From Rosa chinensis (taxonomy: Eukaryota; Streptophyta; Magnoliopsida; Rosales; Rosaceae), in the NCBI RefSeq assembly GCF_002994745.2, contig NC_037092.1, positions 21,353,001 to 21,417,000 of the forward strand: a DNA stretch of 64,000 bases, given 5' to 3'. This document shows, in pieces, positions 1-64,000 of this stretch. The position numbers were made by a program, and so were the translations under genes. The first letter of the stretch is position 1. Each line of letters begins with the position of its first letter. The notes under the pieces were generated by a model. The model did no database searches, was not told the origin of the DNA, and saw only the letters and a list, made by a program, of their open reading frames with translations.

Positions 1-151
1 TATCCTGCATTTCTGCTTTATCTAGATCAACGGAAAAAAGAAACAATGAATGGAAGACAAGTAGGTTTGCATTTGTTAATACTAACTACTTCTATTTTCG
101 TTTTCTCTTCTTCATGGTTTTTGTGCTCGTTGCGCTCTTCTCTTCTCTTAG

Positions 152-365
152 CCTATTGCTCAAAACATAAGGGTAGATCATCATCCTGGTGGTGGGCATT
201 GGTTTGCTGCGGGTCTCTCTCCTAATGTAAGCTCGCTGCTCTAACTGTTTGGTTGTCCACATCTTCAACCTATCTTTTCTATAACAATGCTTGCTCCTCT
301 GCAGATTCCAGGCAGAAACAGGGTCTCCATGCATAGCAGCCCACATTTTCAGGATTGAAGGAGCG
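152..365 (+). pseudogene. two exon-like segments, unidentified
   Basis: Positions 152-226 (25 codons, PIAQN...GLSPN) lie between a pyrimidine-rich AG acceptor and a GTAAGC donor. Positions 305-365 follow another CTGCAG acceptor and end at GTGAGT. If the first segment is read in its open frame, the second continues it and meets TGA after about 17 codons, so this is a broken or misread gene piece. I do not recognise the protein. The segments could belong to a gene that starts left of the window. Confidence 0.25.
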
Positions 366-441
366 GTGAGTCTTCGTTATCCCATCATCATATCAGATTG
401 TAGTTGTTTTGTCCATGGCTTTGTGTAACATAATCCCTTGA

Positions 442-695
442 GAGTACTTGAGAAAGTTAGATGAAGCTCTTGAGGTATATACTTACAAGTCATGTGGTGC
501 CGTTTTCTATATGACAGTCTTTAGCAATAGTTTTTCTTCTAGACACTGTTTGGTTGTGTAATTATTTGATTAAAAGTACTTCCATGTGAACTCAATAACT
601 TTATATGAATGTTAGGTTGCTGCTCATAATTTTGCTCCTGTGTTCATAATCTACAATGCTGGAACTGATATTCTAGATGGCGATCCTTTGGGCAG
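442..695 (+). pseudogene. class IV histone deacetylase (HDA2-like) fragment
   Basis: Two short blocks match the class IV (HDAC11/plant HDA2) deacetylase family by eye. Block one, 442-474, encodes EYLRKLDEALE and ends at a GT donor. Block two, 616-695, follows TTAG and encodes AAHNF..FIIYNAGTDILDG, running into DPLG just before a GT. In the family these are adjacent exons near the C-terminal half, and the Tyr/Asp-rich stretch lies beside the active-site pocket. The zinc-binding exons upstream and the last exon downstream are not recognisable here, and a stop precedes block one in frame. I infer a two-exon remnant rather than a working deacetylase. It could be a transposon-captured piece. Confidence 0.5.
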
Positions 696-2200
696 GTTGA
701 AATTAACATCTTTCTCTGATCTTTTTCAGTCTTGGAGAATATTACTTGCAGTCATGACTATGATCTATGAATTGTAGATGTGATCTTTGTTTATGTGGCT
801 TGTTTATGTAGTCATCCATGGAGGAGAAGTGGAAGTTGCAGATATCATGCCTAGATTTATTTATTTTTTCTTTCACAAAAGTGATTTGATAACAACTATT
901 GAGGTTGTATATTAATTTTCATTTTTTTTTAAATTTGAAATATTGCAGTCACCATTGTTAGATAGTGTGTTTTCTGATGATGGGGCCCACAGTTTGTAAG
1001 TCACCAAAAAAATGATAGTGCATTTTTGAGTCTTTGTCACGCCAGCAATGGCAACCATTCAAATTTTGGTGTCTAAGATGGTGACTATTGCCATTACACA
1101 CCAATCATTGTTGTCTTTTACTTCAATCCACACCATTGTGAATGGTGTTTATAGCTCAGTTTTGTGGTAGTGCAATCAGACAACAGTAAGTGTTTTTAAA
1201 TTGACATCGAAGTGTCGCTGATCGACAATGAGGTCGCTAAAGAGAGTGAGGCGACTAAGGTTACTAACCCCCGCAATTATGAAACAATGCAATTACTCAA
1301 AAATGACAAATTGTTTTGTAATAAAAGAAAATAAAATAATTAGATATTAGACTTGTTTATACACGAAAATGACAGTCAAGTTTGTGATGGAGTGGGTCAT
1401 CATCGATGTATAATGTTAATGATAGTTGAATTTTGTTAATGCTCAAGATTTTTGACGACGGTCGGATCTGGTTAAATCGGACGTGGGTCCAAAGTCTCAG
1501 ATGATATAGTGTGGGTAAACGTCAGTGTCACCTGTCAAGTAAAATATACTTGCGTCAGGAGGGAGACCGCATTTGGCGGTCTTCGCTACTCTGTTGCCTA
1601 AGCCAATCAATGTATTTATGTTGACAGAATGACGTTATGTAATTATTTTATGTGTAATCAATGAGGAAAGATGAGTTGACCTTTTATAAGTGGAAAGGAG
1701 AGTGGATTCCATTTGGTTTCCTATGTGGGACTGATGAGGATCAGTTAGTGCCTTCTAAGGCTTCAGGGAGGCCATCTTGATGCAGCACATGAAGGCTCGT
1801 CAAGGGTGATCTCAGCCTGAAGCAGAGCTTAGGCAACAACCTGAATGGTGGTGTTTCCAAAGGTTACGCCCATGGCGGCGCTAATGCTTGTGGCGGTGGC
1901 CTGAAGCCAATCCTCAATGTCTAGCTAATTATGTTTGGCAATGCTCTTGTATGTACAAGTTTAAAGTTGGTTGGAATAGAAACCGGCTCTTTCGTTGTTG
2001 CGAACTCATTTTTGCAATTATGCCAACAGATGGAACACATTTCCTTTGCATCGATACATTTATCAACGTCATGAAGAAGCTAGCAAGTCATGGACTAGCA
2101 ATCTACGTCGATGCTAGTTTGGCAACAAAATGACAGGAACAGACAAGAGGATGATCTGTAAACTGCTTTGGCAACACAAGAGATAATTGTTGCTCCGTTA
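696..2200. other. intergenic, probably transposon-derived
   Basis: No gene is supported. Around 945-1172 there are repeated ACCATT/AATGGT motifs on both strands, and the stretch ends near 1163-1172 in GTGGTAGTG, which on the minus strand reads like a CACTA-type terminus. No partner end was found. The short open frame at 1888-2133 resembles nothing I know. Confidence 0.25.
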
Positions 2201-2380
2201 GAGATTGTTTGAAGGACAAGTGCTGCAAATTGAGATTAGGCTTTTAGTGAACTTGGGATTGGCTTGTTCGCATAAATGTGGCCCATGTTATGTTTCATGC
2301 GAGCTCGAGTCTCATAGTGTGAGCTAGGGCTTTTGCTGTTGCGGTCGAAATAGAAGATCTATTGTCATCCTAGTTTCTTA
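2183..2380 (+). repeat. direct repeat, copy 1
   Basis: About 190 bp beginning near GAGATTGTTTGAAGGACAAG is repeated in the same orientation at 3942-4138, with roughly 85-90 percent agreement by eye. The copies flank a LINE RNase H remnant and an unassigned 1.5 kb. They are not bounded by TG...CA, so LTR status is not supported. A segmental duplication or an unknown element end is possible. Confidence 0.55.
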
Positions 2381-3514
2381 TGTGAGCTAGGGTTAGCTAT
2401 ACTGGTCGGACAGTGTTTCGATCACAATGACGAACTAGTTTCGTGTGTGTAGCTTATATGTTTAATTTGGCGCTCTGTGACTGGTAAGGTCAGATATTGG
2501 TTCTATGGAACCAGGCCATTAGGTAAGCGCACGTAGTTCTTTAATCATGCATCGGTTTTTAACGCGGAAAATATTTTAAGTTTGTCATTCTTATATATAT
2601 GTGTTTTGTTTTCATATTGGGATCACAGAAATATTATTCGCTGGTTATTTGTTTTCAAACCTACCCGGGGTGCCCAGATCATGTAGGCGGCCCAAGCTAA
2701 GTCTAAGACCCACATCATTTTGGAAATTTTGGGTGTCCAAACCCTTTGCAGATGTTGCTTGGATTTGGGCCCATTTGTGGACCACAATCTTGGGCTCTAG
2801 TCTCCTAGGGCTTCGTATTTGGGACCCCGGTGGCTACATCGAACAAACTACGTCTATGGTTGACTTTTTTAGCCTGCAGATTATGATGTTTTCTCTTTAC
2901 ATCTTGATAATGGAAGCTTTCGGCATACCGCAATTGAGTGCATTGGCAAAGGAAGTTTTCACACAAAATTATTTTTTTGTAAGGTAATGTTATAGTTTGC
3001 TAGGCTCCTTGATTAAGCGAGCTTCAATGTCTTAAGCGAATGGTGCATGATTCCCTTTTTCTGGGATATTTGTAAGTGCCGTTCAGGCCTGCGATTCTCA
3101 ATGAAATCTTCATTTACTCAAACAAAAAAAAACCTGCCCGGGGTAGGTCCCACAGAGCAGCAGGGACAAAAGCTCACCCCTATAATAGTATGTGTGCAGG
3201 TACTGTGCACTGGTGATTGGATTGATAGACGGAGCAGGGTACGTGAAAATAGTTTCGATAAATGGTCTTACCGGAAACAAGTTCCAAAGTTTAATTCAAT
3301 TTATGGATTATTGAATATATCTTGGAACTTGTTGGTTAATCATTTCCTTCTAATCCAATGGTTGAGCTGAGTCAATTGTTCTTGGTTTCTTGTTTAATTG
3401 AGCCTTAGATGAACAAAAGTTTGAAAAAATGATTGAAAGTTTTTACCTCAAAATTAAATTTAGTGTTTTCGCTGTGCAGTTTTTGGAAAATGATAGATTG
3501 AATATGAAAGGAAA
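2381..3514. other. no recognisable gene
   Basis: Open frames at 2601-2987 and 3047-3370 lack any family resemblance and have no splice or repeat support. I see no RNA gene or terminal repeats here. Confidence 0.3.
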
Positions 3515-3544
3515 AGATAGTTAAAGCATTTGAAAGCTCCTAAC

Positions 3545-3925
3545 CTAAAGCAGGCAGCTAGCAACAAAATTTGCCTCTCTATAAATATGTCTAAAAAAGA
3601 TAGAAGAAAATTGGGAGGATAAGGTCCTGATATCTTCCATCAAAGTTAAAATTCTCCAAGGAACTACAACTTTGTCCAGAATGCATTCCAAAAGAAGCTT
3701 AGAACCCCCTTCCACAGAGATATGAGAATAGTTGTACAATAAAGTCGCCTGAAGACCATCTCTGCTAGCAGTAGCCTCAACCACTAAAACATGAGCTGAA
3801 CCTAATTTTTTAGTAGCTGCAAAAAGGGGGTTCCCATCCAAATTTCTAGAAACAAAACCAATAATAGCCAAACCATTTTTTACCGAGCCATCAAAATTAA
3901 GCTTAACAAAATTATGGTATAGAGG
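3545..3925 (-). pseudogene. RNase H-like (RVT_3) fragment of a LINE
   Basis: The minus-strand frame reads KLNFDGSVKNGLAIIGFV, then RNLDGNPLFAATKKLG, and later YREANFVASCL. This is the plant RVT_3 layout: an FDGSxK opening, a GFVxRN turn, an E-A core and the REAN-x-VA ending. This domain sits at the C terminus of L1-type plant LINE polyproteins and of related domesticated proteins. The start shown is not a real start; the frame continues upstream of the first ATG-like codon. No reverse transcriptase is attached, so it is a 5'-truncated or fragmented remnant lying between the 2183-2380 and 3942-4138 direct repeats. Confidence 0.6.
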
Positions 3926-3941
3926 TTGCCAATAGGAGATG

Positions 3942-4138
3942 GCTATTGTTCCAGTAGAGATTGTTTGATGGACAAGTGCTGTAAATTGAGATTAGGCTTT
4001 TAGTGAACTTGTGCTTGGCTTGTTCGCATATATGTTGCTCTTGTTATGTTTCATATGGGGATCGTGTCTAAGCTAGGGCTTTTGCTGTTGAGATCGAACC
4101 ATTGAAATAGAAGATGTACTGTCATCCTCATTTCTTAC
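3942..4138 (+). repeat. direct repeat, copy 2
   Basis: Second copy of the repeat at 2183-2380, same orientation, with scattered substitutions and small indels. The next kilobase contains no gene. Around 4555-4690 a stretch with short phrases about TTTGATACCC resembles termini of plant MULE-type elements, but no partner end was found. Confidence 0.5.
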
Positions 4139-5401
4139 TTAATCAAAGTCGATGAAATTTAAGAAGTGGTGGATCTATGATCACTTTATTATGGGTGATT
4201 AGGTAGTGTAATCATTTTATAGACTTCAGTCCCAAGAGGTAGTCATGAGCTTTATTCCAAAGAGGTATTCATAGTAAGGTTAATATGGTTTTGGTCTTCA
4301 TTTTTGTACATACTGCTTGTATTACATACCACCAAGCATAAGCAATGACCTTTTAAATAGTTAGCATTACAAGATGGGTCCCGCCTTCAACATGCATTAC
4401 CTCAACGAATACCCGAGCTACCTTGTCATAGTTGAGGTCAACTGATATCTCACTGGGAGACCACCCTCTCATGCTCTCCAAAAGGCATCAAGAGAAGCAA
4501 TATGTATATTACATCCCACATCAGAAATGTAAAAGAGAATAATTCTGTCACCGTCCCAAAATTATGCTGCCAAGGCCAATTTGATACCCGAACTCTCAAA
4601 AATATCAGTGTGATACCCATAGACATATTTTGACATCAACGTGATAGTTCCGTCAAAAATCCCCAACGGCTCTGTTTGTTTGCTAACGTGGCAAGCACGT
4701 GGAGACAATTTTTTTTAAATTTTTTATCAAGGGCAGAATAGTCTTTCACACTAACTAATTAAAAACAAAAAAAAAACAAAAAACGAGCCATGAACAGAGC
4801 TCTCTCTCCTAACTCCCATTCTTCTTCTTCTTCCTAACACTACCTCGTCCCACTCCAACTCACAATAGATCTAGCTAGATGCATCATTTTGCTGATAAAG
4901 ATTAGTTTTTTTTTGAATTGACCTGCAAAATCCAAGGCTGCAGCAGATTACTTTTACTGTGATAAAGCAAAATCCATCGCCGGTCATCTGCCGGCTCAGA
5001 TTCTGATGGACCAATGGACCCTTTTCTAGGTACCATGATCAAATCGGTGAACAAATTGGCCTGAAACTTGGGCCCTCGTCAATTGATAAAAGTAATAGGC
5101 TTTATTGGGTTTCTAGTCTGCATCTTTGTATCCTTCACTCAGAACAACAAAAAGTCTGCATCTTTGAATGTTTCTAGTCTTCCCAGTTTGATCTCAATGA
5201 GCTATGTAGAGAGAGAAAAGATGCAGCATCTCTTCCCTCTGCGTCCACCCAAAACTGTACTAACTCTCCCTTCAAAACCCCTACCACTCATCTCCTTCTT
5301 CTTCCACACCTCCCAACCCCACCACCACCACCCACAAACCCACCATGAAATCATCGCTTCGCAATCCGACCCTCGACAAATCCACAAGTAGCGCATCGAC
5401 C
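4139..5401. other. intergenic, no gene supported
   Basis: A plus-strand frame at 5068-5391 has one hydrophobic stretch (VIGFIGFLVCIFVSF) followed by a His/Pro-rich tail, but no homology I recognise and no splice support. Pyrimidine-rich tracts at 4800-4850 and 5270-5330 add low-complexity sequence. Confidence 0.3.
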
Positions 5402-5988
5402 AAACAACTTATCGTACCTGAATTTGCAGAGGAATTCAACCATCTTCTACCCAATTCCAACATTTGAATGACAGAGGACGGTTGAACGGGATCTCAACTC
5501 TAATCCGAAGCTTTCCAACCCGTTTGCCAGGTTTGTCATTCTCTTGGAAGTCCCCAAGAATATAGCCAATCATCGTCATCACCCCTTCAGACTGGAAGGT
5601 CTGGTGGGATGTCTTGCAGCGTGATCCAATAGGAGAACGAGGTGAACGGTACAGTCTCGATATCAGCGACGTTGTCATAGTAGGCTAGGGCTACTGGCGC
5701 ATGATTGTAAGATTCGATCACAGTCAGCAGCATTATACATCGTGAAAAGGATTTGCTGCCCTTCAGCCCCATCCACTTGCGGCGAGCCTTCACTCTCCAA
5801 GCATTGCGAAACATCCCAAGGAAGTATCTAATCTTGTACTCCCGAGCAGTGAGAAGCTTTCCCACTAAGAAAACATCTGCCTGGCGGAGACCTTTTCCCT
5901 GTGTAGGCCGTAGATCGAGTTGCTTTTTTCCCTCAGCGATAGCAAGGGAGGAAGCAAGATGAGCAGCTATGGCATCAACAGAACTCAT
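5402..5988 (-). pseudogene. LINE ORF1-like (DUF4283) fragment
   Basis: The minus-strand frame from the ATG at 5988 (MSSVDAIAAHLASSLAIAEG) shows the plant DUF4283 pattern: an N-terminal helix, then LVGKLLTAREYKIRYFLGMF, RNAWRVKA, a NHAPVALAYYD block, and SYWITLQDIPP. After about 5600 the family continues in another frame (MIGYILGDFQENDKPGKRVG, then RIRVEIPFNRPLSFK), so a frameshift splits it. The internal hydrophobic half of DUF4283 also looks scrambled around residues 75-90. Such proteins are the nucleic-acid-binding ORF1 of L1-type LINEs. No zinc knuckle or reverse transcriptase follows. Three CCCTAA units just upstream (6013-6029) belong to the leader. Confidence 0.6.
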
Positions 5989-6128
5989 CTTTAAAAAATT
6001 GCACAGAAAAACCCTAACCCTAACCCTAGGTCAGAGAGAAAGAGATAGGCGACTCTTCTAACTTGACTCACTTTGTTTCTGAATTTATGCAAGAGAAGCC
6101 ATTGATAAGATACTTAAAGTTGTGAATA

Positions 6129-6317
6129 TTTTTATAAGGGGAGTGAAATCCATACTCCCTAATTTGTGATCCACACCATCTCTTTCCTTTTTTAGTTAAA
6201 ATTTTCATAAAAAGACAAAATTTAAGTTAGTAAAAATAAAATTTAAGTTACCAAAAAAGGAAACATGGAGTGTGGATTGTAAAATGAAGAGTGTGGATTT
6301 CACTTCCTTTTTTATAA
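6129..6317. mobile_element. MULE-type MITE with 9-bp target duplication
   Basis: A 171-bp element (6138-6308) has inverted ends GGGGAGTGAAATCC and GGAAGTGAAATCC, extending inwards with mismatches through a ATCCACAC motif. It is bounded on both sides by TTTTTATAA (6129-6137 and 6309-6317), a perfect 9-bp duplication typical of Mutator-like transposition. It has no coding capacity. Confidence 0.7.
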
Positions 6318-6799
6318 TTGCGATAGTCATTCCGTCTATTTCGTCGAGATAAACAAGTTGTATTTTATCATAATTCGTTCCGGCCAAGAAATAAAGTGCT
6401 TATTGATCTTAATAATATTTTAGAGTATTTTCCATAGACTCTTTATTATGAGGGTAACTAGCTAGGGATATAGTGAAGAACAATTGATTTTGAACCATAG
6501 ATGTTTTTCACATTCAACCAGCAAACCAATTATAATTATAAAATGGCAGTTCCAGAAAGCACGTCTCTGGTTCAAAGTTCGTATTTCGTAGACAGATTTG
6601 GAAAAGGAAAGGGTATAGGGACATCATTGAAAGCACAGCTCCCACATGGAGTAAGTTGCAAATGATACCAAAACATATTGGTAGTTCATTTAACAGGATT
6701 AAGAATCATAACAATATATATAATGATCGACGGGTAATAATCCACTACCCTTTATTTGTAAACATGCATGAAGAACCCGAAATAAGACAGTAAGGATCA
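6318..6799. other. 3' flank of the first GST gene
   Basis: AT-rich spacer holding the 3' untranslated region and presumed polyadenylation region of the minus-strand GST gene. No gene or repeat is recognised. Confidence 0.35.
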
Positions 6800-9900
<3,101 letters not shown>

Positions 9901-11589
9901 GGCAAAAATTCAAAAACAAAAGAATTCGTTAGTCAACGTAGTGAAGATTAAAGAACAGGTAGGAGACTAGGAGATAGAGTTACTTGGTCCAAATATTCGA
10001 GATGGTTCCAATGAGATGCCCAGTACGTCACTGCTTATGCACCAAATTGATAGCTAGTCTTAGGTGCATGCAACCAGACTTATGGGTTGCTGCTGCAAAA
10101 GTTCAACCGAGCGAAACCTAACCTAATGAAAGCAAACCCAAAGGGGAGATCGATTTCCTTCTTCGAACCGAAATTGGGAGTTGTTGAAGAGCGAAACCTA
10201 ACCCAATCTCCATATCGATCTGATGAGAGTTTATCTAAAGGTGGTGGTGGTAGGTCGAAAACGGGGGAGGAGATGGAAACATGTACGGATATTATGTTTA
10301 ACTACTACATCTTTTGCAATTGGATCAAACCGTTGTGATGGTAATTTGTGGGTTCTCATTGTTGTTGTAGATTGGTTCGCATCAGTTCAAAGCGAAAGAT
10401 TGAAATTTTGCGAGGTCAGTTATAAGGAACCTACATTTAGCATTTTGTATTTCACTGCTAATGTCGATTGGTCTAAGTAAACTCGGTCCTTTTACTGAAA
10501 GAAATCAGTATTCAGTGCTTTAGGTTCTTAAAATCGAATCAAAAATGCATTTTTGAGGTCTTGCATCCCCTGTTAGGTTCACCAATTGGTGTGGTCTTAT
10601 CTTATATGCTATTGCATGTATGTTTGCGTAATGTTAGTTTATCAAGATTGGGGTTAGTATATATGGTTGTTTGGTTTACAGTCAGATTGGTTCTTCTCTT
10701 ATTCTATTTTACTTTTGTGGAAATCAAGGCATTGCTCGTTCATATTATGTATACGGTTATACCCGAAAGAGCAATTTCAATGAGAAATGTACTGTTAGAT
10801 CTTGGCTTTTGGGAATGAATCTGTTTCGGCTTTGTGTTCTGCGTGGCCAAGTAGGCCAACACAATGTACTGTCTTCAATTTTTGAAGGGAGAATGAGTTT
10901 GTTATAATTTGAAGCTCAATATTCTTTCCCAAGAGGCAGCCTTTAAGTTGTTAAATATACTCGTATTGGCATCATGCCAAGGATTGTTCCTTACAACACG
11001 ACCTTGCTACTGCTTGCACCGGTGAACCAGCCATCGACCCCGAATCGAAATCCAAAGGTAACCTTTTATGGTGTGAAGTCTTTAAATTCAAACTCGGGGG
11101 TTTGTCGTGTGATGTGGTTTTGTAGCTAGAATGGAGCCTTGCCTTTAAGTTCACTATATGCCTAAAAAAAAAAAAAAAGAGAAGAAGACTTTTTTCTCTA
11201 TATTATAATATTCTTTTAGTATTAAAAAATAATTAACAATGGTATCAGAACAAACCAAAATGAAACATGGCATAAAGGGTCTGGCCAATTGGTTGTAATC
11301 TATACTATATTGAAGAGAAAAGATTTTGTCAGTTAAAATAGAACTTTTCTATGTAGATACCTTTTATATATATTAAAATACGACGAAACCAAAATTAATT
11401 AAAAAGGATAAACAACTAAAACCACATATAACAGAAAATAAAAAAATATAGAAAAAGATATTGATTGATCAGTATAATTTGTTCGTCATTCCCCTAAAGA
11501 AAAAAAAAATTTCTTTAAAAAACAATAACACCTTCCAATATCAAAGATATAGAGTAAATAAAAAACTAGTTATGCAATGTAACAATAAC
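9901..11589. other. 1.7 kb spacer without a recognised gene
   Basis: Short open frames (10087-10338, 10561-10818 and others) resemble no known protein and have no exon support. A poly(A) tract at 11166-11178 and AT-rich sequence follow. No paired termini were found. The upstream end belongs to the GST copy B promoter. Confidence 0.3.
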
Positions 11590-12247
11590 AAATTCTATTT
11601 AGGATCAAAAATTAGTATATTTGAATACATATGTATCGCATATAATTTTCTACAACAAATTATACGAGACAAACAAAAGTCTCGCATATAATTTTCTACA
11701 ACAAATACATATGTATCGCATATTAATATATGCAACAAAAATAAAACCTTGCAGTTATTTTTTGATCAAACATATAATTCTCGCAGACGGCATATGCAAC
11801 ATAAACGAAGTCTCGTATATTACAAATTGTAACAAATATAAAGTCTCATATATAGCATTTTGTAACACACATGTCTCACAAGATGTCATATGTGAGGAAC
11901 GAATTGTGTCGCTTATTAAAAATGTGACAAACATGCAAGCCCCGCAGATGGAATATGCGACGTAAATGAAGCGTCGTATATTAAAAATAGTAACAAATAT
12001 AAAGTCTCTCATATAGTTTTTGGTAACACACTTGTGTGTCTCACAATTTATGATATGCCAGGAACTGATTGCGTCGCATATTGAAAAAGCGATAACCGTG
12101 TAATTTCGTCGCTTTTGACAATCAGTAAAACACATAAGGCGACAACTGGTTGCGACAACCCAAAGTCGTCGCATTTTCAATTCAGCGAGAAATTTAGACT
12201 TTTTACAACAACTTTGGGTCGTCGCCGATGACATTTTCTCTTGTAGT
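11590..12247. mobile_element. CACTA (En/Spm) transposon terminus
   Basis: The right end, read on the minus strand from 12247, begins CACTACAAGAGAAAATGTC, a classic CACTA-superfamily terminus. Towards the interior are many short subterminal repeats built on GTCGCA, GCGACG and TCGCATAT separated by CAAC phrases, seen on both strands. No transposase is encoded. The matching left CACTA end is not visible within about 1 kb, so this is a truncated or deleted non-autonomous copy. The apparent frames at 11621-12234 are made of these repeats and are not genes. Confidence 0.65.
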
Positions 12248-12266
12248 GGAACTCTTAGCTACATAT

Positions 12267-12695
12267 AACAACTTCGAACAATTCTTAGGTTTACCCCTAG
12301 GGTGAATCAGTATATTCACCCCCGTTGTCGATTAACATATTTTCACTTAATAAATTTATAATCCAACCGTCTATATCTTAAATTATCCTTTAGAGATCAT
12401 CACTGTAAAAAATCAATCGAATCGGAAATCGTTTAATTATCTAAATGAATCAAACAAATGGATGGTTCTAACAACACTTACTACTACTATAATGAACCGT
12501 CCATGTATTTCATTAGAAATGAATAACTAAAAGGTCTTCAATTTAATTAATTTTTTACAGAGCTAATCTTTATATTACGCTATACAATATGAATGGTTGG
12601 ATTAGAAAATTATAAAATTATTATGCGTTAATCGTAAGAGAGGGTGAATTTGCTCATTCACCCTAAAAGTGAACCTAAGAATTGTTCAACAACTT
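12267..12695. mobile_element. MITE with 8-bp target duplication (hAT-like)
   Basis: A 413-bp element (12275-12687) has inverted ends: GAACAATTCTTAGGTTTACC on the left and GAACAATTCTTAGGTTCAC read inwards from the right, followed on both sides by AGGGTGAAT. It is bounded by AACAACTT at 12267-12274 and 12688-12695, an exact 8-bp duplication as made by hAT transposases. Non-coding. Confidence 0.7.
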
Positions 12696-12734
12696 AACAA
12701 CAGTTTATTGTCCAAAAGGAAAATTGTTAACATC

Positions 12735-12860
12735 AAATTAAATGTCATAATTCGACTACAAAAGCAAACAGGGTTACAAGAAAGAAACAGGATCAGAGGT
12801 ACAACAAAGTACCCCATACTATATATGAAGGGCTTGGTCAAGCCCCATTTTCTTTTTTTG
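12735..12860 (-). repeat. duplicated GST 3' flank
   Basis: Closely resembles 8735-8840 downstream of GST copy B (shared phrases around CGACTACAAAAGCAAACA and GGGCTTGGTCAAG). It marks the original 3' flank of GST copy C, now separated from that gene by the 1.6 kb element at 13011-14609. Confidence 0.5.
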
Positions 12861-13434
12861 TTGTTGTTTTTTTCTTAATTGGAAATTTTTTAAAAGTATA
12901 TAATATGATTAGAATAACTTTCTTTTAATTTCCAGTGCAAGTGAATTGTTTAAATGCTGTTCTGCGTTTGAGAATTTTACAACAAAGGGAATCGAAATTA
13001 AAAAAGAATGATTAATTTCAGTTTACCCCCTGAGGTTTGGGGGTGTCATCATTTCACCCTCTCTACTTTTAATTTTGAATTTTTACCCCCCAAACTTTCC
13101 AATTTCAATCAGCCGTGTCCAATTTCTCATATTCCGTCCAAATTGGACGTCAACTCTGACTATCAGACCCACTTCAAGGGCTAAAATAGTCACTTCAAGA
13201 CAAAATTTAAAATAATAATAATAATAATTTCTTCTTCTTCCTTCGATCCTCTTCTTCTTGTCTCTCTCATCTCCTCTATTCTCTCTCTTTCTCACCGCCT
13301 CACCACCACCATGGCCCCTGATTAAGACGACTCTCCTCTTCCTCCCTAGACGATGTCGTTGACGAGGACGACATTGAAATCATCAACTCCGCCTCTCATT
13401 CCTCCATCTCTAATTCCCTCCCCATCGCCATAGC

Positions 13435-13879
13435 CACCGATGAAGTTACTGTAGATAGTGTCCAGCGGGTGCTTGTTGTAGTCTGCCGGAGTACAGATCG
13501 TGGGAGATTGATGGTCTGCAACAAAATCTGAGCCGTCAAAAAACAAAGCGGTAAGAGAAAAACTAGAGTGAGAAAGAAGAACAAGGAGAAGAATGAGGTA
13601 CCAGATCTGAGGTCTTGATGAGGCCTTCGAGGCGCAAGTCGTGCTTGATGTTGTGGCGGTGGAACTGGATGCGATCGGACCAAGGATGACCATCCGATGG
13701 CTCCAGCAGGTGCTTGATCTTGTCATTGTACACGTCTAGGGCTAGAATCTTGTGCGGCGTCTCCGCCATCAGCTTCTCGCAGAGTGGGACCCAATGAACC
13801 CTCCTGCTCCAATCATGCATATCGTCATCGGCTTTATCTGCTTGCCATCCAGATCTACTCTCCCCGCCGCCGACGCCAT
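13435..13879 (-). pseudogene. captured UDP-apiose/UDP-xylose synthase (AXS) fragment
   Basis: From the ATG at 13879 the minus strand encodes the AXS N terminus: GRVDLDGK, then PMTICMIGAGGFIGSH with the GxxGxxG NAD-binding loop, then after a one-base loss a frame with LCEKLMAETPHKILALDVYN, DKIKHLLEP and IKHDLRLEGLIK. A GT donor follows at 13601. After an 87-bp intron the next exon resumes at 13515 and, after another shift, reads TPADYNKHPLDTIYSNFI, then leaves the family. AXS makes the branched sugar donor UDP-apiose for rhamnogalacturonan II. Here only the first two exons exist, with at least two frameshifts, inside the TIR element, so no active enzyme is expected. The intron shows that genomic DNA, not cDNA, was captured. 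Confidence 0.8.
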
Positions 13880-14192
13880 TCTCTCTCTCTCTCCCTTTCT
13901 CTATACGACGACGTTTTGATTCTTAATGCAATGGTGGATTGGGGTGAAAAGAAATGAGGTGGAGATTTTTGGGGTTCCGAAGTGAAAGAGAGGAGGAGGA
14001 GGAGGAAGAATATGGAAGTGAAAAGGAGGGGTCAGAATTTATTCATTTCCGTGGTAAGTGGTTGCAATTTGATTTGTTGGTGAATTGTGTAGTGATTGAA
14101 TTCTGGTGTTGCAGTTTGAGGAGTTTCAAGTAGGTTTTTGTGGATTTTGGGCGATGGGTTTGGTTTGGAATTTTGGTTGGAGTTGATTTCAG

Positions 14193-14315
14193 GTGGTGGA
14201 TGTTGAGGATTTAGCTCCAGAGTACTTTGTTTTTGATGGAGAGGGACGGATCGACACCGAAGACAAGAAAGCAGTCGCTGGTGGGATGAACGGAGGAGCT
14301 GACATCACAGCCTGA
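14193..14315 (+). pseudogene. second captured exon-like segment, unidentified
   Basis: After a TTGATTTCAG acceptor the plus strand reads VVDVEDLAPEYFVFDGEG, then RIDTEDKKAVAGGMNGGAD and a stop at 14313. The coding-like composition and acceptor suggest a last exon of a host gene captured in the same element. I do not recognise the family. Confidence 0.4.
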
Positions 14316-14800
14316 ATCAGAGGAGGGTCTTTGGGGCTGCCCGTCAGAGATGAGAGAGACAAGAAGAGGATCAAAGGAAGAAGAAGAAATTAGTTTTTTT
14401 TTTTTTTTTAAAAAATTGTCTTGAAATGACTATTTTAGCCCTTGAAGTGGGTCTGATAGTCAGAGTTAACTTCCAATTTGGACGGAATAGGAGAAATTAG
14501 ACACGGCTGATTGAAATTGGAAAGTTTGGGGGGTAAAAATTCAAAATTAAAAGTAGAGGGGGTGAAATGATGACACCCCCAAACTTCAGGGGAGTAAACT
14601 GAAATTAATCCAAAAAAAAAAACCGAATGTGGAGGGCTTGGTGAATTGCCCGTTATTGTACATGTAAACAACCCTAAAGTTTAACCAAAGCTTCATAAGA
14701 GGTTGAAACATTAAAAGCAGAAGAAGCAACGGATGATAATCATCACTTGCTTATTAGTTATTATGCCCTGCATGCTTCCTCCGATGCCATCTATTCTATT

Positions 14801-16214
<1,414 letters not shown>

Positions 16215-18200
16215 AAAGAAATGGGATAATGACCAATAACTACAAAATGAAATTATTAATTACCAATAGCAAAATCCAAAATACTGAGTCCGTGCGGCCA
16301 TAATCGTAAAGAAATAACTCTCAAGTATTCAAAAAATTACCAAACATGCCACTGACCAATATAAACCATTTCTCCCAAAATCAAAGCGATCCCAAAATCT
16401 AAACCGTCTGAACTAAATCAACATCTAGGGCTCCGGTGAATCTAGGCGACGAAGCAAGGGCGCAAGCGCGACCCCAGAGGTGAAGCAAGCGGGCGACCCT
16501 GGCGGCGAAGCAAGGGGGAGACTCGGCGGCGAAGCAAGGACCCGATCCGGCGGCGAAGAAGGACCCGATCAGGCGGAGAAGCAAGCTCGCAACCCCTGCG
16601 GCGAAGCAAGCGCTCGACCCTGCAGAGAAGCAAGGGCGCGACCTCAACGGCGAAGCAAGCACTCTACCCAGCGGCGAAGCAAGCGCTCTACCCAACGGCG
16701 AAGCAAGCGCGCGACCCGGAGGAGAAGCAAGGGCGCGACCCCAGCAGCGAACCAAGGGAGCGACCCCAGCAGCGAAGTAAGGGCGAGACACCGGCGGGTC
16801 AGTAGCTATAGTCTTGAAGGTCAGTAGATAAATTTGTAGTTACTGAAGGTCAATAACTATGGTCTGATTTTTGTGCAATGCATTCAACACTGTCGAAATT
16901 TGATTATGTTTAGCAGCTTTACCTGAGAAATTTTGGTTGAGAAATTCTGAGGGTCAGTACCTTCAGCCTCGTGTTGTCATAGTCTCTCCCTCAGATAAAT
17001 GATTTTGGTTGAGAAATTTTAATTATTCTCAATGGTTGAGAAATTCTGAGGGTTAGTAGCTTTAACAAATTAAGAAATTAACATTTAGGCTATTGAGGGT
17101 CAGTAAATCTATGTGTATTGCAATCTCATTTTTATGTGTAGCTAGGCGGTGAAAATTGATGTTATGTGGCTGATAATAGTACAAAATGAATTGTCTGAGC
17201 TTATTGACAGTCAGTAGCATTAAAATGCTCCAATATGTGCAATCTATGATGATTGAGTGTCAGTAGCATTAAAATTCTGCAATATGTGCAATCTATGATT
17301 ATATGGACCCTCTAAAGATCATTAGCTTTAGTTTCTGAGGGTCAATACGTTTAGTTTCTGAGATTTCTTTGTTCTGATGGAAAATGATGAGTTCTGTGAC
17401 CAACAATAGTACAAAATGAATTGTACGAGCTTCAGTTTCTAAGAGTCAGTAACCTTAGCTTCATGATTTCACTAACCCTATGTTTATTGCAAGCTCATTT
17501 TTATGTTTATTTCTAAGGGTCAGTAGCTTTAGCTGATTTTATTAGGCTCTGTGGATATTTGATCTTATTATTGCTGTTAGTCTTTATTTTCTGCTTGAAA
17601 TTCTAGTCATTGATTTGCTGCAACTGTGAGTATCTTTTGATTAGGTCTTTTGCATTCTTATAAGGTATAATGGTTTTTTAATCAAATTAAGGGTCAAATA
17701 CACTATTGAGGGTCAGTATTCATATATTTGCATTTATCATATACAGATTAATCGCAAATGGCAAGGAGGAAGGCTGCTGCAATAGACAAAGAAGATGTAC
17801 CGATTGAAGAACATGAGAAGAACCATAGTGGAGAGATTTCTTTTATGTGTATACAAACAATCCAATAGGTTAATCATTTAGAATTGCCTCTAGAAACTGG
17901 AAAGAACTGTAATTCGTGCATGTCAGAATGATACTGAAGCTCAGTACATTAAATCTGCAATGCCTTAGAATGATACTGAAGCTCAATACATTAAGTCTAT
18001 ATAGAGGTTATTTTGGTAATTTACTAGTTAACAGAATCAATTCAAAAAATGGCCGCATGGGCCTGGACATTGCACATGGTTCAGCTACAGTACCGCAAGG
18101 GAATTGAAAAAAACAGGCTTTGCTTGTGGTAATAAATGGGATAAGATTGTATCTATTGGTAATTTGCTAAAAAGAAATCAGGAGTGTAGATATTACTAAA
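16215..18200. mobile_element. probable non-autonomous transposon with internal repeats
   Basis: The left end has GGGATAATGACCAATAACTAC and ATTACCAATAG. The right end contains CTATTGGTAATTTGC and GGGATAAGATTG, giving a loosely inverted arrangement. The interior holds a GC-rich minisatellite (16446-16800) and a series of GGGTCAGTAG motifs. No transposase or host gene is recognised; the frames at 16399-16827 merely translate the minisatellite. It separates GST copies C and D. Boundaries and class are uncertain. Confidence 0.35.
16446..16800. repeat. 24-26 bp minisatellite, about 13 units
   Basis: Head-to-tail units on the pattern GGCGAAGCAAGCGCGCGACC with variation in the second half. They are much more GC-rich than the surrounding DNA. 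The period is not a fixed multiple of three, so neither strand is convincingly coding. Confidence 0.8.
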
Positions 18201-19077
18201 AAAAAAAAAATTATAGGTCTGTCAACCACCCTTTTTTTCCGGATCAGCGTAAATTTGATTATCAGTATCTTCCAATCTACTCGCCTTTTTTCTTCTAAGC
18301 TGTCTTCTTATAGCTCTTGGTTGGATTTGTATCAAATGACGGCTGGTTAAGTCTAACTTTTTGGTTACAATACATGAATTTTAGGAAGAACCACTCCAAC
18401 TTTTACTCAACATTTTCTATTACTCGTCTTTCTTTGAGAGTTTTTCTAAGAGCTGCCTTAAAAAGGTTGTTCCTATAGCTCTTTGCTGATCGAATTTGTC
18501 TCAAGCTTTAGTGCAACAACTTATCTATCAAGCTTAATTCAATTTTCGGGAGAACGAGATATTATTTATTCTTGGTTGATGCATAGTATAATTGAGATTC
18601 ATACTTAATAACCATGACCTCACCTCAAATTTACGCTGGGTGACTTTGGTTATAATTTATGGTGAGATAATTATCTATCGCTTGAAGAATAAATCAAATA
18701 ATTAAGAAGAAAAGAAAAAAAAAAGGAAAAAAAAAAACAATCTTCAATCAGTGAAGAAGGGGAACTTGGTAGCGCGGTGTGTCTAAAATTGGGAAAATCA
18801 AGTTGTTGATTAAAATAATATTCAATCTTGATATATTGGTTGGAGCTAAAATGAGATAAGTTGTCATGTCATCTGTGAAATTTAAATTTAACACAAGCCA
18901 AAAGATATATCCACTCGAGATGTTCTAAAGCAATAAGTACTCAAAATGAAATTAAAAGATAATATTCAAGTCCCTCTTCTCTATAACAAGTTACAATGTC
19001 ATCACAATTCTAATAGCTTTTTCTTTGCTGATTGATCACTTGCCCTTCATCCTTCCTTGGGATCGGATGCCATCTTT
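18201..19077. other. spacer, 3' flank of GST copy D
   Basis: AT-rich, with poly(A)-like tracts at 18197 and 18720-18740. No gene or paired repeat is seen. Confidence 0.3.
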
Positions 19078-19846
<769 letters not shown>

Positions 19847-20327
19847 TGAAAAGGGTTTGAAGATTTTGAATTTTTAATCGTTGCGAAAGTACAAGCTTAG
19901 ATATGAAGTTTCAGGTGGTCGTAGTGTCTTTTGCATTCGGGTATTTTATGCACACAATGATGTAGGACGAGATTTTAGCCAATTTCAACAAAGAATCTCG
20001 AAAAGAAAGAAGCGTCTTCACATTAAGAAGAATAAGTTGAATATTGGAAATTGGTATTCAAATAGGCTTCTTAATGATGAAATTAATCATAAATTACTAT
20101 TTTGGATATATCGGGATTCTCGAGCAAAATCTTGATTGGGATTCCAAGCGTAATATTCTTTAGTATCTAGGATTCTATTTCTGATTTTTATTTAATCAGG
20201 TTTAATTAGGTTTCCTAGTTTTAGTCTACAATAAATTGTTCTTTATGTTTTCTAGTTGTATTAGGTTTATGCTATGTGCCCTATATAAGGCAACTCTAAG
20301 ATTGTAATTTTCATTCAAGTTATCAAT

Positions 20328-20368
<41 letters not shown>
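20328..20368. repeat. (AT)n microsatellite
   Basis: About twenty AT dinucleotides inside the left LTR-like part of the gypsy element. Likely polymorphic. Confidence 0.9.
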
Positions 20369-20372
<4 letters not shown>

Positions 20373-20474
20373 GAAGTTTCTCTATGTTTCTTACGGGTGT
20401 GTCCGTAATTGCTAGTGGATTCTAAATCATCTCATATGGCTTTCGACGCTTGATGGAGCCTCTTGCTATCGTGT

Positions 20475-21488
20475 TTGGCAGGATCTTGCTATAGACTTTG
20501 TGTTGGGATTACCCCGTACCCAAAGGGGTGTGGATTCTGTGTTTGTGGTAGTTGAGAGGTTCTCCAAGATGGCGCACTTTATAGCTTGTAAGAAGACTGC
20601 TGATGCTTCCAATATAGCCAAACTGTTTTTCAGGGAGGTGGTTCGTTTGCATGGAGTGCCCAAGTCCATTACTTCTGATAGAGACACGAAGTTCCTTAGT
20701 CACTTATAGATTACGTTGTGGAGAATATTTGGAACAACTTTGAATCGTAGCAACACAGCTCATCCTCAAACTGATGGACAGACAGATGTTACTAACGGAA
20801 CTTTGGGTAACATGGTTCGGAGTATTTGTGGAGATAGGCCCAAACAATGGGATATGCTTTGCCATAGGTGGAGTTTGCTTATAACAGTGTTGTGCATAGT
20901 GCAACAGGGAAGTTACCATTCTCATTAGTTTATACTGCTGTTCCTCGACATGTGGTTGATTTAGTGAAGCTTCCTAAAGTTCCTGGTGTTAGTGTTGTTG
21001 CTGAAGGCATGGCTAAGGATGTGCAGACTGTTAGAGAAGAAGTTAAGACCAAGTTGGAAGAAACTAATGCTAAGTATAAAGCTGCAGCTAACAAACATCA
21101 AAGAGTTAAAGTGTTCTAAGAGGGTGACAACGTGATGGTATTTCTAAGGAAGGAGAGGTTTCCTGTTGGTACCTACAACAAGCTGAAGCTCGAAAAATAT
21201 GGTCCTTTTAAGGTGCTGAGAAAGATCAACGACAATGCTTATGTTGTTGCACTTCCTGAATCCATGGGCATTTCTAACACCTTTAATGTGGCTGATCTGC
21301 ATGAGTTTCGTGAAAATGGGGTTCCTTATCCTGAAGAGAACTCGGGGTCGAGTTCTTCGGAGGTGGAGGAGACTGATGTAGAACGAATGGCAGTCCGAAT
21401 TGAAGAACAGTTCGATCATGCAAAAGGAGGAAAACCCAAGTTACTATTGCAACTTTGGCATTCGGTGTCCGATTCGCGATTGCTATAG
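20475..21488 (+). pseudogene. Ty3/gypsy integrase, C-terminal part, broken
   Basis: Plus-strand reading recovers the gypsy integrase core: [53 protein letters not shown], then after a TAG at 20707 [21 protein letters not shown] frame change near 20865 leads to [21 protein letters not shown] at 21117 precedes the [20 protein letters not shown] tail and a short [10 protein letters not shown] end without a chromodomain. Integrase normally joins cDNA to host DNA. At least two stops and one shift make it inactive. It abuts LTR-like sequence on the left without any RT. Confidence 0.85.
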
Positions 21489-22159
21489 CTTTCCAAAAAG
21501 GGAATGATGCCAAGAACAAAACTCGTCACTATGCCACGACGTGTGGGCTTTCAGGGTCGTTTAGGGCCTCAAAAATGCAATTTACTGTTTTTCAGAATTT
21601 TCGGTTTCCTAGTTTGTTTTGGATTTGTTTTATTTTTACCCGTGGGCTTTAAGGTTTCATTGTTAGTCGCCCTAGGGTTTCTTTTCTCATATATAAGTAA
21701 CCTTAAACAGCTGTAGAACCTATCTTTTTTATCATATTATCAATCAAATTGAGATTTTTCTTTTTTATCTCTGGTGGACTCTATAACATTTGTTTTAGGT
21801 TTATTGCTTGTAAACCTAGGTGATCTTTCTAACTGCGTCACACAATTTTACAATAAAGAAGGCTAGTAGTCAACCTTCCATTTCTCCATTTTATTCTTGG
21901 GCAGGAAGTTTAGACCTCATCAATTTATGCCATTTTCCTTTCTTCGAGAGGAAGCTATAAAGAAAAACCAAAGGGGGAATCAGAGAATTTTAACAATAAA
22001 TTGTCCCCTACACTTTCTAAGCAAACCACAAAGGAAAATGACTGTAGGGAGCTTGGTCACTGGTCACTAGCTCACATAGAGAACTTCAAAGTTAGAACAC
22101 ACAAATTAAGCACTTGATCTAATTAATAAAAGAGACAGATTATCTTTGCTCAATTAAAA

Positions 22160-22305
22160 TCACTTGGTCATGCTCCCAATCTTATAGTCATAGACCTTTT
22201 TTCTGGTCAGGAAGAGATTTAGCAACACTCTTTCTCCAAGCACCTCTCTTAGCCTATGTAATGAATTTTGGGTGCTCAGCCTCCACACTGAAACCAGCAC
22301 CACGA
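22160..22305 (-). pseudogene. tau-GST exon 2 fragment
   Basis: Reading the minus strand gives FSVEAEHPKFIT, then AKR, and later SLPDQKK in shifted frames, matching the C-terminal third of exon 2 in copies C and E. It has frameshifts and stops and is cut off at about 22305 by unrelated sequence. It is the residue of another array member, presumably lost through transposon insertion. Confidence 0.65.
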
Positions 22306-23912
22306 ACAGCGGTTTTGATGGTGGCTGAGTGCACCCAAATACCAATTTCTTCAAACGTAATCGAATTCGAAAGACATTTCCATACCTCGTATGTCATCAT
22401 CGGCAACTGGAGTCACTAGAAAACTCAAGAAAATTGCCGAAAACGACAGAAAATTCTAGGCTTTGAATTGATTTCATCGAAGCTCGTTGGTAGAAACCCA
22501 AGCCACAGGCTTGGTCACGATGTCAATACAGTCCTAAAGCCAGTGGTCCACCGCTGGGAAATGGCTGGACAGAGGAGATACTATGGTTTCCTTCGCTGGT
22601 TGCCAAGAAATAGGTTGCATGATCTGAATTTTTCTGAACTCTTCTGGACCGTTTGATCTTATCTTATGGTATTTATAGAAACAAATCGACGACCACAATG
22701 AAGAGGTGTTGAATGGACACTCAAGATCGCACCGCGACTACTTTCTCATATTTAAAAAGAATTTATCTGTTTCCAAACTTTCAAAAATCGTAGAAATTAG
22801 CTCGGGTGTCCGAAAAAATTTCATGAACTTGCCCTAACACATATTTTACTATAGATTTCTCAAATTAAAGACTTCTCTTCAAGGGAAATTCAGAAATATA
22901 CCCCCGAGATCACTAAATTAATCTCGAACAATTTCATCCCAACTCCTCACTGGGCTCACATAAACCCAAATGGTCATCATCATGGCCTAAATTATTAATT
23001 ACTTGATTCATAGTCATGTTCTTTATAGTTAACTAATCACTTTATCTAATAAACTTCTACTAATTTCTGTCCATCTCAATCTTTTTTGTCCTAGGAACAT
23101 TTCTAAAAAGCTGGCCATAAAAGCTTGTTATAGTTCATCTAGCTTATCTGGATTTTGTAAAACCATATAATTGCTCACAACATATGCACATCAACTCGAC
23201 AATAATCAGAAAAGGATCAAGACTTACCTTAAGCAATTACTGGCATGGATTCCATCTCTACAACTGCACAACAACGATCACTTAGAATATAGCCTTCTGT
23301 TGGTTACCAACCTTGCTTCTCAATGGACAGAACTAATGCAATAATCATGGTGGCAATAGGGACCAATTCATCTTATTTATATAGGTGACTTAACCCTCAA
23401 TAAGCTTCCCATTAAAGCATTCCTTATCGGATTAGGTTTCCTAGTTAGATTCCTAATGTAACACTTCATTGTAGTCTTTCTTGCAAACCAAGAATTGGAT
23501 TACTTACCCTAATGAATTGATACACTCTTTCATTAAGTTACAAGTATTGATTTATAGTTTATGTCCATGTTGAACTAGTTTTGATATTAAACTAATTATC
23601 AATTTACTATATGTTAATGTGTGACAAGTCCATGTTGATTCTAACAGATTTGTCCCAAACTTTACTCCGACAACATATCAATCAATCTTAAAAATTCAGG
23701 ATAATGATCTGAGATATTGGTTTTCGCTTTCCTAAGCATGAATCTATTCTATCATAAAGAAAATACGTAAGATGGCAATATTTGTCCAAATTTGTACAAG
23801 GAACCAAACCACAAAGAAAATTACTTGACTTTTCTACAGGGGTCTGGTCAAGTGTGCTTTGATCGTAGATGAAGATAATTTACCACAAAAGGCTCATAAT
23901 CGATAGAATTGA
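22306..23912. other. unassigned insertion-like spacer
   Basis: Sequence after the truncated GST fragment does not match other GST flanks. A TATTTATAG stretch at 22670 and a TATTTATATAGG at 23375 may be promoters of unrecognised retroelement parts. No protein or terminal repeats are supported. Confidence 0.25.
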
Positions 23913-25062
<1,150 letters not shown>

Positions 25063-25447
25063 TTAACTATTAAGTGCGAGAATCTAGTATGGTCAACAAG
25101 TTCAAAGTAAGGAAGAAGAAGTGATTGACTGGCTTGGCTTTGGTATCTCGAGAATTATCGGTTTGGGATTTCAGATTCTTCCACGCACGTATGTCACTGC
25201 TTTCGTCAACAAATCTTTAAACTAGAAATTTTGCCCGCGCTTTGCCGCGGGTTTTGGAGCTAACACAATGTTATTTAAGGACATGAAAGATTCCATGTCC
25301 GAGTTGCAGCTTATGCTAAGAAACCAAAACATTTAATAAGGGCAGCAAATTACATACCTATCATAGATAAATTTTATTAGCACATCTGAGATAAAGTCCT
25401 CAACAGTGAAAGGACTTTATCCCACAATGGCTCAACTAATTACATAC

Positions 25448-25544
25448 CTATCATAGATAAATTTTATTAGCTCATCAGTAGCCACTAAAGCTGGCTCACC
25501 TAATTTGATGGCTTTGTGCAGATATTTTTGGTTCACTGGTAGTC
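25448..25544 (-). pseudogene. captured exon in Helitron, unidentified
   Basis: Between a TTCCAG acceptor and a GTATG donor the minus strand reads LPVNQKYLHKAIKLGEPAL, then VATDELIKFIYDR. It looks like true coding sequence from a host gene, but I do not recognise the family. Part of it (about 35 bp around the donor) is repeated at 25350-25385. Confidence 0.45.
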
Positions 25545-26228
25545 CTGGAATAAATAGGAAAAAGCATGTGTCACAATCAATTCTCATACTAAATTCCCAT
25601 GAGAAAAAAATATACTTAAACACATAAAATAGCAATTAGCATCACAGACATTCTCATTGACCATAAAAAAAGGAAAAAGAAAATTTAGAATATTAGCTGC
25701 TTCAAAGCAAGAAACTGTGCCACAAACCAAAGGCTACAGATGTCCAACTGAAATCTATTGTCCAAAAGTAAAATCTATCAGCCAAAACCTATCCCCGGCT
25801 CACATTTTCCTTTCTAATCAACTATTACATAATACATCAGTGTCCTTGTACTGTCAACTTCTAATTACAACATATACTCGTAAGTCTACTTGCCACAAAT
25901 CCCATCACAAACAAAACTAAGAGAAGAAGAATATATTCACACACACAACCAGAAGACTATATCAGCAGCATATATTCACTCCCTCACTAACCAAACAGAG
26001 CTCCACATACAATCAAATCCCTCAAAACAGATCGAATCCGAAAAATCAAAACTATTTGAACCCGATAATAATGATAGCGATAGTGATTTGAATCAAGCAA
26101 TCAAAAAAAAACCCGAAAATTCGAGCTTATGTTCAAGTTCTAGTTTCTAATCACATCAAAAAGCAAAGCAATCAAAAGACACAGAAAACCTAGATGGATA
26201 GAGAAGAGAGAGAAACAGATTGGCATAC

Positions 26229-26324
26229 CTTGTAAGCTAAGAATGCGCAAGTTTTGTTGCCATTGTTACTAATGGCCTCCTCAAGTTGGAGTTGATATCT
26301 ATGCTTCTCATATGCTTTAGTTTC
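26229..26324 (-). pseudogene. captured 32-codon exon in Helitron
   Basis: A TTTGCAG acceptor and GTATGCC donor bracket exactly 32 codons: ETKAYEKHRYQLQLEEAISN, then NGNKTCAFLAYK. It is charged and helix-prone. Two further minus-strand segments nearby (around 26520-26575 and 26735-26805) also read as short charged helices, so a coiled-coil part of one gene may have been captured. Family not recognised. Confidence 0.45.
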
Positions 26325-28010
26325 CTGCAAAAGATGATGTTGGTAATGAGATCAAAAGCCAACAAATTTTGTAATGTTTATGACCGAGTCTCAGTAAAAC
26401 AGAGATACAACTAACTGGGGGAATAAGTATAGTACTTACCCCCTATCGGAGCACCTTGCTGTGTCTATGTTTACGATATCTTTTACAGGAGATGTTTAAT
26501 TTCATCATCGAGCACTGACTTGTTCAATTGTTTCTGAAGATTCTCTGAAACCTCCTCCATCGCTTATGCCTTGATAACAATATATAAGATCAGTAAATAA
26601 TTCAACTCAAATCAATATGCTATAAAAGATCAAGCAAACAAATGATAAAAGAGGTGCTGGACATATACCTCTAAAGTGTAACCGAGTGAACTCTAACCAA
26701 TGATAAAAGCCAATGCCTCAGAGTTCTCATTTGGACTTATCCTCCACCTTCTCCAATGCTTTAGCTTCAAGGGTTTCTGAGGTCATTATTATTTGTTTCA
26801 TTCCTTGTCGAAGCATATTGCAGGCATATTTGGAAGCAAGATAAAGAAAAAGAAGCATGTGACTACATTTCAAGAAATATTCATATACAATACAGTGCCC
26901 TTTGAGTCTCTTTCACCAAATGTATAGATTGTGTTGTCTCCATCTATTATTCTTATTCATAAAGTAGGTAATGACACACACACACACATTTAATATTCCT
27001 ATACACCAAGTAATAAGCCCCAAAATCATAATCTAACCACAATCTAGAAAGCATACCTGAAAGGGGGATACTATGTCAGATCTATTGCGTTGGAAATGCC
27101 CATGCTGCAAGAAAAACATAGAGAAGATAAATTAAACATAATAATAATTTCTAAAAGATAGACAGTGTAATAACCCGGTTCAACTATGATCTACAATCAC
27201 TAAACCCCAATCATCATAGTAAAAAGAAACTGAAATAATTCCAAAATATCTTAGCTCAGAGTCACCAAGTTCATTGATAAAGGAACCAAAGACAAATATC
27301 ACTTTTCAGAATCCTATAACCAAAGTATAGATCCAAAAATAAAAAAGAGAATAAATTTTGTTTATAAGATTGTAATATCCAGATAATATCTACCCCCATC
27401 ATATGCAAAAATAGTTTGATATATGTAGGCTGGAGTCGACCATCTCATTGTTTACTCATCTTATCAAAATCAACCTTATTATTTTAAAACATATTGAAAG
27501 AGAAAAGGATTAATTACTAATCATAAAGCAAAAATCTTTTCAAGAGAAACCGAAAATCAATAACACATGATAATAAAAAGAAAGGCGAGTATATTCATAG
27601 CTCCAATTTTCACTAAGTTGAACCTTCATAGCTTCAATTTTCAGAAGATTATAAATAGCTGAGACTCGGAAAATCATTCGTACCCACCACCCAAAATCGT
27701 CCCCTTCCTCCCCATATCAAAACCAAATAATTCCAATAACTGATAAGAAAATTATGCATAGCACACAATTTGATGAAAGTTTTTCAAATTGCCAAAGATC
27801 AGAACCTTACCTTGAAACCATTCCAACGTTGCCAAGAATCCTCAGACGCAAGTACCCAACCTCATTTCTTGTTAGAGAAAAACATGGAAATTGTTAGCAA
27901 ATCAATACTCTGTTTAATCAAAACCTCTGAGCCCAAATCCTAATTAATGACATATCAAGATTTACACTAATTCTGAAGAAATTTTTTGAAGAAAAAAATC
28001 AAGTCGATAC

Positions 28011-28325
28011 CTCTCAAGAAAGCTCATCCCTGAGCTTATCCATGTAAGGAAAATTCAAGCTTGAGCACGAAGCACCAGACCTCTCACCCTTCTTCTCATC
28101 TTCTCATGTTTTCTTTTCTTCATTCACAACAACAATTTCAGGCTCTACCTTCTCTTTCTCACTCTCTGCCCATCAAAATACTCAAATTTCAGTAAAAAAG
28201 AACAATGAAAGAAAAAATTGAGCATTTAAATTTCAAAATAGGGAAGAAATAAAAAAAACCCAAAGTGGTTTGTACCTTCTTTTGTAGTTTCTTCATTATC
28301 ACTACCATTCTTCAATTAAGAACCG
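28011..28325 (-). pseudogene. captured fragment resembling the N-terminal flank of a RING E3 ligase
   Basis: Two exon-like segments on the minus strand: one ending at 28276 before GTACAA (NGSDNEETTKE) and one from 28165 to 28011 (SEKEKVEPEIVVVNEEKK, later GASCSSLNFPYMDKLRDELS). The last block resembles the sequence just before the RING finger of a plant RING/U-box protein, where DELS is followed by Cys. Here TGA replaces that Cys codon and the RING itself is absent. An additional stop interrupts the Glu/Lys-rich part. I infer a decayed captured fragment; the family assignment is from memory of a short motif. Confidence 0.35.
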
Positions 28326-29552
28326 GAAGTTTACCAATTGAAAGCGAAACTAAATGGATGTGGGACCATTCATCTAGTTATCAATATGCAGTGCAAAACT
28401 GCTCTAAAAAGCTATATTCAAACACATTAACAATAAAGTAAAGAGTATATGCAGCGAAAAAGTGCCTAGTGTAGATACTGCAAACATTTTCAAATAAAAA
28501 AGAAACCAATATGCTATGCAGTGAATAACTTCTAAACAAAGATCATTATAAGTGATTAAAACAAACATCATGAAACTCACTCAGTTATTATTCAATAGTA
28601 TGTAAATGTAAATTTAAGTGCGAACCAAATGAAATAAAATTGAACGTTTTAGTTAGCTGGTTGAAGGTCAATAATAATTGATGAAAGTGTAAGGTTCTGC
28701 AAGCTTCAATCCAATTTCAAACTATGGTTGATGAATTGATGCACGACAATTCTGAACACCTGAAAAGAATTTATCAATCAAACTACAAATCTCCAATAGC
28801 TAAATATCTGTAGTTTAAGTGTATTTCAGAAAAACAAAGGAAAGATTCAAACGTAACTGCTATTGTTGCAATCCAACTTAATAACCGAAATCAAAAACTG
28901 GAGAACAAATGTTACAGACTCTTAACAACTGTGAAATTACTAAAAGACATTGATTTATCAATCAACTTATACACTTCTATACAGTAATCTAAAAGACATT
29001 GATATATTTGAGTAAGAAGTTGACTACTATCATACCAAATTTCAATTTGTAAATCAGATTCGAATTTTTCTTTCTAGTTGAAAATATGTGTTTCTGGGTT
29101 TACAAATCCTATTCAAGCTTAAATTCAATTGAAATAAGAGACCCACAGTTTATCATATGCATAATTTAAAGAGAAAAAGCCGAAAGAAAGTGATTGATTG
29201 ATGATACTAACTCAGTTTCTATGGAGGTTGACGTTGATCGGAGATCGCAACAGTGGAGGAGCTGGAGTCGACGTAAATGGAGAGTTCCCGAAGCCACTCG
29301 TGAGTCAATCTTATGGCTTATATACTCAGACTATGAATAGTACAAAGGTAAATTGCCAGAACAGTGATTAGATAGATCTAGAATCTGATAGATATTCTTG
29401 GCGTTTCCAGTCTCTTCTACTCAAAAACATGATTCTGAAAATATAGAAGACCAACGCATTGATGGGCGACTGTAATTCACGTAAGCACCAAGGGCAAAAT
29501 AGTCATTTTCTTCGGGTCTGAATGAACAGTGCCACGCCCTTTAGATAATAGA

Positions 29553-30490
29553 TAATTTCTTTTCTTTGAATAGTAAGATTGAATAATAATATCCTATAAT
29601 ATAAATAATTATAAAGTAGGACGATTTGATTCTTTTTTTTTTTTTTTTTTTAGAACGGGAGATCAATTAAGCAGCTCCAAAACAAGCCCAATGAGCTGAA
29701 AATATAACTCTGATAGACAGGTCCAATCAGACAGATAAAAGAAAGGAAACTTAATTCACATCTGTGCTCAAATAAATAGCCAGTACATAAAAATTAAACT
29801 TTAAAAAGCTAAAAACCAAAAAACCAAAAAATAGGCCCAATAAGAGCCGAAAACTAAAAACTTAATTTGATTATGTTCTTTTGTCATATCGTGTCATCAT
29901 TCTAGCCTTTTAGGACAAATGGGGTAAGGACTGGTGGATCTCATCTTTAGGTTTGTTTTTTCGATAGGATTATCTTTAGGTTTGTTGGCAAATTGGACTT
30001 CTTAGAGACTTGTAATGTAATGTATTCTCATCACTCATAGTTGGAAATTTCCAAGAGTTCAAATAGCATGGAGTATAGAGGAATATTATGCTTTTGGTCC
30101 GTGTATTTTGATGAGATCAATGCAGTTTTGATCCTGTTTTGAGTTTTGTAATTTTAGTCTCGTCATTTTAGTCTTTGTAGTTTTAATAAAAAAAAAAATT
30201 AAAAAAACAGTGTTTGTCATGTTTTAGTTAACCTATCTATACTCATGCTTAAAGGTGGAATAAACGTTGAGCTTGAAGAAAATGACAAACATGACCATTT
30301 GCTTTAGTGAGTCTAGTCGTTCTCTTCTCATATTGACAAAAAATTGCAAAGACTGTAAATTCAAACGTAAGAACCAGATTACAAGGACTGAAAATGCAAT
30401 TAGTTTTTCAATTTTAGAATTCCTCATTTTTTTTCAATTATAACAAATCACAGTGATAGTCCAAGCACAAATTAGTAAGCTTTAGGGTAC
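29553..30490. other. spacer with MITE-like sequence
   Basis: A poly(T) tract stands at 29632-29651. At about 30090-30400 a stretch opens with GCTTTTGGTCCGTGTA and closes with an approximate inverted copy (reading back GCATTTTCAGTCCTTGTA), in the style of common plant MULE/MITE elements. No gene is seen. Confidence 0.35.
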
Positions 30491-30792
<302 letters not shown>

Positions 30793-30863
30793 TGAAGTCT
30801 CGAATAACGATTAATGTAAGTTCAGTTAACTTAGGTGGAGCACAATGTGTATGTAACTGTGAG

Positions 30864-30871
30864 TATTTATA
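30864..30871 (-). promoter_or_regulatory. relict TATA box of the orphan GST exon
   Basis: TATAAATA on the minus strand, 72 bp upstream of the ATG. Confidence 0.45.
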
Positions 30872-31059
30872 CTAAAACTCTAGATCAAGCAAGAAGTGAC
30901 CAACTAGCTCGGTGCCTCCAGCATTATACATTGATTCAGAATTGTTTAATACCTGGAGAATTGAATTCTTTTTTTTCTTTTTTTTTTTGGGTCTGGGAGA
31001 ATTGAATTCTCAATTCCTCTTTTTCTTGCATAATACACATAACAAATCCTAGATTCTTC

Positions 31060-31393
31060 CACCCAGATATGTCACTACTTTTTCATCAACAAATCATGAT
31101 TTATTTCGATTGAATAATAATTTTTTGTTTTATGAAAGACATTTTTTTGGACAATGGTCACTTTCATCACTCAAGAAACCAAAGATACATGTACATGCCT
31201 TTCAAAAAAAAAAAAAAGATACATGTACATGATATAAATTATAAAGCAGCACAGATGCTGTTGTGTTTCTAATATTCTTTTGTAAGAATATAATCAAGAT
31301 GCATGTACCTGTCAAATTTATTATTAATTTTTCTTATTCTCTAATCCCTCAGATTTGTCGCTACTTTTTCATTAACAAATCATGATTTAATTA
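31060..31393 (+). repeat. tandem duplicated GST upstream region
   Basis: The block starting near ACTTTTTCATCAACAAATCA (31076), with ACAATGGTCACTTTCATCAC and GCATGTACCTGTCAAAT, recurs after about 290 bp. The second copy begins at 31360 but is cut at 31393 by the MULE-like element and resumes at 37146. The repeat therefore predates the insertion. Confidence 0.6.
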
Positions 31394-31807
31394 GGGGGGG
31401 GGGGTGAAATTTGCACACCCAAAATTACAAATTGCACACCCTCTTATTTTTTTTAATAGTATTTCATATCACATTTGTTTAGACTTCCTGTACTACCCTA
31501 AAAAAATCAGAGTTTTCTTTTTTCCTTTTTGGGTTCTCTCTCTCTCTGTGGCTAGCACGGACCCTGTTACTACTTCTTCATGCTGCTTAGATGAGGAGAC
31601 CAAAAAAGCAGCATGAGTCCTCAATGATTGCAAAGAAGCACAAGATGCATTAGTGAAATGAAACATATGCATATGCCACAAACCAGAACCCATGACCAAG
31701 ACATCTGGGTAGTTTCGATTCCGGTTGAAACCCGCAACCAGAGAAGTCAAATTGAGAGCATAAAGCTTGAACAGAAGAAGTCTAACCCGCCCAAAAGAAG
31801 TCTAACC

Positions 31808-32300
31808 TCATCCCAATCTCATCAACCACAATATGATAATCACTGTGGCGCAGCTCATCCCGAACCGTGTCCATTCACTCTCAATCGAGAACCAGAGCGA
31901 GCAGCAAGTCAGCGACGAGCCTGGCCTAAGAGTCGCCGGCAACGACGACCCAAGATCCGTTGAGGAGATCGGCGGCGTCGAATCGGCCGAGGCCAAGCTT
32001 GTGGTAATCGAGGGGGGGGGATCAGAATCGGGGGAGTGAGTGACGTCCCAAACGAGGTCGTGGAGGTGGGAGAGGCAGGAGTCGTGGCGGTTCTGGAAAA
32101 CGACGACGGAGGAGACGATGGTGACGAAGCCGGTGACGAAAGGGAAGTAAGGGGTGAGGTGGATGCCGATGGCGAGAGTGATGAAGAGGGCGCCGCTAAA
32201 GAAGAGCATCTTGTTGCAGCTGAGATGATAACCGGCCATGCCCATTAGAACTAAAACCACAACGCAAGCCGCCAACACTCCCAATTGAACTGCTTCGATC
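31808..32300 (-). pseudogene. captured membrane-protein gene fragment
   Basis: The minus strand from about 32297 encodes EAVQLGVLAACVVVLVLMGM, AGYHLSCNKMLFFSGALFIT and LAIGIHLTPYFPFVTGFV: two to three hydrophobic helices, then FQNRHDSCLSHLHDLVWD and a Ser/Pro-rich tail to a stop at 31808. The layout is of a small plant transmembrane protein of unknown function. The copia element inserted right at its 5' end, and no ATG in a good position remains directly upstream of EAVQLG. The frame is otherwise open over about 160 codons, so the captured copy was intact or nearly so before insertion. Confidence 0.5.
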
Positions 32301-32600
32301 TGTTGGGAATGAGAACAAGAAAACAAAGAACTCAAACACAAGAACTGGATTGAATGACTTGATTCTTTATTGAATAACAGTGGTTATTATATAGCCTTAC
32401 ATGAACAAACAGAATAGCTAGAAAACAGCCCAGGCCAACAGAAACGTGGTAAATGCAACAAGAAATAGTCAAAACAGAAATCCCTAAAGAAAGTGTCAAA
32501 GCTGTGAACAACTTCCTAAAGACTAGGGACATATTAAAACTGAAATTAGAACCTAATCAGCAATGATACTAATACCTCCAGGAAACCAGAAAACCCTTCA
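32301..32600 (-). repeat. copia 3' LTR
   Basis: 300 bp, TG...CA ends on the minus strand. About 96 percent identical to 36699-36998. Confidence 0.93.
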
Positions 32601-32631
32601 TTCGTTCCCTTAAACTTACTACAAATTGCAG

Positions 32632-34106
32632 TCAAGGAACCTTCCAAACACCCAGCTGCTCTCTTAACTTCAAAAAAGCATCAAGCTTCAGAGGTTTGGT
32701 CATCAAACCTGCCACCTGATCCTGACTTCCACAATGAACCAATGCAATTGTACCTTCCTTAGTAAGATTTCTCAAGAAATGGTACCTCACATCAATATGC
32801 TTGCTGTGCCAGTGCATCACCGGATTCTTAGACAGCTTGATAGTTGAGCTGTTGTCACATCTCACATATGTGCACCCTTCATCAGAATGCCCAAATTCCT
32901 TCAAAATCCTTTTTATCCAGAGAGATTGACATGCACACATCGCAACTGCTACAAATTCTGCCTCTATGGTTGATAGAGTCACTATTGGCTGCTTCTTTGA
33001 ACTCCATGAAACTGCACCAGAGCTCAGTAAAAATACATAGCCACTTGTACTTTTCCTATCCTCCGTATCTCCGGCATAGTCACTATCCGTAAATGCAAGA
33101 AATTCACCACTTCCTCCTTTCTTGTAATGAATTCCAAAGTTTACAGTCCCTCTCAAATATCGAAGTGCCCTTTTTGCTACTTGTAGACGAAGCTTTGTAG
33201 GTTTAGACATGTATCTGCTTATGAGGTAAGTGACAAACATCATATCCGATCTTGTGGCCGTGAGATACATCAAACTATCCACCAATTGCTTATAGTATGT
33301 TTCATCCACTGTAATGCCATCTTCATCTTTGTTGATCTTGCATCCAGGAACTATTGGATTATTAACTGAATTGCTCTCCATCATACCAAACCTTTTCAAA
33401 ACCTCTAGTGCATATTTCCTTTGGCATATTTAAATACCATCTGACCTCTGTAACACTTCAATCCCAAGAAAAAAACAGCATCTTCCCCAAGTCCGACATG
33501 TCGAACTCTCTCATCATGGAACTTTTGAACTCAGACAACATAATTTCATCATCACCAGTAAATATTAAATCATCAACATAAACACTTACAATGATGATCT
33601 TTCCTTCCCTGATTTTCTTAGTGAATAACGCCTGCTCGCTGTCACACCTTTGGAAACCTTCATTGATGAAGTGTGCTTCGATTCGGCTGAACCAAGCTCA
33701 TGGAGCTTGTTTTAATCCATACAAAGCCTCATGCAACTTGTAAACTAGATGTTCGCTCCCCCTTTTCTCATACCCCTTCGGTTGTTCAAATAGACATTTT
33801 CCCTCTGCTCACCATGAAGAAAGGCCTATTTGACATCTAACTGAAAGATTTTCCAGCTTTTCTGTGCTACTAAAGCAATAATCATCCTCACTGTATCCAA
33901 CCTCGATATCGGTGCAAAAACCTCTGTGTAGTCTATGCCATGCTTTTGTGAGTACCCTTTAGCAACTAGCGTTACCTTGTGCTTATCCATTTCCCCATGC
34001 TCATTGTACTTCATTTTGTATACTCACTTCACCCCGATTTTTTTGCTCCAGTCGACAGCTCAGTGAGTGTCTCTATGGAGTTGGTCTCACAGTCCATAGC
34101 AAGTCT
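32632..34106 (-). pseudogene. copia reverse transcriptase and RNase H, broken
   Basis: RT starts with HKVTLVAKGYSQKHGIDYTE and FAPISRLDTVRMIIALVAQ (33826-34014). The polymerase motif YVDD is readable near 33577 in VSVYVDDLIFTGDDE, but stops and frame changes separate these blocks. RNase H (32632-33399) is one clean frame: YLISRYMSKPTKLRLQVAKR, FTDSDYAGD, SWSSKKQPIVTLSTIEAEF and MHWHSKHIDVRYHFLR, containing the Ty1-type D-E-D residues. It normally makes and trims the element's cDNA. Confidence 0.9.
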
Positions 34107-35414
34107 CTAATTTGCATTCTTTACTGCTTCTTCGAAATGAATAGGATCAGCTGACACAACTAATGCCATGTCTGATTCATCTTCAGATAAGCCTTCCCTA
34201 GTAACATAATCTTGCATCCACATTGGAGGATCCCTCACTCTCTCTTCATCTTCACCTACTTCATCTCTAGTTCTATCTCCCTCACCAATCTCTATACAAC
34301 TGTTTCTCTCCTCATCATTATTAATATTTTCACCTCCACCGTCACTTTCCATATCTCCCTCACTATTTTCTTCATTCTCACCCCATTCTAAGTCTAAAAG
34401 AATTTGCTTCTCATAAGACACATCCCAAACCCAATCCCACTGTTTTTCTTCTTCGAAAACCACATCCCTACTCACTACAATCTTCCTAGTGATAGGATCA
34501 AACAATCTATACCCCTTTGACTCCTCACTAACTCCCAACAAAACACAAGGAAAACTTTTATTATCAAGCTTACCTCTTCTCACATCTGGAATGTGTACAT
34601 GAGCCAAGCAACCAAAGACTCGAAAGTGATCTACTGAGGGTTTTATCCCACTCCATGCTTCTTGCGGTGTGATATCTTTCACTGCCAATGTCGAACACCT
34701 ATTTAGAACATAGAAAGTCCAATTCACTGCCTCTAGCCAAAATGTCTTCTGAATCCTTTTGTCAGAAAGCATCGATCGGACCATGTTCATTACTGTTATG
34801 TTTTTCCTTTCAGCTACACCATTGTGTTGTGGTGTGTATGTCGTGGTCAGCTGCCTCTTGATACCCTTTCGCTTGCAGAACTCATTGAACTCATTGGAAG
34901 TAAATTCTCCTCCCATATCAGTCCGTAAACACTGCACAAACATCCATGTGTCCTTTTCAACCATTATTTTGAACCTTTTAAAGCAATTCAATGCCTCTGA
35001 CTTTTCAACTAATAAAAACACCCATGATTTCCGACTAAAATCATCAATGAAACACAATGTGTACCTATTTCCACTATTGGACTCAGGTGAGATCGGACCG
35101 CAAATATCGACATGAATCAGCTCCAATTTCTGACTTGCTCTCCAAGTGATTTTCTTCGGCATGGCATCTCTAGGTTGCTTGCCATTGATACAATCCGTGC
35201 AGGTCATGCTTGAGGTAGGAAATTGAGGAAGTCCACATACCATCTTCTTCCATTGCAGGGTTCTTAAACCTTTATAGCTCAAATGGCCATATCTTCTATG
35301 CCAAAGGTAGGAGAGGTCTTGAGAGCTTGTGTGAAAACATCTTTCTGGTTGAGCTTGTGCAGATACTTGAGCTTGAGTCTGTGCTAGTAGGATGAACATT
35401 CTGTTGGCGCTCAT
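34107..35414 (-). pseudogene. copia integrase region
   Basis: An open frame of 435 codons: the gag-pre-integrase zinc site (LWHRRYGHLSYKGLRTLQ ... CTDCINGKQ, HHCC type), then the catalytic core with Asp in HVDICGPISPESNSGNRYTL, Asp in LRTDMGGEF and Glu in HNGVAERKN. An acidic C-terminal region follows, leading towards RT. It is open but has lost contact with protease and RT through stops, so it is labelled a pseudogene part. Confidence 0.9.
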
Positions 35415-35468
35415 TAGGGTTTGAATGATTAAACCCTTCTCTGGATGGTAGATCTTACAAACTCCTCC

Positions 35469-36608
35469 CTAAATTAAGATTGCCAAACCTCTCTCTTGAA
35501 GTTGTCCTATGCTCAAGAGATTATTTTTGAGCTCTGGAACATAGTACACTTCATTGACAACATGATTAACTCCATTCAATAGTAGCTTCACATTTCCTTT
35601 TCCAACCATACTCATTCTACTATTGTTTCCCAACTTAACTGAATGTTGAAAACTATCATCTAAATTGATAAACATACCTCGATATCCACACATACGATTG
35701 GATCAACCTGAGTCAAGGAACCAAGCATCATTCTGTTTCACCTCATGCAATTCAACATACGACATCAGTAGCATCTCATCCTCTTCATTCAACTCTGCAT
35801 AGTTGGCTTCCTTGTTCAACGTTGGACATTCATATTGGAAATGTCCAAGTTTATGACACTTGAAGCATTCCACCATGGCCCTATTGAACACTTGTCCTCT
35901 TCCACGACCTCTTCCTTTGTAATTGCTTCTTCCTCGGCCTCTTCCTCCAACTCTTTCATCATAGACTCTCAATGCTTGATCATCTCCTTCATTCTTTTAG
36001 AATTTTTTTTCATGAACGAGTAATGAACTCTGCAGTTCATCCACTGAAAGACTATTGATATCTTTCGACTCCTCGATCGAACAGACTATGTAGTTGAACT
36101 TCTCAGTAAGTGTGCGCAAGATCTTCTCAACGATCTTCACATTAGACATGTTCTCTCCAAGATTCCTCATGTCGTTTGCTACCAGCATCACCCTTGCAAA
36201 GTAATCTGTGACAGATTCTCCAAATTTCATCTCCAACACTTCAAAATTCCTGCGAAGGATTTGAAGCTGAGCACACTGTACCCTAGCATTTCCTTGGTAC
36301 TTGACCTTCATGGAATCCCACAGTTGCTTTGCCGTCTCCTTCTGAGCAATTGTCTTGAGGATGGACTTGTCAATGGATTGGAAAAGATAATTCTTGGCCA
36401 TCAGATCCTTCAACTTTGTCTCCTCCAAGGTTTTCCTCTGTGCACCAGTTAAAGCTTCTCCAGGTGCAGGCTCTGCATACCCTGTCTCAATAACACTCCA
36501 ATACTCCTTTGAACGTAGGAGATTCTCCATTAGCATGTTCCAATGCTCATAATCCCCATTGAACTTTGGAATGCAAGGTTGCGCAAAGTTACTTGACTCT
36601 GCTGCCAT
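35469..36608 (-). pseudogene. copia gag and protease region
   Basis: Gag runs from the ATG at 36608 (FAQPCIPKFNGDYEHWNMLM, later LQILRRNFEVLEMK) to a TAA at 35996. It continues in the same frame with an Arg/Gly stretch and the zinc knuckle CFKCHKLGHFQYEC. The aspartic protease signature DSG at 35703 is followed directly by TGA where the family has a Cys codon. The rest of the protease lies at 35469-35693 up to GQLQERGLAI. Two single nonsense changes thus separate otherwise preserved parts. Confidence 0.9.
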
Positions 36609-36698
36609 CTTTTCACTTCCTCACTCTGTGTTTTGGAAATCACTCAAAAAGACTGCTGCTTTTTCTTTTCAAGCCCAGTAGGGGCTCTGATACCAGTT

Positions 36699-36998
36699 TG
36701 TTGGGAATGAGAACAAGATAATAAAGAACTCAAACACAAGAACTGGATTGAATGACTTGATTCTTTATTGAATAACAGTGGCTATTATATAGCCTTACAT
36801 GAACAAACATAATAGCTAGAAAACAGCCCACGCCAACAGAAACGTGGTAAATGTAACAAAAAAGAGTCAAAACAGAAATCCCTAAAGAAAGTGTCAAAGC
36901 TGTGAACAACTTCCTAAAGACTATGGACTTATTAAAACTGAAATTAGAACCTAATCAGCAATGATCCTAATACCTCGAGGAAACCAGAAAACCCTTCA
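36699..36998 (-). repeat. copia 5' LTR
   Basis: 300 bp, with the tRNA-Met-type primer site immediately inside at about 36684-36698. Confidence 0.93.
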
Positions 36999-37153
36999 CG
37001 ACCAATGGGGGGAGGGAGAGAGGACCCAAAGAGAAAAAGAAAACTCTGATTTTTTTAGGGTAGTTTAGGAAGTCTAAACGGATGTGATATGAAATACTAT
37101 TAAAAAAATAAGAGGGTGTGTGCAAATTTCACCACCCTTTAAGCCTTTAATTA

Positions 37154-40100
37154 TTTCGATTGAATGATAATTTTTTTGTCTTATGAAAGGCATTTTTCTT
37201 TAGACAATGGTCACTTTCATCACTCAAGAAACCAAAGATACATGTCATGTACGGTGTAAATTATAAAGCAGTCATGTACGGTGTAAATTATAAAGCAGCC
37301 TTGGCTGCTAGCTAGGCATTTATGATTTATTGTTGTGTTACTAATATTCTGTTGTTATAAATTAAGGTGCATGCACCTCTCAAATTTTTTATTTATTATT
37401 ATTATTGTTGTTGTTATTTTTATTTTTTTTATTTTTTATTTTTTTATTTTTTATTTTGTTCTTCTTCTTCTTCGTCTCTAATCTATAGGTAAAACAACAA
37501 TAAAAGACTTATGTGGTTATACCATTAGACCAAATGATTATGAACTAATATTTTATTTTATTTTTAGTTAAATAAGAGGTAAGCGTTGTGGTGACCCTAA
37601 GGCCAGCTTTTCTGATTTGGTGAGATCGATCTCGTCCTGCGGCGCTTGACGTCTTGATGTTGTGTGGTCTACTGCCGGACTGAAGTTTTGATGCTATTGC
37701 TTGGGGACGGTTTCCTTTGGAGTGTCGTTTGCTCAAAGATCTAGCATGGTGATTTTCAACGGTCGATTTCGGTGCGAAGTCTCTGAAGCACTGTGGTCGG
37801 ATTGTTCAAAGTTGTTGTGCTTTCCTGGACCGCCAATGACATGGCATGGGTTGTGCAGGTGCTGCATAAATGGCAGGGTGGGTAGTGTGATTCCGGTTAT
37901 GTCTAATGAGTGGATATAGTTCTATGTAATATTGTAGGTGCGTACTAATCCATTTTTTGTCTATCTATAGATGACAGCAGTGTTAAGAGTATAGGTCAAA
38001 GTCAAAAAAAAGGTCAAAGATCAAAGTGATAATAAGCAAGTCAATATAAATACGGAGAATTTATTCTTTATTAATGTAAGTTGGTTACCTATTAAAAATT
38101 TAAAACTACCTAAAGAAAATTCAGAAACAGTACATCATCTTCTTCCTTGGTTTTCTAGTTTTCTTAGATATCTTGCTTTCTTCTACTTTTTATGTTTTAT
38201 CATGAATTTCAGCAAGCGGAATGGTGTGTAATGACTATTTTAACTTGAGATGAATGATGTCGCCGATTTGGATTTGATTAAAAAACAAAACAAAAAATAT
38301 CATTATATGGCAAAAGAAAAAAAAAATTGGCACTGTTTTCATTTCGTTCTTTATTTTTTCTTTCTTCTTTTTGGGAAATCCAATTTAGCAAAACTACAAA
38401 GTTCCTTCTCGATTCTAGAAAGGGTGCTGCTACCTCATTCAGCCATGTTCATCTCTGATAATCAAGAAATTGGGAAAAAACATGAAAGTTCTTCATTCAA
38501 GCTGTTCCTATCTTTCTCTTTTTTGAATTTGAGAAGAAAACTATATATTAACCCGTTAGGGGCGCATGATCTATCGTTATTAACACTGCATGCATGTGAT
38601 TCCACATCATTTTGAATCTTACAGTTCGTACTGATAGATATGGAGAGATCGAGAGAGAGTCATAAATTGGCCTCACTTGTCACCTTCTCAGATGCCGTGC
38701 CGATTAAGCTGCTGATTCTATCCACACCCGTACGTACTGGTCCATCCAAAAAGGAAACCTTACATTTCGTACGTGCTAATCCACTTTTTTGGACTATACA
38801 ATGTATAGTTCATTCTTATAAAGTTATTTCTTGTTTCTAGTTATGAGCTTTACCGATCGATTATACCAGATCTGATTAGGTGATTAATTTAGTAGACATG
38901 TATTCCCCGTAATCCACAAGAAAATCCGGGTGTTCTTACTCGTGAAGGTTCAAACTCATAATGTTTAAGTTTATAGTAGGTTTATGTATATTGTATGCGG
39001 AAATTAAACACGCTAGGTCAATATATTGTAAGGAATGTGGATTTGGTACGATATTAAATATTACGGATCGTCAATTTCGTATCTTGCATGGTACCCTCAA
39101 AACAGGATAACCTATAAGGTGTGGCAACCCCAAAACGTTTAGGATCTAGAAGGCATGAAAATGACTGAACGTGCCGACCGAATGAAAGATACAGCCAATT
39201 TCAGTTTAAGTAACCCTATAAGAAGGTGCCCATTATCGTTCCCGGTTCTCCATCTTCCTCTTTCAATCTTCCCAGAACTCTTCCTCAGTTTCTCTAGCCT
39301 ATCTGTAATGGAGGAAAGAGTCAGTACTGAAGTAGCTGTCCCACAGATGATTTCAGTGCGGAAGCGCCAACAGACCAAAATGTTGGATACAATTTTTGAG
39401 GAAGAGTACTACGATCTGGAGTTGATCAAACCTTGCTGCCGACAATTTACAGATCAACTTCTAGTTATGATCTTGACATATCATGTTATGGTAAGAAGCA
39501 GCTCATACTGACTGCGGAAGTGGACGGAGGTCTAGAGATTAATTAGAAGAGAATAAAGAGCCATGACATTGAAGTATAGTCATGGATCATTTTAGCTATT
39601 GCATTATGTTTTTTGAAGTTGCAACCACCACTTTAATTTGTTCTTCTCCTCATGGAATTTTTTTTAAACTTCCAAGGAGATTGCAACTGCTGTAATTTTT
39701 TTTTTTTTCATTGAAGGAAAATGAGAAATAAATGACGACCGTGTGGTTAGAAAACATGGTTGTGACTCTAACTCAGATAAATACCAACTAGCTAGGAAGC
39801 AAGACAATTAATTACCCTGCAACTAAGCACTTTCAATTAATTCAAGTTAATCCAGTGCTGTTTTCTATTACGAAATCCTATATATCGTGCTTCACAAGTA
39901 CTGTGTGTGGGTGAGTTCAAAATTGTCGAGGTCTTCAATACACAAAGTAAATTTGTTGAATATGTGCAAGGCAAGCCAAACATTGGGGTTTTCCTCAACA
40001 GCTGTATTTCTTTATTTAAGTACTATTTTGATGACTTTTCAGTCCAGAATCCAGATAAGAAGGTATCCGATATTCCGATTACGTTAAGTATAGCGGGCAT

Positions 40101-40455
40101 GACGACAATAATTCTTTAAATTCATCATCACCAATCATCACCAATATAATTGTTAATCATTTTAAAAGTTGTTGATGCATGTTGGCTTTTAAAATAGTAT
40201 ACTTCTACTTCATCCCTTCATCATGCAATGATGAACTGGTCAAAACTTTCAATCAACTTGGAGTCATGCCGCGTGGGATTGATATGGAAAAACCTGCCAA
40301 ACTAGATTCTAGTTCATATTTCATTTGAAAACTTGGAAACTCAATTAGAGAAGTTCACATGCATGTTTCCAAATTTAACTTCATATATATGCAGGGACCA
40401 GGGACAAAGACATGAGTCTGAAAAAGTCCAAAGTATTCCCTAAATCATATTAATT
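37154..40455. other. 3.3 kb without a recognised gene
   Basis: 37154-37400 completes the duplicated GST upstream block, with a local double of GTCATGTACGGTGTAAATTA. 37390-37460 is T/A simple sequence. Frames at 39155-39511 (MEERVSTEVAVPQMISVRKR) and 39907-40119 (FKIVEVFNTQSKFVEYVQGK) could be exon remnants, but I recognise neither family and see no full gene structure. No RNA gene seen. Confidence 0.3.
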
Positions 40456-41537
40456 AGGGTTTTTGTCCATTTACCCCATTTATAGAGATTTTTTTTCTCA
40501 CTTACCCTATTAAGTTTTTTTAATTCCCCTTTACCTAAAACACTCTAAGGAAGTCTTCCCTAATACCCAATTAATTTTTTTTTTTTCCAGACTATTTGAC
40601 CCTCACCCCTTTGTTACTTAGAGAGAGAAAGAGAGAGAAACCATAGGAGACTTCGCGGGAGCCCCATCACTGGTTGCCGGATTTCGGCCCACTTTTGCCG
40701 GAATCAGGTCACAGGGCGCTGCCTACTGGACTTTTCTGAAAACCTCGCCAAAGGTTCCCAAAGAGGTCGTCGGAGATTTCATAGGTCCCAGGAAATGTTT
40801 ATTGCCCCTATTAAAGGGGCAATAAACCTCTATTGCCCCCCAATAGAACTTTCTGTAGCCGGAATGAGAACTAATCTTCCTAAAATTAGACAAATAAAAC
40901 TTTGATTAAAGAAAAAAACTAAGAGATTATATCAATTTAAAAACGTCTATTGCCCCCCAATAGACATTCAAAAATTTTTTACCCCCCTTTTCTTCTGCCC
41001 CATTACTTAAAAAAAAAATAAAAAACTATTATACGGGCACCCAGAAAATGCTCTGGGCACCCACATCTGCTTCTCGGGTCGGATCCCACGGTCGTTGCTC
41101 GGAAACAGAAGCTCGTCGCCATTAATGCCTTGCACGGTCCGATTCCGGCGTCATTGCCTGAGTTAGATCCCACAGTCGCTGCCGGAGCTGCATGTTCAAC
41201 GAGCAGTATTTCTCTGCCAGCAACAAGCTGAACTACCAGATTCTGACATCTTTGAGCAATATTCCTTTGCCGGTAACCCGATCCGAGCTGGACTACCCAG
41301 ACTCCGACATCGACGAGCAGTATTCCTTCGTCGGCGGCCCTAATCCAGTCTAGAGAGAGAGAGATCAGGATGAGAGAGATCGATGTTTGAGTGGCATGCT
41401 GGTAGTTTGTTAATTAGGTTAAGGGCAAAATGGTTATTTGATGTTAAATTGGGTTAGTGAGAACAAAAATTTGTTTTTGAGATAAGTGGAATAATTTTGG
41501 CTCATTTTAATGCTATTGGTCAATGACCCTATTAATT
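40449..41537. mobile_element. non-autonomous MULE-like element upstream of the receptor kinase
   Basis: Inverted ends AGGGTTTTTGTCC (40456) and, reading back from 41530, AGGGTCATTGACC, followed on both sides by material on the pattern of TTATCCCATTTACCCC and CACTAACCCAATTTA. ATTAATT flanks both sides (40449-40455, 41531-41537). The phrase TCTATTGCCCCCCAATAGA occurs inside. A related copy in the opposite orientation lies at 58389-59300. No coding region is recognised. Confidence 0.6.
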
Positions 41538-41554
41538 AAATAATGCAGGGCCTC

Positions 41555-41562
41555 TATAAATA
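41555..41562 (+). promoter_or_regulatory. TATA box of the receptor kinase gene
   Basis: TATAAATA, 58 bp before the ATG at 41620 and only about 18 bp from the target duplication of the upstream transposon. Confidence 0.6.
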
Positions 41563-41619
41563 AAAGCCTGTGATGAAGTACTATAACATTGAAAACAGTA
41601 CCCAAACAAACAAAAAACC

Positions 41620-44600
41620 ATGAGAGCTTCAAGTTTCTATGATTGTTTTAGCTCTCTAGTTTGCCTTACCTTGTGCCTTGAGCAGCTTCAGTTGTTTGCA
41701 TTTGCTTCTGCTTCTATCAATTCCAATTCTGAAGCAGAGGCTCTTCTCACATGGAGAGACAGCCTTCAAAACCAAACAAAGAATAATCTCACCTCATCCT
41801 GGACCTATAATCCTAGTACTAGTAATGCCACCAACTCTTCCGGAAAGCCAGAAGCAAATGCAAGCCCTTGCCATTGGAGTGGTATTTCATGCAACAAAGC
41901 TGGAAGCGTGAGCAACATAAGCCTTTCTGATTTTGGTTTACAAGGTACACTACATGAATTTTCGTTCTCCTCCTTCCCTAATCTCGAATATCTGGACCTC
42001 AGCTTCAATGAACTCTTCCATGTCATCCCACCTCAGATCAGTTCCCTCATCAAACTTGTGTCTCTTGAACTAACCAATAATCAGTTGTCCGGGAGAATCC
42101 CACCAGAAATCACTCTTCTAAGAAATCTAACCTTTCTTAGTCTCGAAGGCAATAATCTTTTTGATATTATTCCTAAAGAGATAGGAAACCTGAAATCTCT
42201 CATGGAGCTATCATTGAGCTATAATCGACTCACTGGTTCAATTCCAACATCACTAGGTGATTTGCCAAACCTTACTCATCTTTATCTCCAACATAATAAC
42301 CTTTCTGGCAACATCCCTCCAAATTTTGGAAACTTCAGAAAGATCACTGTGCTATACTTATGGCGCAATCAACTCTCTGGCCCTATCCCTCCAGAAATAG
42401 GATATTTGAAGTCTTTAGAAGATCTAAACTGTGGCACCAATAATCTTAGTGGTTCGATCCCAACATCACTAGGTAACCTAACAAACCTTAAATGGCTTTA
42501 TCTCGGTGTAAACAATCTATCTGGAGCTATTCCTACGGAGATTGGGAAATTGAAATCTATGTTGGGTATAGATTTTGGCATCAATCAACTGAATGGTTCA
42601 ATTCCCACTTCATTTGGTGACCTGACAAACCTTACAAATCTCTACCTTCGAGATAACCAACTTTCCGGCTCCATCCCCCAAGAGATGGAGAAACTTAAGA
42701 AGCTGGTTGTACTGCATTTGGATACTAACCAATTTTCTGGTTATTTGCCCCAATATATTGGCCAAGGTGGATCGCTCACAAACTTTTCAGCTTCAGACAA
42801 CTATTTGATTGGTCCAATTCCCAAAAGCTTGAAAACTAGCACAAAGTTATTCAGAGTCCGACTCAATGGAAACCAATTGACAAGCAATCTTTCAGAAGAC
42901 TTTGGAGTCTATCCAAATCTTCGATTTCTAGACCTGAGCGACAATAACCTGTATGGTGAAATCTTAAGCAACTGGGGACAGTGCCCACAATTGACAACCT
43001 TACTACTTGCGGGAAACAACTTAACTGGCAGTATATCAACTGAGATTGGAAATGCAAGCCAAATTCATGAGCTCGATCTTTCTTCTAATGGTTTAGATGG
43101 GATGATTCCAGAAGAATTTGGAAGATTGACTTCTTTGGTGAAGCTGAAGTTAGATGGCAATCAACTTTCAGGTAGTGTACCATCAGACTTTGGATCATTG
43201 ACTGATCTTGAATATCTTGATCTATCAAGAAACACATTGAACTCGTCAATTCCAAGCGTTCTGGGTGATTTGCTCAAACTACACTACTTGAATTTGAGCA
43301 ACAATAAGTTTGGACAAAGAATTCCTGTTCACTTGGGGAAGTTAGCTCACCTGTCCCAACTAGATTTGAGTCAAAACTCAATCGAGGGGGAGATACCATC
43401 AGAAGTCAGCAATATGGAGAGTTTGGAGATGTTGAATTTGTCACACAATAATCTTTCTGGTTCCATTCCAACAAGTTTTGGAAATATGCGCGGCTTGTCG
43501 TATGTTGACATATCTTACAATGAGTTGGAAGGTCCACTTCCCAACAGCAAAGCATTTCAAGATGCTCCCCCAGAAGCATTACAAGGAAACAAGGGATTGT
43601 GTGGCAACGTTGAAGATTTGGAACCCTGCAATGAAGATAGTTCAAAAAAGGTCCATGGCCAGAAACTGGTATATGTGATCTCATTCTCTCTTCTGGCAAC
43701 ACTTTTACTTCTATCTTCCTGCTTCATAATTGTCTTTGTAGTATTTAGAAAAAAGAAGCATCGGGATGACGAAAGATACAATAGACATGAGGAGATTTCT
43801 TTTTCAACACTCAACTTTGATGGCAAGGCGATGTATGAGGAAATCATAAAGGCAACAGAGGATTTTGATTCCACATATTGCATTGGGCGGGGAGGACAGG
43901 GAAGCGTCTATAAGGTGAATTTGTCATCTGCCAACATAGTGGCCGTGAAGAAACTCCATCAGTTATGCAATGACGATGAAAAACTTCATAAGGAATTCTT
44001 AAATGAAGTACGTGCACTGACTGAGATACGACACCGAAACATTGTAAAGCTTTATGGCTTCTGTTCACATAGGCAACACTCATTCTTGGTGTATCAGTAT
44101 CCAGAAAGGGGTAGCTTGGCAACAGTGTTGAGCAATGACGATGAAGCTAAAGAACTTGGGTGGAATCAAAGGGTGAATATTGTCAAGGGTGTAGCTCATG
44201 CCTTATGTTACATGCACCACAATTGTTTGGAACCAATTGTTCATCGGGACATATCAAGCAAGAACATTTTACTGAATGCCGATAATGAAGCCTGTGTTTC
44301 AGATTTTGGCACTGCTAAGTTCTTAAACCCAGACTCAGCTAATTGGACTGCCCTGGCAGGCACCTATGGATACATTGCACCGGGTAATATTGTTTTTCGC
44401 TGTTTTATACTTTTGTATATTGATTACATTTTTGTGCTCTTGTACAGTAGTAGTCTCCTTGTTAAACTGATTGGTTTCGGTTACTAACTTCAAAATTTGA
44501 CTTGGAAATTAGCATAATTATAATTTAATTTCTTTATACATGGTCCATTATATAATCACAAGATACCTGCATATCAATAATGAAAATTCAATTTTTATAA

Positions 44601-44992
44601 AATTTTTGTGTGCAGAGCTTGCTTATACAATGGAAGTGAACGAGAAATGTGATGTTTACAGCTACGGTGTGGTAACATTGGAAACAATTATGGGAAGGCA
44701 TCCAGGAGATCTTCTCGTACCTTTATCATCTGGGTCATCTTCACCGTCATCTGCATTACCCGCCCATCAAATGTTAATTGTGGATGTTTTTGACAAACGC
44801 ATTACCCCTCCTACAGATGAAGTTGCAGGTGAACTGCTCTCTCTTGTGAAGATAGCATTTTCATGCTTGAATACCAGTCCTCAGTCTCGACCAAAAATGG
44901 AACAAGTTTCTCAACAACTGGAAACTCAGAGGCTGCATTTGTCAAAGCCGTTACAGATGATAAGATGTGGTGAATTGCTGACTCTCAAATAG
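41620..44992 (+). CDS. LRR receptor-like kinase, MIK2-like (subfamily XII)
   Basis: Exon 1 is 41620-44383 and exon 2 is 44616-44992, with a 232-bp GT-AG intron splitting the APE codon; 1046 residues. Order: signal peptide (about 1-34), LRRNT domain with [13 protein letters not shown] and [11 protein letters not shown], some 20 plant LRRs (about 95-650), CxN..CE-like juxtamembrane Cys, a transmembrane helix ([20 protein letters not shown]), then the kinase. Kinase landmarks: [42 protein letters not shown], and exon 2 [20 protein letters not shown]. It is an RD kinase with catalytic residues present. The resemblance is to MDIS1-interacting kinase 2-like proteins, plasma-membrane receptors for peptide or damage signals. 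Ligand unknown. A transposon ends just before its TATA box. Confidence 0.93.
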
Positions 44993-46087
44993 TTTGACTG
45001 CCTGATAAATTGGCAATAAGAGAATGTGCTTCTTTCCTATACAAATTTCACTATCTGTGTGATTTCCTTTTAGAAAAGGGAATATTGTTTCCTTATTGTA
45101 ATTTTACTTCATGTGCTTGTGTGCTATGGCTCATGTATGATAAAACAAGAAGTTTGTTTTTCTATACTAGATCAGAATGACCCAACGCAAACAAACAAGA
45201 ACTTTAGGCTGCCAGAAATACATTTCCTTTAGTGATAGAAGTTAAAAGAGTAAATCCTACTATGTCCATATCATTGCCAGAGAGGGCAAAGCCACTGTAA
45301 AGAAGGAAAGTGAACTGCCTTAACCAAAGGCAAATTGTTATGTGTTGGCTGAAATGAGCATGAGGTCAGTACCTGAGTCCTTGGTCAAAACTCAAAAGGA
45401 GGCATGGAACAAACTGTGAAAATACATGGTGGTCAGTGTGTGAACAACGCCAGAGGATATAACATTATCGGCCAGCCCAGCCTGTTACACGAGAAAATCA
45501 GGAGAATTCCTGTTATAGGAAACGTGATTCATACCTTATGAAATAGGGTACATGACTGTAATGATCAAAGACATTTTGCAGTGTTATTCAAGAACTGATA
45601 GAGAAGATTGCAGGACACTCATAATCAACTGTATAAGAAACCAAAGAATAACCCAGCCAAGGCATGCAAAACTTTTAGGCTTCTAGCTATACTCTGCAAG
45701 AATCTATCCTCAGTTTTCTACCACTTGGCTTGCAGTACTTTAGTAGACCAAGTACATTCAATCAGTTCTGAATGTCAGCACAAATAATAATCCTGTGTAG
45801 CTGATGGTAAAAGAGAAGTATTCACTTTCAGCACAATCTCAAGTTAGATGTAGAAAAGTAAATTATAAGAGTGACCTTCACAGTCTGAAGCTACAGGAAC
45901 TAAAAGGGCCCTCAATATGACCACCAACTTTAAAAAGACTATACTTTCTATCATAAATCCAAGATATCAAAATGTTTACTAGCAACAAGTTATATTCAAC
46001 TAATTTCCCTACCTCAGTCTCCTTAGTCCGAAAAAAGCCCACAACTGACTATCCAATACACAGAATAATGATCTGGTACTTATTCCA
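44993..46087. other. spacer between the receptor kinase and the JmjC gene
   Basis: Convergent 3' ends. No further gene, repeat or RNA recognised. A frame at 45972-46157 overlaps the 3' end of the JmjC gene on the other strand and is a shadow. Confidence 0.4.
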
Positions 46088-47346
46088 TCATTCATCTTCA
46101 GTCTTCTCCGGTGCATCAGAATCTAAATCCTCCTGCACTGTCTCGGCCAGCGTTTGACTCTCAATCGGTGGGCATTGAATTGACTGCAAGAAGTTGAAGT
46201 ACGCATACTTGATATCAAACTGCATATCATACCCTGCCATACATAATCAAACCTCAATATCTAACCACGCACAAGACTGAGTTGAACATAAAAGGCAATG
46301 ACAGTGTCAAATTCTTGATCCCTTACAGTAATTTACAGCAATAGTTCGTCCTCTGCTATCTGGGCTTTGCCTAACATGATGAAACCACATACTTGGCCTG
46401 CATCAACTCCACCATATCATTTACACAAAAATCTACATATCAAACAAAGCAACCATCTTTAATCTCTGGAAATGCATCAATGAAATCAATTCAAAACTTA
46501 CAAGTAAAGCATCTCTCCTGGATTAATCGTACAGCAAAATGGCTTAGGCCCATTGAAGAACAAAGGGAACTTGGAGAGAGAAGAAGAGCTGTCCTCAGGA
46601 GCAGGGTAAGGATCGACACTAGACCAAGGCACAGACCTAGCCGGACTCTCCATTTCCAGCTCAAACTCTCCGGTGACCGGAGAATACGAATACTGAGCGG
46701 CCGGGTACTCCCTTACGTACATCCGATGCACATCGGTGGGAGGGAGGAGGAGGAAATGCTTCTGTCCCGTGACCACAGCGTAGAGATTCTCGTAGTGATC
46801 CTTGTGAAACGACGTCGTCGAGCGCTCGTCGCCAATCCACATGTTGACGGCCTCGGGTCGGCAACCTAGGGCTTCGGTGGCGAATTGGATGTGCGGATCG
46901 CAGTCCGCCGCCAGCGGCGAGTACTCGGAGGGGAAGCAATTGTTCTGCTGCTGCGCGTAGGCCACGAACGACGACGCGTCGTTTTTGGCGGCCGTGATGA
47001 GGCGGAGGGCTTCGGGGAAGGGCGTGCGCTGCACGTGAGCGGAGGCGAAGCAGAGGGAGGAGGAGGAAGGGGAGGGGACGAGGGCGTCGGCGCGGCCGTG
47101 AGGGGTGAGGTGGAGGGACACGTGGGAGGAGGAGAGGGCGGAGGTCAGGTAGGAGTCGGAGGTCCAGCGGGTGAGGGCCGGCCAGTGATGGGTGGCGTTG
47201 GAGATGATGCAGGGCTTGTTTTGGGAGACGAAGTCTCGGAGGAACTGGAGTGGAGTTGGCGGGAAATCGAGGCGGTCCAGCTCGCCGGAGGTGCCGAGAT
47301 TGAGCTCCCGTACTTCGTTCCATAATGTCTCGATTTTTCCCTCCAT
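46088..47346 (-). CDS. JMJ32: JmjC-domain hydroxylase, JMJD7/JMJ32-like
   Basis: Three exons on the minus strand: 46502-47346, 46327-46397 and 46088-46233, all GT-AG with matching phases; 353 residues. The N terminus (LWNEVRELNLG, FLRDFVSQNKPCIISNATHH) is that of JMJD7-type cupins. The Fe(II) site is HKD in TSFHKDHYENLYAVVTGQKH plus the distal His in SMWFHHVRQS, which lies in exon 2 directly after GEMLYLP. RTIAVNYWYDMQFDIKYAYF spans exons 2 and 3. Human JMJD7 is a 2-oxoglutarate-dependent lysyl hydroxylase; Arabidopsis JMJ32 has been described as a histone H3K27 demethylase linked to flowering in warm conditions. Which activity this protein has cannot be told here. Exon 1 is strikingly GC-rich against its surroundings. 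Confidence 0.9.
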
Positions 47347-47694
47347 TGGAGTTGGATACGGAGTCAGAGTGAAGTGAGACCGAGGTCTTCAATAGAATGG
47401 GCCACATTTTAGGCTATTTTTCAATTATATTAACAATATTTAGGTTAATTTTAATTTTTTGAGGGCAGCGTTTAATCCTAGTCCTAAGCTATAAGATCTA
47501 GATGGACAAGCATGTCAAAAAACTAAAAACCAAAGAGATGAGACCTTTCCTCTTCCATAAAATTATTTATTGCTTCTGCCAATAAAATAGGTGAAAAAGG
47601 TATAATAAACAAAAAATAAATTAAGAAGTTTATTTTTATCGTCTAGATGATTTCGTGCTCCGACGCACGATGATAGAAAGATCAAAAGAATGCT
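47347..47694. other. JmjC gene promoter and F-box 3' flank
   Basis: AT-rich spacer of about 350 bp. No clear TATA box or repeat. Confidence 0.35.
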
Positions 47695-48498
47695 TTAACT
47701 AGATGATTTCGAGCTCGGACACCCGGTGATATCTCTAATTGAGGCAAAGCTTGGAATGTAAGGAAATATTGAAGCCATTGAGAGACTGTCTAGCCGGAGC
47801 ATCTGATCAAGACCCTTTCTTCCAGGAGTATACACCTCCAGTGTAAGGCTCATTTTATCAAGCAATAACGCTTTCCCGTCTTCTGTGTGTTCTATCACTT
47901 GTTTAAAAAACGGAGTGGTGCCGCTTATTTCCAACTCTTTGGTCCAAGACTCGTTACAGCCGTAATCCTTCATCACCCAAACAATGATTTTGGTATAAGA
48001 GCAAACTGTTACAGAGAGCCAATCTTTCAAGATTCCGAGGTTTAAAGCAGTGACGCTTCGAGGAGAAGGTGGCAGGGGTAACTCTTGAAAACACTCCCTC
48101 TCAACGTTGAAAGCACAAATTATACGAGAGCCGTCAACAGAGCCAACAATCCAGTGAAGAAAACCATTAAGATAAATCCCGCCATTACGTGATCGATAAC
48201 GAAGAGAGTACACAAAATTCCCAATGCTTCTCCAAATCCACGAGCCAAGAGTCAAAACCTTTACCTCCACTTTGTCAGGTTCATCGATTACAGGCACAAA
48301 CAAAAGTACTTTATAGTCATTACTGATAGGACTAAATCCAAAACCAAAATCTTTAATATCATTCTGTTCACCAGTATGAGTAGGTGGAAAAGATAAAGAC
48401 TCACCGGTCAAGGGATTGGATATGCTGTAAAAACGCCTCCTGCCACAGAAAGTCGAGGCAAAATGGTATACAAAAAGGAAGCCATTGCATGAACCCAC

Positions 48499-48733
48499 TG
48501 TTATGATTCTATACTTTTATATGGGCCATTATTCTTGTATGGGCCTATTTGGACTTTATGTTTCGAGAGTCCACTACTTCTAGATATTTTCTTTGCTTAA
48601 ATAACCACTAGCACTTGTAACAGAGGATCATTGAAGTATATTGAAATTTACATTTGCTTGATTTCTCTTGTTTTCCTTTCCTTCCTTTTGCAACTGATGT
48701 CGCTTCACGGTTATGATCCCGGGGATCGTAACA
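48499..48733 (+). repeat. 5' LTR of the chimeric element
   Basis: 235 bp, identical by eye to 53002-53236. Contains a TTAAATAACC stretch that may be a weak promoter and the first ATG of the long frame (48631). Confidence 0.93.
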
Positions 48734-51700
48734 ACTGGTATCAGAGCCCACACCTGGGCCTGTTTCCGGTGAGTCCGGCGGTGTACGGCGGTGGGATCTC
48801 CGGCGTTTATTGCAGAACACATGCTTCTCACCCTCACGGTAGCCCTAGCTACCCAGCACCTCCTTCTCCATTTCCATTCCAACCAATTTACCCACCACCA
48901 CCGCCACCTTCCCAAACCATCATCAATGGCTACACGTTTCCACCACACTTCCTTTACCCAAATCAAACTCATACGTCCACCAACCAACTCAGTTACCCAC
49001 ACTCTCAAGTCATGGTCGAACCAGAGCTTCCCTCGTTTCAACCACAGTACGCCATAAATCCTTCAATTCCAACCTTTCGGTCACCTTCAGTCCCCACATT
49101 TGTGCCTCAACCCCAATTTACAGATCCCATAGCTCCATCTTCTATTTGTTCAATGGGTAACTGTGAGCCCCTAGCTCTAATCACGGATCGGATGCGAACC
49201 ATACCCTCTTCCTCTTCTTCATCATCTGGGCCACAAACCCACGAAGATACAACAAACCCATCTTCTTTGCCGCCAATTTCTGATGTTTTCGTGCAAAAGG
49301 AGGTCCTCCGCTACGAGGCCGCTATCTCCGCCCTCATCGACAAGCTCGAGAAGTTTCACCAGCCCCTCTCCATCATCGTCACAGAGGAGGTCAGCCTCGC
49401 CGGCGAATCCGCCACATCTGACTACCACCAAGGGAAGCAGGCTGTAATAGTTGAGGGACAGGATGACTTGATAAGAGATGAGGAAGAAGATGAAATCACA
49501 CAAGTAGATGAGGAAAATAGAGAAAGAAAACAGAGCTTGGAGCATAGCCAAGTTGCCCATGTTTCCGGCACCGTGATGCGCGACAGGCTCCGCAGTGCGC
49601 CGGCGGTTCCCTCGTCAGGAAATTCGATTCTGGGTAACGACAAGGAACTGGAAGACAATAGTGACATGGGAGCCCATGTGTCTGATTCCGAATTGGAACA
49701 AGAATCGGAAGAGAAAGGAGATGTGAGGTTGACTGAATCCTCCCAGAATTCCACATATAACAAAGAAGGTCTGTTAGAGAAGCTTGGAGGTACGAGTTGG
49801 CCCAAGAATGCTAAATGGGTGGACAAGCTTATGTCGGATACTGAGCAAGAGCAAACAGTGGATGTGCATGATGACCTGCCAGGGGAGCTTGCATTTTATA
49901 CACAGGCTCTAAATGGAATGAGGATGGCCTTTGAGAAGCTTCAGTTAATGGGGCTTCCATTTCTGAGACCTGAGGACTACTATGCAGAAATGGTGAAGTC
50001 GGAGTCCCAATTGGAGAAAGTGAAGAGCCAGTTTTTGTTGGAGATGACTACCAATCGGAGTCAAACCTCATCGTTTCAGGTATGCACTACATTGAATTTA
50101 AATTTTCAAGATGTCGGAAGTGCTTTTGAGAGTATATTATCTGGTATGCTTAAGCTCTATCATAATTGCTTGAATGGTAAAGTTGGAGATAAAAATTGGC
50201 CTCCTGATGAGTGGATTGAGAAAATGAATGGGGATGCTGGTAATTGGTTTGACAACAGGTCAACTAAAGGAATTAAACTTGATAATTTCCTAGTAGCTAC
50301 TGGATTGAGTAAAGGTTATGGATTTGTGAAGTATGCTGCTGTTCAAATGGGTAATAGTGCATTCAATATACCTGGCTATAATCTTTTGTTCAATTTAGAT
50401 GGTGGGCTAACAAATTTGGCTTACTGGCAAATGAGTTTGCCTCTTGCTGTTGGGCTTGAGAAAATTCAAAGGGATGCAGTTTTACTTTTACCTCAAGTGG
50501 CTCAGCTTAAGCTGCCTCAGTTTTTCCTGAGCATCAAGAAACTTGTTCTCCTGGCTGGTGCTTTAAAACCTGTTATTGATTCACTGAGTTCACCTTGTAT
50601 GGAAATCCAAAGAGCAGCTGCTCTATTACTTGGTCAGTTAATTACTGCTGATTTAGATTGCAAGGCACACATTGTTCAAAGGCATGCGGTACAACCATTA
50701 ATTAAGATGCTCCAGTCACCTGATTCACAGGTCAGGGAGATGTCAGCTTTTGCAATGGGGGGGTTCGCACAAGACACACATAACCAAGATGGCATTGCTC
50801 ATAATGGTCCCATACATAACCAAGATGGCATTGCTCATAATGGTCCCATAGTGCCTCTATTGAAGCTACTTAATTCAAAAAAAGAATCTCTGCGACACAA
50901 TGCTGCATTTGCTCTGTATAAGGAGGGCAACCTTGTAGCTCTTATAAAATTTGAAATTGTTCAGAAATTTGAAGATGGAGAATTCTTTGTTCAACGAACT
51001 AAGGATTGTGTAGAGGGGAAGATTTGTGGACGAGTATCGAACAATCTATTATATCTTATGTGGGTTACTGACGAGGATGTTCAAAGTCGAATAGCTTTGG
51101 CTCTTGCTCATCTCGGTAAGCCTGGTGATCGTCGTGTCATTTTCATTGAACATAAAGGAATGAAGCTGCTGTTGGGACTTCTTCAGTCTAAAAGCCTGAA
51201 GCAGCAACATGATGGTTCATTGTTCTTGCACAAATTAGTTACAAAAGCCACTCCACTCTCTCTTGATGTGATTACGGAATCTCTCACGGCAGTAGCCCAA
51301 GCTTTGTGCACTGGACTACATATAATTGTGGCTTACACCTTTTATCAACATTGTTCTATGGTTGTGGAAGCTTCTATAATACTGTGGTATTTTTCTCTTG
51401 TACATTTTTCATTGGATAGTGTTGATTTCAGGTCTGCAATGCTTTGGGTCTGCCTTATTCATGCACGTGAACATGCACTAGACTACTTATTCATGACCTA
51501 TACTGTCCATGCACTCTCTCTCCCTGTGGCTACAATGTTTATCAAAGTTGTTACTGGTGATAATCTTTTTCTATTTGAAGTGCCTATACTTCATCTCCCT
51601 TGCCAAACTAAACCTATCTGCCACCCAAGGAGGTTTTGTGCTGATGAAGCTATTGACTTTCTCAAAAGCAATTCAACGTTATCCTTCCTCAGGTACTCTT

Positions 51701-52971
51701 TTGATCCACTTCTTTCAAAAGATAATTATGTAGGCTTTGTGGCTTATAGGCTCAAGTTTTTTCAATATGTGGTGGGACATGTTCATCAGGATGAGTTTTT
51801 GTTGGGAACTAGCTCTTCAATTTTTTATTCACCATTCCATGAACTTGTGAGGAAGTTTTTTCCTTTATCACTTATTGCTGCCATCCGTTTGATACAACCA
51901 CTTTTGGCTATCATATTGAGAGAAGATGCATACTATATCATTGGAATTGTGGTGGTTATCTCTATTAATGAGCTGGTGTCTTTGAAGTCTAAGAAACAAG
52001 ACCTTGAACCTAGGTATGGTGATGTTTATAATGGGAATCATTGTTCTCCTGTGAGCTGTTCTCTTTTCCTCCCTGAATTCATGAATGCATGGCTTATTAA
52101 ATTTTGCTTCGTTACAATTGACTTTGGAGATCTTGCCTTGGTTCCTTCAAAACATTTTCCAATACCCATGTGGTCAAATGAAGCTTATTTGCCTCTCTTG
52201 TTGTCTGCAATTATGCACTCCCAGATAATGGAATTTGTGATTTCAAGCCATCTACTGCAGAGTCCCATTAGAGAAGCCTTGAGGGTCTTTTCTAATATGC
52301 AAAATTCGAATTGTCGGCAGTCAAATTCTGATTCTCACGTGAGTGTTCATCTATGTGCACTAATACATACTTGGCAAGTTACAGATGACGAAAATGAAGC
52401 TACTACTGTGGCAATTGCACTCAACTCTAGTGCTGCAGTGTGTATTCAAAGTGTTGCAGTGTGTATTCAGCTCAGCTCATGTAAGGCTACCTTTGATACA
52501 GATATATATGTTGCAACTGCACTTATTGGCATGTATTCAAAGTGTGGTCTTTCTCTCAATTTTCAAGATAAGGAAATTGTTACTTACTTTAAGAAGATGA
52601 GGCAACATGAGATGCTTCCCACACCATTCTCTTATGCTACTTTATTGAGTTGTTGTGCAGAGCTAGCTTCTTCATTCCAAGAGAAACAGATTACTACTTC
52701 ATTGATATTAATGAAAATTTCACTTGCCAAAGTGTTTGAAATTGAAACTGATGGTGGGTTTGCACACAATTTGGAGAAGATGTGTTTACTTATTGCTGGA
52801 CATGAGTGGGCAGCTGATGTGATATCTTCATATTTTTCTCTTCTTAATGTGGATGACCTCGCAGATCAGTTTGTTGCACTTGTTGATTTATTGGGTTTGA
52901 AAAAAGTACTGAGTTTGGGTGGTGACTTGCATGATGAAGTAGGGACAATTTGGAAGATAATTCAGGCTTGA
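48631..52971 (+). CDS. 1446-codon chimeric open frame of captured host sequences
   Basis: An uninterrupted frame from within the 5' LTR to 30 bp before the 3' LTR. By residue: 1-35 LTR; 36-230 Pro/Ser-rich with a run of six Pro, source unknown; about 270-475 EBP2-like (rRNA processing); about 555-575 an RRM end (GLSKGYGFVKYAAVQM) as in plant splicing factor SF1; about 634-880 ARIA-like armadillo repeats; about 1280-1350 pentatricopeptide motifs; the rest unassigned, with hydrophobic stretches near 1120-1160. None of the pieces is a full domain set. The real start is uncertain: the 48631 and 48694 ATGs are in the LTR, and the next in-frame ATG is 49012. Whether it is translated is unknown. A frame this long by chance in four unrelated fusions is unlikely, which suggests selection or very recent assembly from coding RNAs. 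Confidence 0.6.
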   Translation: MKYIEIYICLISLVFLSFLLQLMSLHGYDPGDRNNWYQSPHLGLFPVSPAVYGGGISGVYCRTHASHPHGSPSYPAPPSPFPFQPIYPPPPPPSQTIINGYTFPPHFLYPNQTHTSTNQLSYPHSQVMVEPELPSFQPQYAINPSIPTFRSPSVPTFVPQPQFTDPIAPSSICSMGNCEPLALITDRMRTIPSSSSSSSGPQTHEDTTNPSSLPPISDVFVQKEVLRYEAAISALIDKLEKFHQPLSIIVTEEVSLAGESATSDYHQGKQAVIVEGQDDLIRDEEEDEITQVDEENRERKQSLEHSQVAHVSGTVMRDRLRSAPAVPSSGNSILGNDKELEDNSDMGAHVSDSELEQESEEKGDVRLTESSQNSTYNKEGLLEKLGGTSWPKNAKWVDKLMSDTEQEQTVDVHDDLPGELAFYTQALNGMRMAFEKLQLMGLPFLRPEDYYAEMVKSESQLEKVKSQFLLEMTTNRSQTSSFQVCTTLNLNFQDVGSAFESILSGMLKLYHNCLNGKVGDKNWPPDEWIEKMNGDAGNWFDNRSTKGIKLDNFLVATGLSKGYGFVKYAAVQMGNSAFNIPGYNLLFNLDGGLTNLAYWQMSLPLAVGLEKIQRDAVLLLPQVAQLKLPQFFLSIKKLVLLAGALKPVIDSLSSPCMEIQRAAALLLGQLITADLDCKAHIVQRHAVQPLIKMLQSPDSQVREMSAFAMGGFAQDTHNQDGIAHNGPIHNQDGIAHNGPIVPLLKLLNSKKESLRHNAAFALYKEGNLVALIKFEIVQKFEDGEFFVQRTKDCVEGKICGRVSNNLLYLMWVTDEDVQSRIALALAHLGKPGDRRVIFIEHKGMKLLLGLLQSKSLKQQHDGSLFLHKLVTKATPLSLDVITESLTAVAQALCTGLHIIVAYTFYQHCSMVVEASIILWYFSLVHFSLDSVDFRSAMLWVCLIHAREHALDYLFMTYTVHALSLPVATMFIKVVTGDNLFLFEVPILHLPCQTKPICHPRRFCADEAIDFLKSNSTLSFLRYSFDPLLSKDNYVGFVAYRLKFFQYVVGHVHQDEFLLGTSSSIFYSPFHELVRKFFPLSLIAAIRLIQPLLAIILREDAYYIIGIVVVISINELVSLKSKKQDLEPRYGDVYNGNHCSPVSCSLFLPEFMNAWLIKFCFVTIDFGDLALVPSKHFPIPMWSNEAYLPLLLSAIMHSQIMEFVISSHLLQSPIREALRVFSNMQNSNCRQSNSDSHVSVHLCALIHTWQVTDDENEATTVAIALNSSAAVCIQSVAVCIQLSSCKATFDTDIYVATALIGMYSKCGLSLNFQDKEIVTYFKKMRQHEMLPTPFSYATLLSCCAELASSFQEKQITTSLILMKISLAKVFEIETDGGFAHNLEKMCLLIAGHEWAADVISSYFSLLNVDDLADQFVALVDLLGLKKVLSLGGDLHDEVGTIWKIIQA
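49660..50060 (+). pseudogene. captured EBP2-like rRNA-processing gene piece
   Basis: Reads DSELEQESEEKGDVRLTESS, then NKEGLLEKLGGTSWPKNAKW, LPGELAFYTQALNGMRMAFE, and LPFLRPEDYYAEMVKSESQL. This is the N-terminal two thirds of plant EBP2, a nucleolar 60S assembly factor, including the conserved EL-x-FYTQAL and FLRP-x-DYYAEM motifs. It ends at about TTNRSQTSSF, where the next bases look like an exon end with GTATGC retained, after which homology stops. The basic C terminus is absent. Confidence 0.8.
50530..51250 (+). pseudogene. captured ARIA-like armadillo repeat piece
   Basis: Reads SIKKLVLLAGALKPVIDSLS, RAAALLLGQLITADLDCKAH, IVQRHAVQPLIKMLQSPDSQ, GIAHNGPIVPLLKLLNSKKE, FFVQRTKDCVEG, ICGRVSNNLLYLMWVTDEDV and LLLGLLQSKSLKQQ. 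The order equals the C-terminal armadillo repeats of ARM repeat protein interacting with ABF2, a BTB/ARM ABA-signalling protein. The BTB domain is missing. Blocks that the family encodes in several exons are joined without introns, indicating a spliced RNA source. A 36-bp tandem duplication (50779-50850) doubles HNQDGIAHNGPI. Confidence 0.8.
52480..52690 (+). pseudogene. captured pentatricopeptide-repeat piece
   Basis: DIYVATALIGMYSKCGLS and VTYFKKMRQHEMLPTPFSYA followed by TLLSCCAELASSFQ are plant PLS-type PPR motifs. A short segment between them lacks the usual linking motif, so two parts of a PPR gene were joined with a deletion. Confidence 0.65.
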
Positions 52972-53001
52972 GGTCAAGCCTGTTCTTCGAGCGGGTGGAA
53001 A

Positions 53002-53236
53002 TGTTATGATTCTATACTTTTATATGGGCCATTATTCTTGTATGGGCCTATTTGGACTTTATGTTTCGAGAGTCCACTACTTCTAGATATTTTCTTTGCT
53101 TAAATAACCACTAGCACTTGTAACAGAGGATCATTGAAGTATATTGAAATTTACATTTGCTTGATTTCTCTTGTTTTCCTTTCCTTCCTTTTGCAACTGA
53201 TGTCGCTTCACGGTTATGATCCCGGGGATCGTAACA
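53002..53236 (+). repeat. 3' LTR of the chimeric element
   Basis: 235 bp copy of the LTR, preceded by the purine tract and followed by CCCAC. Confidence 0.93.
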
Positions 53237-53589
53237 CCCACAATAGTTCGATGTGACGGATTGTACATGGGATTTCCATCACTACGAAACCTCATTACGG
53301 CATTTTCTTGAATAAAGTTGCTTTTGAGGTCTACCAATGTCAACAATTTGCAGCACGGGCTCCGGTCGTGGACCAAAAGGCATGTGGGTGTACGTGAAAA
53401 CAGGTCTCTAGATAACTGGGGGTAACAGCGCCAAGACTTGCACACAAGCTGGCATTGGACGAGCGTTTTGGTTGGAAGTTTGCACAAGATCTCTGCTATT
53501 ATGTGGTCCGGTAATTGAAGAAGGTAGGGTTTCTTATCTTCTTGGTTTGGTACTAGTCCACCATTATTCTGGCAAACTTTGGTTGTCAT

Positions 53590-55214
53590 CCTGTTTGGTT
53601 GGAAGAGTTTGAAGCACTGCCGGCATCGCTATATGTAGGGTTTGAAGCATAAGTTCTATTTTGGGTTTGGGGCCCAAGGGCTGCTTTTAATCCTTGGGCC
53701 TAAGTTAATTCGTGACTGTTTATATTCAATTTTGGTTCAATGTAATCAATCTGATTTGTTGTTTTCAAGTTCTCTCAATGATGTTAAATTATGAAAATTT
53801 GGTGAAGAATTTTCTTGACCTACAATTTGACACTGTTTCCTTTGTTTAATTAAAACTCATATTACACGTCCCGGAAGGGAGGAAGAAGAATTCAGATGCT
53901 GCATTATGTTGTTTTAACTAAAGAAAAAAAAAATTTAACAAAAAAAGAAAATAGAGAGCAATGGGATTCAGAAACATCGCTCTACAGCTATAACGGATAA
54001 TAGCAAGTAGGTTTATGTATCAACAAAATCACTGGAAGTGCTTGGTCCCAACCTTCCAAGTTAGGTTTTCAATTTTGTTAGGCTTCACCATGTACGTACA
54101 AGTTTAGATCAACTTGGTGTGTTGGCATTCCATACAAAACGGGAAAGTATCTTTGTAGTTTAATGAGTTTAATATCTTTTATTCATTTAAAGATATTTTT
54201 CTGTGTGCCAAAGTGTAAATCATTTTAATATTTGATCTCCTTAATTGTTTATATTTTGTTAACACAAAAAGATTTGTTTTTCCTTATAGAAGGGGATTAG
54301 GGTAAAAAAGCTGTTTTGGTTGGTGCGGCAGCTGTTTATATAGCTTGGAAAAACATACGGAAAGGTGGAGGCTTCCAAAGACGCAAGAATATTGATAAGA
54401 GTCTTGCTTGTTTGTTTGAGTTTGAGTCTTCACAAAGAGTCAATACACTTGGTTCATGTGTAAGTGTTATTGATCATGTTTTCATATGCATAAAAACTCT
54501 CTTGAGATCAGTAGAGAGACTGTGAAGAAAAAAGAGCAAGATCGTGTGATCGTTCAAGTGAAGAAGAAGGTCAAGATTCAAGACAAACACCACTCTAGTG
54601 ATAGCCGCGTAGAGAGCTATATGCGTTTGTAAAGAACATATCTTTCATCATAAGTTAATTCTTATTTTGAGTTTTCAAGAGTAAGAGCCCCGCAGTGTTT
54701 TTAATCTCATATTTGAGATTTTCACTGTGTATTCAAAATTTGGAGTTCTGTTTATTATTTTTCGGTTTCTGGTACCTAGCAAGTATTGATCAGTGCACTG
54801 CAATCCCCATTTTCCAGAAAATCATATTCTGTCCTTGTATTTTCACACCAACTTACTCATGATAAAAGATAAATAACCTACACATATAGGAGAACAAAGC
54901 GAGGAAAGAAAATTACAAACAAGTTAGCGTGCATGACAATCACATGGAACATCCACTTTTGCTGCAGCCGGGGTTCCTGCTGTCCCATTTTCATGGATCT
55001 TAAAACATGTACCACATTTCATCAAATGTATAAAAACTTGCACCAAGTTCAAAATGATTCATAGTTATCACAGGGCTACACTGCTATTGTCTAATAGGAG
55101 ACGCCTTCTTTAACAATACAGAAGGTATTGGAATGAAAATAGACATGTAGCAAAATCAACGACACTCAGTGCTCAAACAGGCCTATCTCACCAGCATCTA
55201 AACTGAAATGAATT
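53590..55214. other. F-box gene promoter and a possible solo LTR
   Basis: Between about 54250 and 54770 the sequence has the feel of a copia LTR (GTAGAGAGCTATATGCGTTT, AAGAGTAAGAGCCCCGCAGT), but no clear TG...CA boundaries or target duplication were found. The frame at 54316-54525 is inside it. No gene supported. Confidence 0.3.
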
Positions 55215-58082
55215 TCAACCACCCCGAGCTTCCCTTCTGGTGGCATCGTGCAGCAGTTCAACATCAACTCCCTCTGGAGGTAGTTGAACATATCTCACAA
55301 CTGACCCCCTGATAAAACAGTTCCTCACTGAAAGCTGCAAAAAGACATTGCCAACCGATTCTTAAATTAAAAGAGCAACTTATTATTCAAGAGTGAAATT
55401 CAACTGGTATGTTTTATTTAAGCATAATAGGGTCACACAGGCAGAAACACAACCAGCAGCTCAACAACGCAAAAAGAGTATGTTGACAATTAAATGTAAC
55501 CCAGCAAATAAGCATCAAAAGTCTTGAAAGCTAGTGACGCATGTTTCTATAGTTTTTCCCCTCACCCAAAAAGAAAAACAAACATTGAAGTTTGAATCCA
55601 ACATCTTCTAGCAATGCTAGTTTAACCACACACAATCTAGCGAGAAGGAAAACTCTACCAGTAGGAGTTCAACAGATAATCCTTCCATCACTAGATTCAA
55701 TGAATGTGCAAATTAAACTGGCAAATTAACAGGTCTAACTTATCCAAAAAAAGACAGGTCCAACTTATCCAAAAAAGACAAAGGTACTCGGATCAGATAA
55801 TACTTAAGAACATATAAGCTTAGGTGCATGCCCAGAAATCACCAACCACCATATTGTATGCTACACTTTACCACAGACCAACATAAAAAAGGGAATGAAT
55901 ACAATCACTCATAAACCCCAAACTAGATTACGACACTTCTAATATACAGATTCTATCCTTTTAAGCTGCCCAGTCTACACAGAGTCCCATCCAAAAAAGA
56001 AAAAGAAGAAGAATATGATACTTGATTAACAAATTTAGCTAGAATCTTACTTACCCAAAAGATCCAGTCACCATAATTTTAGTTGTCCTCTAATTATCAG
56101 TTTGACCTTAAAATCCACCCCAGATTTCCAATGACTTAAGCTCATATGTGACAGGATTCTTACAATGAAAGAAAGAAAAAGTGAATGAAACCCTAACTGT
56201 ATAACTAAACTTTCCCAAGGAATGAACAAGTGCATGCTTAGAATAAAGTTGCATTTATGTATTTCACTTTTGGGTGTACATAAATTCTTTGAAGCACTAA
56301 GCTGTAAAATGCTTGTCCGCAAATAGGTCAGCCTCACACTGTTGAATTTGCTTCTTTTTTGCGAGGGAGACAACACATGAGGGGAGGGTGAGAGAGAGAC
56401 GCCAGGGACACAGTACTAAATTGAACAGGGTTTTACTGTTGAACAAGAGCAGTGGCTCTGCACGTTTAAGGAAGGGGGCAGTAGAGGAAAGCAGACATTC
56501 CGTTTTACTTATAGGCACACTCTCACAACACACATATACACTGATGGTTAGTCAAACATGCCTTTGTTTTTCTTCTTTATCATGGGTCGGAGAAGCAACC
56601 AAACCCAGTCTTTTTCAGCTATAACAGACGTTTATGAGAGAAAATAAATTACAAAAACTTCTTTATAAAGGGACTTGAATCTCATTGTTATACTCCAGAT
56701 TATATCTCCAAACCCCAAACTCCTTACTAGCTCTATCCATACCATTTTTGGTCCACTCTTCTGTGCCATTAACTCCAGTAAACTAAATCCTAGGTGGCTT
56801 CCAATCTTCAAAATCCAATTAATGAAATCACAACAGATGACTCGGTTTCTCTTTAGTGGGATTTATCCCCACCCTAGAACAAATTTCATCGCTGCTAATG
56901 CGTACTTTCTCATAGTGCCACATATCCTCTTCCTAAAATATGAATTCTAAATGCATCTTATTAGTACATTATTCCAAGCCTTATGTAGCTTATCAGAAAG
57001 TGTGATACACTGCCTCAAAGTGGTTTCATTTACCCCTCCCTTCAGCTTCATAATTATTTCAAGAATCCAACTATCCCACACTCAACTCATTCCCTTTTCT
57101 CTATCTTCACTGTCAACACTTCCATCAACTAAATATCCTACGAAAGAACCAAAATTTGCAATCCTTCACATTAAAATTAAAACACAAACTGTTATGTACT
57201 TCCAGAATGCAATGTTATGATCACTCAGAAGCCAGGACCTCCTCAAGGGAACGGCCAATCCTAAATGCATCTTATTAGTACATTATTCCAAGTTTTAAGT
57301 AGCTCCAGAAAGTGTAATATACTGCCTTAAAAGTGGTTTCATTTAACCTTCCCTTCAGCTTCATCGTTATTTCAAGAATCTAACTATCCCGCTCGACTCA
57401 TTCCCTTTCCTCTATCTTAACTGTCACACTTCCATCAACTATATATCCTACAAAGAGCCAAAATCCGCAATCCTTCACATAAAAATTCAAATACCAACTG
57501 CTATGTACTTCCTGTATGCAATTAACGTGCTTATGAGCTTATGATCACTCATAAGCCAGGGTACAGGACCTACTCAAGTGAACGGCCAATCGCCACCATT
57601 GTTCATCAATTACACAAAAACAAATTCGACAGAGCATGCTAAATCCAAAACCCTAACTTCACACGACATTCAAAATTACCAGGATTACCCTCAAATTACC
57701 AAAACCCTAGAAAGTAAAAATACGCCACACAGGCACGTAAAGAAGAGTAAATTAGCAAAAGAGAAGTGAGAGATACCATGTGGGGGTACTTGTCCTGGTC
57801 AACAACCCTAGTGTTCTCAAGCTTTATGTTGAGATACTGATCGACGGAGTGAAGTGTGCCCCTAATCGCAAGGTCGTTCTTGAGCTCCACAGTGACTTCT
57901 CGGCCCACCAACTCCTTGAAGTAGGAGAAGAACAACTGCACAGACCCAAAAAAAAAAACAGTTGAGATTAACGGTTGCAGAGAAACTCCGACGGAAAATC
58001 AGTAAGAAATTACAATCGGAAAATAGGGGGAAACGCTACGAGAAAAGGTTGGAATAGAAAACTGGAAATTGAAGATTACCAT
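55215..58082 (-). CDS. LSM2: U6 snRNA-associated Sm-like protein LSm2
   Basis: Exon 3 (55215-55334), exon 2 (57777-57935) and a 3-bp coding exon 1 (58080-58082, the ATG alone before GTAATC) give 93 residues, the exact family length. Protein: LFFSYFKELVGREVTVELKN, IRGTLHSVDQYLNIKLENTR (Sm1), then LSVRNCFIRGSVVRYVQLPP (Sm2) and a short RREARGG tail. LSm2 is part of the LSm1-7 ring (mRNA decapping in the cytoplasm) and LSm2-8 ring (U6 snRNA in the nucleus). Splice sites: TGTGCAG and TTTTGCAG acceptors, GTATCT donor. The 2.4 kb intron 2 contains a 314-bp tandem duplication. The frame that starts MQLFFSYFK before exon 2 is an artefact; the true start is the ATG in exon 1, which is separated from exon 2 by 144 bp. 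Confidence 0.93.
56947..57591. repeat. 314-bp tandem duplication in LSM2 intron 2
   Basis: Two head-to-tail copies (56947-57260 and 57261-57591), each starting CTAAATGCATCTTATTAG and ending with GAACGGCCAATC, about 85-90 percent alike. Non-coding. Confidence 0.8.
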
Positions 58083-58388
58083 TTTTTGTTAGGTAGAAGA
58101 AGGAGAAGGTGAGCTGTTTTGGTTTCCCTCCGATCGAGTTTTGGGCGGTGGAGCGAAGAGTGAAAGATGTGGAATGTGGAGTTCGCGGCTTCGCGTTATT
58201 TAGGTGTTTTGCCCGGGACTGGCATAAAGAGTCATCGTATTTAATCGGGCCTTGGGCCTCTTTAGTTTTTTTAATAAAAAAAACCTGGAGAATAATAAAA
58301 AAAATTAGTTTCTCCAACTAACCAAGGACTAAAATATTCAAGATATCCTTGATAAATTTCGTTTTTTACAAGCATCGATATTAATTTT
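58083..58388. other. LSM2 promoter and 5' region
   Basis: About 300 bp upstream of the LSM2 start. TTATTTAGGTG at 58197 is a possible core element on the plus strand only; no firm TATA box on the minus strand. Confidence 0.3.
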
Positions 58389-59297
58389 AGGGTCCTTGAC
58401 CAAAAACCCCAAAATGAGCCAAAGTTATCCCATTTACCCCAGCAACTGATTTTTATTCCCACTAACCCAATCTAAAGAGAAATGACAATTTTGCCCTTAG
58501 TCTAATTAAGAAACCACAGCCACAGCCACTCATCTCTCTCTCTCTTCCCGATCCCCACCTCTCTCTCTCTCTCTCTCATCACCAATCGAATGCAGCCTTA
58601 CCAGACCATCTCCGAGACAGCCTCCGTCCTCGGCCAGAATATCGTGGTCACCTTGAACCTCTCCACCGCCTTCAACATCCATTTGAAATCAAACTGCTCT
58701 ATCAGAACCAGAGTCGCTGCCGGGTCGAGTTCCATCTGGAGCGCATGCATCCTGGCGACCACAGCTATGAAATTCCGGTGTAGCCTGTGAAGGAGAGCTT
58801 GTGATTGTTGGAGCTTGGGTCGAGAAAGTGAATCGGAGATTGGGGACGTTGACCCGGTCGTGATAGTTGCTGAAATAGTCGGATCTGGCGAAGGCACTTG
58901 GCAGCGTAGTTAGTGAAGATGTCTTTAGCGTCAATGGGCATACCTGGTAAAGTGTTTGATGTGCGAGCGGGAGGCTTCGACCTCGCCGAAGGAGGAAGAG
59001 TAGAAGCCGGTTTCGATTCCAACCAAGTCTCCTCTGTGTCTTTTTTTTTTTACTGGATTTTGGGTTTTTTTTTTTTTTTCCAGTTGAGATCGAGCATGAG
59101 AGGGTGAAGACTTTTTTTTTTTGATAAAATAGGGGCAGAATGCCCAGAAGGAAAGAAATTGAAAAAAAAAAAAAGTTCTATTAGGGGACAATAGACGTCT
59201 ATTAGGGGGCAATAGTCATTTTGAATTAATGTAATCTCTTCGTTTTTTTTTCTTTGATCAAAGTTTTATTTGTGTAATTTTTTCTTTGATCAAAGTT
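58389..59297. mobile_element. MULE-like element, inverted relative of 40456-41530, truncated
   Basis: Begins AGGGTCCTTGACCAAAAACC and continues with TTATCCCATTTACCCC and CACTAACCCAATCT, matching the right end of the 40.5-41.5 kb element in reverse. Its inner AATAGACGTCTATTAGGGGG part mirrors that element's TCTATTGCCCCCCAATAGA. The far end is cut at about 59297 by the Ty3/gypsy gag sequence. The interior holds a fragment that may derive from an AMP-binding enzyme gene. Confidence 0.5.
58600..58780 (-). pseudogene. possible acyl-activating (4CL-like) enzyme fragment
   Basis: The minus strand reads MHALQMELDPAATLVLIEQF and DFKWMLKAVERFKVTTI. In 4-coumarate:CoA ligase-like enzymes a stretch with G-x-x-VVLMERFD, then MLKAVE-x-Y-x-VT, sits between the ATP-binding loop and the substrate pocket. 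The segment is surrounded by stops in other frames and lies inside the MULE-like element. Only about 40 residues support the call. Confidence 0.35.
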
Positions 59298-59696
59298 TTA
59301 TTTATCTCGAAAGAGTCCAACAAAACATCTCCAGGTCAAGGTGGCCACATCCTTTGTCTTCAGTACAAAATCCCACCACTGCTTTGCCTCATCCTGGAGG
59401 AGAAATGTAGCTACTATCCACCTCTCAACGTCAGTACAGATAATCATCTTAAAATAGGTCTCCATGTTCTCGACCCAGCATTCAGCTAACATGTAGTCTG
59501 TACCACCATGAAATGCGACTGCTCCCAATCTAGTAACTTCCCCAGTCAACCATGATAGGCGAGTAGTATTAATGCCCTCAAAAACAGGCAGAACAGGCTG
59601 CATCAAAAGCGGTTCTTGCACTTCATCTTTCCGGTAAGACTCCTTCAGAGGGAAAAATCTGCCTCTACCTTTAGCACTGTCTCCCTGAAGATCCAT
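59298..59696 (-). pseudogene. Ty3/gypsy gag N-terminal part
   Basis: 133 codons from MDLQGDSAKGRGRFF to the cut. The retrotransposon gag domain shows in FHGGTDYMLAECWVENMETY, VERWIVATFLLQDEAKQWWD and LTWRCFVGLFRDK. It forms the capsid in intact elements. There is no zinc knuckle because the element is truncated. Confidence 0.8.
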
Positions 59697-60056
59697 TACC
59701 TAAAGAATATAGCGTAACCATAAGGTACTCTCCCAATCACAAGTATAAGTCAACGTTATGACTAAATCAACCGCAACACTACGTCAGAAGATACAATTCT
59801 ATCCCCTACGTAAACAAGAGTTAAATCTAAAGGTCCTCGTTCCTCAAAAGACTATAACTCCTAGAAGCTACCTTAAGCTCCTACAACTTATTCACTGAGC
59901 CAACACTACCCTGAAGACTCACATTCCAACACTCATTGCATACCCAATGACTATATCAATACCGAAGAGCATCAGATGGGGATCCGCTGCAGACGGGCCA
60001 TCACTCGAGGAGTATTGATTGTCACCAAATATGCACCTTACGCTCTGATACCAAAC

Positions 60057-63000
60057 TGTCACGCCCCTGATTTTACACACATGAAAATCGATATATATAA
60101 CCCCATAATTATATATGCGTGAACGTCCAGTCATCAATACAAAATACCTGGAATCTTTTTCCCTTTAACTTACACAGATATTGATGCCCTGAACCCTCAA
60201 AGTTAATATAAACTCGCTCCATAGAGTTATATATTACAATGCTTACGAAATAGATTGTCAACAACAAAATAAAACGTAAATGCAGCTCAGAGTAACTATA
60301 CAACGGAAGTCCTTAATCAACGGTAAAGTTACAAAATGGCATCCTACCGTAAAGCCGCAAAGACGCTACCTCCGCTTCAGCCCCGATTATCCTAACCTGC
60401 AGGATTAACCCCTACACCGTTTGAATAGTGTACCGGGTTGCCACACAACAAACCCGGTAAGCTTTTGCAAGCCCGTATGAGTAACTCAAACCACACACAA
60501 CTCACGCCAAAAATAAGGAAAACAACTCACGCTTTGATTCCTTAAAACACGAAATAAAGGAGAATAACTCACACTTTAATTTCCTTTCAAATCGAAATAA
60601 AAGAAAGCAACTCACACCTTGTTTCCTTTTAAAACGAAACATAGAAAACAACCCACACTTGATTTCTATCAATAAAACATAGAAAGCAACTCACACCTTG
60701 ATTTCTATCAATAAAACATAGAAAACAACTCACACCTTGAATTCTATCAATAAAACATAGAAAGCAACTCACACCTTTATTTCTATCAATAAAACATAGA
60801 AAACAACTCACACCTTGAATTCTATCAATAAAACATAGAAAACAACTCACACCTTGAATTCTATCAGTTAAAACATAGAAAACAACTCACACCTTGATTT
60901 CTATCAATAAAACATAGAAAACAACTCACACCTTGAATTCTATCAGTTGTACCATAAGCGTACCATAGAAAGCAACTCACACCTTGATTTCTATCAAATC
61001 GTTAATAAGGAAATCAACTTGCACCTTGTCCCCTTAAAAACCATTAATAAGGAAGCAACTCACACCTTGTTCCCTAAAAATACGTAATGTCATGAGTTGT
61101 AAATAACCAATTCCCGTTACCCCATGAATTACCTATATGGCAGACAGATTAGAGCTCTAACTGAAAAACATAACCACTCGTCCGGCCAAAGACGTGGTCA
61201 CCTGGTATTCTGCCCAAGGTCTCAGACCTTTGATCCTCGGGCCGCACTGTCCCTTGGAGCAAAACATTAAAGGAGTCGCACAGGACCCAAAATGTTACAC
61301 AAATCGCAACGCTTTTGAAAACAATCGAAATCAACATTCCCATAATTATTGTTTTCCGAAAAAGCCATAACACAAAACAATAAAAAGCATCAATTCATGC
61401 CTATTGTTTTCATACCCAAATCTCAACACTTTTCTCAAATCTCAACGCTTTTCAAAACAAATCGAAATCAATCATTTCCACAAATCATTTGTTTTCCAAA
61501 AGCCACAACCCAAAACAATAAAAAGCATCATTTCATGCATATTGTTTTCATAAATCCACAAACCACCCAAAACATATATATATCACGTAAACATATATCT
61601 ACTAATACATGAATACGTATGTATATATATACATCCCATAATATACATATATACACACGTAATCATCTACTCAAAAGTGCCACTAATACCATCTATAGTT
61701 TGCAGTTAACTAAATAACTCTCAAAACAGTATGGTGAACCCGTTCGTGATATGAACTTCGTGAGATTACTCACCTCAGAATCCCGCTGCGTCTTCTATAC
61801 AGAACCGAACTAGTACACTATCACCAACAACTCGTCCAATTCACCTTCTAGAAGCACCTATTCACCAATGATCTCAAATCAGTAACGATTCATAACCAAT
61901 TTTAAGTCCGAAACCCCTGTTTTGAACTAAAATCCCCCAAAGTGGCGCCAATCGAGGCAAAACCACATCCGAGACCTCCCGAAGTCTCTGGAATACGTCC
62001 ACGATCGATGTGACCAAACCACAAGTCGATCGGACGCTCAAATCCTCACGGATAGAATAATCGATCGGTATGAAATTGCAAAAATCATAACAATTCCATA
62101 CGAACTCCAAAATTTGCATATTATATATCGAAACGCTCGTATCAACGAGTAGAACATATATAATACCAAAAACAGTTCCTTAAGTGGCCGGAACACCGCC
62201 GGAACACCGCCACAGACGGTGGTGCACCGCCGCCGGCCAAAAACTCATTATTTCACAAAACTCCCAACATCAAAGTTCTTCATCTAAGCATGCTTGTGAA
62301 TTCTCATAACTAGCTCGAAGTCAGAAAACAAGCTTAAGGGATCGAAAACTACCTCACAAGCCGTGAACAGTAATCCCAACTGAGTTGATCGAATTTTCAC
62401 GTGAATCGATCCAAACAACCACCATGGATCGACCAGGGAGCTTGTTCTGAACTCAACCCAAGAAAATCGAAGCCGTGCCGACGTCGGAACTGTGTTTTCA
62501 GGTCGGGTCCGATTTCTCCAGTCTGCACCGCCTTGAACTGCCACCGAGACGGTGAATCGCCGTAAGAGAACACCAGAGGGACGACCAGACGGAGGAGACG
62601 ACCCTGCTGGCCAAGTTTCAAGGCCGGAGACCGCCGCAGTTGGCCGGAAAAGTCGGGTTGGATCGGCCGGGTTCGGGTCGGGTCAGGCGGTTTTCTTCGA
62701 TACTGAGGGAGCGGACGAGAGAGAAGAGAGAGAGAAAAAAAGGCTTCCGGAAAAGGAAATGAGGAAATGAAAATATATTTCTGATTTTTCCTATATATAC
62801 TAAAATGGAAACTTCTTCCGCTAGCCATAACTTTCTCATACGAACTCCGATTCTCGCGTTCCACATGTCCACGAACTCGTAACGACGCGCTCTACAACTT
62901 TCGTGAATGAAGTTTTCAGAGAATCCCAACGTATAAAAAGTCAACCTTTGGCAACCCCCTAAAACCATACTTTTCAAATAATTATTCGCCCGAAACACTT

Positions 63001-63091
63001 CCGCTCCATCCACGAGCCACGAAACGTCCAAAAATCACAATTTAGATTCCGGAAAATCCTCGGAAAATAAATACGAATTTCTGGGGCATCA
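60057..63091 (-). repeat. 3.0 kb gypsy LTR
   Basis: Single LTR (see the element). Small frames at 60109-63031 inside it are not genes. Confidence 0.7.
60615..61075. repeat. 39-bp minisatellite in the gypsy LTR
   Basis: About ten head-to-tail units on the pattern CATAGAAAACAACTCACACC followed by TTGATTTCTATCAATAAAA, degenerate at both ends. The period is a multiple of three, which makes an artefactual repeat frame on the minus strand. Confidence 0.85.
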
Positions 63092-63093
63092 CA

Positions 63094-64000
63094 TATGATA
63101 AGCTTAGCTGGTCTTTTATTGAACAAGTTTTGTATGAAGTTAATATTCCTGAAAAACTGGTTAAACTTATCATGAGTTGTGTCTCTACTGCTAGTTATCA
63201 GATTATTGTTAATGGTGAGCTATCTGATTCTTTCAAGGATGGCAGAGGTATTAGGTAGGGTGATCCTCTATCTCCCTACATGTTTGTGCTTTGTATGGAA
63301 AAAATTTCCCACTTAATTAATTAGGTCTACTGTTAAGGTTCAACAATGAAAACCAATTCAGTCCTCTCAATCTGGCCCTTATGTCTCTCATTTATTCTTT
63401 GTTGATGATTTGTCATTATTTTCTGAAGCCAGTATTAAACAGGCCAAGGTGTTGAAGTAGTGCATGGATATTTTATGTGGTCTTTCTGGTCAATCTGTGA
63501 ACTTTGATAAGTCCTTGGTATATTGTTCTCCTAACATAAAGAGTGGTAGTGCTAAAGCAATCAACATGATTTGTGGCTCTCCCCTTATTGATGACCTGGT
63601 TATCTATCTTGGTATTCCTTTGATTCTCTCTAGAGTCACAAAAAAAACTTATGTTCGCCTTGTTGATAAAGTTCAATCCAGACTGGCTAGTTGGAAAGGA
63701 AAGGCTTTAAACATGGTTGGTCGTCTAACCCTCATTCAATCTGTAAATTCTTCTATTCTCATTTATGCTATGCTGACTGCTAAACTTCATATTCAATTGT
63801 GTGACAAGCTTGATAAATTAAATAGAGATTTCTTATGGGGTGATACTGAACAAAAGAGGAAGATCCATCTTTCTAGCGGGGATCTAATTTGCATATCTAA
63901 ATGTAATGGTGGTCTAGGGATAAAAAAGACAGTTGATATGAACAGAGCAATGCTTGCTAAGGCTTGTTGGAGAGTGGCTCAGAATGACCAGGGCTTGTGG
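63094..64000 (+). pseudogene. LINE reverse transcriptase fragment, continues past the window
   Basis: Plus strand reads YDKLSWSFIEQVLYEVNIPE, SCVSTASYQIIVNGE, then GRGIR followed by TAG where the family has Gln, and GDPLSPYMFVLCMEKIS. The catalytic FVDD is present in SHLFFVDDLSLFSEA. Further on are YLGIPLILSRVTKKTY, LASWKGKALNMVGRLTLIQS and RKIHLSS, the L1-type thumb and linker. At least two stops and a frame change interrupt it. Its 5' end is cut exactly at the gypsy LTR end (63091), so the gypsy element inserted into this LINE or the two were joined by deletion. Confidence 0.85.

Follow-up and report, generated by a model that had tools for sequence, protein, structure and literature searches.

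The window analysed here is a stretch of 64,000 nucleotides from Rosa chinensis, and positions are counted from its first letter. Positions 48499-53236 are occupied by an LTR element of 4738 bp that splits an F-box gene located on the minus strand (47695-53589). Paired 235-bp LTRs, a CCCAC duplication, a Met-type primer site and a purine tract had been proposed here in an earlier note made from the sequence alone, and all of them were confirmed at the following positions:

48494-48498, no strand: left copy of the target-site duplication CCCAC, from flank comparison
48499-48733, plus strand: 5' LTR of 235 bp, TGTTATGATT...GATCGTAACA, identical to the 3' LTR
48734-48750, plus strand: primer-binding site ACTGGTATCAGAGCCCA, read as WYQSP in the reading frame
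52993-53001, plus strand: polypurine tract GGGTGGAAA, adjoining the 3' LTR
53002-53236, plus strand: 3' LTR, identical to the 5' LTR
53237-53241, no strand: right copy of the target-site duplication CCCAC, from flank comparison
53242-53589, minus strand: 5' part of the interrupted F-box gene, from the restored frame
47695-48498, minus strand: 3' part of the interrupted F-box gene with one copy of the target-site duplication, from the restored frame

The element thus has the direct LTRs, TG..CA ends, target-site duplication, primer-binding site and polypurine tract of an LTR retrotransposon. Its primer site ACTGGTATCAGAGCCC begins at 48734, directly after the 5' LTR, and is of a type which we take to be that of initiator tRNA-Met. 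The two LTRs are identical at 235 of 235 positions in a pairwise comparison, and this lack of differences fits a very recent insertion. When the flanks were joined without the element and with a single CCCAC, a minus-strand frame of 383 amino acids was restored in which an F-box domain scored over the Pfam cut-off and FBA_3 slightly under it, so that the frame of the F-box gene is intact after removal of the element. The restored frame and the identical LTRs together indicate that the element landed recently in the F-box gene, in agreement with its earlier description as very young.

Several other features lie in the same window. A tandem array of related genes occupies 7953-30796 on the minus strand, and its repeated start reads by eye like a tau-class glutathione S-transferase. 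Direct repeats at 32301-32600 and 36699-36998 (96% identical, 4.4 kb apart) are possibly another LTR element, and 198-nt inverted repeats at 13027-13224 and 14395-14592 (93% complementary, 1.17 kb apart) may represent a DNA transposon. An array of tandem repeats of about 39 bp is found at 60619-60990.

Host-gene pieces in a single reading frame

One chimeric reading frame starts inside the 5' LTR, crosses the primer site and nearly reaches the 3' LTR. This frame and the blocks located along it are as follows:

48697-52971, plus strand: chimeric reading frame of 1424 codons and the stop TGA, with its ATG inside the 5' LTR, 37 nt short of the LTR end
48697-49296, plus strand: proline-rich N-terminal region common to other family members, right border approximate
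49624-50047, plus strand: EBP2-derived block, 86% identical to the donor C1:62669010-62669445 and in the donor's frame, with one 12-bp length difference
50530-51265, plus strand: ARIA-like armadillo block made up of eight donor exons from C6 (54,228,043-54,229,994) with no introns between them
50775-50846, plus strand: 36-bp in-frame tandem duplication in exon 4 of the armadillo block, from repeat and donor comparison
52477-52695, plus strand: PPR-like fragments, weak by Pfam and somewhat better by PDB

The TGA (52969-52971) is located 30 nt upstream of the 3' LTR, and the plus-strand frame measures 1456 codons from stop to stop. The longest plus-strand frame within the interior is 1411 codons, compared with 157 codons on the other strand and no more than 212 in 100 dinucleotide shuffles.

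The four host-gene similarities proposed earlier for the interior (EBP2, RRM, ARIA and PPR) fared differently. The EBP2 block is supported by both a Pfam match (8.1e-24) and its genomic donor on C1, which by eye is one coding stretch there and is silent on introns. The ARIA-like block is likewise supported by Arm and HEAT matches in Pfam and by a multi-exon donor on C6, a gene which we take to resemble ARIA and which has BTB-like stretches downstream by eye. The block aligns to this gene in ten pieces corresponding to eight exons, ordered, in sense orientation and in the donor's frame, with 86-96% identity per piece. Allowing for the one to three shared bases, six of the seven exon joins are exact; a few codons are lost at the join of exons 4 and 5, and exon 6 has an in-frame internal loss. 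Because these exons are joined without introns, the capture used spliced RNA, as expected if the element collects transcripts. For the PPR block, the likeness to a PDB repeat protein stood as a whole-sequence match (1.4e-12, with no single stretch passing alone) but the Pfam match remained under the cut-off. The RRM-like block and its supposed SF1 donor were not confirmed, as the main ORF of the window gave no Pfam RRM match at E ≤ 1. Comparison of residues 850-1260 of the ORF with public proteins returned four rose proteins that share family sequence and no donor. The window blocks differ by 4-14% from the located donors. Like Bs1 of maize, the element therefore holds spliced pieces of several host genes in one frame, with EBP2 and the ARIA-like gene located and PPR recognised by similarity.

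The interior had also been said to lack gag-pol. No gag, protease, integrase or reverse transcriptase was among the Pfam matches listed for the main ORF of the window, six window ORFs in other frames and the scanned ORFs of the family. The E limits were 1, 0.01, 0.01, 0.01, 0.0001 and 0.01 across the scans, with two tables of the 0.0001 scan listing 25 matches each, and of the 42 plus-strand ORFs of at least 120 amino acids in ten elements, 21 were scanned with Pfam, none of them from L009. An autonomous Copia or Gypsy element was accordingly rejected, gag-pol being unrecognised in the window ORFs and in ORFs of eight other elements. Since gag-pol is unrecognisable, we infer that the element is mobilised in trans.

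A Rosa family of mosaic elements

Our LTR search yielded 86 candidates, of which 40 were scored, and 20 regions were taken. Nine of these carry two LTRs in the same orientation, one carries an inverted pair and ten have one LTR match. The earlier proposal of a family is borne out by these nine regions and their differing mosaic interiors. The family set used below is made up of ten two-LTR elements including the window copy, which range from 3.8 to 6.7 kb. A 5-bp target-site duplication and the primer site (with one mismatch each in L009 and L017) are present in all ten, and the purine tract and an ATG at −37 are each present in nine. Two family LTRs in inverted orientation at L011 (1024-1255 and 6430-6617) mark a rearranged locus, and a 1.95-kb repeat inside L009 (1219-3169) also occurs in L019 and L021.

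The interiors are mosaics that differ between elements, with blocks shared in varied combinations. In a Pfam survey of 20 ORFs from eight other members, the families over the cut-off included Arm repeats (importin alpha), C2, importin beta, sucrose synthase, poly-A polymerase, HSP90, FKBP, DUF913, ribosomal L6e, PPR and 3'-5' exonuclease; no match at E ≤ 0.01 was obtained for all four L022 ORFs, three of the four L017 ORFs and the second ORF of L018. In L026, 234 amino acids align without gaps to importin alpha-1A (4b8j, presumably from rice) and a second frame contains a sucrose-synthase piece. The Pfam and protein matches in the window and in these other elements together agree with the claim of several donors.

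Long plus-strand frames are found in all ten elements. Frames of at least 100 codons cover 0.68-1.00 of the ten interiors on the plus strand and 0.00-0.23 on the minus strand. Among the remaining nine elements, the end of the last long frame lies 30 nt (three elements), 36 nt, 12 nt or 190-228 nt (three elements) upstream of the 3' LTR, except in L026, where it falls just within that LTR. The possibility that blocks stand in different frames in different copies was rejected, as 28337 of 29187 nt were in phase and 850 out of phase when only nucleotides within frames of at least 100 codons in both aligned copies were compared. Two long overlapping frames meet at a similar place in the young elements L026 (positions 1911-1945 of the element) and L016 (positions 1928-1982), and these overlaps are either recent frameshifts or a shift site.

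Family sequence is also found among annotated proteins. The common N-terminus occurs in proteins annotated for Rosa chinensis and for R. sericea, and one annotated R. rugosa protein shares an inner family block. Nine public rose proteins (P0001-P0009) share family sequence, and the five of them with the common N-terminus (P0001-P0005) appear to be elements annotated as genes. A literature search, with preprints and most subscription papers outside its scope, returned no description of this rose family.

TRIMs are LTR elements under about 1.5 kb with no coding capacity, and LARDs are large LTR elements without gag-pol whose interior is conserved and non-coding. With 4738 bp and a frame of 1424 codons, the window element is not a TRIM. 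The rose elements resemble LARDs in being large LTR elements without gag-pol, but their interiors are coding mosaics that vary between copies, and membership in this class was rejected as well. Bs1 of maize is an LTR element with three host-gene pieces in a chimeric gene that is said to be transcribed and translated (PMC13317346, PMC7264820). The rose family is like Bs1 in that an LTR element carries pieces of several host genes in a chimeric gene, but Bs1 is one element with three donors whereas the rose family consists of many mosaics with the same ends, and the start encoded in the LTR and the frame running nearly to the 3' LTR set the family apart from Bs1 as the cited excerpts describe it. 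TRIMs with captured exons, such as GmaRetroS15 of soybean, measure 1,172-1,449 bp and share with the rose family, so far as the excerpts describe them, a non-autonomous nature, a 5-bp target-site duplication and captured pieces that consist of exons alone and in one case come from three genes; unlike the rose elements of 3.8-6.7 kb, they are described there without mention of a long open frame (PMC4717578). LTR-mediated retroduplication in pepper, rice and sorghum has placed spliced mRNAs inside LTR elements, and of the NLRs retroduplicated in pepper, about 72% are found in elements lacking gag-pol (PMC5664825, PMC3726574). According to the same excerpts, genes there are captured singly, whereas one rose frame is drawn from several partial genes. 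The TGTT/AACA LTR subfamilies share with the rose elements their Rosaceae hosts and include TRIM-like families, but they are described with atypical ends (TG..TT or AA..CA), and membership in them was rejected given the canonical TG..CA ends of the rose LTRs (PMC5659011).

Openness of the frame and origin of the mosaics

We counted breaks in each element as the minimum number of stops and frame changes needed to read it. Frames are intact or almost so in new insertions, and the number of breaks rises with LTR divergence (Spearman 0.75, p = 0.013, n = 10; 0.90 without L013). At 0% LTR divergence the window copy has 0 breaks and L026 has 1, L016 and L018 (about 0.4%) have 2 each, and five older copies have 6-32, the count of 32 in L009 being inflated by its 1.95-kb insert; the antisense control gave 28-60. 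L013 has only 3 breaks at 9% LTR divergence and is perhaps a recombinant of two elements. It and L026 are exceptions to the age trend, and the broken frames of the young L016 and L026 speak against openness at birth. Decay after insertion looks neutral. The evidence from indel lengths is mixed, with multiples of three making up 17 of 38 in pairwise alignments against older copies and one of two between young ones.

Differences in the captured middle parts are nearly equal by codon position (647, 619 and 699 over 6784 codon pairs, counting only codons open in both copies) and the omega of 0.70 is close to the medians from neutral simulation (0.64-0.83), so the amino acids of the captured part look unimportant. 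The 5' core has an omega of 0.52 and a third-position excess (397, 450 and 596), reflecting mild constraint, and this part of the protein may matter. Such constraint, together with the N-terminal region common to elements and annotated Rosa proteins, would be expected if the frame encoded a functional polyprotein or Gag-like accessory protein in which the N-terminal region works and the captured pieces provide bulk or spacing. We nevertheless consider this rather unlikely, given that the captured parts evolve at about the neutral-simulation level, that no gag or capsid family was recognised by Pfam in the main ORF of the window, and that the recognised domains differ between most elements.

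We also examined stop codons. Over 214 codons the window element shows 70 differences from the ARIA-like donor (omega 0.90), none of them creating a stop, and the comparison with the EBP2 donor (omega 0.68) likewise shows no stop in 141 codons. Other elements that carry a block in common with the window element differ from it there by 18-20%, and in four such diverged copies the stops number 4, 1, 1 and 1 among 701, 703, 615 and 502 compared codons, respectively. In a branch test on a 1.48-kb block with seven copies (the donor outgroup covering 711 nt and the donor's own 16 changes being excluded), the inherited branches and the window tip carried 159 nonsynonymous changes, 56 synonymous changes and no required stops, whereas the other tips carried 157, 53 and 6, respectively. 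The changes passed on between copies thus show no constraint on amino acids. Parsimony assigned a single transient stop to an inherited branch, in a two-change codon where it is avoidable by the order of change. The deficit relative to the other tips gave a Fisher p of 0.03 with zero stops and 0.12 when the transient one was counted, in a test that is small, whose tip branches include some pre-insertion time and whose copies may have recombined. The neutral expectation is about 6.3-8.6 stops, under which zero has a probability of 0.0002-0.002: for stop fractions of 0.0355-0.040 the Poisson probability is 0.0002-0.0005 for zero stops and 0.002-0.004 for at most one, and with kappa 6 (stop fraction 0.0295) that for zero is about 0.002. 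These results suggest that the frame must stay open while the encoded protein changes freely.

Alternatively, openness might be a by-product of pieces that were open at capture and of assemblies too recent for many stops to have arisen. The pieces of the two located donors do keep the donor's own frame, the protein matches of L026 are in frame (although they are so by construction) and decay after insertion looks neutral. Yet blocks that differ by 4-14% from donors and by 18-20% from other elements required no stop on the inherited branches, and the joining of many pieces without a shift is itself improbable, making this explanation quite unlikely. That an ordinary host gene lies between repeats by chance, or that a retrogene lies beside LTRs, is highly improbable even though similar sequences appear as rose proteins in public annotation, as it conflicts with the target-site duplication, primer-binding site, polypurine tract, identical LTRs and restored F-box frame, and with ten elements of different composition and the same ends. 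The empty site and the existence of a family rule out coincidental repeats around a host gene, and no remnants of gag-pol were listed in the Pfam scans of window and family ORFs; these were the two results that the earlier note had named as counting against its reading, and neither was found.

We think it reasonably probable that the family is non-autonomous and moved in trans, that it builds itself through template switching to mRNAs packaged with its own RNA, and that selection acts on the openness of the frame and not on a protein. The window element would then be a recent insertion of a non-autonomous Rosa LTR-retrotransposon family. Its transcript would run from LTR to LTR and might be packaged and reverse transcribed by proteins of another, probably Copia-type, element. 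During this process the polymerase may switch onto co-packaged host mRNAs and other family RNAs, adding spliced gene pieces in sense orientation; such switching is suggested by its products, namely ordered, intron-free sense exons and blocks recombined between elements. As judged from the frame, translation would begin inside the 5' LTR, pass through the primer site and continue almost to the 3' LTR. The pattern of breaks is that expected if new copies arise only from RNAs with an open frame.

The most likely reason for such a filter may be that an early stop would leave a 3' UTR of kilobase length, making the RNA a target for nonsense-mediated decay or a related form of silencing. In plants, decay is triggered by long 3' UTRs, and it is from this and from the distance of 30 nt between the stop and the 3' LTR that escape from decay is proposed, as the least certain step of the scheme. 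The present data are compatible both with selection through RNA decay and with selection on the protein, and our literature search on RNA decay of transposon mRNAs found no paper. Somewhat more tentatively, the open frame as such could be the selected trait, with host mRNAs serving as frame-keeping filler, any open sequence being suitable, and selection purging only stops and frameshifts, which would let the RNA avoid decay or silencing. The family would in that case be a continuous generator of long chimeric ORFs, several of which are already listed as genes in rose annotation.

Accounts of how LTR elements capture genes usually centre on individual examples such as Bs1. Here capture is the habit of an entire family, which combines several donors within one frame and hands the resulting mosaics down. 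Two questions thereby become open to testing: by what route cellular mRNAs are taken up by reverse transcriptase, and whether a non-autonomous element depends on its own translation for survival. Our results also suggest that a number of the proteins annotated in rose are mobile elements, and this bears on gene counts and on claims of new genes.
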